DNA of 64,000 nucleotides from positions 21,885,977 to 21,949,976 of the forward strand of contig NC_089275.1 in assembly GCF_963678975.1 (NCBI RefSeq). Reading direction: 5' to 3'. Each line of letters starts with the position of its first letter. Positions within the stretch are counted from its first letter, which is position 1. A program made the position numbers and the translations under genes. A model generated the notes under the pieces. The model had not been told where the DNA came from and ran no database searches. It was given only the letters and a program-made list of their open reading frames with translations. Below, in pieces: positions 1 through 64,000 of this stretch. Source of the stretch: Dysidea avara. Taxonomy: Eukaryota > Porifera > Demospongiae > Dictyoceratida > Dysideidae.

Positions 1-50
1 GGTGAAGAGTGGAGAGAGGGAAAGAAGTTGATGATAAAGGAAAGTAAAGA

Positions 51-685
51 GAAATCCCATCCAAAAACAGCTTATAGCTGTAAAAAAAGTGCGCGTCCAA
101 GTAAAGCAGAGTTAACTGCGACAAAAAGTAATGATATCATAATGCGGCCATGTGCGAGGTGTGCAAGTTGTAAAATTAATATTAGCTAATCAGATAATAC
201 AATGTTATTGTTAAAGTGTTAATGAGAACTATGTGATGCTGCTATTTTTAAGTGTGTGAGCATCTTCATAAATGCCACACAAATTTAATTCTCAATAAAG
301 CAATGTGTATAGATTCTCTGATAGCAATAAATAGTTTGAGTTTGGCCACCTTTCCTTTGTTCGTAGCATTGCAGTATACAGGAAAGACGGCCAAACTCAA
401 ACTATTTATTGCTATCAGAGAATCTATACACATTGTTTTATTGAGAATTAAATTTGTGTGGCATTTATGAAGATGCTCACACACTTAAAAATAGCAGCAT
501 CACATAGTTCTCATTAACACTTTAACAATAACATTGTATTATCTGATTAGCTAATATTAATTTTACAACTTGCACACCTCGCACATGGCCGCATTATGAT
601 ATCATTACTTTTTGTCGCAGTTAACTCTGCTTTACTTGGACGCGCACTTTTTTTACAGCTATAAGCTGTTTTTGGATGGGATTTC
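51..685. repeat. Long foldback element (306-bp arms, 23-nt loop)
   Basis: Positions 51-356 and 380-685 are near-perfect reverse complements; every pair I checked sums to 736, so there is no net indel. The mirror-image frames in it are by-products of the palindrome. The outer ends contain a segment of the form ACAGC..GCTGTAAAAAAAG then GTGCG, also found at the ends of the foldback at 19731-20062, and the bases just outside the right arm are similar at both sites. This places both in one family. I see no clear target duplication. No protein is supported. Confidence 0.9.
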
Positions 686-805
686 AATACTTTTTGTTAG
701 AATAAGCAATGCACTGTTGATAACAGTAAGTGAGTTTCCATGGTTTTGACAGAAACCCCAGATTACAAAGACAGAATATTAAAATATAACTGTAATTTTA
801 GTGGC

Positions 806-1007
806 CAGGGCCGCCCACATGGGAGGGGGGGGGGGGGTAACTGGGGTATTTTTCCCCCTGCCCCAGCCCGAAAGGGGCCCCTTGAATACCTGTTTAAAGA
901 AAGATCGATATACTCTAATAGAGCAATCAGGATCTAGACTCTTCCTTGCCCCTGGGCTCCTCTTTAACTCTTTTCCCTGGGCTCTCTAATTTCTCTGGAT
1001 GGCCCTG
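806..1007. mobile_element. hAT-like MITE, TIR CAGGGCC, 8-bp TSD
   Basis: The element starts CAGGGCC and ends GGCCCTG. It is flanked on both sides by the identical 8-mer TTAGTGGC (798-805 and 1008-1015). An 8-bp duplication with short inverted ends is the hAT signature. The 202-bp interior has a G run near 830 and one copy of the CTAATAGAGCA-type motif near 915. No coding capacity. Confidence 0.85.
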
Positions 1008-1097
1008 TTAGTGGCATGCAACTGCAGTCAACTACCACCCATTTTAACTAGTAAACCCTTAATAACACTTTGCCTTTCATCTTGTACTGCATTAAAA

Positions 1098-1282
1098 CGA
1101 TCAAGATACTCTATTAGAGCAGTCACAAAACAGCTGTAACACAGCAATCAATATTTAGCATAGTTACAACTTCTGCTTAGCATCGGATTGTATAGTTTAA
1201 ATTACCAGCTACTTACAGACTTTACAATATAAAAATATGGCACTTGTAGAAATGTGACTGTTCTATTAGAGTATCTCGATCT
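1098..1282. repeat. Short inverted-end repeat with CTATTAGAGCAGTCAC termini
   Basis: GATACTCTATTAGAGCAGTC near 1103 is mirrored by a TGACTGTTCTATTAGAGTAT segment near 1256-1276, giving a unit of about 185 bp with inverted ends. The same terminal motif recurs across the window (for example near 915, 21660, 24980, 28680, 32635, 34530, 39320, 39400 and 43330). It is a dispersed family, but I could not fix a target duplication here. Confidence 0.6.
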
Positions 1283-2635
1283 ACTTCAAGCATTGACTAA
1301 TTCAAGTGAAGAAGCTACGCCCCTGCCAAGAGATCTTGTGAAATGAAATGAGAATAGTAAAGAAAAGCAAGTATGTACAGAGACAATAGAAGGGCGCGTA
1401 ATTATGTCCTGTTGTAAATAAACGCCTTTAAAATTTTTATTACTACTAAATAAGCGCACAAGAATAGGCTTGTGAGGCTGTTGTCTCCAAGGTTGTCTCA
1501 TTACTTGTCTTTTCGTGTTGAAGGGATTTAGTCACAATTGGTGAGTTTAACTATACATGTATTTCTGTTGTAAAACTTAATTGTAAAAAGGCGATTAGTA
1601 CATATCATGATAAACATGTATTTGTCACAGTAGAGTCTCTCACAATTATTACGAGACATTGGACCAGGGTAAAAAAATTTACTGCTATATTTAGAGGTTG
1701 TAGCGTTTGTATATCTTAGTATCTTAATAAATAATCCTCCATGTTCACTAATCACTAATAGTACAGTGAAAACTGGTCATTATTCAGGCCGTAGGGACAA
1801 AAATTTCTGACCTAGCTTTTTAAAGAGGTGGCTGCATTTTGTGGCCTTAAAAAAGGTAAGAAGCATGCTGTTCTAACTGGCTATAGAGATGGATTTAGTG
1901 TGTGACAGCGTATGAGACAGTGAGTGCTGGCAGCAAGGGGGCAGCCAATCTGTTAGAGCACCAAAGGCACTGCTTAAGACTTAGGCAGTTGGCTGTCAGC
2001 CCAAAGTGTAAAAGTTTCACTATTGGTCCTTATAAGCTCCTGATGAAGAAAGTGATGAAGTCATTATCCATAGGATATATTTTTCAGAGTATCCATTTCA
2101 GTTCTACAATACAGTAGCCAAGCATAAGATGAACATAGCACAGCATTCCGGTGGTTTAGTGGTAACCACAACACTGCCTGAGGTAAACTGTGGTGAGATT
2201 TGAGACTACCGGAGGCCCTGGAATGCCTTCAACACATAAAATACCAAATATCTAATGCCTGCATGGCTTTCATCCACAGTGGACCTGTCTTGGTGGCCAC
2301 TTGTACAGAAGGAAAACAGCTGCCACACAGTCTTTCGAGCGAACAGCTAGTTTCCACACCTCTTAATTATCAATTTGTAAAATCTTGAGCGAAATTGTGT
2401 GTGCGAGCAAGTGTGATGTTGTGCATTGGCAGTGCCGTGTATATGGTTGCTGCCTAGCATTGACACATCACGAGTATTGAAGTCACAATGTGTTACTGTA
2501 TCATCCATCTAAATACAATCTCTGAATGTGTCATTTAGTGTAGAGAGCAATCTTCCACAAGAAGTGACCTGCAGGTTTCAGTGTATATTGTTAACCATTA
2601 ATATTGTTCACCATTATGATTGTGAACTGTATGTA
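1283..2635. other. No gene seen
   Basis: AT-rich sequence with only short incidental open frames and no recognisable protein, RNA gene or clear repeat. A fragment near 1766 (CAGTGAAAACTGG) resembles the end of the pogo-like elements listed below. Confidence 0.5.
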
Positions 2636-2843
2636 CAGTGAAACCTCACTTAGTGGCCACCTCTTTAATTGAAACCTCACTTAGTGGCCACCTCTTTAAT
2701 AAGACCACCTCATTATATTGGCTACCTCTAGTAGATCCCAAATATAGCTAAGCAGTACTTTATGACCTCATTAATAAGGCCACCTTGTTATTCAGGCCAA
2801 TTTTTTTGGTTCCACAGCTGGCCATATTAATGAGGCTTCATTG
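2636..2843. mobile_element. pogo/Tigger-like MITE with internal duplication
   Basis: The left end CAGTGAAACCTCACTTA and the reverse complement of the right end (CAATGAAGCCTCATTA) match at most positions. TA sits on both sides (2634-2635, 2844-2845), as for Tc1/mariner-pogo insertion. The left end is duplicated in tandem (unit of about 31 bp from GAAACCTCAC). The length of 208 bp excludes a transposase. Confidence 0.75.
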
Positions 2844-3810
2844 TACTTATGTGAATTTTTATTTTTCATAACTTTTCTTCAGGTTTACTGATGGGCACTA
2901 TAAAGCATTGTTGACTGGTCCGTACATAATTTGGTGACTTGAATTGCTAAAACAGTACGTAGCATGTCTTGTATGTACATGTAATGTGTTGTAATGTGTC
3001 CACACATCCACACATCTTAGAAATAAATATAATTGTATTCTCTATACTCAGTTCCATTGTGCCACTGGGTCATAAGTGGGTTGAGTATGGATCATCCAGG
3101 ACATTTGAGTCACATTTTGTCCTGGCCAAGTGGATCTCATCCACTGACAGAATATACAGGATCACATCACGTGTATAAGTTACGGTGGAACTTGTTTATT
3201 GCCACCTTCACTCATTAAACAGGTAACAGTGTATAAATTCTCAATTGGAATTGGCTTTTCAAGAGAGGTTGTCTTTCTATATTGGTGGCCATTAAGACAG
3301 GTTGTACTGATAGAGTGTACATACTAGAGATGCAACATTATCCTCCACTTAGTGTCGTTTGATAGTGATGCAATGGAGACTATGTATTGTTGCATTTAAA
3401 TACTATACTATTATATTGCAATTCTAGCACGTATTTATAACAGGAATGTTTGTTAACTGTTTAGACATACTGGAGCAACACCCACTCATCTGGATTCTAC
3501 AAATGGAGTCATATCAACTTGTTATCATACTTACTTGTTACTCCCATTGTGTTTGGATGAATATACATGCCGTCATGTGAGACTTGCTACCATGGCGGGC
3601 CACTGGAAAACATTTTCATAGCAGTTATATTACAGTCATTATTGTACAATTCTTACATTATTGTTGTGAAAAGTGTTTGGTATTCATGTGTCCTCTGTAT
3701 GTTGTAATTACATGTGTAATTTTTGTGTGGGGGTGCTGTAAAATGCAATAATGCATGGTGACAATTGGCTAGCTACATGTGCTAATTACTCACAGCTTGT
3801 GTCAACAACT
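2844..3810. other. No gene seen
   Basis: No convincing coding or RNA signal. A stretch near 3185 (GTGGAACTTGTTTATTGCC) looks like another decayed pogo-type end. Confidence 0.5.
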
Positions 3811-4139
3811 GGTAACCACAGTTGTACTCTGTGTCATTCTTTAAGCCGCGCCCTTAGAGGACAAATTACGTCACGGTGGGGGCGACTAAATTCAAATTTA
3901 AAAACGAACGATGGTATGTAGCACCATAGATCATATCTGTGTTGTAGCACCATAGATCATATCTGTGGACTATAATCTATGGCAGCACACTTCTTTGTGG
4001 CTACATGCACTGATTAACTACATAGAGCGCCAGTTCATCAATACCCAGTGACCGCAGTTGTGCTTTGCGTCATTCTTTAAATTCCGAGTAAAATTCTTAG
4101 AGAGCAAATTACGTGGGGGCGACTAAATTCAAATTTCAA
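3811..4139 (+). repeat. Imperfect direct repeat of about 90 bp
   Basis: 3811-3903 and 4048-4139 share the order GGTAACC/GTGACC, CAGTTGT, GTCATTCTTTAA, AGAG.AAATTACGT and GGGGGCGACTAAATTCAAAT. Between them lies a smaller tandem of about 25 bp (GTAGCACCATAGATCATATC twice, from 3918). No coding role is seen. Confidence 0.75.
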
Positions 4140-4722
4140 ACTAGCCATTCTCGAAAACATAGGTTTCAATCTGAACGAAACTTTTAGAACAGTTTAAAGA
4201 TACATTGCCCTACATGCCAAGCGAGTATTGCGGAAAACAACAATCTGGGATTTGTATTTGGCCTCTAGGTCGACTGAGGACGACTGAAACTTCGTTTGGT
4301 GCTGAAGTTAAGACTGTAGGGTAATCATGTATGGTGAAATCGATGATGTGAATCTTGAGGCGATTGAGTGAATACTGAAGCGATAGCAGGGCAATCAATG
4401 TTCGGAATGCACAAAGGAACGCAAGGCATACACATGCGGTTGCGTCTAACCGCATGCGATAAAAAAAATAATAAAAAAAATAAAAATGAAACTTCCCCTT
4501 TGATGTCGGCAATCTCGATCACGAAACAATCGGCATGGATTTGCTTCACTGCTTGTGTGGTAGTTACTAGTGACACGATGAGTTCAACCCTAGAGTTTCA
4601 GAGGGATAGCGTAAGTGGCGGGTTAGTTACAGGAAGGCCGAATTTGACAATGTTCGTTCCTGTAAAATCCTCACATAGTGGTCGCGTCATTTATTGTCTG
4701 CGGCGCGCGTTTCTGCTTTACT

Positions 4723-4755
4723 GGCCGCGCGACTCACTACCGTGAGTCTTGATAT
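4723..4755 (+). mobile_element. Putative 3' terminal hairpin of a mobile element
   Basis: GACTCAC-TACC-GTGAGTC forms a perfect 7-bp stem with a 4-nt loop at 4731-4748, followed by TTGATAT. A closely similar block (GGCCGC...CACTACCGTG..TCTTGATAT) ends the 3 kb insertion at 22686-22719. Its position at the end of a defined insertion suggests a terminal hairpin, as in Helitron or Helentron elements. Where this copy's 5' end lies is not established; the foldback at 51 is one candidate. The interval 4140-4722 has no recognisable gene. Confidence 0.45.
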
Positions 4756-4768
4756 TAGGAAATTATGG

Positions 4769-4991
4769 GTTATTCAGGTCTCAATACTGGCTAAAAAGTA
4801 CAGGAAATTTACAGCACAGGTCTATGTTCAACACTACAGAACTATACAGCCATATACAGCCATCCATAGGTTGTCCAGAACTTGATCAAAGACCTAATTC
4901 ACTTGTATGACTTGCCACTGGGCTTGGGAAAAGCAGTCAACAAAAGCAAGCCACTTAAGCATGGCTGATTTTGACAGCAAAATTTGATAAT
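4769..4991 (+). repeat. Dispersed repeat, copy 1 (partner at 41457-41688)
   Basis: This stretch aligns end to end with 41457-41688. Shared blocks include GGAAATTTACAGCACAGGTC, the ACAGCC triplets, GCTCGCCACTG/GCTTGCCACTG and AAAAGCAGYCARCAAAAGCA. Divergence is substantial, so it is an old family. The class is unknown and no tRNA boxes or reverse transcriptase are visible. Confidence 0.75.
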
Positions 4992-5969
4992 ATATGTACA
5001 TATAATCATGCAGCTATCTCTCTGTGGTGAGCAATCAGACATGTTATCATTGCAACTAAGGCTAGTTTTCCCAATATACATTCAATACATGCATTTGTGG
5101 CAGGCTTGGTTTAGTTTATAGCCACTGAACTACAAACTATGTCATGGTAAATGCTTTCACAAAACTTTTTTATTGTAGAATGTTCAGAACTAAAAATATT
5201 TGTATCAGAATTGCTAATTCTATAGCCAATATATCAGTCATCAGAATATTGTTAAATTTCCATATCTGTGCACCTCTAGTTGACTACTGTAAAATGTCCA
5301 TAGACATGTTTAGCAGGAATGCATGGTCACCTTACGTAAACTAAAAATCACATGGTTTATACATCAGTCATTTTTGTAGGACAAAAACATGTTTATTCCA
5401 GACTGACTAAGCATCAAGTTCTGCATACTGTTACAGTATGGATATTGTCTATGCTGTAGAATATGCCATCAAATTCCAGATTACCATTTTAATCATGGAG
5501 AATCACAGTTAGTATTTTACTGTTTTATCAGAGAACACTGTTTAAGAGTTAAAAATTAATGTTCTCTTCACTATTACAAGAATTCTGATAGAATAGACAA
5601 AGGAAGATTAACTCCATTAGACTCATAAAGTGTACACAATGTGAAACAGACAAATTTAGCAACTCTCTTAACCAGACAGCAGTCATGTACAATGGAAAAC
5701 TGATCGTGACAATGTATAGTTACACAAGACAAGCTATATCCATCTATCAAGAAATTATTATTGCAATCACACATTAATCTTAATTTCAAGGCTGATGAGC
5801 CTTGGTTCCAACCCAATGGCTTGTCCAGTGTGATCTGTATCATAAAAACCTACTATAAAATAAATGTCTGTGTATTTGCAGCCAAAGTAGAATAATGTGA
5901 GACACAAACCTTCATCATGGTTAGAAGCTGAAGTGTATATAGTTATTTTGCATGCACATATATTAATAC
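4992..5969. other. No gene seen
   Basis: Only short open frames that match nothing I recognise. No inverted repeat or RNA gene noticed. Confidence 0.5.
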
Positions 5970-6583
5970 TAGAGTTGCACCGATATGCATTTTTTCACAT
6001 TTGCCGATACCGATTATTTGCCTATTCCTTTAACCGATATGCCGATATTTACCGATATTCTTCTTTTCTTCAGAACAGAGGAGGAGGAGCAGAAAATCAC
6101 CTAAAGTTTATGCGTATAAACTGCATTTGTAATGATAATGTAATCAATGTAATTAATTACGTGGGCGGCCGACTTTTACAATGTTTTACAGTTTTGCTAC
6201 TATCTCCTTTCATGGAAAAGGAAGCTAAGTAGTTATAAAACAGCTAATCAAACAGTGTTTTAGTGGGACTACAGACCCATTGTGAAGAGTGATCAACTAA
6301 TTGCGTGGGCGGCCGATAAATATACACAGCCTACTATAGCCTTGCAACCACACTTGTGCAAACAAACAAACTCAAATAGTTACAAAACAGTTACAACAAA
6401 CCACTTACTGCTACATTCACCACCTTCTTTACTTTCACCTGTTCATTGTCATCAACTTAACGATTGATTGTGGGTTTCGGTTAACCGGCAAGTTATTTCC
6501 GCTTCGTTGCCGATACCGATACTTGTAAAATTAGCTAATATCGGTTGTTACCGATAATTCAACCGATTATCGGTGCAACTCTA
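5970..6583. mobile_element. hAT-like non-autonomous element, 8-bp TSD ATTAATAC
   Basis: The terminal inverted repeats TAGAGTTGCACCGAT and ATCGGTGCAACTCTA are perfect over 15 bp. The 8-mer ATTAATAC flanks both ends (5962-5969 and 6584-6591). The interior repeats CCGATA motifs close to each end, as subterminal transposase sites often do. At 614 bp it carries no transposase. A related element with TIR TAGTGTTGCA lies at 42657-43058. Confidence 0.92.
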
Positions 6584-6586
6584 ATT

Positions 6587-7666
6587 AATACAACATCAAT
6601 ATCGTGTCCCGTAGAAAAACTCCAATAGCAGCTTGTGGTATATTTTTGATATACTACAGCAAACTAACCAATAGAATTAGTATATCACTTGTACATTTGA
6701 TATACGCGTCTGATTGGCTAAAAATTTTTGATAGTATTTACCAGTTAGGCATGTCCAACTTGACAACTACTGCTACCATAGTAACCAATACTGTTACCTA
6801 GCAACAACATTGTTTGCCTAGCAACCGTTGCTAGGCAACCACTACTGATTGTAGAAATGATTTTGACACCATAGCGACAGTTGCTAAGCAACCACCAAAA
6901 AGCACGTAACTAGGTCAGGTTTACATTTTGTTGCCTAGCAACAGTTGCTATGGATTGTTGGACAGATTTTCAAGAAGATTGCAGGCTGCAACGCATGTGC
7001 ATACTCCTTGAGCATGCTAATCACAAAGGAATTACTTACCAGTACTAATAACATTAGAAATTGCTGTTACTGCTTCCAAGTGGGAAACGAGATGTTGTAT
7101 TAACATATTATACTAATACAAACATCAATATCGTGTCCTGTACAAAAACTCCAATAGCAGCTTGTGGTATATTTTTGATATACTACAGCAAACTAGCCAA
7201 TAAAATTAGTATATCACTTGTACATTTGATATACGCATCTGATTGGCTAAAAAATTTTGATAGTGTTTAGTTGTTTTACCAGTTAGGCATGTCCGACTTG
7301 ACAACTACTGCTACCATAGTAACCAATACATGTCACCTAGCAACAATACTGTTGTCTAACAACACTGTTGCTTAGCAACCGCTGCTAGACAACCACTAAT
7401 AATTCTAAAAATTATTAGCAATGGTTGCTAAGCAACCACCTAAAAGCATGTAACTAGGTCAGGTTTAAATTTTGTTGCCTAGCAACAGCTTCTATGGATT
7501 GTTGGACCAATTTTCAAGAAGATTACAGGCTGCAACATATGTGCATACTCCTTGAGCATACTAATTACAAGAAATTACTTACCAGTACTAATAATGGTGT
7601 AAACACATTTAAAATTGCTGTTGCTGCTTCCAAGCGGGAGATGAGATGTTGTATTAACATATTATA
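6587..7666 (+). repeat. Tandem duplication, two units of about 0.53 kb, rich in GTTGCYNRGCAAC palindromes
   Basis: 6592-7115 and 7121-7666 align throughout (offset 529 at the start). Both begin AACATCAATATCGTGTCC and end GTTGTATTAACATATTATAC. Each unit has many inverted GTTGC/GCAAC half-sites one to three bases apart (6791-6840, 6933-6953, 7306-7393, 7421-7437, 7474-7490) that resemble the X-box bound by RFX factors. The short open frames near 6604 and 7061 are conserved only as part of the duplication and do not look like genes. Confidence 0.85.
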
Positions 7667-7822
7667 CTACAGATATCATGGTATTCGAAACATATGCCAA
7701 AAGATATACAAACTTAGAAAAGATGCTATAGTGCAAGGCGAAGCCTCGCACTATAGCACCCTTTCCTAAATATGTATATCTTTTGGTATATATATTTCGA
7801 ATACCATGATATCTGTAGTATA
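7663..7822. repeat. Palindromic MITE-like hairpin
   Basis: TATACTACAGATATCATG (7663-7680) pairs with 7805-7822, and pairing continues inward through CCAAAAGATATAC and GCTATAGTGC to a centre near 7741, with small indels. It begins at the end of the second duplication unit. Confidence 0.8.
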
Positions 7823-9313
7823 ACATATACGTATATCACACAAATACAAGGTCTGTATGCATTGTAGATAAGCAATGCTGTAACTTGGTAGTCTGGTTGC
7901 ATACTGTCAGTGCAATAATTAATAGATTATCATAGAATGTCAGTTTATTCTGCTCAAGCAGCCAATGTCAGAGAAAACTCTGATAATAGAAACAATCAGT
8001 ACTGAATCACCAGCATTTTCTTATAATTGGGACTGGAGGGTCTGGCAAATAATTTTGTAGAAACACATTGCACATTTGACTGTGTTGTGATCAACTAAGT
8101 GTCTTTCAAGGAATTATTTAGTTTGGTTATATTTATGAAATGAAATTCACAAAGATCTATGCAATTGTTTGTAGCATGCAAGTGCAACTTGCAGCCCTTC
8201 TAAGACAATGCCTTAGGGCATGCAACACAGAAGGATGAGGATGTACTAATTGCTATATGTAACATTTTCTGTTTAGTTGACTTCCTTCTACTACACACAG
8301 CCTGCAATTTACATTTTAAACCTATAATGGAAAATTTCATTTTAAGCGTGTATGTGAAAGTAATTGTATTGGACCACATGAGAATCAAGAAAATTGTACA
8401 GTACTTGCCAAAGTGTGTCTTATAATGGAGTATGAAATATCCAAAGTGAATTCTAGTAGTGCACTTTGTGTAGACAGGTTTTACTTTCATGATAAAAACA
8501 CTACACCAGAACACATTCTAGCCAAGGTTTTATAATTACAACAACTATTCACTGATATCAGTGAGATTTGAGATAAATTTCACTGTACTGCTGGTAGGTA
8601 AGGTATTATGTGTTGTTAAACTGATAGCAGTTAATATAATTCGCATTTGACCCATCCAAATACACAATTGATCTGGGAGTGTACAATCTTAGACATTAAA
8701 TTGCATCATCCATGCAGGATAGTGGTCGATATTTTATACATGGAAAATATACATGTGGTTGATAACAAGTACCGATGGTTGATACTTCCTACTTTGCATC
8801 TCTCAACCTAGCATTTTAATGAGTGGGCCTACATAATCACTGTATAATGAAAAACTTGTTTGTAGCTGACAGACAACCAAAGCAGATGGTGATAACTGGA
8901 GGTTCATAGTACCTTCCTTAGTAGTTAAAAAGCAAATTTAGTCAATAATTGGTCACTTACACTACTCTTGAGTGCTGTACCCCATGCAAAGACACCTGAT
9001 GTGACGTTGCATGGGGTGGAATATGCACCTTCGACTACAACGTGCTGTGAACTGTTAGACAAAAACATTTTGGTCCATTGCAGTGGCTTTACTCTAATTC
9101 TAGTTTTCATACAAGTCTTGAATGTGCAACCTAGCTTATTGGAGGTCTTGGAAAACCTAAAATGCCTAGTTCTACTGTTCCATAGAGGGAGAAGTCGTGT
9201 GTGTTGAGGAGTAACTGTGATTTACATGAATGTTTTGTTCTGAAACTAAACTGGTTGGGACATAATATTTGATGAGTTTCCAAGTGCTTCATTATTTGAC
9301 TAACTAGAAAGAC
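7823..9313. other. No gene seen
   Basis: No recognisable protein, RNA gene or large repeat. An open frame of 104 codons on the minus strand at 8200-8514 has no family features I know. Confidence 0.5.
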
Positions 9314-9598
9314 TTAAATATAAAAGTCAAGCCAGTAGTTTGATGGATCAGATCTCTTATCTTTCTTGAATGCTGGTATAGCATAAGCAGATTTCCATGG
9401 TGGTAGTTCACTAGTATACAAAGACTGTTTGAAAAGATGAGTGATTATTGGAGTCAACTCTTGTGCCAACTTTTGCAAAACCTGAGCTGGAATATTGTCA
9501 GGCTCACAGGCCTTGTGAGGATCTATTTGAGAAAGTAACATAAAAGCTCCATGCTCAGTGATTATCAGTGTGTAAAGGCGGATAAGTTGACACTGCAT
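9314..9598 (-). pseudogene. LINE reverse-transcriptase fragment
   Basis: The minus-strand translation contains QIDPHKACEPDNIPAQVL, then LAQELTPIITHLFKQSL, ELPPWKSAYAIPAFKK and RSDPSNYW. This is the block just before and into the N-terminal part of a non-LTR retrotransposon reverse transcriptase of the CR1/L2/Jockey type. No catalytic palm motif is present and the open frame ends soon after, so it is a dead fragment. Confidence 0.85.
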
Positions 9599-12232
9599 GG
9601 TACTGTAGTGCTGGTCATGAACTTAGGTGAGGTCTTCAATTGAGAACACAGATTTAAACATGTTATTTAAAGCTTCAGCCCATCAGGTAATTTGTATTGA
9701 GCTAATTCCAATTAGCTTGTAAAATTTACAGTTATAAACACAATAATGTCCATTTTTTGCAACAAACTTCTCCATATGAAACAAGAAGGATGTGAAACAG
9801 TGATGATAAACTTACGCTTTCCGCAATGTAAACAAACACACGTAATTCACATTGTGTCATTGTAGAAACGAAACAAAGATATTTGAAAAAGAAAATCTAG
9901 TTATGTATTAGATATTTCAATTTGTGTTCCCTTTCAATGATTACTGAAGCAATTAAAACGTGCATATAATTATTTTTGTAGCACAGGTTTTTACTGAATG
10001 CATTACAATGGCATTTATGTCAAAAAACAGAATTATGCAACAAGTCAGGCTTTCATTCAGTGGGTCACATATTAGACAATAGCATACAGAGTTTTCTTTG
10101 CTATGGAGGTCTCAGACATATCAGCAAAAAAAAGCTAGCCCATGTGTTTCTTTGTGGGCTAGGTTTTTTGTGTAGTTTGGCATCTTTAACAATGTAAACC
10201 AATTGGTGACATCAATAATTAGCTACCTTGATAATTACTAACATCACTTCAGCAGGGGGAATTCCGGGGGATTCAGAAACTTGTCATACAAGAGAACTAT
10301 TAAAACAGTGCCCTACAGTCAAGCATAGTAATTAATTAACTGCTGGAACCACTCTCAAATTTCCACCTCAGAGAGTCTAGCTATACTCCTCACTGGACAG
10401 TACACCTAAACTAACATGTAGCTATATATGCATCTAGGCCTGGTATTACTAAAGTCTAGATTCAATGAAATTCGGAACTGAAGCCTCCCATATTCAGTTT
10501 TTAAATCCTTGAAAGACACCTGTAAAGCATTACAGGAAATTCGAGACTGCCCTACCAGAGAGTTTTAATGATATTTTAAAATATTTATCCTGTTGTCTTA
10601 AGATTAATTCAGCAGGAAACCTTAATGTACTTGTAATTCCCTGACAGGTGGTCAGCTAGCAGTTCATCTACGTAGCTAATGAAAGCCATATCAGTGCCAA
10701 ATATATCCATAAGAGACCTAGCAAATGCACATTGAATTTCTTTGCAAGGCATTTTGTTAATGTAATTCATTATTGTAACAAATAATTTATCTATATGTCA
10801 CCTTACATTATATAGCAGAGATCAAAGACACTTGGCTTTGCTCTGATGCAGTTAGAAATAGATTTTTTATAACTCTCTAATAAAGCATTAAATAATGACG
10901 TCCATTTCTTGTAATGAGCGTATCCAGCTAGTGCATATTAAGACATTACAGATACTGCTGTTGCTCTTAGCTAACAGTTCCAAACCTAGTACATTCATTC
11001 TCACTTACATGTACCTTGAATGTAACAACCAAGTGAGTTATAGAGACAGATTTAAAGGGGTTTGTTCACAAAAAACCTTTGAAAATTGCTTTTGCACCAG
11101 CCAAGATTTTAATTACATTTGTGGTTATTTCCTACAAATAGTGGTGTGCACGCTCAGTGCTCCATCACACATACGAAGCCATTGCAGTATGTTTACACAT
11201 TAGCCATGGCAGTACAAAACATTATCATGCAGTACCATGTCACGCAGTAATAGCTATGAAGGAAATGTTGTTATAAATGCTTACCACATTGAACAGGTAA
11301 CTAGCTAGCCTTTTATAGACAGCAAACAAAATTGTTACTAAATGCAGGAGCAAACATGCACCCAGACCCCCTAGCACATAATGTTGAGTGTCTCACTTGC
11401 ATGTCAACCCTACACACTTGAAACCTCCCTTACAAATCTCTAGACCCACCCATATCAAAACTACCAATTGGAATTTGTAAAATAAAAGGTCAACAACAAA
11501 AATTTTACACAACACTGAATTTTACCATCAATTCTACCTTTCCCAATACAAAATACATATACTTTATACCAATTATACAAAATGCAAGCACTAGCACTCA
11601 AAATCTCTACAGCATACTGTACAACAAAAGAAAGCTCTTGCACTGCTCTACACAATTCCACCCATACCTATGTTGTGATGTTACCACAGCGACAGTTATT
11701 CACTGTTGATTGCAACACAAAATGCATTCCATCCAAAACTATAGGAAAAAAAGGTACTTGGATGGGCAAACCTCAAAATTTCAACTTGTTAACCTGAACC
11801 AAATTAGTTAGACTTGGTATCATTCGACTTATTAAAGCCTACCCGATTAAGAACCCACCTGTACCTAGTGGTTAACTGGTTGGGTTACAAAGATACTTTA
11901 TATAAAACATGTGAAAAACAGGGTTTTTATAACAAATCACAACACGTAATTTTGCTGTACAAGACTCCCCGGCCTCTGCCCTGTTCCTTTGTCTCAGCAC
12001 CAACTCTTAATTACCAAATTCATCGCTGCTCAATAAGGATTAGAATGAGCCATATTTTACCTCCATAAACCATAGTATGCAGAAGTTATGGTGCCATGTT
12101 TCAAAGATGGTGTTATTATTGTTACAACTGCAACCATGCCAGAATGCGTAAAAACGTAAAGTATGGCAGCATTTTGATATGCACTATTATGATTATCAGT
12201 AGAGACCACAAACCAAGCAGGTAAGCTATACC
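9599..12232. other. No gene seen
   Basis: A long AT-rich stretch with only short open frames and no recognised domain. A small hairpin, CTAGCCCA..TGGGCTAG, lies near 10135-10162. Decayed repeats may be present that I cannot identify without a library. Confidence 0.45.
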
Positions 12233-12234
12233 AT

Positions 12235-12267
12235 ATAGATAATATATACCAGGTATATATTATCTAT
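12235..12267. repeat. Perfect 16-bp palindrome with 1-nt spacer
   Basis: ATAGATAATATATACC (12235-12250) is exactly mirrored at 12252-12267 around a single A. Partial pairing continues outward. It is probably the core of a small foldback element. Confidence 0.8.
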
Positions 12268-12335
12268 GGCTATACTATTCCAATTTTTTTATAATATTCC
12301 AATTGACTCCATGCTTGATCAAGACATACTTTATA

Positions 12336-12472
12336 TAGTCTCGCATGGCCAGACCACTTTTTTCGGCACAGTGCTTATCGATTATATTATAAACACCCTT
12401 TTTCAAGCAGACGCTTATAATGTAATCGATAAGCGCCATGCTGAGAAAAAGTGGTCTGGCCACGTGAGACTA
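12336..12472. mobile_element. MULE-like foldback MITE, 10-11-bp TSD (copy 1)
   Basis: The arms AGTCTCGCATGGCCAGACCA and GGTCTGGCCACGTGAGACTA are inverted, and the pairing extends through CTTATCGATTA/TAATCGATAAG. ATACTTTATAT flanks both sides (12326-12336 and 12473-12483). A 9-11-bp duplication is typical of Mutator-like elements. A second copy lies at 14975-15104. Small open frames inside come from the palindrome. Confidence 0.85.
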
Positions 12473-12492
12473 ATACTTTATATAGAGTCATC

Positions 12493-13291
12493 AAGGGCGT
12501 AGGCAGGGGGGGTTCGGATGGTTCTGACAAACCCCCTTTTCAGAGGCAGATTTTTTTTAAATTAAAAATCACACCAAATCTTACAGCCCTGGAGCTCTCC
12601 AGTATCTACTTGTGGCACTCCTCTGTACTACTCTTGAGGATCACATCACATTAATGTTGAACCATTACAAATTATATCTATTGCATCACGTGATCAATTG
12701 CGCACGTGATGCATGGTTGAAATGGCACAAGTGAAATGGCAAAGGACTGTTCAATGGTTGGTTGAGACATGTTACAAGGGAGGAGCTGCTAAACTTGAGT
12801 GGTTGTGTTATATATGTATCAGGTTAGCACAAACACTGTGAATTGTTGATGTATATTTACCTGTTACATGTTGTGGACACGTGATGTCTCGAACATTTTG
12901 GAGTACAAGCCAAGTCTGACCATCAACAGGAAGATTGGCCGAGAATAATGTATACCTGGAAAGAAGTATTGCCAACTAAGGGACTCGAGTGTGGAGCGCT
13001 TCTGTGTACTAGGAAATTGAAGTTGGCTGTCAGTATGCTGTCAAAGTGAAGATTAGATAGTTTTACAATAGGTTTATAGTTTGTATAAGCTGCATAAACA
13101 GCAGTGTGTAGGTTTTAGCTAGTTAGATGCACAAACAGCACCTTTTCATATTATTGTCTAAGGGCACATTTTGTGAATGCATCATTTTCGTTCAAACATG
13201 CATGGTCAAGGGAAAGCACCCAGGCCTTCCCCTTAAGACATTCCACTTTAAATCCGAACCCCCTTCAAAAATATTCTGGTTACGCCCCTGG
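12493..13291. mobile_element. Element with AGGGGCGTA..CAGG ends, about 0.8 kb
   Basis: The left end (AAGGGCGTAGGCAGG, then GGGTTCGGAT) is mirrored at the right by ATCCGAACCCCC and TACGCCCCTG. No reading frame resembling a transposase is present. The flanks share only a possible GTCAT, so the superfamily is unassigned. Confidence 0.6.
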
Positions 13292-13765
13292 TCATGTAAG
13301 GATATTATGCCTGAACGATTTAACGTCATCATTCATGGCCAGGGCCAGACATGCAGCTAGCTTATTTCTTGGCCGCTCCACTCAAATCTATAGTCAGTAT
13401 TGAGTTTCGTATTGTGTGGTATCAAATTGTTTTGGAATTTCTATGCAGACGGGTACGTAGCTACCCGCACCAGTCATGACGACAACCTGCTGATTATGAT
13501 TATGATTATATACTGGGTCGAGACGGCACAGCTAGCTAATGAATACTCTTCTGGTCAAACACACATGCGCTACAACCCGATATGCAATCTATAGTACATA
13601 AAGACGATACACTGACTTACGGGCTACTGAAGAAGAAAAAGACCAGGTGAAGCAGACCTAGCACGCCGTGATTCCAGGAAACCGGGAACGAAACAAGCCA
13701 GAGTTTGCGGAGTGGAAAACGGAACTTGAACTTTTGAAGACCAACCGCATAGCTATAATTAGCCT

Positions 13766-14965
<1,200 letters not shown>

Positions 14966-14974
14966 GGGGGGGGG

Positions 14975-15104
14975 AGTCCCACGTGGCCAGACCGCTTTTT
15001 CTCCGTCACGGCACTTATCGATTAGAGATTATAAGCGCCTACTCCGAAAAAGCTAATCGATAAGCGCCGTGACGGAGAAAAAGTGGTCTGGCCACGCGAG
15101 ACTA
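14975..15104. mobile_element. MULE-like foldback MITE (copy 2), abutting the GT tract
   Basis: AGTCCCACGTGGCCAGACCG and GGTCTGGCCACGCGAGACTA are the inverted ends; CTCCGTCACGG/CCGTGACGGAG extends the stem. It matches copy 1 at 12336-12472. Runs of G flank it (11 left, 7 right), consistent with insertion into a G run and a target duplication that cannot be sized. Confidence 0.85.
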
Positions 15105-16540
15105 GGGGGGGCGAACCCCAGACAAAGGAGGTAAAGTGGTCTGCCGCGGACACATAGACCCGGAGCTGTGTGGTGCAGGACATATAGAGTAGGTTATTAG
15201 CTAGCCTACGAGATAAGGGATAGCTAGCTATGTAATATGCCGATTATATGGTCGCAAAATTAAAACAAGTTTAGTGAGAAGGGACAAGGTCAGTGATTGA
15301 ATTAAGTCAACCACAAACCTAATTAGGGGGTTAATTTTTTTTATTACCGTGCAAGTCTCTAATAGTAGAGTATAAAGCACAGACAACTATAGTAAAGTTA
15401 GCTAATTTACAATAAATTAGTCATGAAAACTGTTCCATGCAGTGTTGTAGCTACATGATATATCATCACTTAGAGAATTCCAATTTTTTATTGACTAAAG
15501 ACTGAGGGAAAAATGAATGTAAATAGAAATTTATTGTTGTTGACTGGTGAAATATCATTTGGTGTCTTCTGGTGTAGTGGTCAGATGGAACCAGTATGAG
15601 ATGGATATTAACGGGTATGTTGATGAGGTTGTGTATAATCTTATCATCATATGATACGTAGCTAGCTCCTTAAATTTGCTGTATCATAGTCTATAGGAAT
15701 GCTGTCAATGTCTTTGTACCACTCACTATGCAGTAAAGAGTACAGCATATAGCTATGCAGGAAGTCAATGACTGTCTACAGTTAGTCCGGCGCAGCCTCC
15801 CCTTTATCTGTTGAAGGGGCGCTGTGCCAGACTATAGTGTCCCTGCTACCCTTTACATATAAAATTTATATCGTAGAACACAGTGTGTCATAATATCCTC
15901 ATATCAGTGTATGTCTCATAATACTCAGGGGTCAGTATTCCAAAAAATAATTATGCAGACCACCAAAATAGGATGGCTAGCTAGCGAAGTTTATGAGTAG
16001 CTACACCTTTCCCTGAGTAAATCTTTTTGCTGTGTAAAATTAATGCTTTGAAGTTATTAACCATCAAGACTAGCCACTTTACAGATTATCATGCAAGGTC
16101 CGGCTGACCCGGACTGTGAAATGAATTGTGTATAGCTAATTATTGTAATTTGTTTGTTGTGATCTGTGCAACATAATAAAGCTACTCTTTTAGAGGTCTG
16201 CACAGTAATAATGATATTAAATATGAATTAATTAGAGTATGACAATGTGGAATTGTGTTATTACGCCATATTTTGCAGTCCAGCTTTTTTTGTTTACCAC
16301 TGTTTACCACGCCCACTTACCAGGATTATTGTCTGTAGGCATACGGCAGCCATGCCCATTTATCAGCATATATAGTAGCTATATTATGTTCCATTGCTGT
16401 CTGTATAGACTTACGTGGAACAACTAATCAATTGTTGTTGTAACTTATGAGACATGGTCTTGCAGTAGTGACAGTGCATGTGACAGGCCTTTGCTTTATG
16501 CACAATTTATATTGATATGTCACATAAGTATGTATGGGCA
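15105..16540. other. No gene seen; one short hairpin
   Basis: No recognisable gene. A hairpin at about 15785-15835 pairs AGTCCGGCGCAG..CCCCTT with AAGGGGCGCTGTGCCAGACT. The TACCACGCCCACTTACCAG segment near 16305 belongs to a short motif that recurs at 18.9-19.1 kb and 22.67 kb. Confidence 0.5.
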
Positions 16541-17674
16541 TTTTTTTATTATTTAAACAGGGAGAAAGCATCAGTTAAAGCTGTTTTTCAGCTGTGTGCC
16601 AAACACATATTAACACATGTATACAATTACAACAGTAACAATATTAAATATAGCTTAAATAAGCTAGTTTGAATATAGCTAGTTTAAATAAGCTAGTTTA
16701 AAGCTATTTAACCACTTCATTTCAGTTGATGAGGTGGCCAGGCTGTTCCAGATAGTTGTGCCATGATAACAGAGCCATAGTTTAAGTGCACGGCAGGCAC
16801 ATACAAACAATGTGAATTGCGCCTTATACGGTTTGTGACAAACATTGCAGATTTGAATGTGGTATGCAGGTAGGAGGGCAACAACTTTATATACTTGCAT
16901 GGCAGTATGAAATCTATGACGCGACGTTCAGCCAAAGAGAGATTAAACGTAGAGGAGCCAGTAGAATCAATCAATCAATCAATGAAAAACATGAATGAAG
17001 TCTCTCTAGTCTTTTGAAATGACCAGTATTAATAGGCACCCACACAGTGTCACAATAATCAATTATTGGTAAAAACTGCACCTGATACAATAGCTTCATC
17101 ACATTAAGTGTGAGTGGTTTAAGGCAATTGATCGAATATAGCTTGCTACGATTTCTCCATAAAACATACTCCACATGCATGGTGGTACCAAGTTAAATGT
17201 TGGTCAATTTAAATTCCTATAAACATCGTATGGTAGATACCTGTTTCAGTGGAACACTGTCGAGTGGCAGGTGTACTGTACTCCCAAAGATATGCTGTCA
17301 GGTACCAATGAGCATGCATGAGGATTTTGCAACATTTAGTTTCAACTTGTTAGCAACTAGCCAGGAAAAAAGCTGTGTGACAGCACACTGAAGAGTGTGC
17401 TCCAGTTCATTATGACAACAATGTAATTTTGTATCATCAGCATGAAGATTGACGCCAATAACATACGTAGAATGAAAATAGCAATGGGCCTGAATAGAGC
17501 CTTGAGGTACCCCAACTGTGACTTCTCCCTTAGATGAAAGGGCACCTTGTAGCTAGCTGTGCAGATCTGCCATGCAGAAAACTCTGCATCCACTTAAGAG
17601 CATCTCCCCTGATACCACAGCATGTAGCTAACTTCTGGAGCAATATTTTATGATTGACACAGTCAAGGGCTTTA
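16541..17674 (-). pseudogene. Degenerate LINE: reverse transcriptase to 3' end
   Basis: Reading the minus strand through several frameshifts gives, in order, KALDCVNHKILLQKL, GIRGDALKWMQSFLHGR, a HADDTKLH active-site block (the usual YADD has H at position 1; about 17433-17444), an LNV..K segment, and the C-terminal RLYVPAVRLNYG..TIWNSLP-like block. The 3' region ends in CAGCTGAAAAACAGCTTT, TCTCCCTGTTTAAATAAT and an A-rich tail near 16541. The copy at 57049-57369 shares the last block and 3' end. It is dead. Confidence 0.85.
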
Positions 17675-18152
17675 GCCGAATGTCGTTCTGTGTGTAAGTA
17701 CATAATTTTTTGTGCTATATTTTGTTAAAGTAAAGAGGGGGCTTTGTAGCAAAGTGCCAATAGAGGAGAGGGTTGAAGGGAATTTTTGCAACTAGAAGGT
17801 CTAGGAACATACCCTCAGAAATTTTTTGACAACATGTAGATTGGATCTTAAATCCCTGTAGCTAGCTATGTAGCTAGTTGAGTGTGAAAGAGATAAAAAG
17901 ATGTACACAAAGCTACATAGCCACATATACTCGGCTTTATAACTACTACTCTTCAGTCTGTGGTGAAGCTTGCTGTTTTAGTCTGACTCCCATGCATCAC
18001 CATTATACAAGTACTGTTTAGTTACAACTACAGTAGTATTTTGGCCACAAACAACTACTGAGCTCCTTCCTGCTTCAGTATAGTATACGTATAACTAGGA
18101 ACTTCTACCGGGACCACGTTGATATAATTACCCCTATTTAGTCTATTACTAA
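17675..18152. other. No gene seen
   Basis: AT-rich intergenic sequence with no recognised feature. Confidence 0.5.
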
Positions 18153-18250
18153 CACTTTACAGTGACTAGCACTGAAGGTCTGACAGCAACATGTGCTGCA
18201 GCCTTAGGATTACCTAACCTAATTTCAAGGACTTAGACTTAATGACTTGA
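18153..18250 (+). repeat. Dispersed repeat (copy 1 of 4)
   Basis: The core CAGTGACTAGCACTGAAGGT, CTGACAGCAACATGTGCTGC and AGCCTTAGGATTACCTAA also occurs at 61433-61530 (same strand) and at 38424-38490 and 52618-52680 (opposite strand). It has no tRNA boxes that I can see. The class is unknown; it may be the tail of a longer retroelement. Confidence 0.75.
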
Positions 18251-18536
18251 CTTAGTGACTGATAAGGTGTAACAGAAAAGGGGCCAAAGTAAGGAAAAAA
18301 TCCCTCCAGCACAGTATGCAACCTCAGTGTCTTTGTTTTATTAATCGCGAGATTAACCGCATAATGTCACGTGAGCATGTGTTTACACCACTTACTTGTC
18401 TAATCAGCAAAAAAAAAAATGGCTGGGCCTTGGGTGGAGTCTAAGATACCTCTCAAGGGAACAGGAAGAAGTCCTACTAAGGTTAACATTGCATACCGAA
18501 TTTATTGTTTATTTGTTGTGCCACGCCCTTACTGTA

Positions 18537-19146
18537 CACATCACAGACCCTATTCGCTATGGCTATCGATAAGCCCCAGCGGATAGGGTCTACGATGTAA
18601 GGCAAGGCAAGGGAGGGCGTTTCCCGACAAAGTTTGCACATTAATGATGCATTAGAAATTAGAATAACGGGTTTTAACATGTTTGGTGCCAAATTGTAGG
18701 CACTGAAATAAGCTATTGGTGGTATACAGCGTTGAAACCGGGTCGGCCGGGTCTGACCCGGATTGGATCGCGTGCGAAGCAAATTACTTAGTTGGACGGT
18801 ACAGAAGTGTATAAACGCGTCATAGTTAAGTCATGATGCAACCCAGCTTCTTTCGTGAGCCACGTCCACTTATCGAACGACTACCTGCAGCCATACGTGC
18901 AGTCACGCCCATTTTCGGTGATATTAAAGTCTACAGGTATGCACGAAACCATGCTCATAGCTGCCTTCTGGCTTATGAGGAGCCACGACCACTAATCGAT
19001 TGTTGTTGTTGTACGAGATACGGTCAAGGCCAGCTTTTTTCATGAGCCACGCCCACTTTATATCATGAATGTGTCATACCTTTTTAATTATGGTGTGTTA
19101 GGTCATAGATTTATAACCCCAGGTACCTGGAGTTTATAAATCTATG
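18537..19146. repeat. Hairpins and three CCACGCCCACT-type units
   Basis: A 14-bp stem AGACCCTATTCGCT/AGCGGATAGGGTCT (18545-18558, 18578-18591; one mismatch) and a hairpin CATAGATTTATAA/TTATAAATCTATG (about 19104-19146) flank three spaced units reading GAGCCACGYCCACTTATCGA or close to it (18857, 18980, 19043). The minus-strand open frame at 18483-18782 runs through the first hairpin and is not credible as a gene. Confidence 0.6.
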
Positions 19147-19730
19147 GGTAGGTATGTGCAAAGCCACACCCGAAACATATCTTGCTTTCTGCAAACTTAC
19201 GTGGAATAATGCCCACTGAAGTAAAGACACCCTTGTGCTTAATGTGCTAGTCGGCACTCAAAACTTAGCTCTTGGCGCATACCTCACTTTTAAATAATCC
19301 GGGTCAGCAGTAGTGACCTCATTTCAATGCTGGTGGCAGTGTTAGGAGTAACGCATTACTTATGTAACGCGTTACGTAATATTATTACTTTTGTGGCAAC
19401 TAAGTAGTATAACGAAATACGCTATAAAAACAGGTAATATAACCTAAGTTACTTTACTTACAAATGTAACGCGTTACCTAAGTAATATAGTACCTGCAAC
19501 GAATGTAATATTATGTAATATTATTACTACAAGTAACGAAGTTACTGATCTTAGTAATCCACTGAGTAATGCCTAGCCACTACGAAGTAATGAAGCCTAC
19601 TGAATGAAGCTTATTCACCAGCTTTTTACTTCTAAGATTTGCACATTGTCCAACAATGCAATCATGTCACATGATAAGGTGGTAGTTTCACACATGACAG
19701 CTTAAGGCTGTGGACACAAAGTAATATAAT

Positions 19731-20062
19731 CTAAACCAAAACAGCCAAGCTGTAAAAAAAGAGTGCGACCCCCAAAAAGGCCAGGATGAAAAAAGATGTG
19801 AAATCCAAGGTGGCGGCCAAGAAATGGCTGTGATGGTAGGTAAATGGCAAAAATTTTAATTACAACAATTCAGGTGAATTTGCGTTGCCTCCTCCACTAG
19901 GATTTGGCACCAAATTCACCTGAATTGTCGTAATTAAAATTTTTGCCATTTACCTACCATCACAGCCATTTCTTGGCCGCCACCTTGGATTTCACATCTT
20001 TTTTCATCCTGGCCTTATTGGGGGCCGCACTCTTTTCTTACAGCTTGGCTGTTTTGGTTTAG
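19731..20062. repeat. Foldback, 151-bp arms, 30-nt loop
   Basis: 19731-19881 pairs with 19912-20062; both end pairs sum to 39793. The outer end CAAAACAGCCAAGCTGTAAA matches the family seen in the foldback at 51-685. Confidence 0.9.
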
Positions 20063-20249
20063 ATATCACTTCTTTTTGTATTGCAAGCCACAAAGCCAGC
20101 CATTAACTGGCTTTGGTGCTTCCTTCTAACCTGTTTTTTTCTTTTCTGCAGGAATATTGCAACAAAGGAAGAAATGTTGTTAACAGTTTTTGTCTGATTA
20201 AAAATATTTGTGTATTTAACAATGAAAGATAATTTTGTTTCCAACACAT

Positions 20250-21595
20250 ACTTCTACAGGGTGATTTGTTAGTAACTGATCCCTATAAGGTAACTTGTAT
20301 CCAACTGATATCTCTACAGGGTGACTTGTTTGTAGCTGATCTCTCTACAGGGTGATTTGTTTGTAGCTGAATTCTCTACATGATGGTTTCTTTGTAGCTG
20401 AACTCTCTACAAGGCAACTTTTTCTAGCTGATCTCTCTACAGGGTGACTTGTTTGTAGCTGAACTTCAACTTTATGGTTTCTTTGTAGCTGAACTCTCTA
20501 CAAGGTAACTTCCTCTAGCTGGTCTTTCTACAGGGCGATTTGTTTGTAACTGAATACTCTACAGGGTGGTTTGTTTGCAGCTGAACTCTCTACATGGTGG
20601 TTCTTTGTAGCTGGACCCTCTGCAAGGTGACTTCTTATAGCTGAATATCTACACAGTGATCTTTTCATAGCTGAACTCTCTACATGGTGATTTGTTTGTA
20701 GCTGAACTCTCTACAAAATGATTTGTTTCTAGCTGATCTCTCTGTAGGGTAACTTGTTTGTAGCTGAACTATCTACAGTATGGTCTCTTTGTAGCTGATC
20801 TCTCTACAGGGTGACTTGTTTATAGCGGAACTCTCTACAAGGTGATTTGTTTGCAACTGAACTCTTTACAGGGTGGTTTTCATAGCTGAACTCTACAAGG
20901 TGACTTCTTCTAGCTGATCTCTCTACAGGGCAATCTGTTTGTAGCTGAATTCTCTACAGGATGGTTTGTTTACAGCTGAACTCTCTGCAAGGTGATTTCT
21001 TCTAGCTGATCTCTCTATAGGGTGATCTGTTCATAGCTGATCTCTCTACAGGGCAATCTGTTTGTAGCTGAATTCTCTACAGGATGGTTTGTTTGTAGTT
21101 AAACTCTCTACAAGGTGATCCCTCTAGCTGATCTCTCTACAGGATGACTGGAACTCTCTACAGGGTGATTTGTTTGCAGCTGAAATCTCTACATGGTAGT
21201 TTCTTTGTAACTGACTTGTCTATAGGGTGATGTGTTGTAGCTGATCTCTCTACCGGATGACTTGTTTCTAACTGATCTCTCTATAGAGTTATAACTTTCT
21301 CTATAGAGTTATAACATGTTTGTTTAGCTGAACTCTTTACAGAGTGGTTTTTTGATTGATTGCTGAACTTTCCAGCTACATGGTGACTTGTTTGTACTAC
21401 AGAGTGACTTATTTGCAGCTGAACTCTCTACAGAGTGACTTACTTATAGCTGAACATTGTATAAAGTAACTTGTTTGTAGCTGAATCCTCTACAGAGTGA
21501 CTTGTTGTAGCTGAACTCTCTACAGGGTGACTTGCTTGTAGTTGAATTGTCTGTAAGATTAACTTTTTGTAGCTGAACTCCATACAGAATAACTT
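20250..21595 (+). repeat. Minisatellite, roughly 33-bp unit, about 40 copies
   Basis: Consensus: CTCTCTACAGGGTGACTTGT followed by TTGTAGCTGAA. Units differ by substitutions and small indels, with two main variants (GGGTGACTT.. and GGATGGTTT..). Copies are adjacent with no constant spacer, so this is a satellite and not a CRISPR array. It is followed by a TGACTGTTCTATTAGAGTAT motif at about 21660. Confidence 0.95.
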
Positions 21596-22199
21596 GCAAT
21601 GTAATATAATTCTATAATCGAGTAATTTATAAAAGTAGCTGAATGCTCTATTAGGGTGACTGTTCTATTAGAGTATCTCGATCTCCCATATGCTACACGT
21701 AGTTGGCTTTGGAATCAGAACTCAGTGGTTTGTACTCCGATTCTTCTGTACTACTGCAAGGACTTTCTTTGAAAATTATTCCAGCTACACACCAATTTTC
21801 AACTCATTGCTCTAAGCGGTTTGCCTGGTAGGCGTGAAAACTAATAGTTTTTTATTCATAAAAATCGATCGCGTAATTGTGACACAGATTGGGGTTTGTG
21901 TCATATCTCGATAGTTTTTAACTGGATTCCTTTCAAACCACACAAAGGCACTCCTACGATAGTTACTCCATCTACATAGCAATTTTCAGCTCATTCCTTC
22001 AAGCGGTTTACCCTGTGGGCGTGACAGACCTTCGACCTTATTTTACGCAAATAATCGGTCATAACTTCATGAATATTCATCGGATTCCTACCAAACTTGG
22101 TACTGTGATTTGCCTTAATGAGCCCTTTAAGTGGCCCAAATTTCAGCCCAATTGGAGCACGAATTCGTGTTTTATGGCGGATTTTGCAAAGTGCACGAA

Positions 22200-22463
22200 A
22201 AGAAGTATTCTGTCAACTACACGCCGCACTACTTTTAGGCGAATGTTATACAATTTTCTTTTTGTTTCTGATTAAGTCATGTATGCTTTTAATGTAGGCT
22301 TTTATTTCAATGTACTGTAATTGTCTTTGTAATGTATCCTTAGTTGTTTGGTTTAGTATTGTATTGTTTTGTAGGTGGTACTCATATAGGCATATTTGCC
22401 TTTTGTATTCACCTTACCTTTTGGTTAAACTAATAAAAATAAAATAAAATAAATAAAGTAGAA
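22200..22463 (+). mobile_element. 5'-truncated LINE 3' end with AATAAA-type tail
   Basis: GTAGGTGGTACTCATATAGG, then GCC, CACCTTACCTTTTGGTTAAA and a tail of repeated AATAAAA (22425-22460). The same order, GTAGGTGGTACCCCTATAGG ... ATCTTACCTTGTGGTTAAAT ... AATGAATAAAT, occurs at about 46785-46863. Upstream sequence has only remnants of a reading frame. Confidence 0.7.
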
Positions 22464-22850
22464 GAAGAAAAAACGAAGAAAAAAACCCTAAGTTTGGCCG
22501 CTCGTATCTCGGAAATGACTGAAGCGGTTTTCTTCAAATTTGGAATGTGAAGTCTCCTAGCTAGCCGGCACTTCTGTAACAACTTTGGTTTCAATTGAAT
22601 AAGGTATCACAGAGCTACAAAGGTGTGAAAATCGCGTTTACTTTCTTCCTGTTAATATACTCACGATGTGGCACGCCCACTTCTTGGGCCGCACAACACA
22701 CTACCGTGTATCTTGATATATAATATTATTATAGTTACTTTATTTTATGGATAGTATGTAACTGTAACTAAATAGTTCAGTTGCAAGTAATATGTAATAT
22801 GTAACTAGTTACTTTTAAAGTTACTTTTACAAGTAACTTGCCCAACACTG

Positions 22851-24865
22851 GCTGGTGGTATAAATTGTGAGTGGTAAAATGCAGGGCGCTAGGAGAAAGA
22901 GCAGTCTATATTTGCAATTTCAGAAGGTGCTAAAAATGGGGGTTTCCAGACACCAGTAAAAGTAGGCATACTTGGCATTGTTATGGGAAATGCTGCACTC
23001 CATAGAGTGTTGTGGCCCAACAGAGACTGAAAGCGTTCTGTTTAGCTGGTTACTTTATTTCTGACAGCAAATTTTTAGCAGCAGAATTTTGCTCAGACCT
23101 TGCAAGTGTCTTAAAACGCTTTCAAAGATGTGACATTTGATTTACTGCCTGGAAATCTGTATTAGCCCTTGCTTTAATACAGAAATAGCATTCTTGAGTA
23201 ATATGGCCCAGTGGATTCTTGCTGCAGGTTTCTCCGAGCTGGTAGTTGTGTTGATCGTGTTTCCAGCTAATACAATGTAGGTAATGGGCTTGGATTCCAG
23301 TTATACTATCTCTAAATCATATAATATCTGTTCACTGTACAGTGTGGTGGACAATTTTTGCTGTTTATACTCACTTAGAATTATGAAAAATTCCCAAGGG
23401 ACAATGCCCTCAATCTCATGTTAACATGCATAGAGAAAGTTTTAAGACAAAAATATCCTACACATGTAAGCAAAATTAAACAGGATGGATCTCAGCAATC
23501 CTTAAAGCTATCGAGGCAAAATTGTAGTATTTTATTGCACCATTGATCCTTTATACCCTGAGATTGGAATCTGCTGTTTTCAACACCTCCTTCCACACCT
23601 CCATCGATACCTTTCTACACAGACATCTGTGAATAAACACATTAGTAACTCAACTTTAAGGTATTATTTCTCTGTTCAGTGGACAATAGGGATGATGAGC
23701 TTACTTCAGTTTGATTAATGAAGGATTGCTAAGTACACAAAACAAATTGTAAGCTAAGATATTTCAGGTGGGTAGAGCTAGCCAAAGTTTGCCGCATCGT
23801 CCAAACAGTAGGATTTGAACACGCACTGTCAAAGAAGAAATGGATTAGTGACTTCACTGGTTCATTTGCTTGACCTAAGTTATACTTACGGACTGAATTT
23901 GATGTTCAATTCAAGACTTACAGCTAACCAAAGTTTCAGTCGCTTGGGCCCGGCAGCAAGTTATGTTGCTGTTATTTGCCTCCACAATCGCCTTTTCGCA
24001 ATAAAGAACAAGTTTATCGTAGAAAACAACTCCAGATTCACAGTAGAACAATAGTTCAATTTTTCTCCTAGTCAACACCAATTAATTTACGGTGCAGATG
24101 GTCTGAGCACAAAGTACAGCAAGTATGACTAGAATACAGCTGCAGCGGCAGTATTCCATCAGTCTGGGTAGTTGCACATGTTGTTAATATTTTTGTACAT
24201 GTTGTTAATATTTTTGTACATAGCTATTTTACTTCTGTAATCTTGCATCTGCCAGCAATAATAAGAAATAAATAAAAGAAGGAAAAAAAGAAAGAGATTA
24301 CGAATTGCCTAACAATCTGTTTGCAACTCTTGGTAGCGTTGATCTTTTGGCACTAGCTACTGGAGTTTAACCTTCTTCTGTGAACAAACCTTTACCTAAA
24401 CATCACAGTAGTAGCTATCACCTATGGACAAAAAATATCACATACAAAGTATGGGTGCACAAGCCTGAAATGGGACGAAGTTTTAATTGGCTGTCAAATA
24501 TCTGTTATTGACTAGCTACATGACGATGATGATAACGTTGTAATTTGACAATTACATGTACAATATGGTCAAGAGTCTAATCTCGGGGTTGCCAAGTTAC
24601 TAAAAACTACTAATTATAATTGGAGGTTTTGGAGCCTTGGCAAGACAAAAAATTAATTTGTAACTACTTATGAAACTATAATTACTACATCCTGATGCTG
24701 AAGCCTGCGAGTTAAATATCCTGTATGAACAGATAATGGCAACACAAGCTGCCTGCTAGCTAATTAACTTGCTTGAAGTTATGGTGTGTAGACATTGTTA
24801 ATAGTGTTGCATAACATATCAAGTGTTAAAATTGCAATACTGCATGGTAAAAATCACGTAATATA
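22851..24865. other. No gene seen
   Basis: No recognised domain or large repeat. Short open frames such as 23815-24054 have no family features I can name. Confidence 0.45.
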
Positions 24866-25222
24866 CCAGCGTCAAATATGCCCATAATAGGCTAGAGTGT
24901 TATGCCAGCATTAGTACTAGAATATTAGGTAGGTATTTCAAACTTTGGAGCTTACTTCCTTGAAAATACATCAATATTCCCTAATAGAGCAGTCAGCAAT
25001 AGAACATGTATTAGCTCCTTAGATCGATACTGCTATAGAACAGTCACTTTATAAAGCATTCACATATTAAAATGTTCCAAGAATATTGTAAGAAATGTTG
25101 CTAACCTATAGGAGCATAATGCAAGTACAACGGGAATACTGAAAGAGCATCATAGGTGAAAATATTGGGAAATTCCTGCATGCATTTTTGAGAAAAATTT
25201 TGAGCATATGTGACTGACACCT
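24866..25222. mobile_element. Diverged copy of the TAGGCCTG-type hAT-like element
   Basis: It matches 39194-39612 and 43180-43496 in order: GTCAAATATGCC, CATAATAGGCTRGAGTG.TA, TGCCAGCAT, a CTAATAGAGCAGTCA motif, TTAAAATGTTCCAA, GGGAAATTCCTG and TTTTGAGCATATNTGACT. Its ends are worn and no duplication is readable. Confidence 0.7.
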
Positions 25223-25883
25223 ACTGCCAAGCTCCTTTAAGTTTTTACTTTATAGCTCCTTATGGCAATAATCCTGCTGTTAGGTATATTTTATGGATCT
25301 TGCAATTATTTTACACCAAGATTTCTATTTTAAGTAGTTGGGTGAGCATGTAGTCAAGGTGTGATTTTCGGTAAATTTGTCCACTTTGGGCTCACCTCAG
25401 CAGTGCTCAAATTTAACCATAGTTTGTACAGTATGTGACTTCCTGTCAATGGATGATTATTGAGTACTATAAATTTAATGATGCAACAGGAAATTATACC
25501 TCAGGCCAATAAAACTCTACCAATGCTTTTAAGTGCACAGAGAGGAAGCTTGAACTATAAGGTTGTAATAAGTATACCAAGAGTTACAGCACATAATTTG
25601 AATTTTGCAGTTATTTCAATTGATTTCTATCCCAAGGTGGCAACGTAATTTACTACCAGTGCAGCTGTGTTCAATTAGTCCAACATGTAACAACAGTTAG
25701 ACTTAGTATAATTGAAAATGTGTATTTTTACACTGGTAGCCCTATATTAGAGCCAAGGCTATATATGTGTACAAGTACGTATAAGGAAAAATAGGAATAT
25801 GGTACTTTTGGTAGAAGTTATGAAACAATTGGAAGCTCAGCGGTGACCGAGTGAACCTGGAACTACTGGTGCATTCTTATCAA

Positions 25884-25907
25884 ATGGATTTGGAGGATAT
25901 CTGCAAT
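25884..25907 (+). CDS. Possible first exon of the ANK-Roc-COR gene (tentative)
   Basis: ATG plus seven codons (MDLEDICN), then a GTAAAT donor in phase 0, which would join in frame to the ankyrin exon at 27330. It is the best upstream start I found, but a 24-nt match to a start codon and a donor is weak evidence. The true 5' end could lie elsewhere. Confidence 0.2.
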
Positions 25908-25984
25908 GTAAATATAAGCACTTGAGAATTAGTTTACTAAGATAAAAACATGGTTCATGATAGTAAAAAAGTTGGGATACAAAT

Positions 25985-26530
25985 GAGGTTGCAAATATAC
26001 TAGTGAAAATTTTATCCCTACTTCAGTCTATACTCATGAGGGATTAAATGTTCACTTGTGTATCTGCAGGTGTAGGCAACCTCCCTACTTTTTTCAAACT
26101 TAAAATTCCTTATACTTGTTTGTTTACTTTTTTGTAACGTTATTATGACTGGTGAACCCACACATACTGCATCAAAAGAAAGGATGGCACCAGAGTTAAT
26201 GTTTTCATATGAACGCACACCCTGATTATTGACTCGAAAGTGAAATGGCCATTATGCTTCACTTTCAGCTTTGTTCACTTCATTACACATCACTACCAAC
26301 GAAGAACAGCAGGAGAAGCACCTCTGCAATCAATCCAACCGCCATGAAAACTATACTATGGATGAATTGTGCACTCATACTATCAATTACTGACTCAAAA
26401 GTGAAGTGGCTATTACTAATCTGGTTCCTTATGAATTTAATTGTGACACAGCGGATTAAGGCACCAAATTTGGCACCGTGATCCCTTAGGATGTACAAAG
26501 AAGGAGTGCCACCATGAACTCACCCTGCAC
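25985..26530 (+). repeat. Dispersed repeat (partner at 31020-31480)
   Basis: Shared with 31020-31480 in the same order: CTTCAGTC, a GGGATTAAATGTTCACT-like block, CAAACTTAAAATTC, TTGTTTGTTTACTTTTTGTA, CTGGTGAACC.RCACATAC, ATCAAAA.AAAG.ATGG.ACCA and AAGTGCCTCTGCAATCAATCC or close variants. The partner lies in an intron of the Roc-COR gene. The class is unknown. Confidence 0.7.
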
Positions 26531-26944
26531 CCTTTGTACAGACAGCTAATTTTGACTGACCACGAAATTAAAACTCGTTACATTTGGTATTTTGAATAAC
26601 TTGTTTTCCTAACCACATTCCCAAAGTTGAATAGTTCCTGCTTGTGAATGAGTATTAAAGAGTGAGATTGAAAATGTGAAAAAGATTGATATGCCCATTC
26701 AAATACCATAATAGAACACTCAATATCCTATATTCCTAGAGGCAGTTGTACTGTGAAAAACAGCATTGCCCTCGTGTTGAAATCACTAATTTCTCAAATT
26801 GTAAGTTGTATATCTTCCCATTGTACCAAGCTTCTCCAAGTACGTATCTATACACAATTTTGTTTGTACTGTTTTGTCCTTTCTTATTAGATTGCACGCC
26901 TTTATCTAGCGGCCAAAATTTGCTACAGTTAGCTATACTTTTGT

Positions 26945-27103
26945 ACAGTTCTATTTGCTAATGAAATGTGCATACATTGTTGTTCTGTTGTTGAAATTCT
27001 TTAAAAATTAGATAGATCATGTACCATCTGATTTTATCATCTGTTTAAAGAATTTCAATAGCAGAACGCAATGTATGAGCATTTCGTTAGCAAATAGAAC
27101 TGT
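26945..27103. repeat. Inverted repeat, about 60-bp arms
   Basis: ACAGTTCTATTTGCTAATGA at 26945 is mirrored by TCGTTAGCAAATAGAACTGT ending at 27103, and pairing continues to TGAAATTCTTTA/TAAAGAATTTCA. The spacer is about 35 nt. It is MITE-like and lies just upstream of the first recognised ankyrin exon. Confidence 0.85.
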
Positions 27104-27329
27104 GCAGATGTATAGCTAGCTATAGCAAAGTTCTTAGTTATGACATAATTTTGGTCAGATACAATTCTGAGGTGGCCTATAGCCAGTCAAGGGAACATTA
27201 GTCCTTTCTGACTCTAGATCTACGTGGGGCTCATACATGGTGGGGATAATAAATGAGCAGTCAAGTTTGTGTCACTGTATAATGCATGAGTTGTATGATT
27301 TAAATACTCTTTGCTATGCACATTTGTAG

Positions 27330-27431
27330 GACGAAAGTGATCAAATAATTGCAGCAGCACAGCATGGGGATGTTCAAGTTCTTCTGGATTTATCATCACA
27401 AGGAATTGACATCACTGCTGCTCGTGGAAAG
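27330..27431 (+). CDS. Ankyrin-repeat exon 1
   Basis: Acceptor TTTGTAG, then 34 codons, donor GTAAGT; phase 0 at both ends. The residues IIAAAQHGDVQVLLDLSSQG show the ankyrin helix pattern (A..GD...V..LL..G). At 34 codons it is close to one 33-residue repeat. It joins in frame to 30704 across an intron of about 3.3 kb filled by nested transposons. Confidence 0.85.
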
Positions 27432-30400
27432 GTAAGTATTACATAATTTGTGCAAGCATTTGTACAATACTCTATCATGCCAACAGTGATTTGTATTCAT
27501 ACTAACAGTGGGGTAACGTAGCACAATACTGGAAATTGTAACTACTAAGCACGTATGGTCAGATTGCTTTCTGCAACTGTGGTATTGTAGTCAACACTAC
27601 CAGAGATTCTTGAAATTTAGTGATATAGTTTTTGTTTTATTAAATTATCAGAATTTAATTAGAATGTTTGTTTTGTATCTTTACAGTTTTTATAGAGTCT
27701 GCAAAAAGTTTAGCTAGGTAGTTTGTCCAGTATGTGCAGGTGTATGTGACTAAAACACTTGTTCATCATATAACTTCCCATAATCTGTAAATTATAGAAT
27801 TTAATATGCTGCTATTACACTCTAATTTGAAGTTAACTGGATAAGCAAGCATACACAATTTAACAATATGTTGCAAAAAGAAAAATATGCAAAGAAGTAT
27901 AGAAGAAATTTCAAGGCAATTACAGCAGCTCAGATTTGGTATCTGTCTCACTTTCATTAATAGTACAAAAATGATAGTGATATTCTAACAGAGCAGTCCA
28001 CTACTTTATACATAACTTTTAAGTAGTTACTCTATTTGCAACAGCAGTGAATTAGTCTAAAATATACTATCTGCTTCTAAAATCTTGGATACCATGCTCC
28101 AGAATGGCAGGTGCGTCTGTTAATTGTATGCTTCAAACTCCACTATGTAATTGCCAAGCTTATCTCCTCCCCTGCTCTCATGAATATTCAAAAATCATGC
28201 TTTCAAGTTTCTGTATAATGCATACTTATATCTGTCATACACCAGTACCAGTTTTTGCTTGGCCACATACAACATACTAGCATGTGCGTATAATCTACTG
28301 TTGATATCAAAAACAGTGTAAGTTGCTACTGCAGTGTACAGTAGTGCTGGGCGATATAGCCGACATACAACATATCACGACATATATTTTTTATATCGTG
28401 ATACGATAGCTGGAAATTATATCGCGATATAGTGCACGTGATCTAAGCAGTACAACGTGAGCTCATAAAATGGCATCTCCAGTTTCGCCATTACTCCTGC
28501 TGCACCCACGTCTCGCCCACATCAACGGTGTGGCATAATGTTGGGTATTTTGAAGGGGCTATCTACTTAGATGTGTGTGCAGTGCTTGGGACATGTAGGA
28601 AGCAGTAGACCAGTGAGAAAAGCCACTGTTATTAACCAGCGCCAATTTTCAGCTTGGAATTTGTTAAAGATCGAAATACTCTAATAGAGCAGTCAGTACG
28701 ATACTCTAATAAAACAGTCAGTAGAATATACTAATTATAATACTTGCTCTGAGTTATCTTGATATTAACCCTTTGAGGACCAAAGTCCAATATATTGGAC
28801 GCAAGTACATGGACTAGTATAAGCCGATATAACTACTTATCAGTACACAGTAGAAAGAATTCGCTAATACCACGATACTCACCATGAAATTTCTGACAAA
28901 ATCACACCAAGTATCGCTTGGTTTGAAAAGAATCTCCGCTGCTAGGCCGCCAAGAAAAAGTAGCTCTTCCATTATCGTCCGCCATTACTCTACACCTGCT
29001 ACTTTGATCGGCCATATCTCGATAGTACTTCACCGTAGCGCATCAAACTAAATGCCATTAGACTCAGCACGTGATGGCGATTCGATTTGTATACAAAAAA
29101 ATCACGTGACTACCTCATGAATACGCGATAAAGAAATAACGAAGCGGACATTCAGTGGAGATGACATCGCCTGTTCTTCGCTTCATATCACAAGTACTGT
29201 TTTCTGTAGAACAAAACTGTTATGATATTATTGTTGTGTATGAAACTACCATTAAGTTAATGCCAAACAATAATCCATCTTCGTTTTACAGAAGGCTACT
29301 GCTTTCCTTATAACACAAAGTTACGCATTCCTCCATACTTGAAAATTAATTTGGTCCTCGAAGGGTTAAAAAAGAAAGAGATTGAGTATGTAAAAAAGCC
29401 ATTCCAAAAGCATCTGTACATGTTGTTTTTTAAAATTCCCTGGGGGAGCATGCCCCTCCTAGTTAATCTCTAATTTAAATATCATAATAGATCAAGATGA
29501 TGAAGGTATCGCAGATTAAGTTGTAGGTGAACCGGAAGACTAAGTGTTGTAACTTGCCAGTATACGTATATGCAAATCAACATTTCTTTTAATTATCGTG
29601 TAACTAGCTGTATAAGTGTATATGTGACCTAATTTTAGGAAACCGTCGATATCCGCACAATTTTCAAAATGCATTTTGTTTGTTCTTTGTTTTCTACAGT
29701 GACAGAGGAATGGACTAGCCAAGTTTCAGCTTCCTAAGTTAAGCAGTGTTGGAAATACAGCACTAGACAGCCGGACGAGCAAATAATTTGATATGTACAG
29801 AAGCTATCGAGAAAAGAATCTACAGGCGCTTACATAAACCATCATAACTTACTGATACAACGACGTACAGAGCTGAATCCTGGCTCATTGTGTTCGCCAT
29901 GAACTTGTGCATCCACCAAGGTATAGTTTTTTCCCCAGACATGTTCTTTGTTCGAGAAGGAAGGAAAATTCACTGGATAACGATCGTCGGTAAATTCTTT
30001 CGTCACCGCAACGTAAACAAACGTTTGTAACTTTGGAATTGTCTTGTGTATGGGGATGCAACAAAGATTTTTGTGCTCCTTATGGACAGGCGAACACAAT
30101 GATGCCCAGGATTTATTCATTGGCGGCTTAATTCGCCCACCAGCGAGGTGATAAAAACTTGCATAATTTTTTTCTGGAGCTTGCGTTTTTTACCCATAGT
30201 TTTTAAATGCGTTTTATTACAAAAGTACTCTTGTGCATATATCGACGGTTTTCCAAAATTCGGTCACATATGATGTATTAGCTAATAAATGATCTTATTC
30301 CTGTGTTTTGTGTACAGTGTAGTAGAAAACGATCTGAAAAAAGAAAATAAGTAAAATATTGGTATATATCGTGACATATATTCATATCATGAATAAATTT

Positions 30401-33400
30401 TGCCATGACATATGACATAAAAAAAATCTATATCGCCCAGCACTAGTGTACAGTATATAATTATGTACAAGATGCATGTGTTTGTACAGTATACCACACG
30501 TGTCACTTTGTAGCTATGTAAAGCACAAGGCACTGTAGTGTATCATTTCTGGAGAAATATGCTATGCATTTATCTGCGCATACTTTTAACTAGGCAGAGA
30601 TAGAGCTATAATATATATGTATGTTTCACATAGGGAAAACCTTGTAAATAATACTTTAGCTAATTGAGTGTTACATACATACTGTGTTCTCATTTCATTT
30701 TAGCATGGACAGACTCCTCTAACTGTTGCTGTAATAAGGGGTAACGTTGATTTGGTAAACTACCTGGTAAAGGAGGTCAAAGCTGATTGCAATGAAGTTC
30801 CTCAGGTATATTATTCATTATTGATTAAAGAATAAACAAACTTGTTGAAATGCAAAAATTTGTTCATGAATAATGAGTATCAAAATAATGTAAACAACAG
30901 CATTCAAATCCTGCGCTGATGATAACTGTTATTTGCTGCATGTGCAGCTGGAAATACTAACAACACGAGTAGAATAATTTTAAGTTTGATTAGGGATCAT
31001 AGGCATATAAAAGTAAGGAAACAAGGGAGGTTGCTTACACATGCAGACATATACTAGTGGACATTTAATCCCTTCTTCAGTCATGGTTACAGACTGAAGT
31101 AGATATTAATGTCCACTAATATCCCTAATCAAACTTAAAATTCTTTCTATTTGTTTGTTTACTTTTTGTAATATAAGTACTGGTGAACCAGCACATACCA
31201 CATCAAAATAAAGAATGGTACCACAACTATATATCAACTACAGAAAAAGAAACTAGCCATTACACTTTGTTGTTCCCGTTACAACACAGCACTACAAGTG
31301 AAAACCTTTATGAGAAGTGCCTCTGCAATCAATCCAGTTGTTACAGAAAATGTGGACATTTTTCACTGCAAACATAGGGAAACCATCATGCACTGGCCAC
31401 TGTGAATCAACGCCTTGCACTGTCAGCGAAAAGAATTGGGGTACAAAGATAAGTCCATGATGTGTACATTGTACAAACTGCGGTATGCCAAAAGGCAGCT
31501 GTCAGGCTGAAGCAACATCTAACAGTAAAAAAAATCAAGCCCATAGCCTTAGCCATTACTGAATTACTCTTACTTCAGGCAGGCAGGTAGGCAGTTAGCC
31601 AGTAAAAAATTCTGATCAATAATATTTTCATTCAAAATTCTGTAGCATCTTATCGGAAACATTTTTGGTCACTCTAAAGACATTTTCAGGCTTGATTCTA
31701 CCTCACTGTAACAACCAAGGTGCCATGAATGCTGGTTTTTCTGGTTAACAATTTTCTGGTTTCTGCTAATCTTAAGTGCAAGCCTCAGGTACTACCATAC
31801 TGTATGATGACATGTGTGAACTGCGTTACAATCAAAACATTTTCTGCCTGACAACCATAATCAACAAAGTACTTCAGAAGCTAGGATCAGTAACCTAGAA
31901 TACTCATTCTGCTGTGGTGTTTGACAAACAGTATAATATCCTGGACTTGAATCATTACATTTAAATGGATCAACAAACTCTTTTAAATCCTTGATTTTAA
32001 TTAACTTTCAATTTTAATAATTTGCTTATTTAATGTGTATAAGGTCAAGACACATCTTTGGGTGTTGTATGACCAAGAAAATATTGTACCACACCAGTGT
32101 GATATTTCAAATGGTGAGGTGTTAATAAGATACTGTTTGATGTGGTATATAGGGGTAAAATGAAGTCCAGTGTCAAGTTTACAATAATTATTATTATGTA
32201 TTTTTCACATTTTGCAATATTTTACTGTTGTCGATTCTTTTTTGTGAAGTCAAAAGTCACTATGGGCCAACACGTGTAATCTGTTGTTATATATTTTATT
32301 TAGAAATGGCAAGAGAAGCTGAATGAACTATTGCAAGGTAATTAACATTCCAGATAATAATTATTATGAAACTAGATGTCATTTTGCAACCAGTCCATTG
32401 TGCATTTATTAAGTATTCCTTCTTTACAGCGGCGGAGGAAGTAGTTGATATGAGGGGGGGCTAAGCTGACCCAGACTTATTTCTATAGTTTGGTAAGGTG
32501 AGACCAAAAAAAAAAAAAAAAAAAAGGTCACAACCAACTGACAAGAGCTTTCCACCTCACCAGCTACCATTTCTAGCTGATAAACTACATAAAAATCCTT
32601 ACATAGCTCGCTACACACTGACTACTTTATTAGAGTGACTGCTCTATTAGAGTATCTCGATCTTTATCACGGTTTTCAGCCCCACTCCAAGAAAGATAAT
32701 TTCGGTGTGATATCATTCTGAGGGGGGGCTATAGCCCCCTAGCCCCCCCCCTTTCCGCCGCCTATGCTTCTTTACCTTTTTGAAGGTTACAGAACACCCA
32801 CTGTAGGAATTTCTGCATAGAATATGAACAACTCAGTATGCACAACCACAATTGTGCATGAAGAGTTTTTCATGTTTTGACAATTACAAATGAAAATTAA
32901 TCTGCCTTATGTAGTTTTAAAGTGCTTATTACATGCATGCATGTGAATGAAGCTTGAAGTAGAACAATTATGTCATTATTATTATACGTATACAGTGGCT
33001 TGCAAATATGGTGCATATACCAAGGAGAGCAAACACAAACTGCTTCAAAATCACATGTTAGAGTGTCTGTGTACAAATGTGTATGCGTGTATCACATCCT
33101 AACAAGAAAAGGTTTCCAATGCCATTGTAGGGATTTTCCCACTTTCCCTCATAGTCATGTAGTGTACTGTACTGTGCCTTGTATCACTAAGTTTTATTGC
33201 TGGAACCATAAACTGCATTTTTCAATTATTAATTGCACTAGTTTTTTTAGTTTTTTGCATACGGTACATGTGTAGCCATGACTGCTTTATATATAATTTC
33301 ATTTTATTAACCACACGTCTCTGAAAAACTGAAAGCAGGATATTTTAATAAAAAATACAAGCCTAAAGAGAAGTTAAACCTATACACCTATGAAGACCTA

Positions 33401-36400
33401 CAGACCAACTATGGGGGAATCACAAATATTGGATGCCATGGGCTCAGCAATTACAAGATCGCCTGGAGCAGGGAATGCAGGGTGTCCAATGCTCCATTTA
33501 AGGGCAACAAATATACAATATACAAGGTGTTCAGTGCCATGTCTTGTTGACTAAATCAAAGCTGCAGTTGATTTCAGTTAGATTGTTTAAGGGCATGGTG
33601 ATGTGCTTTTTGATTGTTTAAGGGTATAGTTGTTATTGGATTGTTTTATCCCAGCAAAACAACTAAAAAGTACAACTACAGGTATCTACTCCCTCTTACA
33701 GTATCAAACGGTACAGTCGTACCGTTTAAGTAGGAATCCAGGTGAAATTGTCGCACGCCACCAAAAATTCCGCCTTTAAAAATCATCCTAGAGATATCTT
33801 ATGAGACGAAAATCACCTTTACAGAATAGTACTAGTCCATATAGTACATAAAACAGCATTAAATACAACAAAATGCTTACAGGTGGCCAGATATTAATTT
33901 TTTTTAAATCACCAAAACTCAAATTTTCTCCTTACTGCCTCACTCACTGACCACAGTCGCAAGCCTAGAGCCCAAACGAAGCAGCGCATGGCCACCATTT
34001 TACGCCACAATAACAAACTCACCAGTGGGATGTGCCTTTTGGGTTCCAACGAGTGTGTGCCCTCTGCGCCTTATCTTTTCTTTTATCTTCAATCAGGCTG
34101 CTTGTCTTCTTCTTCATCCAACAAAACCATATCGAGGCATTAATTTTCCGTATCAACACTTTTTTAAACAGCATAATAGATGCTACAAGATTATTTAAGA
34201 CGCTTAGACTACGCTACAGTACAGAGGAATAGATTATATTCCTTACTGATATAATCTATGATGGAGGGTACTGTATGGAGGTACTGGTACTAGATATAGC
34301 TCAATATAGCTTCACGATAGGTCACAAGATCACGTCCATTCTTCATTCTATGCATTATCGATCTATCGATTGAAACCACGATGACACACCCCTTTTGCAC
34401 TAGCTGTATTTCAGTGACCACACACCTTCAATTTGGAAGGCTGACTCGATGTACTCTATAATCGATCAAAACCACGCCTCCTTTTTGGCAAGCGGGCATC
34501 TTGCAGGCTGCCTCGAGATACCCTAACACAGCAGTCACCCTAATAGAACAGTCACATGTTTATAGCTAGCTGTATGCCTTAACAAAAAAACTAAACAAAC
34601 TAGTATATTAAAAATTATAAATTTAAAACTAAAGTAGGAATCCAAACGATAAAAAGTAGTGAAACAAGAGAAGAACAATGGTAGCTAGCTATTACAGCAT
34701 AGTTCAGTGGGAAATACCTACTTTGGCATTGAACACAAAATTATGGTTATATCATGCCAAAGTAGGGATTTCCCACCGAGCTATGCTGTAATAGACTAGT
34801 AGCTACCGTTGTTCTTCTCTTGTTTCACTACTTTTTATCGTTTGGATTCCTATTTTATTTTCAAATTTATAATAGCATAAGCACTTCATATAGTTTCAGT
34901 GACATTTAAATGCATTCCTCTAAGGAAAGCATTGATATCAGAAAACTGATGCCTTCACATGGTTTCATTGCACAAAAAAGAAAAATGGGAAGGCAAAGTG
35001 TAGAAGGCAGATACTCATCCGAACCAGAAAAGGCACATGCCTCATTATTGTGGTGTGAGATGGTGACTATGTGCTGCTTTGTTTGGCCTCTAGCCTAGTG
35101 ACTAGGGCCAGGTAGGCAGGCAAACTAAAACCAGATTTTGGCATTTTTTAAAATTCAATATTCACCTTCTGTAAGTGTTCAATGCTAGATGTGACACCTG
35201 CTTTTCATCACATTATAATATTTCTATTATGGTTTGTAATGTCAGCATTTTGGTGGCACCCTTCATTTCAGAGGAGAACCCTACTAAACAGTACATATAG
35301 TATTGAATAGCTGTGTCCATCTAACAGTCTGTCTGTGAATATAACATTGGAAAATTTTTGTATAGTATAGCCAATGTAATTCACTGCTACCATTCATATT
35401 CTTTATACAGCAACATTAACACTCACGACAAGTTCCTTAATATAGACACCGTATGTATGTATGTATGTATGTATGTACTGTATGATGCTTTAGAATTCTT
35501 AATTATTAAGTGTGATATTTGGAGGTGTAAGCATAATTAGGGGTTTTGTGCTGACAGATCACTTCAAAAAATTGTATTATCAAGCCAAACATGATCTTGG
35601 ATCAGAAAAGTTGCATCTTCTTAAAATATTTATATTTGGTCCTCCTGGAGCTGGGAAGTCGTCACTTCTAAGAGTCCTGCTTGGTGGTGATCCTGATCCA
35701 GTACAAAATAGCACTGGTGTGTGTGATAGGAAACTTGTACAATGTACAATTAGTGTATCATGTACTGGGAACAAATCAACATGGAAGGAAATTCAGTTAG
35801 AAAATGAAGTACAACGATTGCATTCAAAAATTAAAGAAACGCTTGGTAATAAGCCTACAATTCCACAGCAAGTTGATGATGTTCCTAACAGTCATTTACA
35901 AATTGAGGATGATTTCTTTAGTCTCGAATCGGAGCCAACCCATCAGAACGCTTCAGCCATCAGTGATGTACAATTTGATAGTAAACACATTAGCACCCTT
36001 ATAGCTTGTTATGATAGTGGTGGTCAGCCTGAGTATTTTGATGTTATGCCTACACTGACTACTACTCCTACCGGTTACGTAATGGTGCTTGATATGTCCA
36101 AAAGTTTACTTACCAAATGTGCGGAGTTTTACAGAGGTGGCAAAAAATATCCAGAAAACAATAATACCTATTATACCGATGCAGAATTGATGAAAACTGC
36201 TATAGCAAATATTCACACTTCTTTGATTACTGAAAAGATATCCTCAAAATTTGGCCGACTGTTGGTTGTGGGGACACATTTGGATAAGTGTGGTTTGACT
36301 AACTTTGATCAAGATAATGCAGTTGTAGAATTCGAAAATACTATAAAAAGTGAAATATTAAATATCATACATGTCTCAACTATTAAAACAGTAGAACGTC

Positions 36401-39400
36401 AAAATAAAAGACTGCTCCATCCTGTTTCCAACATTGTGAAGAAAGGTAGAGCTGAGATAGCTCAAGAAATACGGACTGCAATAGAAAACATGTCAAAATA
36501 TGAGAAAGCAAGTGAAGACATTCCAGTGAATTGGTTGTTGTTCCAGCTTGAAATTCGGCATAATGATAAATATTACATTACACGTAGCTGTTGCGCTGAC
36601 ATTGCCACAAAATGTTATATTAAAGAAGAAGATGTAGATAGCATTCTGATGTATTTCCATGAACTTGGGGTTTTGCTGTATTACAGAAATATTCCTGCAC
36701 TAAAGCATGTTGTATTTTGTAGTCCTCAGTGGCTGTTTGACAAACTAACTAAACTGATAGAAGTGAAGTATGATCCGCCATGTGACAGAGCAAAACGTGA
36801 TAGAATAAGAAATGGTACGTTTGATAAACAGCTTTTAAAGGACACATACAGTGAAGATTTTATAACCAATGATGTGTTAAACTATCATCATCTTTGTGAA
36901 CTATTTGTTTCCCTTAACATTATGGCCATTTTACCTGGTGAAACTGATCATTACTTCATGCCTGCTCTGTTAAACCCTTCACCAGAAAATATAGACATGT
37001 CAACCTATGGTAGAAAGATTTATGACACTTTGATTGTAAAATTTGAAAGTGAATATGTTCCACGAGGAGTGTTTTGCTGTTTAGTTGTTGAGTGTATGAA
37101 AAATGCTATCGGATGGAGTATTCTACATGGCGAGACAGCTTATAAGGATTTGATAATATTTCAGATTTCAACTGACCTTGACTTATATGTATTTCTCAAA
37201 GATAAAATTGAGTCTATCACATTTGAAATTTATCACAACAACAAGAGTTCTTTACAGATGGGCCCTAATAAACTGTGCTGCACACTGAGTGAATCATTAA
37301 AAGCAGTCTGCTCACAGCTTAAATTGAGTAGTGAAGTCTGTTTAGGATTTTCCTGCAAGCGTCCAACTTGTGGTGGATTTGCTTGGGTTCAAAATGAACT
37401 TCATTTTAATCAAAAAATATCTGTTTGTGAAAAGTGTAATCACAGGTGGCGGCTACAAAATGACCAAATGATCTGGTTCTCACCACAAAAGGTACATAAG
37501 CATTTTAACATTGTCATTCTTCATCTACAAAATACTTGTTGTCCTAACTATTAGGCTGGAAATAGCATTGAGTATAATTTTAAGTATAATTTTATAATAA
37601 AAAGTTGTGCTGAAACAAATAGCATTTTTTGGTTGTGAACAAAACAACCGATTGTTTGATTATTCTTTAAGCATGAATTAGTCAGCACCAAGTTCTTTGT
37701 TGGGCAATAATTAAGGTAAAGCATGAAAAGTAATTAATTTTATCTTCTTTTTTTTTCAGTGTGACTATGCCACTTCGTCCAATCTCAAGCTTCTAGGTTG
37801 GCTTCATCCATCTGATCACAGCTAATGAATATTTGAATAGTGTGTTAATTAATTGAACAATGTCATGCCAACTGAATAGTCAATATCCGAATAATCATTT
37901 CAGCACTAATAAAAAGGAATTTTGTAATCTGGAATTTGGAATCAGTAATTTTGTATAATGTGCATGCATTCAAAATTGAAAATACTCTAATAGATCTTAA
38001 AGTCACCTATGTATATGATGTAGTTACTGGCTATAAATTCCCTAATAGTGCAGTCAGATAGATAAAATTTAATACTAATTATTAAGGAATAAAACTCAAG
38101 TATATTGTATACAGCAACTGCCACATAAATGGCAAATCAAAACTCTTAAGCCTTCACTGCTGTAATGGCATGCACAAATTATAACAATGGTTTGAAATCT
38201 CGAGGTTTATCTTATTGTTTTGTATACTATTCTATTCATGTGTATCATATAGTGTCTACATACAAGCTACCACAATATAAATCACAATAATGAAACAATG
38301 GCCATGTTTGCATGATTGGATTTAGGTGTTTCTGTTCTGTCTTATTACAAAGTGTGGCCTGTAGGTAATGCATACTTTAATATGCTTTATTTTAATACAA
38401 GTAATGACATCATGGATATATTAAGTTAGGTAATCCTAAGGCTGCAGCACATGTTGCTGTCAGGCCTTCAGTGCTGGCCACTGTAAAGTGCTAATAATAA
38501 ATAATAATAATATGTATAGCAAAACTAATATACCTTATAGAGAGAAACTTTGGCAGGGGTAAACTTTGGCGAATAGCAACATTTGGCGAAATAAACTTTG
38601 GCGAATTCAAGTTCAATCTGTAGCTATGAAGATGCTAATCTCAGGCGTTACGAGTAATTGGCGGGTTAAACTTTGGTGAATTTGTAGCGAATCGCCAAAT
38701 TCGCCAAAGTTTTCCCCCGCCAAAGTTTCTCTCTATACGATATAGCATACAAGTGCTAACTTAATGCCACTGGTGTATCTACTCTGAGGTATAGGAATGT
38801 GTATGTACACATGTGTTTTCTTTAATGTATTTTTCTCTATTTGGAACAGTTGCCATCACAACAAGGACAAAGTGGTATGTATGTATGTATGTATGTATGT
38901 ATGTATGTATGTATGTATGTATGTATGTATGTATGTATGTATGTATGTATGTATGTATGTATGTATGTATGTATGTATGTATGTATGTATGTATGTATGT
39001 ATGGATGTATGTATGTGTAATGTGGTTGTACGAGTTTATGAATTGAATTTCAATGTTATTCTATAATTCACAGAAGTGATAGTGTATGTGAAATTACACA
39101 CTGTAAATTCAGAAACACGAAGTTCATACTAATGGTATGCTCCCTGCAGTCACTTAGTATGATGATCATACGTACTTGTACTGGTATCGTAGATAGGCCT
39201 GTGTCAAATATGCCAGCATAATAAAAAGCATAATAGGCTGGAGTGCTATGCCAGCATAATGCTGGAATATTAAGTGGATATTTCAAACTATGGAGCTTTA
39301 TTCCATGAAACTAGATTGATACTCCCTAATAGAGCAGTATGTGGAAACTGCAAACTGCAATAGAGCACTTAAAATGCATTGTACATTGCTCCTTAGATCG

Positions 39401-42400
39401 ATACTCTCTAATAGAACAGTCATTTTATAGTTAAATATTCTAATAGAGCATTCACTGATTAAAATATTCCAAGATGATTGTAACAAATGTTGTTAACTTA
39501 GGAGCATAATGCAAGCATAATAGGAACACTGAAAGAGCATAATGGGTGAAAAATTTGGGAAATTCCTGAAAGCATTTTGGGAAAAATTTTGAGCATATTT
39601 GACTCAGGCCTAATTGTAGATTTTAGTTTTTGTAGCACCTTGTACAGGCAACTATAGCCTTTTGCGTACCGTATGAAGTGTGATCATCAACTAAGTGACT
39701 GTAGGGAGCATATCATTAGTATGAATTTCATGCTTCTGAATTTACAAGTGCAATGTTTAAAGTAGCTGTGTTGTTATACAGAACACAAAATAAATACGTG
39801 TAGGATAATTAGTTATCATTTGTGTCTAATAATAAGGTACACAAAAGGCTATAAGTGCCTGTACAAGGTGCTACAAAAACTAAAATCTACGATAACAGTA
39901 CAAGGCAAATTATTTACAATAACAAATAACAGGACACTCAGACATATAAAAGCAACAACTAACTAACAAACTAAAATACACAAAGTTTTAACTTAAAATT
40001 AAGTCATGGGTAAGGATATGGATGAAATTCTATGTGGTTAATCCTTATGGTGATTATAGACGTTTTGTGGTGAGAAGAACTGCATTAACCACAATATATA
40101 GCTTGTATACAAAGTATACACTTTGGGTGGTGGGTTTGCATGAGTTGTACACATAGCTAGAGTAGAATTAGAGGTATTCTACACTAATGCGTACCACTTG
40201 CTACACAGTACTCTATGTCATTGCAACAAAGCAAATCCCACTGAAGAAATGTACATGAGTCCTCCGCACAGACTGGATTCTTTCAATTCAAATGCACATT
40301 TGCATTGCTTGCATATTTAAACTGGTTTCCTGTAACCAGTTAGTTGGCTTGTGTGTAGTACAATTCCATTGGTATTGTTTTCTCATTGTGTAGCACTGAG
40401 AGTGGCTGCTGATAAAGATAAAGGAGTGTTTACATCAAATTACACTAAATTTTGCAATATTATAATGGATTTAGAAAATCTTTTGAAATATTTTGTGACT
40501 GCAAGCATTATAAATATTGATGATCAAAGTGAAATCCTAGCTCCTCCCAGACAGACAGACAAAGTTACACTACTGTTGAGACACATTTCAGGTCCACTGG
40601 AGGCAGGTGATACTAAACCATTCCGAATGATGCTGGATATTATGGAAAAGCATGGCAACCTAGCTACAAAAACATTAGCTATTGAAATAAAGAAGTCTCT
40701 TATTACAAACATAAAAGGTAAATTAATAGATGCACACCTAAAGGTTCTGAAGAGATACCGTATGTATAATATCATAATATAATAAAAATGCACAGGCTTG
40801 TTATTTAAGCCACAAACTGGCCAATGTTTTAACAAGGAAATATGTTAGAGTTTACAAATTTCAGCCACGAATATGATAATCATGTGACCAGGCCTGCAAA
40901 AACAGGAATGTACATATTAGCACATAACTTTTTCAATTTTTGTAACTATTATGCCATTTCCACACAATTACCATGATTCACTTTCTTTTTGTGTAAGAAA
41001 TTTATTGCATACGAAAATTATTTTACAACTAGAAAAGCAAATTGCAGTATTGAACACTGTTATCTGGTTTTGTAATACATGTACAAGGTAAAGATGCAGC
41101 TATTCTCTATTCTGATACTGGAATATTTGTGACTGTCTCTGGGAAAACCGGTCTTATCGCCCATTTAAAAGTATCGAGAAACGTTGGTTCTAAATATTCT
41201 GTGTGTTGTAGCTGGCCAATGGTGGTAGCTACGCATACCAAATTTTCACACGTTTCACAACAATTTCTTACCTTCCTGATCATCCACTGAAGAAGTAGTC
41301 AACAGCTAAGTTTCCCGCCATTTTAGATAGTTTTTAAACTGAGGTTGTCTGTATCAGGCGAGCTCCAGAAGGGTGGGAGGCGGGGGCCCTGGAAGGCGGG
41401 CGGGCAAGATGGTGTTCAAAAATTGAAAAGAGACGTGCTGGGATGAATTAGGCCAAGTTATAGGCCATTCAGGGCTCAGAACTGGCTAAAATGAAAGGAA
41501 ATTTACAGCACAGGTCATTGTCCAACACCACAGAGCTGTACAGCCACACACAGCCATCTCCTGGTTGGCCAGGGCTCCTCCATCAAGACCCCAGACCACT
41601 CGTACGGCTCGCCACTGTGCTCTAGAAAAGCAGCCAGCAAAAGCAGACCACTTTACTCTGGTCGACTGTGGCAGTGAAACTTGATAGTGCATTCATTAAG
41701 CTTTGTGTTTGTGTGAAAAATCAAACTTCCTGTCTTGGGCGATAAGAACGGTTTTCGTAGATCCAGTCACATTTGTTATGTGATGGGATGTAGTTGGTGT
41801 CCTGTTTTGCAGGCTTAGTTCCACATAGATTGTGTTGTGTTTTGCTTTAATGTACAGTACTGTATGATGCTTAGCTATTTACCAGCTTTTAAAACCACTA
41901 ATTTAATGTTTTATTTTAGGTTGCAGTCTTCTACAAAATAGGTTATTTCACAAGATGCAACTTTTATTTACTAAACCTGTGATAATGTGTTCACCCAGTA
42001 TATTATTGGTGAATAATTATGGCCAATACTGCTACCTATTCTGTGCCAGACATTCTTTTCTGAATTTTATATACAGGGTAGATACGTGGTCCTGCAGACA
42101 GGCTTAGTATCTACTCAAGTACATACATTGACTCCTGTGTTGCTCTCTCCTACTCACAGTTAGACTATTGTCTAAACTTTGACTCCCCAGAAATACCAAC
42201 ATGTTAACTTAATAGCAACACAGACACATGCATTTTGCAGGATATAATCTGTAACATGCATATAATAAAAATATCTTTTGACTGTTACTACGTATATTCA
42301 TCTCACATTCAGAATTGGATGGGTTGTCAGGCATTAACACAGGACAGAAGCTAGCTGCTGTAACACAAACAACTGCAACACAAACAACTGCAACACAAAC

Positions 42401-43058
42401 AACTGCAACACAAACAACTGCTCCAAATCTGTCTATATTAGGTACCATATGATTATAAAGTATAAATTATAGAGGAGCAGTAAAAAATGTACTTTAGATA
42501 CCCTAGAGTCTATATGCATGTGTTTGTATCTGTGTGTTCAGTGAGGCAGCTAGAGTGTATACACATATGTGTTTGTTGTGTGTGCACAGTGTGTGTATGT
42601 GAGTGCATGCACGCATGTGTGTATGTGTGTGTGTGTGTGTGTGTGTGCGTGTGTGTTAGTGTTGCATTGATATGGGATTTTGCCGATATTCCGATAACCG
42701 ATATTGGATAGTATTTTCAAGCCGATAAAGGTAGCCGATCCGATATAGCACAGCATGTCCATCTTGTAGCAATTTTTACTAGAACTTTGACTATGAAGGG
42801 TCAATTTAACTTGTTTATAGCAGCAGTATTGCTATAACGACAGCTGACAGTACAATGAAGCAGTAATAACAACGTTTTAATGTAGGAATATGCGACTCGA
42901 TGCATTTGTAAATATGACGAGCATGTATTTCTAAATACATACATGATATCTGTATCTGCTGCTTTTTTCATCATGGCGCCGATCCGATACCGATATACAA
43001 AAAACACAGCCGATGCATGGTTTTTCCGATAACCGATCCGATTATCGGTGCAACACTA

Positions 43059-43121
<63 letters not shown>

Positions 43122-44178
43122 TACGTGTGTGTGTGTGCACGCACGCACGCACGCATGTGTGTATGTGTCGTGTGTGTGCTAGGCCTGCGTCAAATACGCC
43201 AGCATAATAAAAAGCATAATAGGCTGGAATGCTATGCCAGCATTATGCTGGCATATTAGAATATTTCTGTATTGTACATAGCTCCTTAGATTGATACTCT
43301 TTAATAGAACAGCCATTTTGTAGTAAAATACTCTAATAGAGCATTCACTGATTAAAATGTTCCATAATAATCATCACAATTGTTGCTAATTTAGAAGCAT
43401 AATGCAGGAACACTGAAAGAGCATAATGGGTGAAAATTTGGGGAAATTCCTGAGAGCATTTTGGGCAAAATTTTGAGCATATTTGACTCAGGCCTAGTGT
43501 GTGTGCATGCGTTGTGTGTATGTGTGTAGTATGCATGTGTATATATATGTATTGTGTGTGTGTATCATTGCAATTGGGTCAAACATAAGCCAATTTGGTG
43601 TTAATTAATTAAATGTTAGGGACCCACTAGTATAGCTTTACTATTTTAATAGCTATAGTTATGATGAATGAATAGAAAGCATTTCCTAGAAAAACAAAAT
43701 TTGTGCTATTTACTGTGCAAGTTTGCTTTGCATGTGTGTAACATAGCACTTACAATAGATTTGATTCTCAAAGTACATGTTGCAAGGTAGGATGTAACTT
43801 CAATAAAAGAATTTGTTCAAATTCTTAATGCCACGCAGCACCTAGATTGTTTTGTACTAATGAATACAAAGATTACTTACATTTACAGATAAGACTGTAG
43901 CCATGAGTACATTCATCAGGATAGCTCCTATGATGGCTATGCATTGGGAAGATGTTGGATATTGTTTGGGAGTGGAGGATGAAGATATGGAGATCATCGA
44001 AACTGAGGTGTTAAGATCTGGCGATGTGAGGTCAGCTTTTAAGAAAGTAATGAAATCATGGATCAGGTCTACAAGCGGTAAAACACCAAAGACATGGAAG
44101 ACATTTGTGATGGTGCTACAAGAACTATGCATTAACACTGATATCATAGTTAAACTACTGCAAGAGGAACCTGCTTAG
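27330..44178 (+). CDS. ANK-Roc-COR-CARD-death domain gene (multi-exon, 5' end uncertain)
   Basis: Predicted exons: 27330-27431, 30704-30805, 32304-32337, 35558-37491, 38850-38874, 40394-40717, 42313-42441 and 43889-44178 (stop TAG). An alternative last exon is at 37760-37825. All junctions have AG/GT borders and agree in phase (0,0,1,0,1,1,1). The product would have ankyrin repeats, a Roc GTPase with a COR dimerisation domain, a CARD-like domain, a TQTTA linker and a C-terminal death domain. Known relatives: DAPK1 has ankyrin repeats, Roc-COR and a death domain after its kinase; no kinase is seen here. A likely role is GTP-regulated scaffolding in cell-death or immune signalling in the cytoplasm (inference). 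The alternative is two neighbouring genes, with the first ending at 37825. The true start and further ankyrin exons upstream are not resolved. Confidence 0.7.
28769..29365. mobile_element. piggyBac-like MITE in TTAA
   Basis: TTAA (28765-28768), CCCTTTGAGGACCAAA, interior, TTTGGTCCTCGAAGGG, TTAA (29366-29369). The inverted ends agree at 15 of 16 positions. TTAA duplication with CCC at the tip is the piggyBac signature. The 597-bp interior holds no transposase. Confidence 0.88.
29623..30268. mobile_element. Element with TGTGACC ends, possible TA duplication
   Basis: The left end TGTGACCTAATTTTAGGAAA and the mirrored right end (TGTGACCGAATTTTGGAAAA when reversed) match over about 30 bp into ACCGTCGATAT. 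TA lies on both sides. A 92-codon minus-strand open frame at 29842-30120 lies inside; it matches nothing I know and its ATG is not supported by other signals. Confidence 0.75.
30704..30805 (+). CDS. Ankyrin-repeat exon 2
   Basis: Acceptor CATTTTAG, then 34 codons, donor GTATAT; phase 0 at both ends. HGQTPLTVAVIRGNVDLVNY is a textbook ankyrin start (G.TPL..A...G....V..L). The exon has the same length and phase as the preceding one, which suggests the two arose as repeat-sized exon duplicates. Confidence 0.88.
31020..31480 (+). repeat. Intronic copy of the 25985-26530 repeat
   Basis: Collinear blocks as listed for 25985-26530. The two copies lie in the same orientation on either side of both ankyrin exons. 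Confidence 0.7.
32304..32337 (+). CDS. Short linker exon between ankyrin and Roc
   Basis: Acceptor TATTTAG, then KWQEKLNELLQ plus one base, donor GTAATT. Phase is 0 in and 1 out. It joins in phase to the Roc-COR exon at 35558 and restores an Asp codon. A short helical linker is plausible. Confidence 0.65.
32428..32766. mobile_element. Intronic element with AGCGGCGGA ends and 9-bp TSD
   Basis: It begins AGCGGCGGAGGAAG and ends TTTCCGCCGCCTATG. CTTCTTTAC flanks both sides exactly (32419-32427, 32767-32775). An inserted TGACTGCTCTATTAGAGTAT motif lies near 32635, a poly-A run is at about 32506-32525 and C/G runs lie near both ends. It lies in the intron before the Roc-COR exon. Confidence 0.85.
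34635..34852. repeat. Inverted repeat, about 95-bp arms
   Basis: TAGGAATCCAAACGATAAAA (34635) is mirrored at 34852, with pairing in to CTTTGGCAT/ATGCCAAAG around a 24-nt loop. It is a foldback MITE in the intron before Roc-COR. Confidence 0.88.
35558..37491 (+). CDS. Roc-COR exon
   Basis: A single 1934-nt exon between acceptor GCTGACAG and donor GTACAT (phase 1 in, 0 out). The Roc GTPase has a P-loop GPPGAGKSS (35638-35664), a G3 motif DSGGQPEY (36012-36035) and a G4 motif GTHLDK (36271-36288), the THxD form usual in Roc. An acidic insert of about 60 residues lies between G1 and G3. COR follows from about 36520 (IPVNWLLFQLEI, then YFHELGVLLYYRN and FCSPQWLFDKL). The C-terminal part carries CKRPTCGG and CEKC, a possible zinc-binding knuckle. 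Known chemistry of the family is GTP binding and slow hydrolysis with COR-driven dimerisation. No kinase domain is attached. Confidence 0.95.
37760..37825 (+). CDS. Alternative terminal exon (stop)
   Basis: A strong pyrimidine tract and TTTTTTCAG acceptor precede 21 codons (starting CDYATSSNLKLL) and TAA. Phase 0 matches the donor at 37491. Using it would end the protein right after COR, without the CARD-like and death domains. An AATAAA lies 83 bp downstream. If this is the only real ending, the downstream exons belong to a separate gene. Confidence 0.6.
   Translation, partial: CDYATSSNLKLLGWLHPSDHS
37908..37913 (+). terminator. Polyadenylation signal AATAAA
   Basis: Canonical AATAAA 83 bp after the TAA of the alternative terminal exon, followed by a GT-containing stretch. 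It is consistent with a short transcript ending here. Confidence 0.55.
38424..38490 (-). repeat. Dispersed repeat (copy 2 of 4, see 18153)
   Basis: TTAGGTAATCCTAAGGCTGC, AGCACATGTTGCTGTCAGGC and CTTCAGTGCTGGCCACTGTA are the reverse complement of the 18153 core. Confidence 0.75.
38536..38737. mobile_element. MITE-like inverted repeat with CTTTGGCGAA motifs
   Basis: TATAGAGAGAAACTTTGGC (38536) is mirrored by GCCAAAGTTTCTCTCTATA (ending 38737). The interior repeats AAACTTTGGCGAAT in both orientations. Length 202 bp. No target duplication is clear. Confidence 0.85.
38850..38874 (+). CDS. Predicted 25-nt micro-exon joining COR to the CARD-like exon
   Basis: A pyrimidine-rich TTTTTCTCTATTTGGAACAG acceptor, then eight codons (LPSQQGQS) plus one G, then donor GTATGT. 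Phase is 0 in and 1 out, exactly what is needed to join the donor at 37491 to the acceptor at 40394 and form an Ala codon. The donor is the first unit of the GTAT microsatellite. Evidence is splice-site and phase logic only, with no conserved sequence. Confidence 0.45.
38874..39016 (+). repeat. (GTAT)n microsatellite of about 140 bp
   Basis: Pure GTAT units to about 39000, then one ATGG variant. It begins at the predicted micro-exon donor. A shorter GTAT run lies near 35452-35477, upstream of the Roc-COR exon. The Met-Tyr-Val-Cys open frames across it are artefacts. Confidence 0.95.
39194..39612. mobile_element. TAGGCCTG-type hAT-like element, 8-bp TSD (7/8)
   Basis: It starts TAGGCCTGTGTCAAATATGC and ends GCATATTTGACTCAGGCCTA. 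Flanks are ATCGTAGA (39186-39193) and ATTGTAGA (39613-39620). The interior has several CTAATAGAGCA/GTCA motifs. Related copies lie at 43180-43496 and 24866-25222. It sits in the intron before the CARD-like exon. Confidence 0.85.
40394..40717 (+). CDS. CARD-like death-fold exon
   Basis: Acceptor TTCTCATTGTGTAG, 324 nt, donor GTAAAT; phase 1 at both ends. The upstream frame has no ATG, so an internal exon is more likely than a start. Residues LENLLKYFVTASIINIDDQS, DKVTLLLRHISGPLEAGD and FRMMLDIMEKHGN follow the CARD helix pattern (acidic-rich loop, DQ.EI, DK...LL..I, F..ML.I). CARDs mediate homotypic binding between signalling proteins. A related death-fold subtype is possible. Confidence 0.8.
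41457..41688 (+). repeat. Dispersed repeat, copy 2 (partner at 4769-4991)
   Basis: Collinear with 4769-4991. It lies in the intron after the CARD-like exon. It is more GC-rich than copy 1, which shows several C-to-T-type differences against it. Confidence 0.75.
42313..42441 (+). CDS. Linker exon with TQTTA repeats
   Basis: Acceptor CACATTCAG, 129 nt (43 codons), donor GTACCA; phase 1 at both ends, matching the CARD-like and death-domain exons. It encodes ELDGLSGINTGQKLAAV, then four TQTTA units from a 15-bp coding minisatellite (about 42363-42421), then APNLSIL. This looks like a flexible Thr/Gln-rich spacer. The exon could be skipped without changing the frame. Confidence 0.65.
42657..43058. 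mobile_element. hAT-like element (TAGTGTTGCA ends) inserted in a GT microsatellite
   Basis: It starts TAGTGTTGCATTGATAT and ends ATTATCGGTGCAACACTA, with GTGTGTGT on both sides (42649-42656 and 43059-43066). Subterminal CCGATA motifs relate it to 5970-6583. The flanking GTGTGTGT is compatible with an 8-bp duplication but cannot prove it inside a GT repeat. Confidence 0.82.
43059..43172. repeat. GT / GTGC microsatellite
   Basis: A short GT run, about twelve GTGC units, a GTAC interruption, then GT and CACG units. Open frames here are artefacts. Confidence 0.92.
43180..43496. mobile_element. TAGGCCTG-type hAT-like element in the GT microsatellite
   Basis: It starts TAGGCCTGCGTCAAATACGC and ends TTTGACTCAGGCCTA, and aligns with 39194-39612 with a shorter middle. 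Flanks are GT repeat, so the duplication cannot be read cleanly. Confidence 0.82.
43889..44178 (+). CDS. Death-domain terminal exon
   Basis: Acceptor ATTTACAG, phase 1, 96 codons, stop TAG at 44176-44178. HWEDVGYCLGVEDEDMEIIE, SAFKKVMKSWIRSTSG and KTWKTFVMVLQEL follow the death-domain pattern (W..VG..LG......I, then a ML..W-like helix and TW..L...L). Death domains recruit other death-fold adaptors. I find no AATAAA close behind the stop; the first one I notice is near 45543. Confidence 0.85.
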
Positions 44179-46527
44179 TTATTTTGAATATACGTATATA
44201 CACTATATATAATAACAAGTGCGTGCAAATATATATTATTATGTTTTAGCTGTCACAAAAATTGCTATTGTTTGCTTACAGTAAAGCTTGTGTATGTAGC
44301 ATGTACACATACCTGTAATCAGATGCATGCTCTTCATGCTGTAGAATAGTGCGTAATGGACAGTGCAGTTTTAGCAATGTAACTCAAAACAGAGAAGTTA
44401 AATTCTAATAGAAATTATAGAATAGTCATTGTAATTATATTGCTCTAATGCATGTCTAAGGAATGAAGCATTCTAATATAGCAGCCAGCCAAAAGAACAG
44501 ATGATGAACAATCAATTAAATGATTTATATTGAATACACTATGGAGCAAAAGCTACGCATGCTGGCATTATTTTGGGAGCAATAAGCATTGTGATAATAC
44601 ATTGCATTGCTCAAACAGTACAAACATACAATGCTTGATTTTGTCCCTTGGTTACGAAATTCACATACAAAAGCTAATAAGTGGTTGACACAAAAGCATG
44701 AACTGACAGTAACTATAGAAATATTCATACGATTAGACAACTTGTACAGCCTATTATTTTATGCTATGCTGCAGTGTTCAACAATTGTGCCTATTATGCT
44801 CATAATGTATGTCTCCATTGGCATGTTTTGCTATGCATTTTGCACTTAGAATAGAAAAAATCATTTTAGACTGCAAGCAACTGTTTAAAAGCTAAAACAA
44901 TTATTGTAAATGTTACAAATGAATTTTTCACTAATTATACTCTAAACAAACAGTCATAACAAAACCTACCTGTCTGCTCCATTGGAGTTACTGAAATTAT
45001 CGTACGTATTATAGATAATCTTTACTGTGAGATACATTTTCACTGGGCAGTTTATAGTATAGCACAATTATTCTGCCTATTATCATACTCAGAATATAGG
45101 CTTGTGCTTACATAATATATATATAAAACAGGTCATGAAGTCAGACTTTCGTACCTCTGATACTTTACAATCTATAGCTACTCAAGAATGCCAGCATGCA
45201 TATTATGCCTGATTCCAATGTGTACCCATTATTATATGCCAGCTTAATTACCACATGTTTGAAGTAATCAAATTGTACGTAGTTACATGTTGTCCTAGTT
45301 TGACTATAGTACTATTACTAGAGATATCTGCTTCATGAAGAGGGTAAAAGTGTATATATCTTTTAAAAATATCCATAGGGTCATTTGTCCGTGTGTGAAT
45401 AAACAGTAGATTGAGAATATGACAACCTTGATGGTCAGCATATGAACTGATCAACTCAAGCCAATATATGTTTCAGTAAAATGAAGGTGATATTCATGAT
45501 GTGTGCTACTAGTTTTTGCAATCATGCTACATTCGTTCAAAGAATAAAATGTAAGAAAGGAATTCTAGTATAAAATATGAATTGACTTGATTCTAAAAAG
45601 CACCTTGTTCAGTCTATTTTAACTGAATGACTGCCTTATTAGCATATATTTGTGTTATGCTATAGTTTTATGATTTTTCTTTATATAGCTACAACAAGGG
45701 CATTGATAATTTTTCTAATACCTAAAAGTATTTTGTATGTTCATTGATTTTTTTTTCATAACTGTGACAATTGCTAAGGCAGATGCCACATAAGTTTGGG
45801 AAAACTAAACCCCATTAGTGAAGTGGTGGAGAAGTATAGTGTTTAGTGAGGAAGTTCTAATGGAGGCTAATACAACTATACCAAATAAGCCAGAGGGGAA
45901 GCTGGGCATTTACAATGTCACATATGCCCTTTGTTTGCAGTCTACCTGTTCTTGCTTCTGGTAATAGCCTCTTTAATGGTTGTTTCATCTCCAATTAATG
46001 GTCATCTTTGCTATACTAAAAAATGAGAAGCTGAGGATGCTACCAATATAACTGATTGTTAATCTTTTTTAGTATCAAACCTCATGTCATATCAGTTCAA
46101 TTCAGTTTCACTATGTAAATACATAGCTAGTATAGCTTTTAGACATTGAGGTGAATGATTATATATGGCTGCACCAGTTTTGTTATTGTCAAGGATTACT
46201 ACGCTGATGGTCGTTCCACTGATTGCCTATTGTGTGGTGAGTATTGTACATTCATTTTCTTACAAGAGGATCATGGCAAAGAAGATAATTGCAATGATAG
46301 TATATAGCGTTATGGTATAGTTACAGTTGTGCTTGCTGTGAACCATTGTCTGGTTTTTGTATACCATCTCTGGCAGCCTGTGCTGCACTTGTGTTATCCC
46401 TCTTCATCTTTGCTGTACCTGATGTGGCATTCTTTGTGCTTGTCCTGTTAGAATCTGCCAACCTGACGAAAATAATTTACATTGATGACAGTATATATGA
46501 TCCATCAACATATCTCCATACCTTTTA
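44179..46527. other. No confident gene seen
   Basis: Mostly AT-rich intergenic sequence. Segments near 44400-44480 and 45170-45220 contain CTAATA..GCA and CCAGCATGCATATTATGCC motifs like decayed TAGGCCTG-type elements. An ATG at 46165 opens 24 hydrophobic codons ending at a GTGAGT, which could be a first exon, but I cannot join it to anything. Confidence 0.4.
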
Positions 46528-46865
46528 GTGATTACTTTACCTTCTCCACTGCTCCAACAAGATCACACTCCCTATCTCTCTTGTGTAAGCAATCCTCCAT
46601 AAATTCAAATTCCTTTTTTGTAAATTGTATCATGTGGAAGTCCATTCCAGCAACATTTTGTCCATCTCCCACCGTGCCACTTTTAAATGGCTTTTGTAGA
46701 ATTTCTTTGTTCTATGTAGAGTAGATTACTAACTGATGTATTCAATTTGTTTTCATAATTTTTAGCTATTGTGTTTTCTTGTTTTTGTAGGTGGTACCCC
46801 TATAGGCTTTGTTGCTTCCTGTAGCCATCTTACCTTGTGGTTAAATCTATCAAATGAATAAATAC
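46528..46865 (+). pseudogene. LINE C-terminal remnant and 3' end
   Basis: An open frame gives FFVNCIMWKSIPATFCPSPT, similar to the C-terminal block of LINE reverse transcriptases (R.I..WN.LP). It is followed by the GTAGGTGGTACCCCTATAGG ... CTTACCTTGTGGTTAAAT ... AATGAATAAAT 3' end shared with 22200-22463. Confidence 0.65.
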
Positions 46866-47559
46866 CTTCACCACAAGATCATCAAATCAAACCAGTTTAT
46901 CCATGGTGTTCAGAGAGTGGCTTCAGATAGGGAGAAGGCTGTCAGAGCAGGAAGATTGGTGGAAGCATTAATGGAGCAAGTGAAGCCTGCTATATCTGTG
47001 CTAATTACTGGAGTAATTGATCGATCATTTATTATTGATCATCACTTTTGCTGCTATGAGTGCATCTTCAACACCAGAAACACAATTTCTTGTCCAACAA
47101 ATAGCTGGACTTGATCTGGTGTTTTCTGTCAATCACTAAGCCATGCATTGTGCTTTGGATTATACAATGTTTGCCTGTTATCCAAAACAATTAATGCAAG
47201 ACCATGACTTGGATAGGATACCTCTGTACTATATGTTGTCATATTATATGTATTCAACATTTTTTTGAATGTGACCGAATATTGGAAAATCACCAGGTAC
47301 ACTCACTGGAGACCTCATGTTTGTAGATTGTTTTTGTAAATGTGGTCATAGTTCGTTGCATAGAATGTCAATATGTTTCTAGTCATTCTATCAGTTTTAG
47401 CTGATTGCATTCAAATTTCAACAAGCATTTATGACCAGTATTTCTGTAAAATGATGAGTTCATTATGAAATAACAATCATTTCCATCTATGTATGGTTTG
47501 CTACTAAGGTGTAAAGAGATAATAACATTAGTTAGTATCTAGAATGACACATAAGGACC
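46866..47559. other. No gene seen
   Basis: An 86-codon open frame begins in the LINE tail at 46854 and has no recognised domain. Nothing else noted. Confidence 0.45.
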
Positions 47560-49390
47560 TGACCATGGAGGTATGTTACAAGCTGTTTATGGCAACAATT
47601 GGACAGCCTAAAAGTTGCCAATATTGGCAACTTTCGGCAACCCAAAGTTGCCAATATTGGCAACCCAAAGTTGCCAATATTGGCAACTTCAGGCCACCCA
47701 AAGTTGACTATATTGGCAACTTCAGGCAACCCAAAATTGCCAATATTGGAAACTTTTGTGTTTCTTTGAGTAACCACAAATGACGCTCAAAAGTATCCAA
47801 ACTTGGCAATAAATTTACTTTCTTTTCTGAGATGATAGAGAATTTGATTGTGGGATTCGGTTATCCACAATTGGTAATTTTGTGTGACAAATTCTTAGAA
47901 TTGCCAAAAATGGCAATTTTATAAAAGCGTGTCCAGTAGCTGCTGTTTTTGGCAATTATAACAACAGTCTAAAAGTTGCCAGTTTTGGAAACTTTGACAC
48001 TTACAGTTTACCGGTATTAAGCATGAAAGTGAGCATTACAGTGTTAAAGTTCACAAAGCTGCTAACTTAACTATGCTTACTTTAGAGGAACTGTTATAAT
48101 GATGCCTGAAAGTATTTATGATTACTAGCAATATTATCAGTGGATGCCAGGTAGCTAGCTATACATTCACTTTAAAAGCAGCAGTAGGAATATAGCTACG
48201 TAGCAAACTTATGATATGAATGTGAATTGACCAAAATGCGATAAAATGGACAAAGTCATAAGAATATCTTGCTACAAATCATGCTATATAGCTACAAATC
48301 CCCAAGAAGAGGTTCCTCAAGAGGCTTTCACACCGTTGGCCAAACGTAAATGTAAGAGGACCATTAAAAAATGCATTAGATATGGACAACATTAATTATA
48401 ATTCTGTTTGGAAAATGTACATCAACTGTAGTTGTAAATAATGTTTCTGTTGAATCTTAAAGATACGTAAATTGTAGAACAGTGCATTGCAGCAGTAATC
48501 ACCATATAAATCGTACGGTTTAGATATACATTGAGCCAGCAGGCATAAACTACAATAATTATAATGCAGAATAGGGTATTCTAAATTTGTGTTATGTATA
48601 TTTTGCTGCCAAATTTGGCAATATTGAGTCAAACCTTTCACCATCTTTTTGGTGAACTAGATCACAAAATCTGCTAATCCAGTTGCCAATTAAGTCCAAG
48701 TTCTCAATTTTCTTAGTTAAAATCGAGTTGTATTGCCAGAATGCAGAATGGATAGGTACAAGCACAGTTTGTGGATGTTCAAGTTACCAAATTTGGACTA
48801 TAGTTTTCAGTTTTGGGACACTGAACTTTTGGCTTGCTTCCAAAAGTAGCCTAAAGTGGAAACCTCAGAAAATTGCCGAAACTGGCAATATGTAAGCAAT
48901 AAAATAGTTTTGCAACTTTTAAAACTTGCCAAATGTGGAAACTTTTATTTGCAAGAAATTGCCAGAAGTGGTAATTTTAGTATGCATGAACAGTCCAATA
49001 GTGGGCATCAAATTTTGCCATTTTTGCAAACTAGATCCCACAATTGATTTATTCATTGGTCTTCATAAAAAAGAGTACATTTATTGCCAGAATTAGTAGT
49101 TTTGAGCACCATCTTAAACTGCCAAATTTGGAAACCATCAGCAGTTTCAGGCTTGGCAACTTTTTGATGGTTTCCAAAAGTTGCCAAAGTTAGATAGAAA
49201 CTTAGTTACCAAAACTTGCCAAAACTGGCAAATTCTTAGCAGTCCTATAGCTTTGCATTACACTGCTTTATAAAGTTGCCAAAAGTGGTAACTTTTGTTT
49301 GCAAGAAGTAGCCAAAATTGGCAATTTTTAGGCTGTCTAATAATTTCCAAAATTGGCCTTGTAACATACCTGAACCATGATAGACAAGTT
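47560..49390. mobile_element. Array of TTGCCAA..TTGGCAA palindromes bounded by inverted ends
   Basis: The left end (CCATGGAGGTATGTTACAAG, about 47563) is mirrored at the right (CTTGTAACATACCTGAACCA, about 49358). Between them are dozens of imperfect palindromes based on GTTGCCAATATTGGCAAC, exact and tightly spaced at 47615-47690, degenerate and 60-150 bp apart to about 49340. Open frames on both strands here reflect the motif. It is probably a single non-autonomous element; no transposase is present. Confidence 0.7.
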
Positions 49391-49782
49391 ATAGCCAACA
49401 AACTTTCTTTATTCCTTTATTCTGCTATTCCATATTCTCGGCTTTTACTTTGATTCTACATCAATTAAATAAATGAACAAATTATATACAGGATGTATGA
49501 TACACATTTGTGAACAAATTTTGGAAAATCGACCATATGGGTGCATTTGACATGTAAAATATCAAAGAACACGGTTTACTGTGTAAATCTACTTGTTAAT
49601 AATTGTAAGCCATTCTCAATGCCTTAAATTACAAGAAATTCTTGAAATAATTTTTTAAACTGCACCCTCCTCTTAATAGTAATTCACTAAACATGAAAAT
49701 TCTAATTATTTTTTGTGTAAATAATGATTAATCTAAAGCAATGTACAACAATAGTATCAACAAAAGTATCAAAATCAAGATA

Positions 49783-51232
49783 TTACATATGCATGTTGCT
49801 AAGAAGAGGAATATTAGCATCTACAGACCACACTAATGCACTGTGTCCGCTTGGTAGGTGAGTGATAGTAGAGTAGGAGAACATGACAGAGGACACAATG
49901 AGCAAAAGTTTGGTGTAGGATAATAGGAATAGTGTAGAAAGTACTGGTATTGCCCTATGTGCTGTGAGTCTGTATTTTAGTGGAGTAACGACTTGCTATG
50001 ATGAGTGAGATAGCAATACAAATGAGATAAATAACATTTTAGCAGTCATCCATGCCATCATAGAAACACATCTTAATTCCTAAATCAAAATTGGCAAATG
50101 AAATGAAAGTAGTAAAGACATTATATTGGTCTTGAGGAAAGAGCATTGTTCTATAAACACTAGTGATGTTCATGTATAAAATGAACATGTTAATGGTTCC
50201 TATAGTTACTGTGAGGTTGAGAAGAAAAAGTAACACCACCAACATGAGACCCACTATTGCTATTGGTATGATGAACAACAGATAAATATTTGAACATTGT
50301 TGACACTTTGTTGATCCAAATACATTCAAGTTACTGAAACCTTGTTGAAATTGTCCACGCAATGTACCAGATCTTGTACACTTACACTGTGTATTGGGAT
50401 CTGATAGTTTTAAATGTGTTGAATATGGTAAATAATGGAAAGATGAACAATGTAGAGAAGTCTGATAAGAGTTGTCATTGTCTAAGCATAGACCCAACTA
50501 TGACGAGGTCATAATATAGTTTGATCATTAATGTCACTAGTAATTCCATAATTGTGAAGGGATGGGAAGCAGTCACATGTACCATTGATTTTAACAAAAC
50601 CTAATGGACATGGAATTTGATTAATATAATAAACATCCAGATGGATCTTACTGTTGACGTCGCTTCTTATAAACAGTTCACACCATCCTTCCTCAGGAAA
50701 TGCAATAGTGTACATCATCTTCACTGTACTTTTTGTGATGAATTTGTCACAACACAAGCAGAACTTGGAATGTTGTTGTTTACATAAAATACTTTAGCTG
50801 TTACAACATCAGCTCCTCCTAATAATTTATTAGGATTTAAAGACCATGGCAGGATCAATGTTTGGCCAGGATATAACATACCAAAGTTATCCTGGTGGCA
50901 GTCATAGTGTTTCTCAACACAAAGACAAAGTGTGTTATCTTTAGTACTACAAGGTAGGATACTACAACTCCATCACTTATGTACTGAATGTACTGCTTGC
51001 AATTGTTTACATAAAGAGGTTGAACATCTTTACTACCAAACACCGACTGTTCTAACCATGCACTTGCAATGGGTAACAGGTAAGTTATTACAGTATATGC
51101 AAATATTTTTGATTGTTCATTATTGTTTTTAAATAAGTAGTTATTGGGATTAATTTGATCATCGCATATTGACAAAAACAGAAAGGGTATAAGTGTATTG
51201 ATCTGCATGAGCAACAATGGCAAACTTTTCAT
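49783..51232 (-). pseudogene. Multi-pass membrane receptor-like pseudogene
   Basis: Read on the minus strand through at least four frame breaks: an N-terminal segment (from 51232), a Cys-rich extracellular part (HYDCHQDNFGMLYPGQTL in one frame; CPLGFVKINGTCDCFP in the next), CQQCSNIYLLFIIPIAIVGL and LLFLLNLTVTIGTINMFILY as membrane segments, ISFANFDLGIKMCFYDGMDD, then after another shift LSTLFLLSYTKLLLIVSSVM and VWSVDANIPL. I recognise this order from a large sponge/cnidarian family of unknown function. Some Cys of the extracellular domain are lost (GTLRGQFQQGF, where I recall C.GQCQQG). Stops and shifts rule out an intact protein from this copy. Confidence 0.7.
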
Positions 51233-51492
51233 ACTGATTTTGTATAATGTTTATAATGGTGTTGCTTGAGATCAACATGTAAAAAAATTCCTTTGAATGC
51301 TAGCCAAATATAAGCCTTGTATAATATAAAAAAATTATTTAAATTCAACATAGCTACTATATATTGCACTAAACAGTGCTTTTAATGCATTTATATTCTT
51401 CTGTTGGACTAACAAATCCATTCTACTATACATGGTTCTTTAACTTTTCCAGATTATATGAATGCATGTAACATTATAGTTGTACAGCTAAA

Positions 51493-51633
51493 CAGTGAAA
51501 CCTGTGTATTAAAGTCACCTTGGGACCAACCAAAAGTGCCGTGTCCAGGTAACTTTACATGGTAAGTGATACTTTGGAACCATTGCCAAGTATATACAGG
51601 TGTCCTTATTTTCAAGTTAAACAGGTCCCACTG
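51493..51633. mobile_element. pogo-like MITE
   Basis: CAGTGAAACCTGTGTATTAA is mirrored by TTAAACAGGTCCCACTG; TA follows at the right. 141 bp, no coding. Confidence 0.7.
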
Positions 51634-52617
51634 TACATGTGTACTTGGATAGGTAGCTAGCTATAGCTGGCTGATATAGGGTCATTTTTTTGTAGTAATA
51701 CTTTACTTAAGAGCATTGGAAAGCAAAGTAGTACAGAGGTCTTCAGAAGAAACTGAGAACACATACATGTAGGGACAGTACAGAGATAGCCACATGCAAT
51801 AATTTATGAAAAATATCATGAAACTATATAGTCACATTATTTAGGCTCTGGAAACATGAAACATTGTAATGCAACCTTTAAAGAAACCGTGAAGGATGGA
51901 TGCAAACAAAGACTGTTTTAACAGTACCCTTTGAAAAGAAAGTCAGAACAAGTAGATATAGCTACTTGTACACATCTTTCATTATATAAACTCTCAAGAG
52001 TCGATTAATATTAGAATGTAATCACTGCCACAACATTACTCACCATAAATATTTATCATCAATATAATCTTCTATATATATATTACTTACGTTCCATTAG
52101 GGTCACTTATCTATCTCGTCAACCACTGAAAGTATCAAAGCGGTTTTTGTGTCTCATAAAGCAGTCATCATCTAACTTCACCAAGTTTATTAAAAGACGT
52201 TTCTAGCTGCTGTCATTTGCCATCTTCAGCGTGTTGAATGCACGAGTGTAGAGCAAACTTGCTGGAAATTTTTGTGCAAACTACATGGTGAACCACAAGT
52301 AAACAACTAAGCCATTCAATTAAGCCTTTCAGTTACACTTTTTTCTATTACATGTCATGTGTGTGTTCTTTACTGCACATATATGCCATAGCTACCATTA
52401 TTCTCTCACTGGGTACCTGCTTACCTGTTTCAACATTGTTTTTTAAAGTGTTTTTGTACTTGCAATCAATGCAGCTTAATATACTTGACTGAGGAAGGTA
52501 TTGAGGTGATGACAAGGTAATATTGTTTTGTAGGCTAACATGAATTGCTTCAAGTGCTTTGGACCTTTTTTTGTTTTACCTTTAGTTAGCTAAATTAAGT
52601 AGTTGTAAAGTTACAAG

Positions 52618-52680
52618 GTGATGCAAAGGATGCAGCACATGTTGCTGTCAGACCATCAGTACTGGCCACTATATAAAGCT
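52618..52680 (-). repeat. Dispersed repeat (copy 3 of 4, see 18153)
   Basis: GATGCAGCACATGTTGCTGT, CAGACCATCAGTACTGGCCA; reverse complement of the 18153 core, truncated. Confidence 0.7.
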
Positions 52681-54279
52681 TTAAAAATTTAATAGTGTAA
52701 CTAATGGCATGTAAGGAATTCACAGGTATTAGTCCGGCACAACAATCTATCACCTTACCTGAATGTATAACATGTAAAACTCCTGCAGCATAGGACAGGT
52801 ACCAGTGCATGCTGTAGGGCACTGTATACTGATGCTACATGCTGACAAATTCATTCCTTTTTGTAGTCAGTAGGTTATAAATGTCATGTGGAATCTGAAA
52901 TGGTGCTAATACATGTACAACCTGTATGACAGTTACTACTAACACTGCATTATAGTTTGCATCTTTGTGGTAAACATGTGGAGGCTTAGCTTAGCTAAAC
53001 ACAGCTAAGTTATGAATCGTCAAAGTTGGTATATTGGATGTGTGTGGAATACTCCTTTACGCAAATCTGGTCACATATATATTAAATATCAACACATCTG
53101 GCATGTATTACTTCACTACACTGTACTACAAATGTTTGAATAAAAAGGACCTCAAGATCCAGTCAATCTTGAGATAGCTATATATTTTTGTCTTTGTTCT
53201 CCACTATTTAATTTAAAAATCGCTTTACAATCTGATCTACGGCCATGGCAACTATTAATTTTATTACAGTCCATGCATGTCTTCAAACAATGCATGATTG
53301 TTTTTGAAAAGACTTTCTTCCAAACCCATTACAACCTTAGCTTGTATACAACATTGATTTTCTATTTTGTCTGTATATTACACGTATGATTTTATAAAAT
53401 AGCATTGTCATCAGCTGGTTGTCATACCACATGCAAGAATAATTTTCATGCAGTGTACATGTATCATGTCATGATATTCACTACTTTGTTTTTAAGTGCA
53501 TGCCATGATGCATGCAACTATACTTTGCTCTAGCTTAATAGTTTCTTCCATTTCACCCGGCCTGACATGTATGCTTTATAACTGTCAACTTATAGATAAG
53601 ATATTTCATTACTTTGAGAAGGTTATATCATCAGTCTCAAAATTATCATCATCTACAGCAGCATATAGTTAATAGGATTCACACTGTCCAATTAGTCTAT
53701 TCTATTGATGATTTTCTGTTTCTCCTCATTTCCTGCATGTATTTTCGCTGCCACAGATATTTCCCTCTTTTCCCATTTTTGTGTCTAAATCTCAGGCTAA
53801 TATTGAACATGCACATGTAGGTTAGTTTTTTTTTCTTCTTCCAAAATTGCCACACTCGTACAGTATAGCTACCTCACAAAGTGCCAAGTAATGCATATAC
53901 TGGATTGTCAGATTCAGTGAGCCCTCCAACATTAACTACAAAATTTTACAAGCAAAAAGATTAACTGTGTCAAACACATGTTTTGAATGCCACTGTGCTT
54001 GTCAGTGGAGCTGCAATGACCATAGCTAGCTATACATCACTGCAGAAATGAACCCCACCCGTACTCCATTTTTGTAATTTTCTGGTGAGACACAGAAAAT
54101 CACCAAATAGTGCATGCCTTGATACACTATTAAGTGATGTACATGCATTTTACTGAAGTGTTTTTAGCTCCATAGGTAATGCATTCATTTTCTGGTCAAG
54201 CCTGGTAAGAAATGTTTACAAGTTGTTTTTGTGCTCAAGATTAATGTTTCATATTGCCAATATCATGTTCTTACTATCA
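52681..54279. other. No gene seen
   Basis: No recognised gene or large repeat. Confidence 0.5.
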
Positions 54280-54462
54280 CAGTGAAACCTAGCTGTCAAC
54301 TCTGGTCATGTTTGGGCAAAATTTCCTCACCTTAAACTTATTAAGTAGGCAGCTAAACGTTACACATGTATGTCCCATATTGTACACAAATGACACTTTT
54401 TGCAGAGTATACTGCAATGTCCCAGCTGACCTCATTACACGTGCAGTGAGCAGGTTTTACTG
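54280..54462. mobile_element. pogo-like MITE
   Basis: CAGTGAAACCTAGCTGTCAA is mirrored in part by AGCAGGTTTTACTG; an internal CAGCTGACCTC repeats the end motif. 183 bp. Confidence 0.65.
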
Positions 54463-55038
54463 TATTATAATGCACATGGGGATCACCCTAAATCCAATGC
54501 ATTTTCACAACTGTACTGTGTGTGTATACACACGCCATACATGTACTCAATTATAAATACTATACTCATCTGGTCTCAATTAAATTTTCAGCATTGCAGC
54601 TGACCTTACGTGCAGTCAAAAATGACAAGTATAATGTGTATAGCTCTAATGCAAGCATCATAATAGACTAGTGCTTAGTAAGACCATTGATGCAGATTTA
54701 AAGGGTAGGTATAGGTTTGTGGAGTACCATCAGTTGATAGATTTGATTCCTGTGGAGGGAATACAAGATGTGAAAGAGTGCATCTATAGAGATTGTATTA
54801 TCGTTCATATTTATAGTAGCAGTAGCTATAGTTCCATGCAAGTTTTAATGAAGACACCACTACAGCTAATAGATGAGGAAAAAAAGAATTTAAACCTTCA
54901 TCAATTAAATGTTGAGGGGAGGGGGTTCCAGGGTCTGTAGAAAAGCAAGAAACTGCATGACTCTTCATACACTAGCTAGGGACTATAGGGTGATAGTTGT
55001 AACCAAAAAGCTTTTATATACTGTTAAAAATGAAGAGT
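54463..55038. other. No confident gene; one uncharacterised frame
   Basis: An 89-codon plus-strand frame at 54671-54940 (contains GRYRFVEYHQLIDLIPVEGI) has a more protein-like composition than its neighbours but no domain I recognise and no splice context. It may be a remnant of a mobile element or gene. Confidence 0.3.
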
Positions 55039-55235
55039 AACCACCACTCTAAAGAGTTCCCAGTGTAGAGAGGATTTAACACCCCTGGAGAGTAACCAAC
55101 ACTAAAGAGAATAACCATTATACTCTGAAGAGTAAGTGACACCACCTTCAAAGCATGTGTTACTGCTTTAGAGTGATAGTTACTCTCCAGGGGAGTTAAA
55201 TCCTCCCTACACTGGGAACTCCTTAAGAGTTGGGT
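55039..55235. repeat. Inverted repeat, about 70-bp arms
   Basis: AGAGTTCCCAGTGTAGAGAG (55054) pairs with CTCCCTACACTGGGAACTCC (about 55203-55222), and inward CCCCTGGAGAGTAAC with GTTACTCTCCAGGGG. Extra GAAGAGTAA motifs lie in the loop. MITE-like foldback. Confidence 0.85.
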
Positions 55236-57040
55236 TGCAGTGTAGTTGTGACTGGAAGTTGTAAAAAATAGTGAGATTGGACTAGTTGTAAAGATCAGAC
55301 TAAAACAGCAACCTACACCACAGAATAGTATTAGGTCAGAGTATACGTATATGTACTGTAAATGTGTATGCATTTTAACTTAGTTTCAATTGTCTGTTTA
55401 TTACATAACTACTGATAATACCGCTAGTATTGATGAACTAAATTGTATTAAATTTGTGACTGTTCTATTTGAGGGTCTGGTATAATTTTAGAATATCTCG
55501 TCAATTTTGGCTATTTTTTCTAGAAAGTTACAGACACATGCAGACAGAACTCTAATTGCATGTAGAGTAATCAATGTTTCTAATTTATTAAAACACAACA
55601 CAAGTGTTACTCAGTCATTGTGAAAGAAACTGTTATAGCTACAACTGTTAGGCTTTTCCGATCCAAATTTGTCATCCCTTTTCTTCTCTGGCCACCATAG
55701 CAGCAATTGCAGAGTATTATACGTGTGACTGTGTGTATGACAAAGTATAGAGTGCCCTTATACACATGTAAGTGTCCAGTTGTATGTTAGAGTTGCATAG
55801 GTTGTATGTTGTATTAGAGTGGATTTATTATCAATAATTCTAGAGGCTTTGAATACATAATAGCCAGTATGATAGCTAACATTCAAAACATTGATGTATG
55901 TGCAGCTGCATATGTGACAAGGCTTATAAAACAAGGCATATTAGCACATAAAATTTGTTTACTTTTTTCAAACTATCATCTCATAACTTCTCATAACCAT
56001 TATGCTATAGCCATTTGCAAGATATTTCTATTCCAGCAATATGACCTATTGTGATGTGGTGTAGTTTGAGCCCATGCATGTGCCTGGTTTTCTCAATTCG
56101 TAGACTACTCCCCTGCATGCACAATTAAATAGCATGTACACAGTCCAAAAAACGTTTGTCCATAAATTACTTCATACACAAATCATTGTGTATGGCAGTA
56201 GCTAAAAAAATATTTCTAGCTTAAAGAGTGGTGGGAGTATAGGGCATGCAGTATCTGTTTATGTCAAGATTTTTTAAACAAGTATAGAGTTAGGGCTTAC
56301 ATGGTAACATGCCAGTGGAGGGGACAAACAGACTGATGGGAGTTCTCAACTTAACATGCTTAACTAGGGGATCTGCATGGGGGCATGCATGCTCTCCCAG
56401 GAAATTTGTTGCGACAACATTGAATCTGGAAGCAATTTGAGAGAAAAGGTGATCTGGAAGTAATAGCTATTTGGGAAACAGTGAACGCAAGGGTGCATAT
56501 ATAGCTATAGCTAACGTTTTGTTGGAAGAAATAACTTGGAGTCATAGGTGAAGTTATGATCTAGGTTCCAGCAATAGAAAAACACTGAAACTAAAAATAT
56601 GAATGATGTGGGAAAATGAAATCCCCATAAAATCCACCATCTGTTTATGTAATGCCATGCATGAATAGTAGGGATTTTCCTATTGAATTACTTGCCCACG
56701 GGGTAATTAACCTGCCCACAGGATTTGGCGTGCAGGCAATTCATGCAGTGACTAGAACTCACCTATTGACAACAAACCCTTAGTGCCATGTTTTAATAAG
56801 TTATTTAATGCCTCATGCATAAGACAGAAACAATTAACTTTCTGGGTTATCAAAGGTAAAATCTGTGATGCATGCACTATCCAAAAGCACATGCACATGT
56901 CATATAAGCCAGTATACTATGTGGAAATTTCCATGCATGCATGCATCCATGTATATGTTTTCAAGTGTACATTTTCACTCTATGGGCTGTAGCTACATAA
57001 CTATATGCTATATACATCAAAGCTATCACCCTCAGTCCTA
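55236..57040. other. No gene seen
   Basis: No recognised gene. A decayed TGACTGTTCTATTTGAG motif lies near 55458 and a GCATGCATGCATCCATG run near 56934. Confidence 0.5.
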
Positions 57041-57048
57041 CTTACTTT

Positions 57049-57369
57049 CCACCTTCAGGTCTGCTTTATCCGTCACAGGTCGTGCAGGGCGCAATGTCCA
57101 TCGTTTGTATGTACCTGCTGTGCGATTAAACTATGGCAAACGAAGTCTATATTATCGTGGCACAACTATATGGAACAGCCTGCCTACCTCAATCACCGAG
57201 ATGAACTCATTAAATAGCTTTAAGCTAGCTTATTTAAGTCATATTTAGTTAATTGTGTGTATATATGTACCTATATTGTTTTTGTATGCTTGTTCAGGGC
57301 ACAGCTGAAAAACAGCTTTTGCTGATGCTGTCTCCCTGTCTAAATAACATTAAAAAAAAAAAAAAAAAA
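57049..57369 (+). pseudogene. 5'-truncated LINE: C-terminus, 3' UTR hairpin and poly-A
   Basis: One frame reads NVHRLYVPAVRLNYGKRSLY, then RGTTIWNSLPTSITEMNSLN and a stop at 57246-57248. The 3' region has CAGCTGAAAAACAGCTTTTG (a small hairpin), TCTCCCTGTCTAAATAACAT and 18 A at 57352-57369. The same end is at 16541 in the opposite strand. The intact C-terminal frame and clean tail suggest a fairly recent insertion. Confidence 0.85.
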
Positions 57370-58010
57370 GCTATATGCTATATTATGCAGTCTACATGCA
57401 TGCTGAAAATTATGTAGCTGTATATAGAGCCTTGTTCTGAATACATCTATCTCTCATATATATACTGTATATCACGTCCCTGAACAGTGTGGTACTTCTC
57501 CTGCATATATGATGAAATTGGAAAAGTTAGCTTGTTGGCATGCATGGTATGGTGCCGGCATTGTTTAAGCCATGTCACCATCAGCCCAAAAGTTCTCAAT
57601 TGACTCAGAAGCATGCAGGTGACTGCAGACTTGCATACTTGATACTGTATAAATAACAGCTGAGCACCTAAGCTTATACACGCAAAGGTGTCTGCCGCCA
57701 AGTTGAATAGGCTCCATAACTTTGAAGATAAATGTGCTGAGACATCACTCTGCTGGTATAGGCAATTCTAATTGTTCACATGCCAACGCAGCCGCCAAAG
57801 TGTTTTGGTAGTTCAGCTATTATCAGTGCACTAGTTTTTTCAATAAATTCTTTCATAAAAATGCTCGCATACATTCATGTGTGCAATTATTATGCATGCA
57901 TGCTTGCCAATTAAGCTTAAAATACACTAGCTAGCTATACGGTACATCAACAATATACAGTGTAGTTACGCATTGACAGTACGAATATTCAATGTCCAGT
58001 TCAATGTGAG
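57370..58010. other. No gene seen; 3' flank of the EF-hand gene
   Basis: Contains the presumed 3' UTR of the minus-strand EF-hand gene. I do not see a canonical AATAAA on the minus strand close behind its stop. Confidence 0.5.
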
Positions 58011-58490
58011 TTAGATGCTGTCAGTTCCGTCATCTTCGTGTATCAATCTCTTGAAGTCTTCGTATGTCAGTGACCCGCTACCATCTTGATCGACTTCAGC
58101 TATCATCGTTTGCGCTTGCTCCTCTGTTATGTCTTTACCTAGCTCTCTACACAGCTGTCTCAGTTCTATCGCTGACACATAGCCGTCGCCATCCTTGTCG
58201 AATATACTAAACACGGTCTTCAGCTGCCTGTTCTCTTGTGAAACAGTCCGATTGAGGGTGTGTCTTGCTACGTAAGAAGCAAACTCCTCGAAATCAATAT
58301 CTCCTGTGTGGTTTGCATCCACAGCTCCAAGTATCTCCGCGGTTTCATTAGGGTTGGGATGAAACCCGAGTGATTGCAAGATACAGTTGATCTTCTCTCT
58401 CGTTATCTTACCGCTGCCATCGCGATCCATAAGCTCGAAAGTTTGGCGCAACAACGGCAAATTGTTGCTGATAAAAACGTGCGTTTCCAT
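58011..58490 (-). CDS. Calmodulin-like EF-hand protein, 159 aa, single exon
   Basis: Starts at an ATG (58488-58490) and runs to TAA (58011-58013) with no intron. Four EF-hands lie at residues about 11-41, 47-77, 88-118 and 124-153, in two pairs as in calmodulin. The loops are DRDGSGKITREK (22-33), DANHTGDIDFEE (58-69), DKDGDGYVSAIE (98-109) and DQDGSGSLTYED (134-145). Position 12 is the usual Glu in loops 2 and 3, Asp in loop 4 and Lys in loop 1, so loop 1 probably binds calcium poorly. The C-terminal LGKDITEEQAQTMIAEVDQD is strongly calmodulin-like. At 159 residues it is slightly longer than calmodulin (149) because of the N-terminus and tail. A cytosolic calcium sensor is likely; targets are unknown. 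GC content is higher than in the flanks. Confidence 0.95.
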   Translation of the reverse strand: METHVFISNNLPLLRQTFELMDRDGSGKITREKINCILQSLGFHPNPNETAEILGAVDANHTGDIDFEEFASYVARHTLNRTVSQENRQLKTVFSIFDKDGDGYVSAIELRQLCRELGKDITEEQAQTMIAEVDQDGSGSLTYEDFKRLIHEDDGTDSI

Positions 58491-58899
58491 CTCTACCTGT
58501 TGTCTGTAATGTTTAGTTTTCTGCTAAACAGAAAAAAAATTCGTCTTTTACTGTACCCCTGCAGGCAAATGTGTAAATTACCTTACGCAATTTCCTGTGC
58601 GAAGACAGCAAACTGAAAATACAATCCAAACCACAGAGATAAATACTGTATGATTGAACAAACAATCTAAGAGTTGGCAGTCAAAACAATTAATCGTTTA
58701 ACAAGTTCACATCCTTACAGGGCTGTGTACACTGACCACAGCTTTGTCATAGTCAGCAGTCTTACACCCCCAAACACAGCAAACAATGCATGGTGATGGA
58801 AATCAAATTTATTGAATAGCACAACAACAAACAAATCTTGTGTCTTCCATTTCCTACTGTGTCCTTAATCATTACCATAACAGCTGGATATTCACTCAC

Positions 58900-59597
58900 C
58901 AGTGTTGGACAGTTACTTTTTAAAGTAACTAGTTACATATTACTTGCAACTGAACTATATAGTAAGAAGAAAATATCCTGACTGCCTGGCAGACTCCTGT
59001 AAGTGTTAGAGCGTTAATCGGATGGCTGCAGGTTCGAGGCTGCCCAGGTCCAGTCATGGATTTTTTCTTCTTTCTCCTACTTTTCAAACATACTTAGTGA
59101 AGTTAATATAAACATCTTAGGCCTTTATAAGTCTGCCTTTACCAGGTACTTCAATCATAATAATAATAAAACTATTTAGTTACAGTTACATATTACCCAT
59201 AAAATAAAGTAACTATAATAATATTACATATTATATTACTTTGTGTCCACAGCCTTAGGCTGTCACATGTGAAACTACTACCTTATCACTGACATTATTG
59301 CATTGTTGGACAATGTGCAAATCTTGTAAGAAGCTGGTGAATAAGCTTCATTCAGTAGGCTTCATTACTTCATTGTGGCTAGGCGTCACTCAATGGATCA
59401 CTAACAAGATTAGTAACTTTGTTACTTGTAGTAAGTTCATTAATACTTGTAGTAAGTAACTATATTACTTAGGTAACGCATTACATTTGTAAGTAAAGTT
59501 ACTTGAGTTATACTACCTATTTTTATAGCGTATTTCATTATATTACTTAGTTACCACAAAAGTAATAATATTATGTAATGCATTACCCCCAACACTG
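58900..59597. mobile_element. hAT-like element (TAACGCGTTAC family), exact 8-bp TSD
   Basis: It starts CAGTGTTGGACAGTTAC and ends CCCCCAACACTG; TCACTCAC flanks both ends (58892-58899, 59598-59605). It aligns in reverse with 19337-22850 and preserves the site where the 3 kb element inserted there. It is itself interrupted by a SINE (58959-59169). No transposase. Confidence 0.92.
58959..59169 (+). mobile_element. tRNA-derived SINE
   Basis: An A-box-like TGGCAGACTCCTG (58987-58999) and a B-box GGTTCGAGGCT (59031-59041) are spaced as in a tRNA. They are followed by a unique body and an AATAATAATAAA tail. AACTAT is duplicated at the ends (58953-58958, 59170-59175). The interruption is clear by comparison with the host copy at 19-22 kb. 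The tRNA part cannot fold as a complete functional tRNA by eye. Confidence 0.8.
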
Positions 59598-59605
59598 TCA
59601 CTCAC

Positions 59606-61090
59606 TGTCTAGCAACCATGCAGATCATAAACAGAGTACAGAGCATGCCACCCAACTGTTATTACTTAAATCTGCATAATTCGATTGGCTAGTAACCCAG
59701 GACATTAAGAACTGTACCCCACTTAATTTCAGAGCATCATTACCTAGCCAGCCATGCACCGCATTGGAACATTAACGGGTAGATATTTACTATGTTGCTA
59801 AGGAAATACTATGCTTATTACTGCAGTTCCTGGCTCACACCAACATAGTGATGTGGGATACATATTGGAATATCATGATACTCACAGTCCCATACCAATA
59901 GTCCATAATATTATGGACTCTTGCTGACACATAGTGTAACAATATCTGAATTCACAGAAATATGAAGGTCTGGTTTAGTACTACAAATAATGTTATTAGT
60001 AGTGTAGTTAGATTGTTTGTCAGTTTCCTATATATTACACAATGGAATAAGTGCTAGCTCTGAAGAGTGAATTGAAATTTATGTGTCGTGAGTGTCCATG
60101 CACTTACGTGACTTGTTTGCATAAAAATGCACTGTACCGTCAAGAGCAAATAATATGTAACTCTTGGTATTGCATATAGCATGCACCATGACTTTAAAAC
60201 TGTCAGATACAGATACACCGTTTAGGAAAATTGCACAATATGCACTACACTCACAAAAATTCTAAGTGGATGTTTGTACAGTCATGTTCGTGTGCATGAG
60301 TTTCCACACAAACACAAAAGAAGGTTAGTAACCAATCATCAAACATCATGTGATCTAAAAACAGTTGAACACATTCAATCCGAACATCTATTCTAATGTG
60401 TGAACTGTTATGGATCTGGATCCACACATCATGTTCCCAGAACCCTATCAGCCATCCCAGCAATTGTGTGGCTTCCCTACAAACACTACATTACCCATCC
60501 TCTCATAGCTAATCTCCACATTCTACAGAATTTAATTCTGGTGTTCAGTTCTGGCATTAGCATTCTTGCAGGTCCCTAGTGGGGTAGGTACAACAAAACC
60601 AAATAACAGTTGGGTGCATTACTACACATGCCAATATCTCAGGGTTAATCATGACACATACTGAATTCCGGGAGACAATTTAAAGTACGAGCCCACGATG
60701 TATGCAGAGTTCAATGGTGAAGCAGTGAATGATTTGGATTCTACTATGCTTCCACTGGGCCCAACAAATTAGTCTACAAGACTTCATAACAACACAACCA
60801 AAATTTTCCAAGCAACTAAAAGTTGGCAACTAGGAAACCATTCACAACCATTAATTTTATTGCCTGTTTTTAATGCTCAAGTAAAAAGGGAATGCTTGTG
60901 ATTCTGTATGACCTCGCGACCCGTCGCAACCATGCACGAGTCAATCCGCCTACACAGCACCTCGTATATAACTAACCTCGTCTAAAATCGATGGGGACTC
61001 CAGCCTAATGACTTCAAAAAGATTGTTGTCATAAGAACTTCAAACCCACAATCGAACAATTTGTTGCAATATCTATTTGTCGCACACCAA
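59606..61090. other. No gene seen; presumed promoter region of the next gene
   Basis: No recognised gene. A GC-richer stretch at 60900-61000 with TATATAA near 60965 precedes the next start codon and could be its promoter (inference). Confidence 0.4.
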
Positions 61091-63322
61091 ATGTCTGCAG
61101 AAGACGATTTACTGGGCTCCATAGAGAGCGAGGAATCACGTGATAGTCGCTGTGACTACGCTCTTTACACATACAGGCTGACACAAAGGTGAGAAATGGT
61201 GGTGGAGTGATAGAAACTTGGAATTTTGTCTCAAATTCATTGCTAACTCAGTTTTATTAAACACATTCCTACGACCATGTTTTGGGAAGAAATATTGTTG
61301 TTTGCTAGCTTGCTAAGAGGTGTGAAAAACCCTATAATCAAAAATGCCTCATGGCTCACCAGGCTTCTTTTTACCTCTCAGAAGTCAGTAAGCGTATTTT
61401 CTGAGTGACGCTTACAATTATTATTTATTATTACAGTGACCAGCACTGAAGGTCTGACAGCAAATGTGCTGCAGCCTTAGGATTACCTAATCTATTTTCA
61501 AGGACTTTTATCTAATGACTTGACCTATTAATAAGAAACTACTGTATTGCACTGTATAATGTATAGATTTTTTTCCTGATTCACAAATAGTACTTCACCA
61601 ATAATAATAATAACTTGTGGTCATGTAGTAGTATATACCAAGAATTCATAATAATATTATCTGTATGGGGGTATGAACTCTAACTTGTTACTATATTCAG
61701 TGGACTGGACTGGTATATATTTTGTTTTTGCACATTATATGGTTGAGTTTTGCCAGTTAATGGCTGTTCGGGAGCCTGCAGCCCACTATTACACACTGAA
61801 TACAGGCAGTTGGAATGTACAAAAACTGTCTTTTAATAATTTTGCTACTGTTCAGTTATACAGCATGGGGCTCAATACAGAACTTACTCCTTATGCTCCT
61901 TCCTTACCCTGTAATGCTGCTATGTGACAGCGATAGTTAATCAGCAGTCATCTTTCCAGTTGACGATGATATCCTTAGAGCAAGCAAGCTGTGTAGTCTT
62001 TTATCTGCAGGGGCTTAGCTTTTTCAGCACCGGTGCTTATAATTTCTAATCGTTAAACCCTAGTGTTGGAATAGACATCTGGCCACAAAGGACTACAAAG
62101 CTCGCTCAGTGAGCTTGCTCTTCGCCAACTGGAAGCATGATCATTGATTAACTGTAACTGTCATTACAGGGTAAGCAGTAAGTGCTGTATCGAGCCCCAT
62201 GCTATATAGTAGCTTAACTGAACAGTAGCAAAATTATTAAAAGACAGTTTTTGTACATTCCACTGCCCGTATTCAGTGTTTAATAGTGGACTACAGACTA
62301 CCAAACAACCATTAACTGGCGAAACTCAATAAATCCAATCATATAATGTGTAAAAAACAAAATAATATGTCATTCCAGTAGTCTAGTCCAGTAGTCCAGT
62401 CCACCGAATAGTAACACCCACTCCTACAGCCTGTTTAAAGTTGTTGCTGACTGATTGATTATGATTAAAGTACCTGGTAATGAAAGGTAGGAGAAAAAAT
62501 AAAAAATCCATGACTGGGCCTCGAACCTGCGGCCATGTTTATATTAACTTCACTAAGTATAAGTATAATACATACGTAAGTGTGTTTGATAATATTTGTA
62601 TGGTAGTATGAACTGTGTTATGTGTCTTAAGGATTACCTAGTGTGGCCATTCAATTGTTTGTCTTGTCTTATTACAGTAGTCCAGAGCCATCGTCAATAG
62701 ACAAGCCAAATGAGTCATCTCTGGATAACATCAGCCTCAGGTTTGTGATGTGTGGATAGTACAATTTAATACTGTCATATTTTAAAATAGTTTGCACAGA
62801 TTGTGAAAAAAGGGCTAGAACATGAACATATGTACATTGTAGAGGCATACATTGGATACTGCCATTGTAAAATGAATCAGAGCATTTTGGTGTTACTTTT
62901 TTCACAATGGAAAGCCTTTATAAAAGTAGTGGTATATCTGTTCTAAGTTTACAAAATTTTATTCTTCATTCACTGCTTGTTTAACTGCATACATCTATTC
63001 ACAGCTTGGACCTGTTGCACAGCAGTCTCAGTGTTGATCTGGAGCTGAAGTTTAGGGAGAACCTTGCCACATTTCTGCCCAAAGCTTCCATGTACTCTAA
63101 TGATGGAAAGGTGTCTACTTTAGAAATACTGTGAGTGCCTTGAGTTTGTGACAGAGCGTGTTAGTGTAAGGTGTACACAACATGTACAACAAATCAAATG
63201 CATTCATACTAAATGTATCTGCCTTATGTATCTTGGCAACCATTTTCAATATAATCAGGTCCATTTCTAGCACCAGAAGTAGTTCTTGGTTGTCATCTCA
63301 GCTCACATGTAGGAAGTGTACG
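61091..63322 (+). CDS. Unknown gene, first four exons (continues beyond window)
   Basis: Predicted exons 61091-61188 (ATG, donor GTGAGA), 62678-62740 (acceptor TTATTACAG), 63005-63130 (acceptor TTCACAG, donor GTGAGT) and 63259-63322 (acceptor AATCAG, donor GTAATT). Phases 2, 2 and 2 agree. The product starts MSAEDDLLGSIESEESRDSR and continues Ser-rich (SSPEPSSIDKPNESSLDNIS), then SLDLLHSSLSVDLELKFREN, ASMYSNDGKVSTLEILLSI and STRSSSWLSSQLTCRKCT. I do not recognise a family. The acidic, Ser-rich N-terminus looks disordered and the middle could be helical. Consistent splice phases across four exons are the main support. Intron 1 holds a large foldback. Confidence 0.65.
61433..61530 (+). repeat. 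Dispersed repeat (copy 4 of 4, see 18153)
   Basis: CAGTGACCAGCACTGAAGGT, CTGACAGCAAATGTGCTGCA, GCCTTAGGATTACCTAATCT; same strand as copy 1. Lies in intron 1 of the unknown gene. Confidence 0.75.
61686..62415. repeat. Long foldback (about 730 bp) in intron 1
   Basis: GTTACTATATTCAGTGGACT at 61686 is mirrored by AGTCCACCGAATAGTAAC ending at 62415. Pairing continues through TTGGAATGTACAAAAACTGT and GCATGGGGCTC, and on to AGAGCAAGC/GCTTGCTCT near the centre. The right arm has an extra TAGTCCAG-type duplication. The 84-codon frame at 61673 lies in the left arm and is not a gene. Confidence 0.85.
62447..62577 (-). mobile_element. Partial SINE copy
   Basis: The reverse complement has B-box GGTTCGAGGCC (62519-62529), CAGTCATGGATTTTTT, CTCCTAC and ACCAGGTACTTTAATCATAA, as in 58959-59169, but the TTAGTGAAGTTAATATAAAC block sits on the other side of the B-box. 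It is a rearranged or related SINE directly next to the foldback. Confidence 0.65.
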
Positions 63323-64000
63323 GTAATTCCCCAGGGATTCCTCAGAACAACTTTGTACTCCTGTTTGAAAACAAGGGGTTTTACATGATGATGTAATCGT
63401 GTTGTTTTAAAATTGTTGATGTCATCACACAAACAGTGTAAGAACTTATCGATGATTTGAGGTTTAGCCTTAGCGACTGTCTATAATAAATAACACTTAA
63501 AATGGTATAGACCTTTAATGCATTAAAATAACATTCAAAATAAATAAACGATTTACTGTATAAGGAAAAGAGTTTAATGATGTATTCTAGTGTGTAGCAT
63601 ACTCCAGCTAGGGTGTCTGGGGGCATGTGTGCCCAGGAAATTTTTTAGACAAAAGACAGTGTGCCATTCAACCTGTTTCCTGGTGATCATTTGCCACATG
63701 GGTATTATTGTGAGAATGTCCCCTGACAGGTAGACAGACAGACCGACCACGCTGCTATTTTATTTTTTAATTGTAATGTATGCTTTGTACAATGAGCCAC
63801 TTGTTGTGGTTACGCAAGGTAAAAGGTTTATTTGGTGCAGCAAACACTGTCAGATTATAGAGGGATTCTGGATTATTAAGGTGTCGGATTAGAGAGGTTT
63901 GACTGTACTAAAAGTTAGCCATACCCTTGTATTCAGTGTGACTTGATCATACAATTCCCTATATTCTAACTCATAAACACTGTAAGCCTTGCCACCCTTA
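63323..64000. other. Probable intron; pogo-like end
   Basis: No further exon recognised. 63846-63907 carries a one-sided pogo-like end (GGATTATTAAGGTGTCGGAT, TAGAGAGGTTTGACTG then TA); the opposite end was not found nearby. Confidence 0.5.

What the first reader, a model, noticed from the sequence alone, without database searches (positions are those of the whole stretch)
27330..44178. One locus may encode ANK-Roc-COR-CARD-DD with a switch to a form lacking death-fold domains
Seen: ankyrin, Roc-COR, CARD-like and death-domain exons in a row on one strand, with splice phases that agree when joined through a 25-nt micro-exon (38850-38874). A competing phase-0 exon (37760-37825) supplies a stop and AATAAA. 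Known: DAPK1 ends in ankyrin-Roc-COR-death domain; a CARD between COR and the death domain is not an arrangement I know. Inference: alternative splicing could decide whether the GTPase scaffold carries its signalling output, in an immune or cell-death pathway.
Basis: partly seen in the sequence, partly recalled or inferred. Interest (0 to 1): 0.78.

Follow-up and report, generated by a model that had tools for sequence, protein, structure and literature searches.

The report
Sponge GTPase-CARD-death-domain fusion gene
One gene, probably of a sponge, appears to join an ankyrin-GTPase scaffold to two cell-death interaction domains, and it belongs to a very large family of such GTPase genes in this genome; the proposed splice switch to a short form rests on a stretch of repetitive DNA and is not supported.

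Summary
Joined, they give one 979-residue open frame: two ankyrin repeats, Roc-COR, a 25-nt micro-exon, a CARD-like exon, a Thr/Gln-rich linker and a death-domain exon.

The fusion is well supported. A second locus (A, C1:2310014-2320406, minus strand) has Roc-COR, micro-exon, CARD, linker and death exons in the same order and phases. A third (B) has Roc-COR, micro-exon and CARD. A distant relative on C6 has the same phase plan with introns of 58 and 53 nt. Where a CARD-like or death-like place lies near Roc-COR, it is nearly always downstream on the same strand; most such places are not near Roc-COR.

The splice switch is not supported. The competing exon 37760-37825, and its AATAAA, lie inside a ~310-bp dispersed repeat with at least 39 other copies. 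It was not found in A or B.

ROCO proteins with CARD and death domains are reported in Trichoplax, so this is a variant of a known kind. New here, as far as I could search, are the ankyrin-Roc-COR-CARD-death chain and the scale (at least 150 COR-A loci). No transcript was available; the first exon is not found.

The parts
27330..27431 (+). ankyrin-like exon 1 (phase 0 to 0); first exon found, has no start codon
   Evidence: borders; no Pfam hit alone; Ank_2/Ank_4 stretch spans both ankyrin exons in the joined protein; a 61% identical place at C4:31897310, upstream of paralogue F
30704..30805 (+). ankyrin repeat exon 2 (phase 0 to 0)
   Evidence: Pfam Ank_4 4.2e-7, Ank 1.4e-6; 53% identical exon in paralogue F
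32304..32337 (+). 34-nt exon KWQEKLNELLQ (phase 0 to 1)
   Evidence: borders; similar short stretch in paralogue F and, by eye, in L050
35558..37491 (+). Roc-COR exon, with a Cys-rich C-terminal segment; phase-0 donor
   Evidence: COR-A 5.5e-15, Roc 2e-4; LRRK1 7.4e-5 for residues 354-505; 70 Roc-COR matches in own genome
37607..37914 (.). copy of a dispersed repeat, in the intron
   Evidence: 39 other scored places, 69-83% identical, both strands
37760..37825 (+). proposed alternative last exon CDYATSSNLKLLGWLHPSDHS-stop; lies wholly in the repeat; not supported as a functional exon
38529..38744 (.). MITE-like element with 46-nt terminal inverted repeats, about 100 bp upstream of the micro-exon
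38850..38874 (+). 25-nt micro-exon (phase 0 to 1), needed for the frame to enter the CARD exon
   Evidence: 22 of 25 nt identical in A and 18 of 25 in B, with AG/GT borders
40394..40717 (+). CARD-like exon (phase 1 to 1)
   Evidence: Pfam CARD 0.032 alone, 15 of 15 members given match CARD; 67% and 58% identical exons in A and B
42313..42441 (+). Thr/Gln-rich linker exon with a 15-nt minisatellite (phase 1 to 1)
   Evidence: linker exons read as homologous in A and L050 (weak tblastn E 0.19 and 0.71, same place and phase)
43889..44178 (+). terminal death-domain exon with stop codon
   Evidence: Pfam Death 0.02 alone, 4 of 4 given match Death; same terminal exon in A; low-confidence model whose first 11 Foldseek hits are death domains, E 0.18-1.1

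Best explanation
A single spliced gene of a large ROCO family encodes a scaffold, kinase-free as far as found: ankyrin repeats, Roc-COR GTPase/dimerisation unit, micro-exon hinge, CARD-like domain, flexible linker, death domain. Shown from sequence: exon order, phases, and their conservation in paralogues. Inferred: ankyrin repeats sense or dock, the GTP state and COR dimerisation control oligomerisation, and clustering presents CARD and DD as seeds for homotypic recruitment of CARD/DD adaptors and caspases. It would thus work as an NLR- or DAPK1-like inducible platform in innate immunity or cell death. Reading into the death-fold part needs the 25-nt micro-exon; without it the frame stops one residue after the Roc-COR exon.
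For: Open joined frame with AG/GT borders. Paralogue A: Roc-COR, 25-nt micro-exon, CARD, linker, DD, same order and phases, same kind of terminal exon. Paralogue B: Roc-COR, then micro-exon and CARD, the interval from Roc-COR to CARD being 708 nt. Distant C6 gene: Roc-COR donor, 58-nt intron, 67-nt exon (phase 0 to 1), 53-nt intron, CARD-like exon (phase 1 to 1), leaving little room for a separate promoter. A phase-0 GT donor candidate lies 0-30 nt past the aligned Roc-COR end in the window and 9 of 11 paralogue regions; in the other two (H, M) the first ones lie 150 and 132 nt on. Linkage: 21 of 70 Roc-COR matches have a CARD-like place within 5 kb downstream on the same strand, against 0, 1 and 0 in the three control orientations; 18 of 150 COR-A places have a death-like place within 10 kb downstream on the same strand, controls 0, 0, 0. 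Purifying selection between window and A: dN/dS about 0.26 Roc-COR, 0.24 CARD, 0.19 DD (ratios of the values).
Against: No transcript was available. CARD and Death score below Pfam cut-offs in this protein; both AlphaFold models are low confidence (pLDDT 47 and 52); PDB profile searches gave nothing significant. The DD is more diverged than the rest between window and A: pS 0.68 (0.53-0.84) against 0.45 (0.39-0.50) for Roc-COR, so it may have its own history. B shows no DD or linker within 7.3 kb. Locus C is a CARD exon with no Roc-COR in the 6.7 kb upstream and no micro-exon. L050 has linker and DD exons with no Roc-COR or CARD in 5.3 kb. 129 of 150 listed CARD-like places are not within 5 kb downstream of a listed Roc-COR match. 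Only window and A have both CARD and DD. Function is inferred from domains alone.
Confidence: 0.72

Rival explanations
1. Two neighbouring genes: an ANK-Roc-COR gene that ends at or after 37491, and a CARD-linker-DD adaptor (RAIDD/CRADD-like layout, recalled) with its own promoter.
For: CARD and DD each occur elsewhere with no Roc-COR nearby (locus C; L050); introns of 1358 and 1519 nt in the window leave room for a promoter (from the coordinates).
Against: The conserved micro-exon has no ATG and fits a phase-0 donor upstream. In B the whole Roc-COR to CARD interval is 708 nt and in the C6 gene 178 nt (58+67+53).
Confidence: 0.1
2. Fusion only to CARD: the transcript is ANK-Roc-COR-CARD, while linker-DD belongs to another gene.
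For: DD divergence differs from that of Roc-COR; B has no DD in 7.3 kb; A's 3' end with the DD is separately duplicated at C1:2423k at 97-98%.
Against: Linker and DD exons in A and window keep phase 1 and order, and I recognised no first exon before them; the CARD donor is phase 1 in window, A, B and C (A, B and C by eye).
Confidence: 0.12
3. Regulated alternative last exon 37760-37825 makes a short ANK-Roc-COR form without death-fold domains.
For: By a crude score its acceptor is the strongest in 37492-40393 (18, against 11-14 for the seven other acceptors of this gene that were scored at the right border); phase 0, stop and AATAAA are present.
Against: The exon lies inside a dispersed repeat. 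The one copy read elsewhere (C13) has CAA for CAG and frame-breaking indels. Not found between Roc-COR and CARD in A or B. AATAAA occurs 60 times in the 64 kb.
Confidence: 0.06

Closest known systems
ROCO proteins of Trichoplax adhaerens (PMC4104024, passages read)
   Same: Roc-COR with CARD and death domains among the flanking domains; at least 17 genes
   Different: No ankyrin-Roc-COR-CARD-DD chain is mentioned in the passages seen; the figure was not available; here at least 150 COR-A loci
DAPK1
   Same: Ankyrin repeats, Roc-COR and C-terminal death domain in this order (recalled; the order also appears in the abstract of PMC12365538 as listed)
   Different: No kinase motif found upstream by a crude pattern scan of the + strand; only two ankyrin repeats found; CARD-like domain before the death domain
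Sponge NLRs: CARD- or DEATH-NACHT-LRR (PMC12909245, abstract, first part of the Results and passages)
   Same: Death-fold domain on an NTPase scaffold; large lineage expansion
   Different: Roc-COR instead of NACHT, ankyrin instead of LRR, death-fold domains C-terminal instead of N-terminal
Brown algal LRR-ROCO genes (PMC11378527, passages read)
   Same: ROCO genes proposed as immune receptors, with exon shuffling and alternative splicing
   Different: LRR sensors; no death-fold output in the passages seen

Membership tests
ROCO (Roc-COR) proteins | COR domain next to Roc | tested here: met
   COR-A 56 bits, cut-off 35.3
ROCO (Roc-COR) proteins | Roc GTPase domain with P-loop | tested here: inconclusive
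   Roc 22 bits, cut-off 27; GPPGAGKSS, DSGGQPEY and THLD are readable in the exon (motif meaning recalled)
DAPK1 | N-terminal Ca/calmodulin protein kinase | tested here: inconclusive
   no match to two kinase patterns in 1-27330, + strand; patterns are crude, exons may split them, and the gene's first exon is not found
DAPK1 | ankyrin, Roc-COR, terminal death domain in order | tested here: met
   order and frame; domains (Death below cut-off in this protein)
CARD domain | Pfam CARD over curated cut-off | tested here: not met
   14.7 bits against 23.9 for this exon; relatives do better, best 9.8e-9, 15 of 15 given match at E<=0.1. Therefore called CARD-like
Death domain | Pfam Death over curated cut-off | tested here: not met
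   15.4 bits against 22.6; best relative 1.4e-4; Foldseek first 11 hits are death domains but E >= 0.18 on a low-confidence model. Therefore death-domain-like by the strict test
NLR | NACHT NTPase with LRRs | tested here: not met
   no NACHT or LRR listed for the joined protein at E <= 0.5

The most novel reading that the evidence does not exclude
The micro-exon, not the repeat-borne exon, is the switch. In this family a tiny exon of length 3n+1 (25 nt in the window and A, 25 or 31 in B, 67 in the C6 gene; the four genes looked at) stands between a phase-0 Roc-COR donor and a phase-1 CARD acceptor. Skipping it stops the frame 1, 28 and 29 residues into the CARD exon in window, A and B, giving a scaffold without death-fold output, or a decayed message. 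Regulated inclusion would gate death signalling across an expanded ROCO receptor family. In the window the gate's donor is the first unit of a (GTAT)35 array and a MITE-like element lies just upstream, so inclusion may vary between alleles. The 3n+1 length follows from the intron phases and is not itself evidence of regulation.
Probability: 0.15. Interest if true: 0.75.

Novelty: new variant of a known kind. Interest (0 to 1): 0.55.

Why it matters
If confirmed by transcripts, an early animal lineage built a second large class of death-fold scaffolds on Roc-COR GTPases beside NLRs. That bears on how LRRK/DAPK-type GTPases relate to immunity, and it gives a concrete family in which to test whether Roc-COR dimerisation nucleates CARD or death-domain assemblies. 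At least 150 COR-A loci in one genome compare with four human ROCO proteins (PMC3995007, abstract as listed).

Tried and rejected
Short-form switch: rejected as above. Chance micro-exon: random 25-mers of the window interval reach 22 or more matches in A's interval in 11 of 2000 draws, and 18 or more in B's in 25 of 2000; these draws ignore the required AG/GT borders. With the borders required, over 14 sequences, no place other than the three micro-exons exceeds 17 of 25 (the three micro-exons were the queries, so window, A and B match themselves). Structure: single-sequence AlphaFold of the CARD and DD exons gave low confidence; only the DD model was searched. Profile search of the PDB with the CARD family gave nothing at E <= 0.001; up to E 1 it listed V-ATPase subunit D first (0.058), a fusion of the CARD protein ASC (0.092) and several CARD entries from 0.48. 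The DD profile listed only a ribosomal protein (0.92). First exon of the gene: ankyrin searches found only the two known exons in the window. The peptide search with the short exon did not complete. My first exon joins used wrong borders for two exons; corrected.
Full report
What was checked. The window is G000:C4:21885977-21949976 of a 550.8-Mb assembly in 108 contigs. The size and an N50 of about 40.5 Mb (my arithmetic from the lengths of C1 to C6 seen, assuming that contigs are numbered by size) fit the sponge Dysidea avara, reported as 575 Mb, N50 41 Mb, 15 chromosomes (PMC12909245, abstract). This is inference.

The exons. The reported exons have AG/GT borders and compatible phases. Corrections to my own first joins: the short third exon is 32304-32337 and the Roc-COR exon 35558-37491. 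The joined product is 979 residues with a single terminal stop. No start codon was found: the gene must begin upstream of 27330. Domain scores are given in the observation check.

The fusion is conserved. Paralogue A (C1, minus strand; Roc-COR 70% identical) has the micro-exon GTGCCATCACAAGAAGGACATAGTG with AG and GT borders, the CARD exon, a linker exon beginning AATTGGA as in the window, and a terminal death exon with the same phase and a stop at the corresponding place. Paralogue B (C1, plus strand, 64%) has Roc-COR, micro-exon (25 nt, or 31 nt if the upstream AG is used) and CARD; linker and DD were not found in 7.3 kb. A distant C6 gene keeps the same phase plan with a 67-nt exon and introns of 58 and 53 nt; its CARD-like exon matches the window's (3.3e-11) but not Pfam CARD. 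A phase-0 GT donor candidate lies 0-30 nt past the aligned Roc-COR end in the window and in 9 of 11 paralogue regions (A, B, D, E, F, G, I, J, K); in H and M the first candidates are 150 and 132 nt on. Several regions hold more than one candidate.

Genome-wide linkage. Of 70 Roc-COR matches (69 of 328 candidates scored; two rows are pieces of one C2 place), 21 have a CARD-like place within 5 kb downstream on the same strand; controls: downstream opposite strand 0, upstream same strand 1, upstream opposite strand 0. The 21 are not independent: 7 share a spacing of 824-828 nt on C6 and 3 one of 3449-3479 nt. The other 129 of the 150 listed CARD-like places are not within 5 kb downstream of a listed Roc-COR match. 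With COR-A as anchor: 14 of 150 for CARD within 5 kb (controls 0, 1, 0) and 18 of 150 for death-like places within 10 kb (controls 0, 0, 0); both together only in the window and A. The CARD list holds 150 matches (150 of 280 candidates scored) and the death list 62 (150 of 277 scored), and both depend on likeness to the window's exons, so linkage counts are lower bounds. COR-A itself: 150 of 150 scored places over the cut-off, of 365 candidates.

History of the parts. Between window and A, synonymous differences per site are 0.45 (0.39-0.50) for Roc-COR, 0.49 (0.37-0.62) for CARD and 0.68 (0.53-0.84) for DD. Roc-COR and CARD fit one duplication; the DD has diverged more. The nearest relative of the window's DD is at C1:2743386 (59%). 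That locus (L050, 5.3 kb) has a weak ankyrin-like stretch, a KLNELL-like stretch read by eye and two linker-like stretches, but no Roc-COR or CARD match. A's DD end is duplicated at C1:2423k at 97-98%. The death module thus seems to move between genes, as phase-1 exons would allow (inference).

The short form. 37760-37825 has the best-looking acceptor in the interval by a crude score (that score for the Roc-COR exon was taken at a wrong border and is void). It lies inside a repeat of about 310 bp, window 37607-37914, with 39 other scored places at 69-83% identity on both strands (40 of 495 candidates scored, one being the window itself). The one copy read (L054) has CAA for CAG and indels that break the frame. 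The exon was not found between Roc-COR and CARD in A or B (chance-level hits elsewhere in those regions). A young exonised repeat, as with Alu exonisation (recalled), remains possible but would not be a conserved switch.

Literature. In the listings of searches (open-licence PMC only; at most 20 rows seen of each, where up to 291 papers matched) and the passages read, I saw no ankyrin-Roc-COR-CARD-DD protein and no report of a ROCO expansion in sponges. CARD and death domains on Trichoplax ROCO proteins are in print (PMC4104024, passages; repeated in PMC11378527, passages). Aplysia has TIR proteins with ROC and COR (PMC9334734, passages). The legend of a figure in PMC12909245 lists COR among domains drawn with D. 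avara NLRs. Supplements were not consulted (cap of zero).

Mechanism. Shown: gene anatomy and conservation. Inferred: ankyrin docking, GTP-regulated Roc-COR oligomerisation, CARD and DD recruitment. The frame-gate idea for the micro-exon is stated as the novel case.

Noticed in passing
window 38875-39016: The micro-exon's donor GTATGT is the first unit of a (GTAT)35 array, so many identical donors follow at 4-nt steps; only every third keeps the frame.
   Followed up: no
G000, whole genome: At least 150 COR-A loci over the Pfam cut-off, 29 on C6, 23 each on C4 and C10: a very large ROCO expansion.
   Followed up: partly
window about 13760-15020: About 1.25 kb of (CA/GT)n dinucleotide repeat, seen as open frames of alternating residues.
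   Followed up: no
window 58014-58523, minus strand: Uninterrupted calmodulin-like EF-hand frame of 170 residues (named by eye, no family search).
   Followed up: no
window 50042-51250, minus strand: Two frames with hydrophobic, membrane-like stretches, perhaps a receptor C-terminus (by eye).
   Followed up: no
L036 2665-2970 (paralogue E) and the joined L034/L035 region (paralogue D): Weak death-domain-like frames upstream of Roc-COR (E-values 4e-4 and 0.011), so some relatives may carry the domain at the N-terminal side.
   Followed up: no
L031 3571-3807 (near C1:469591-469809): A second CARD-like place upstream of paralogue B's Roc-COR.
   Followed up: no
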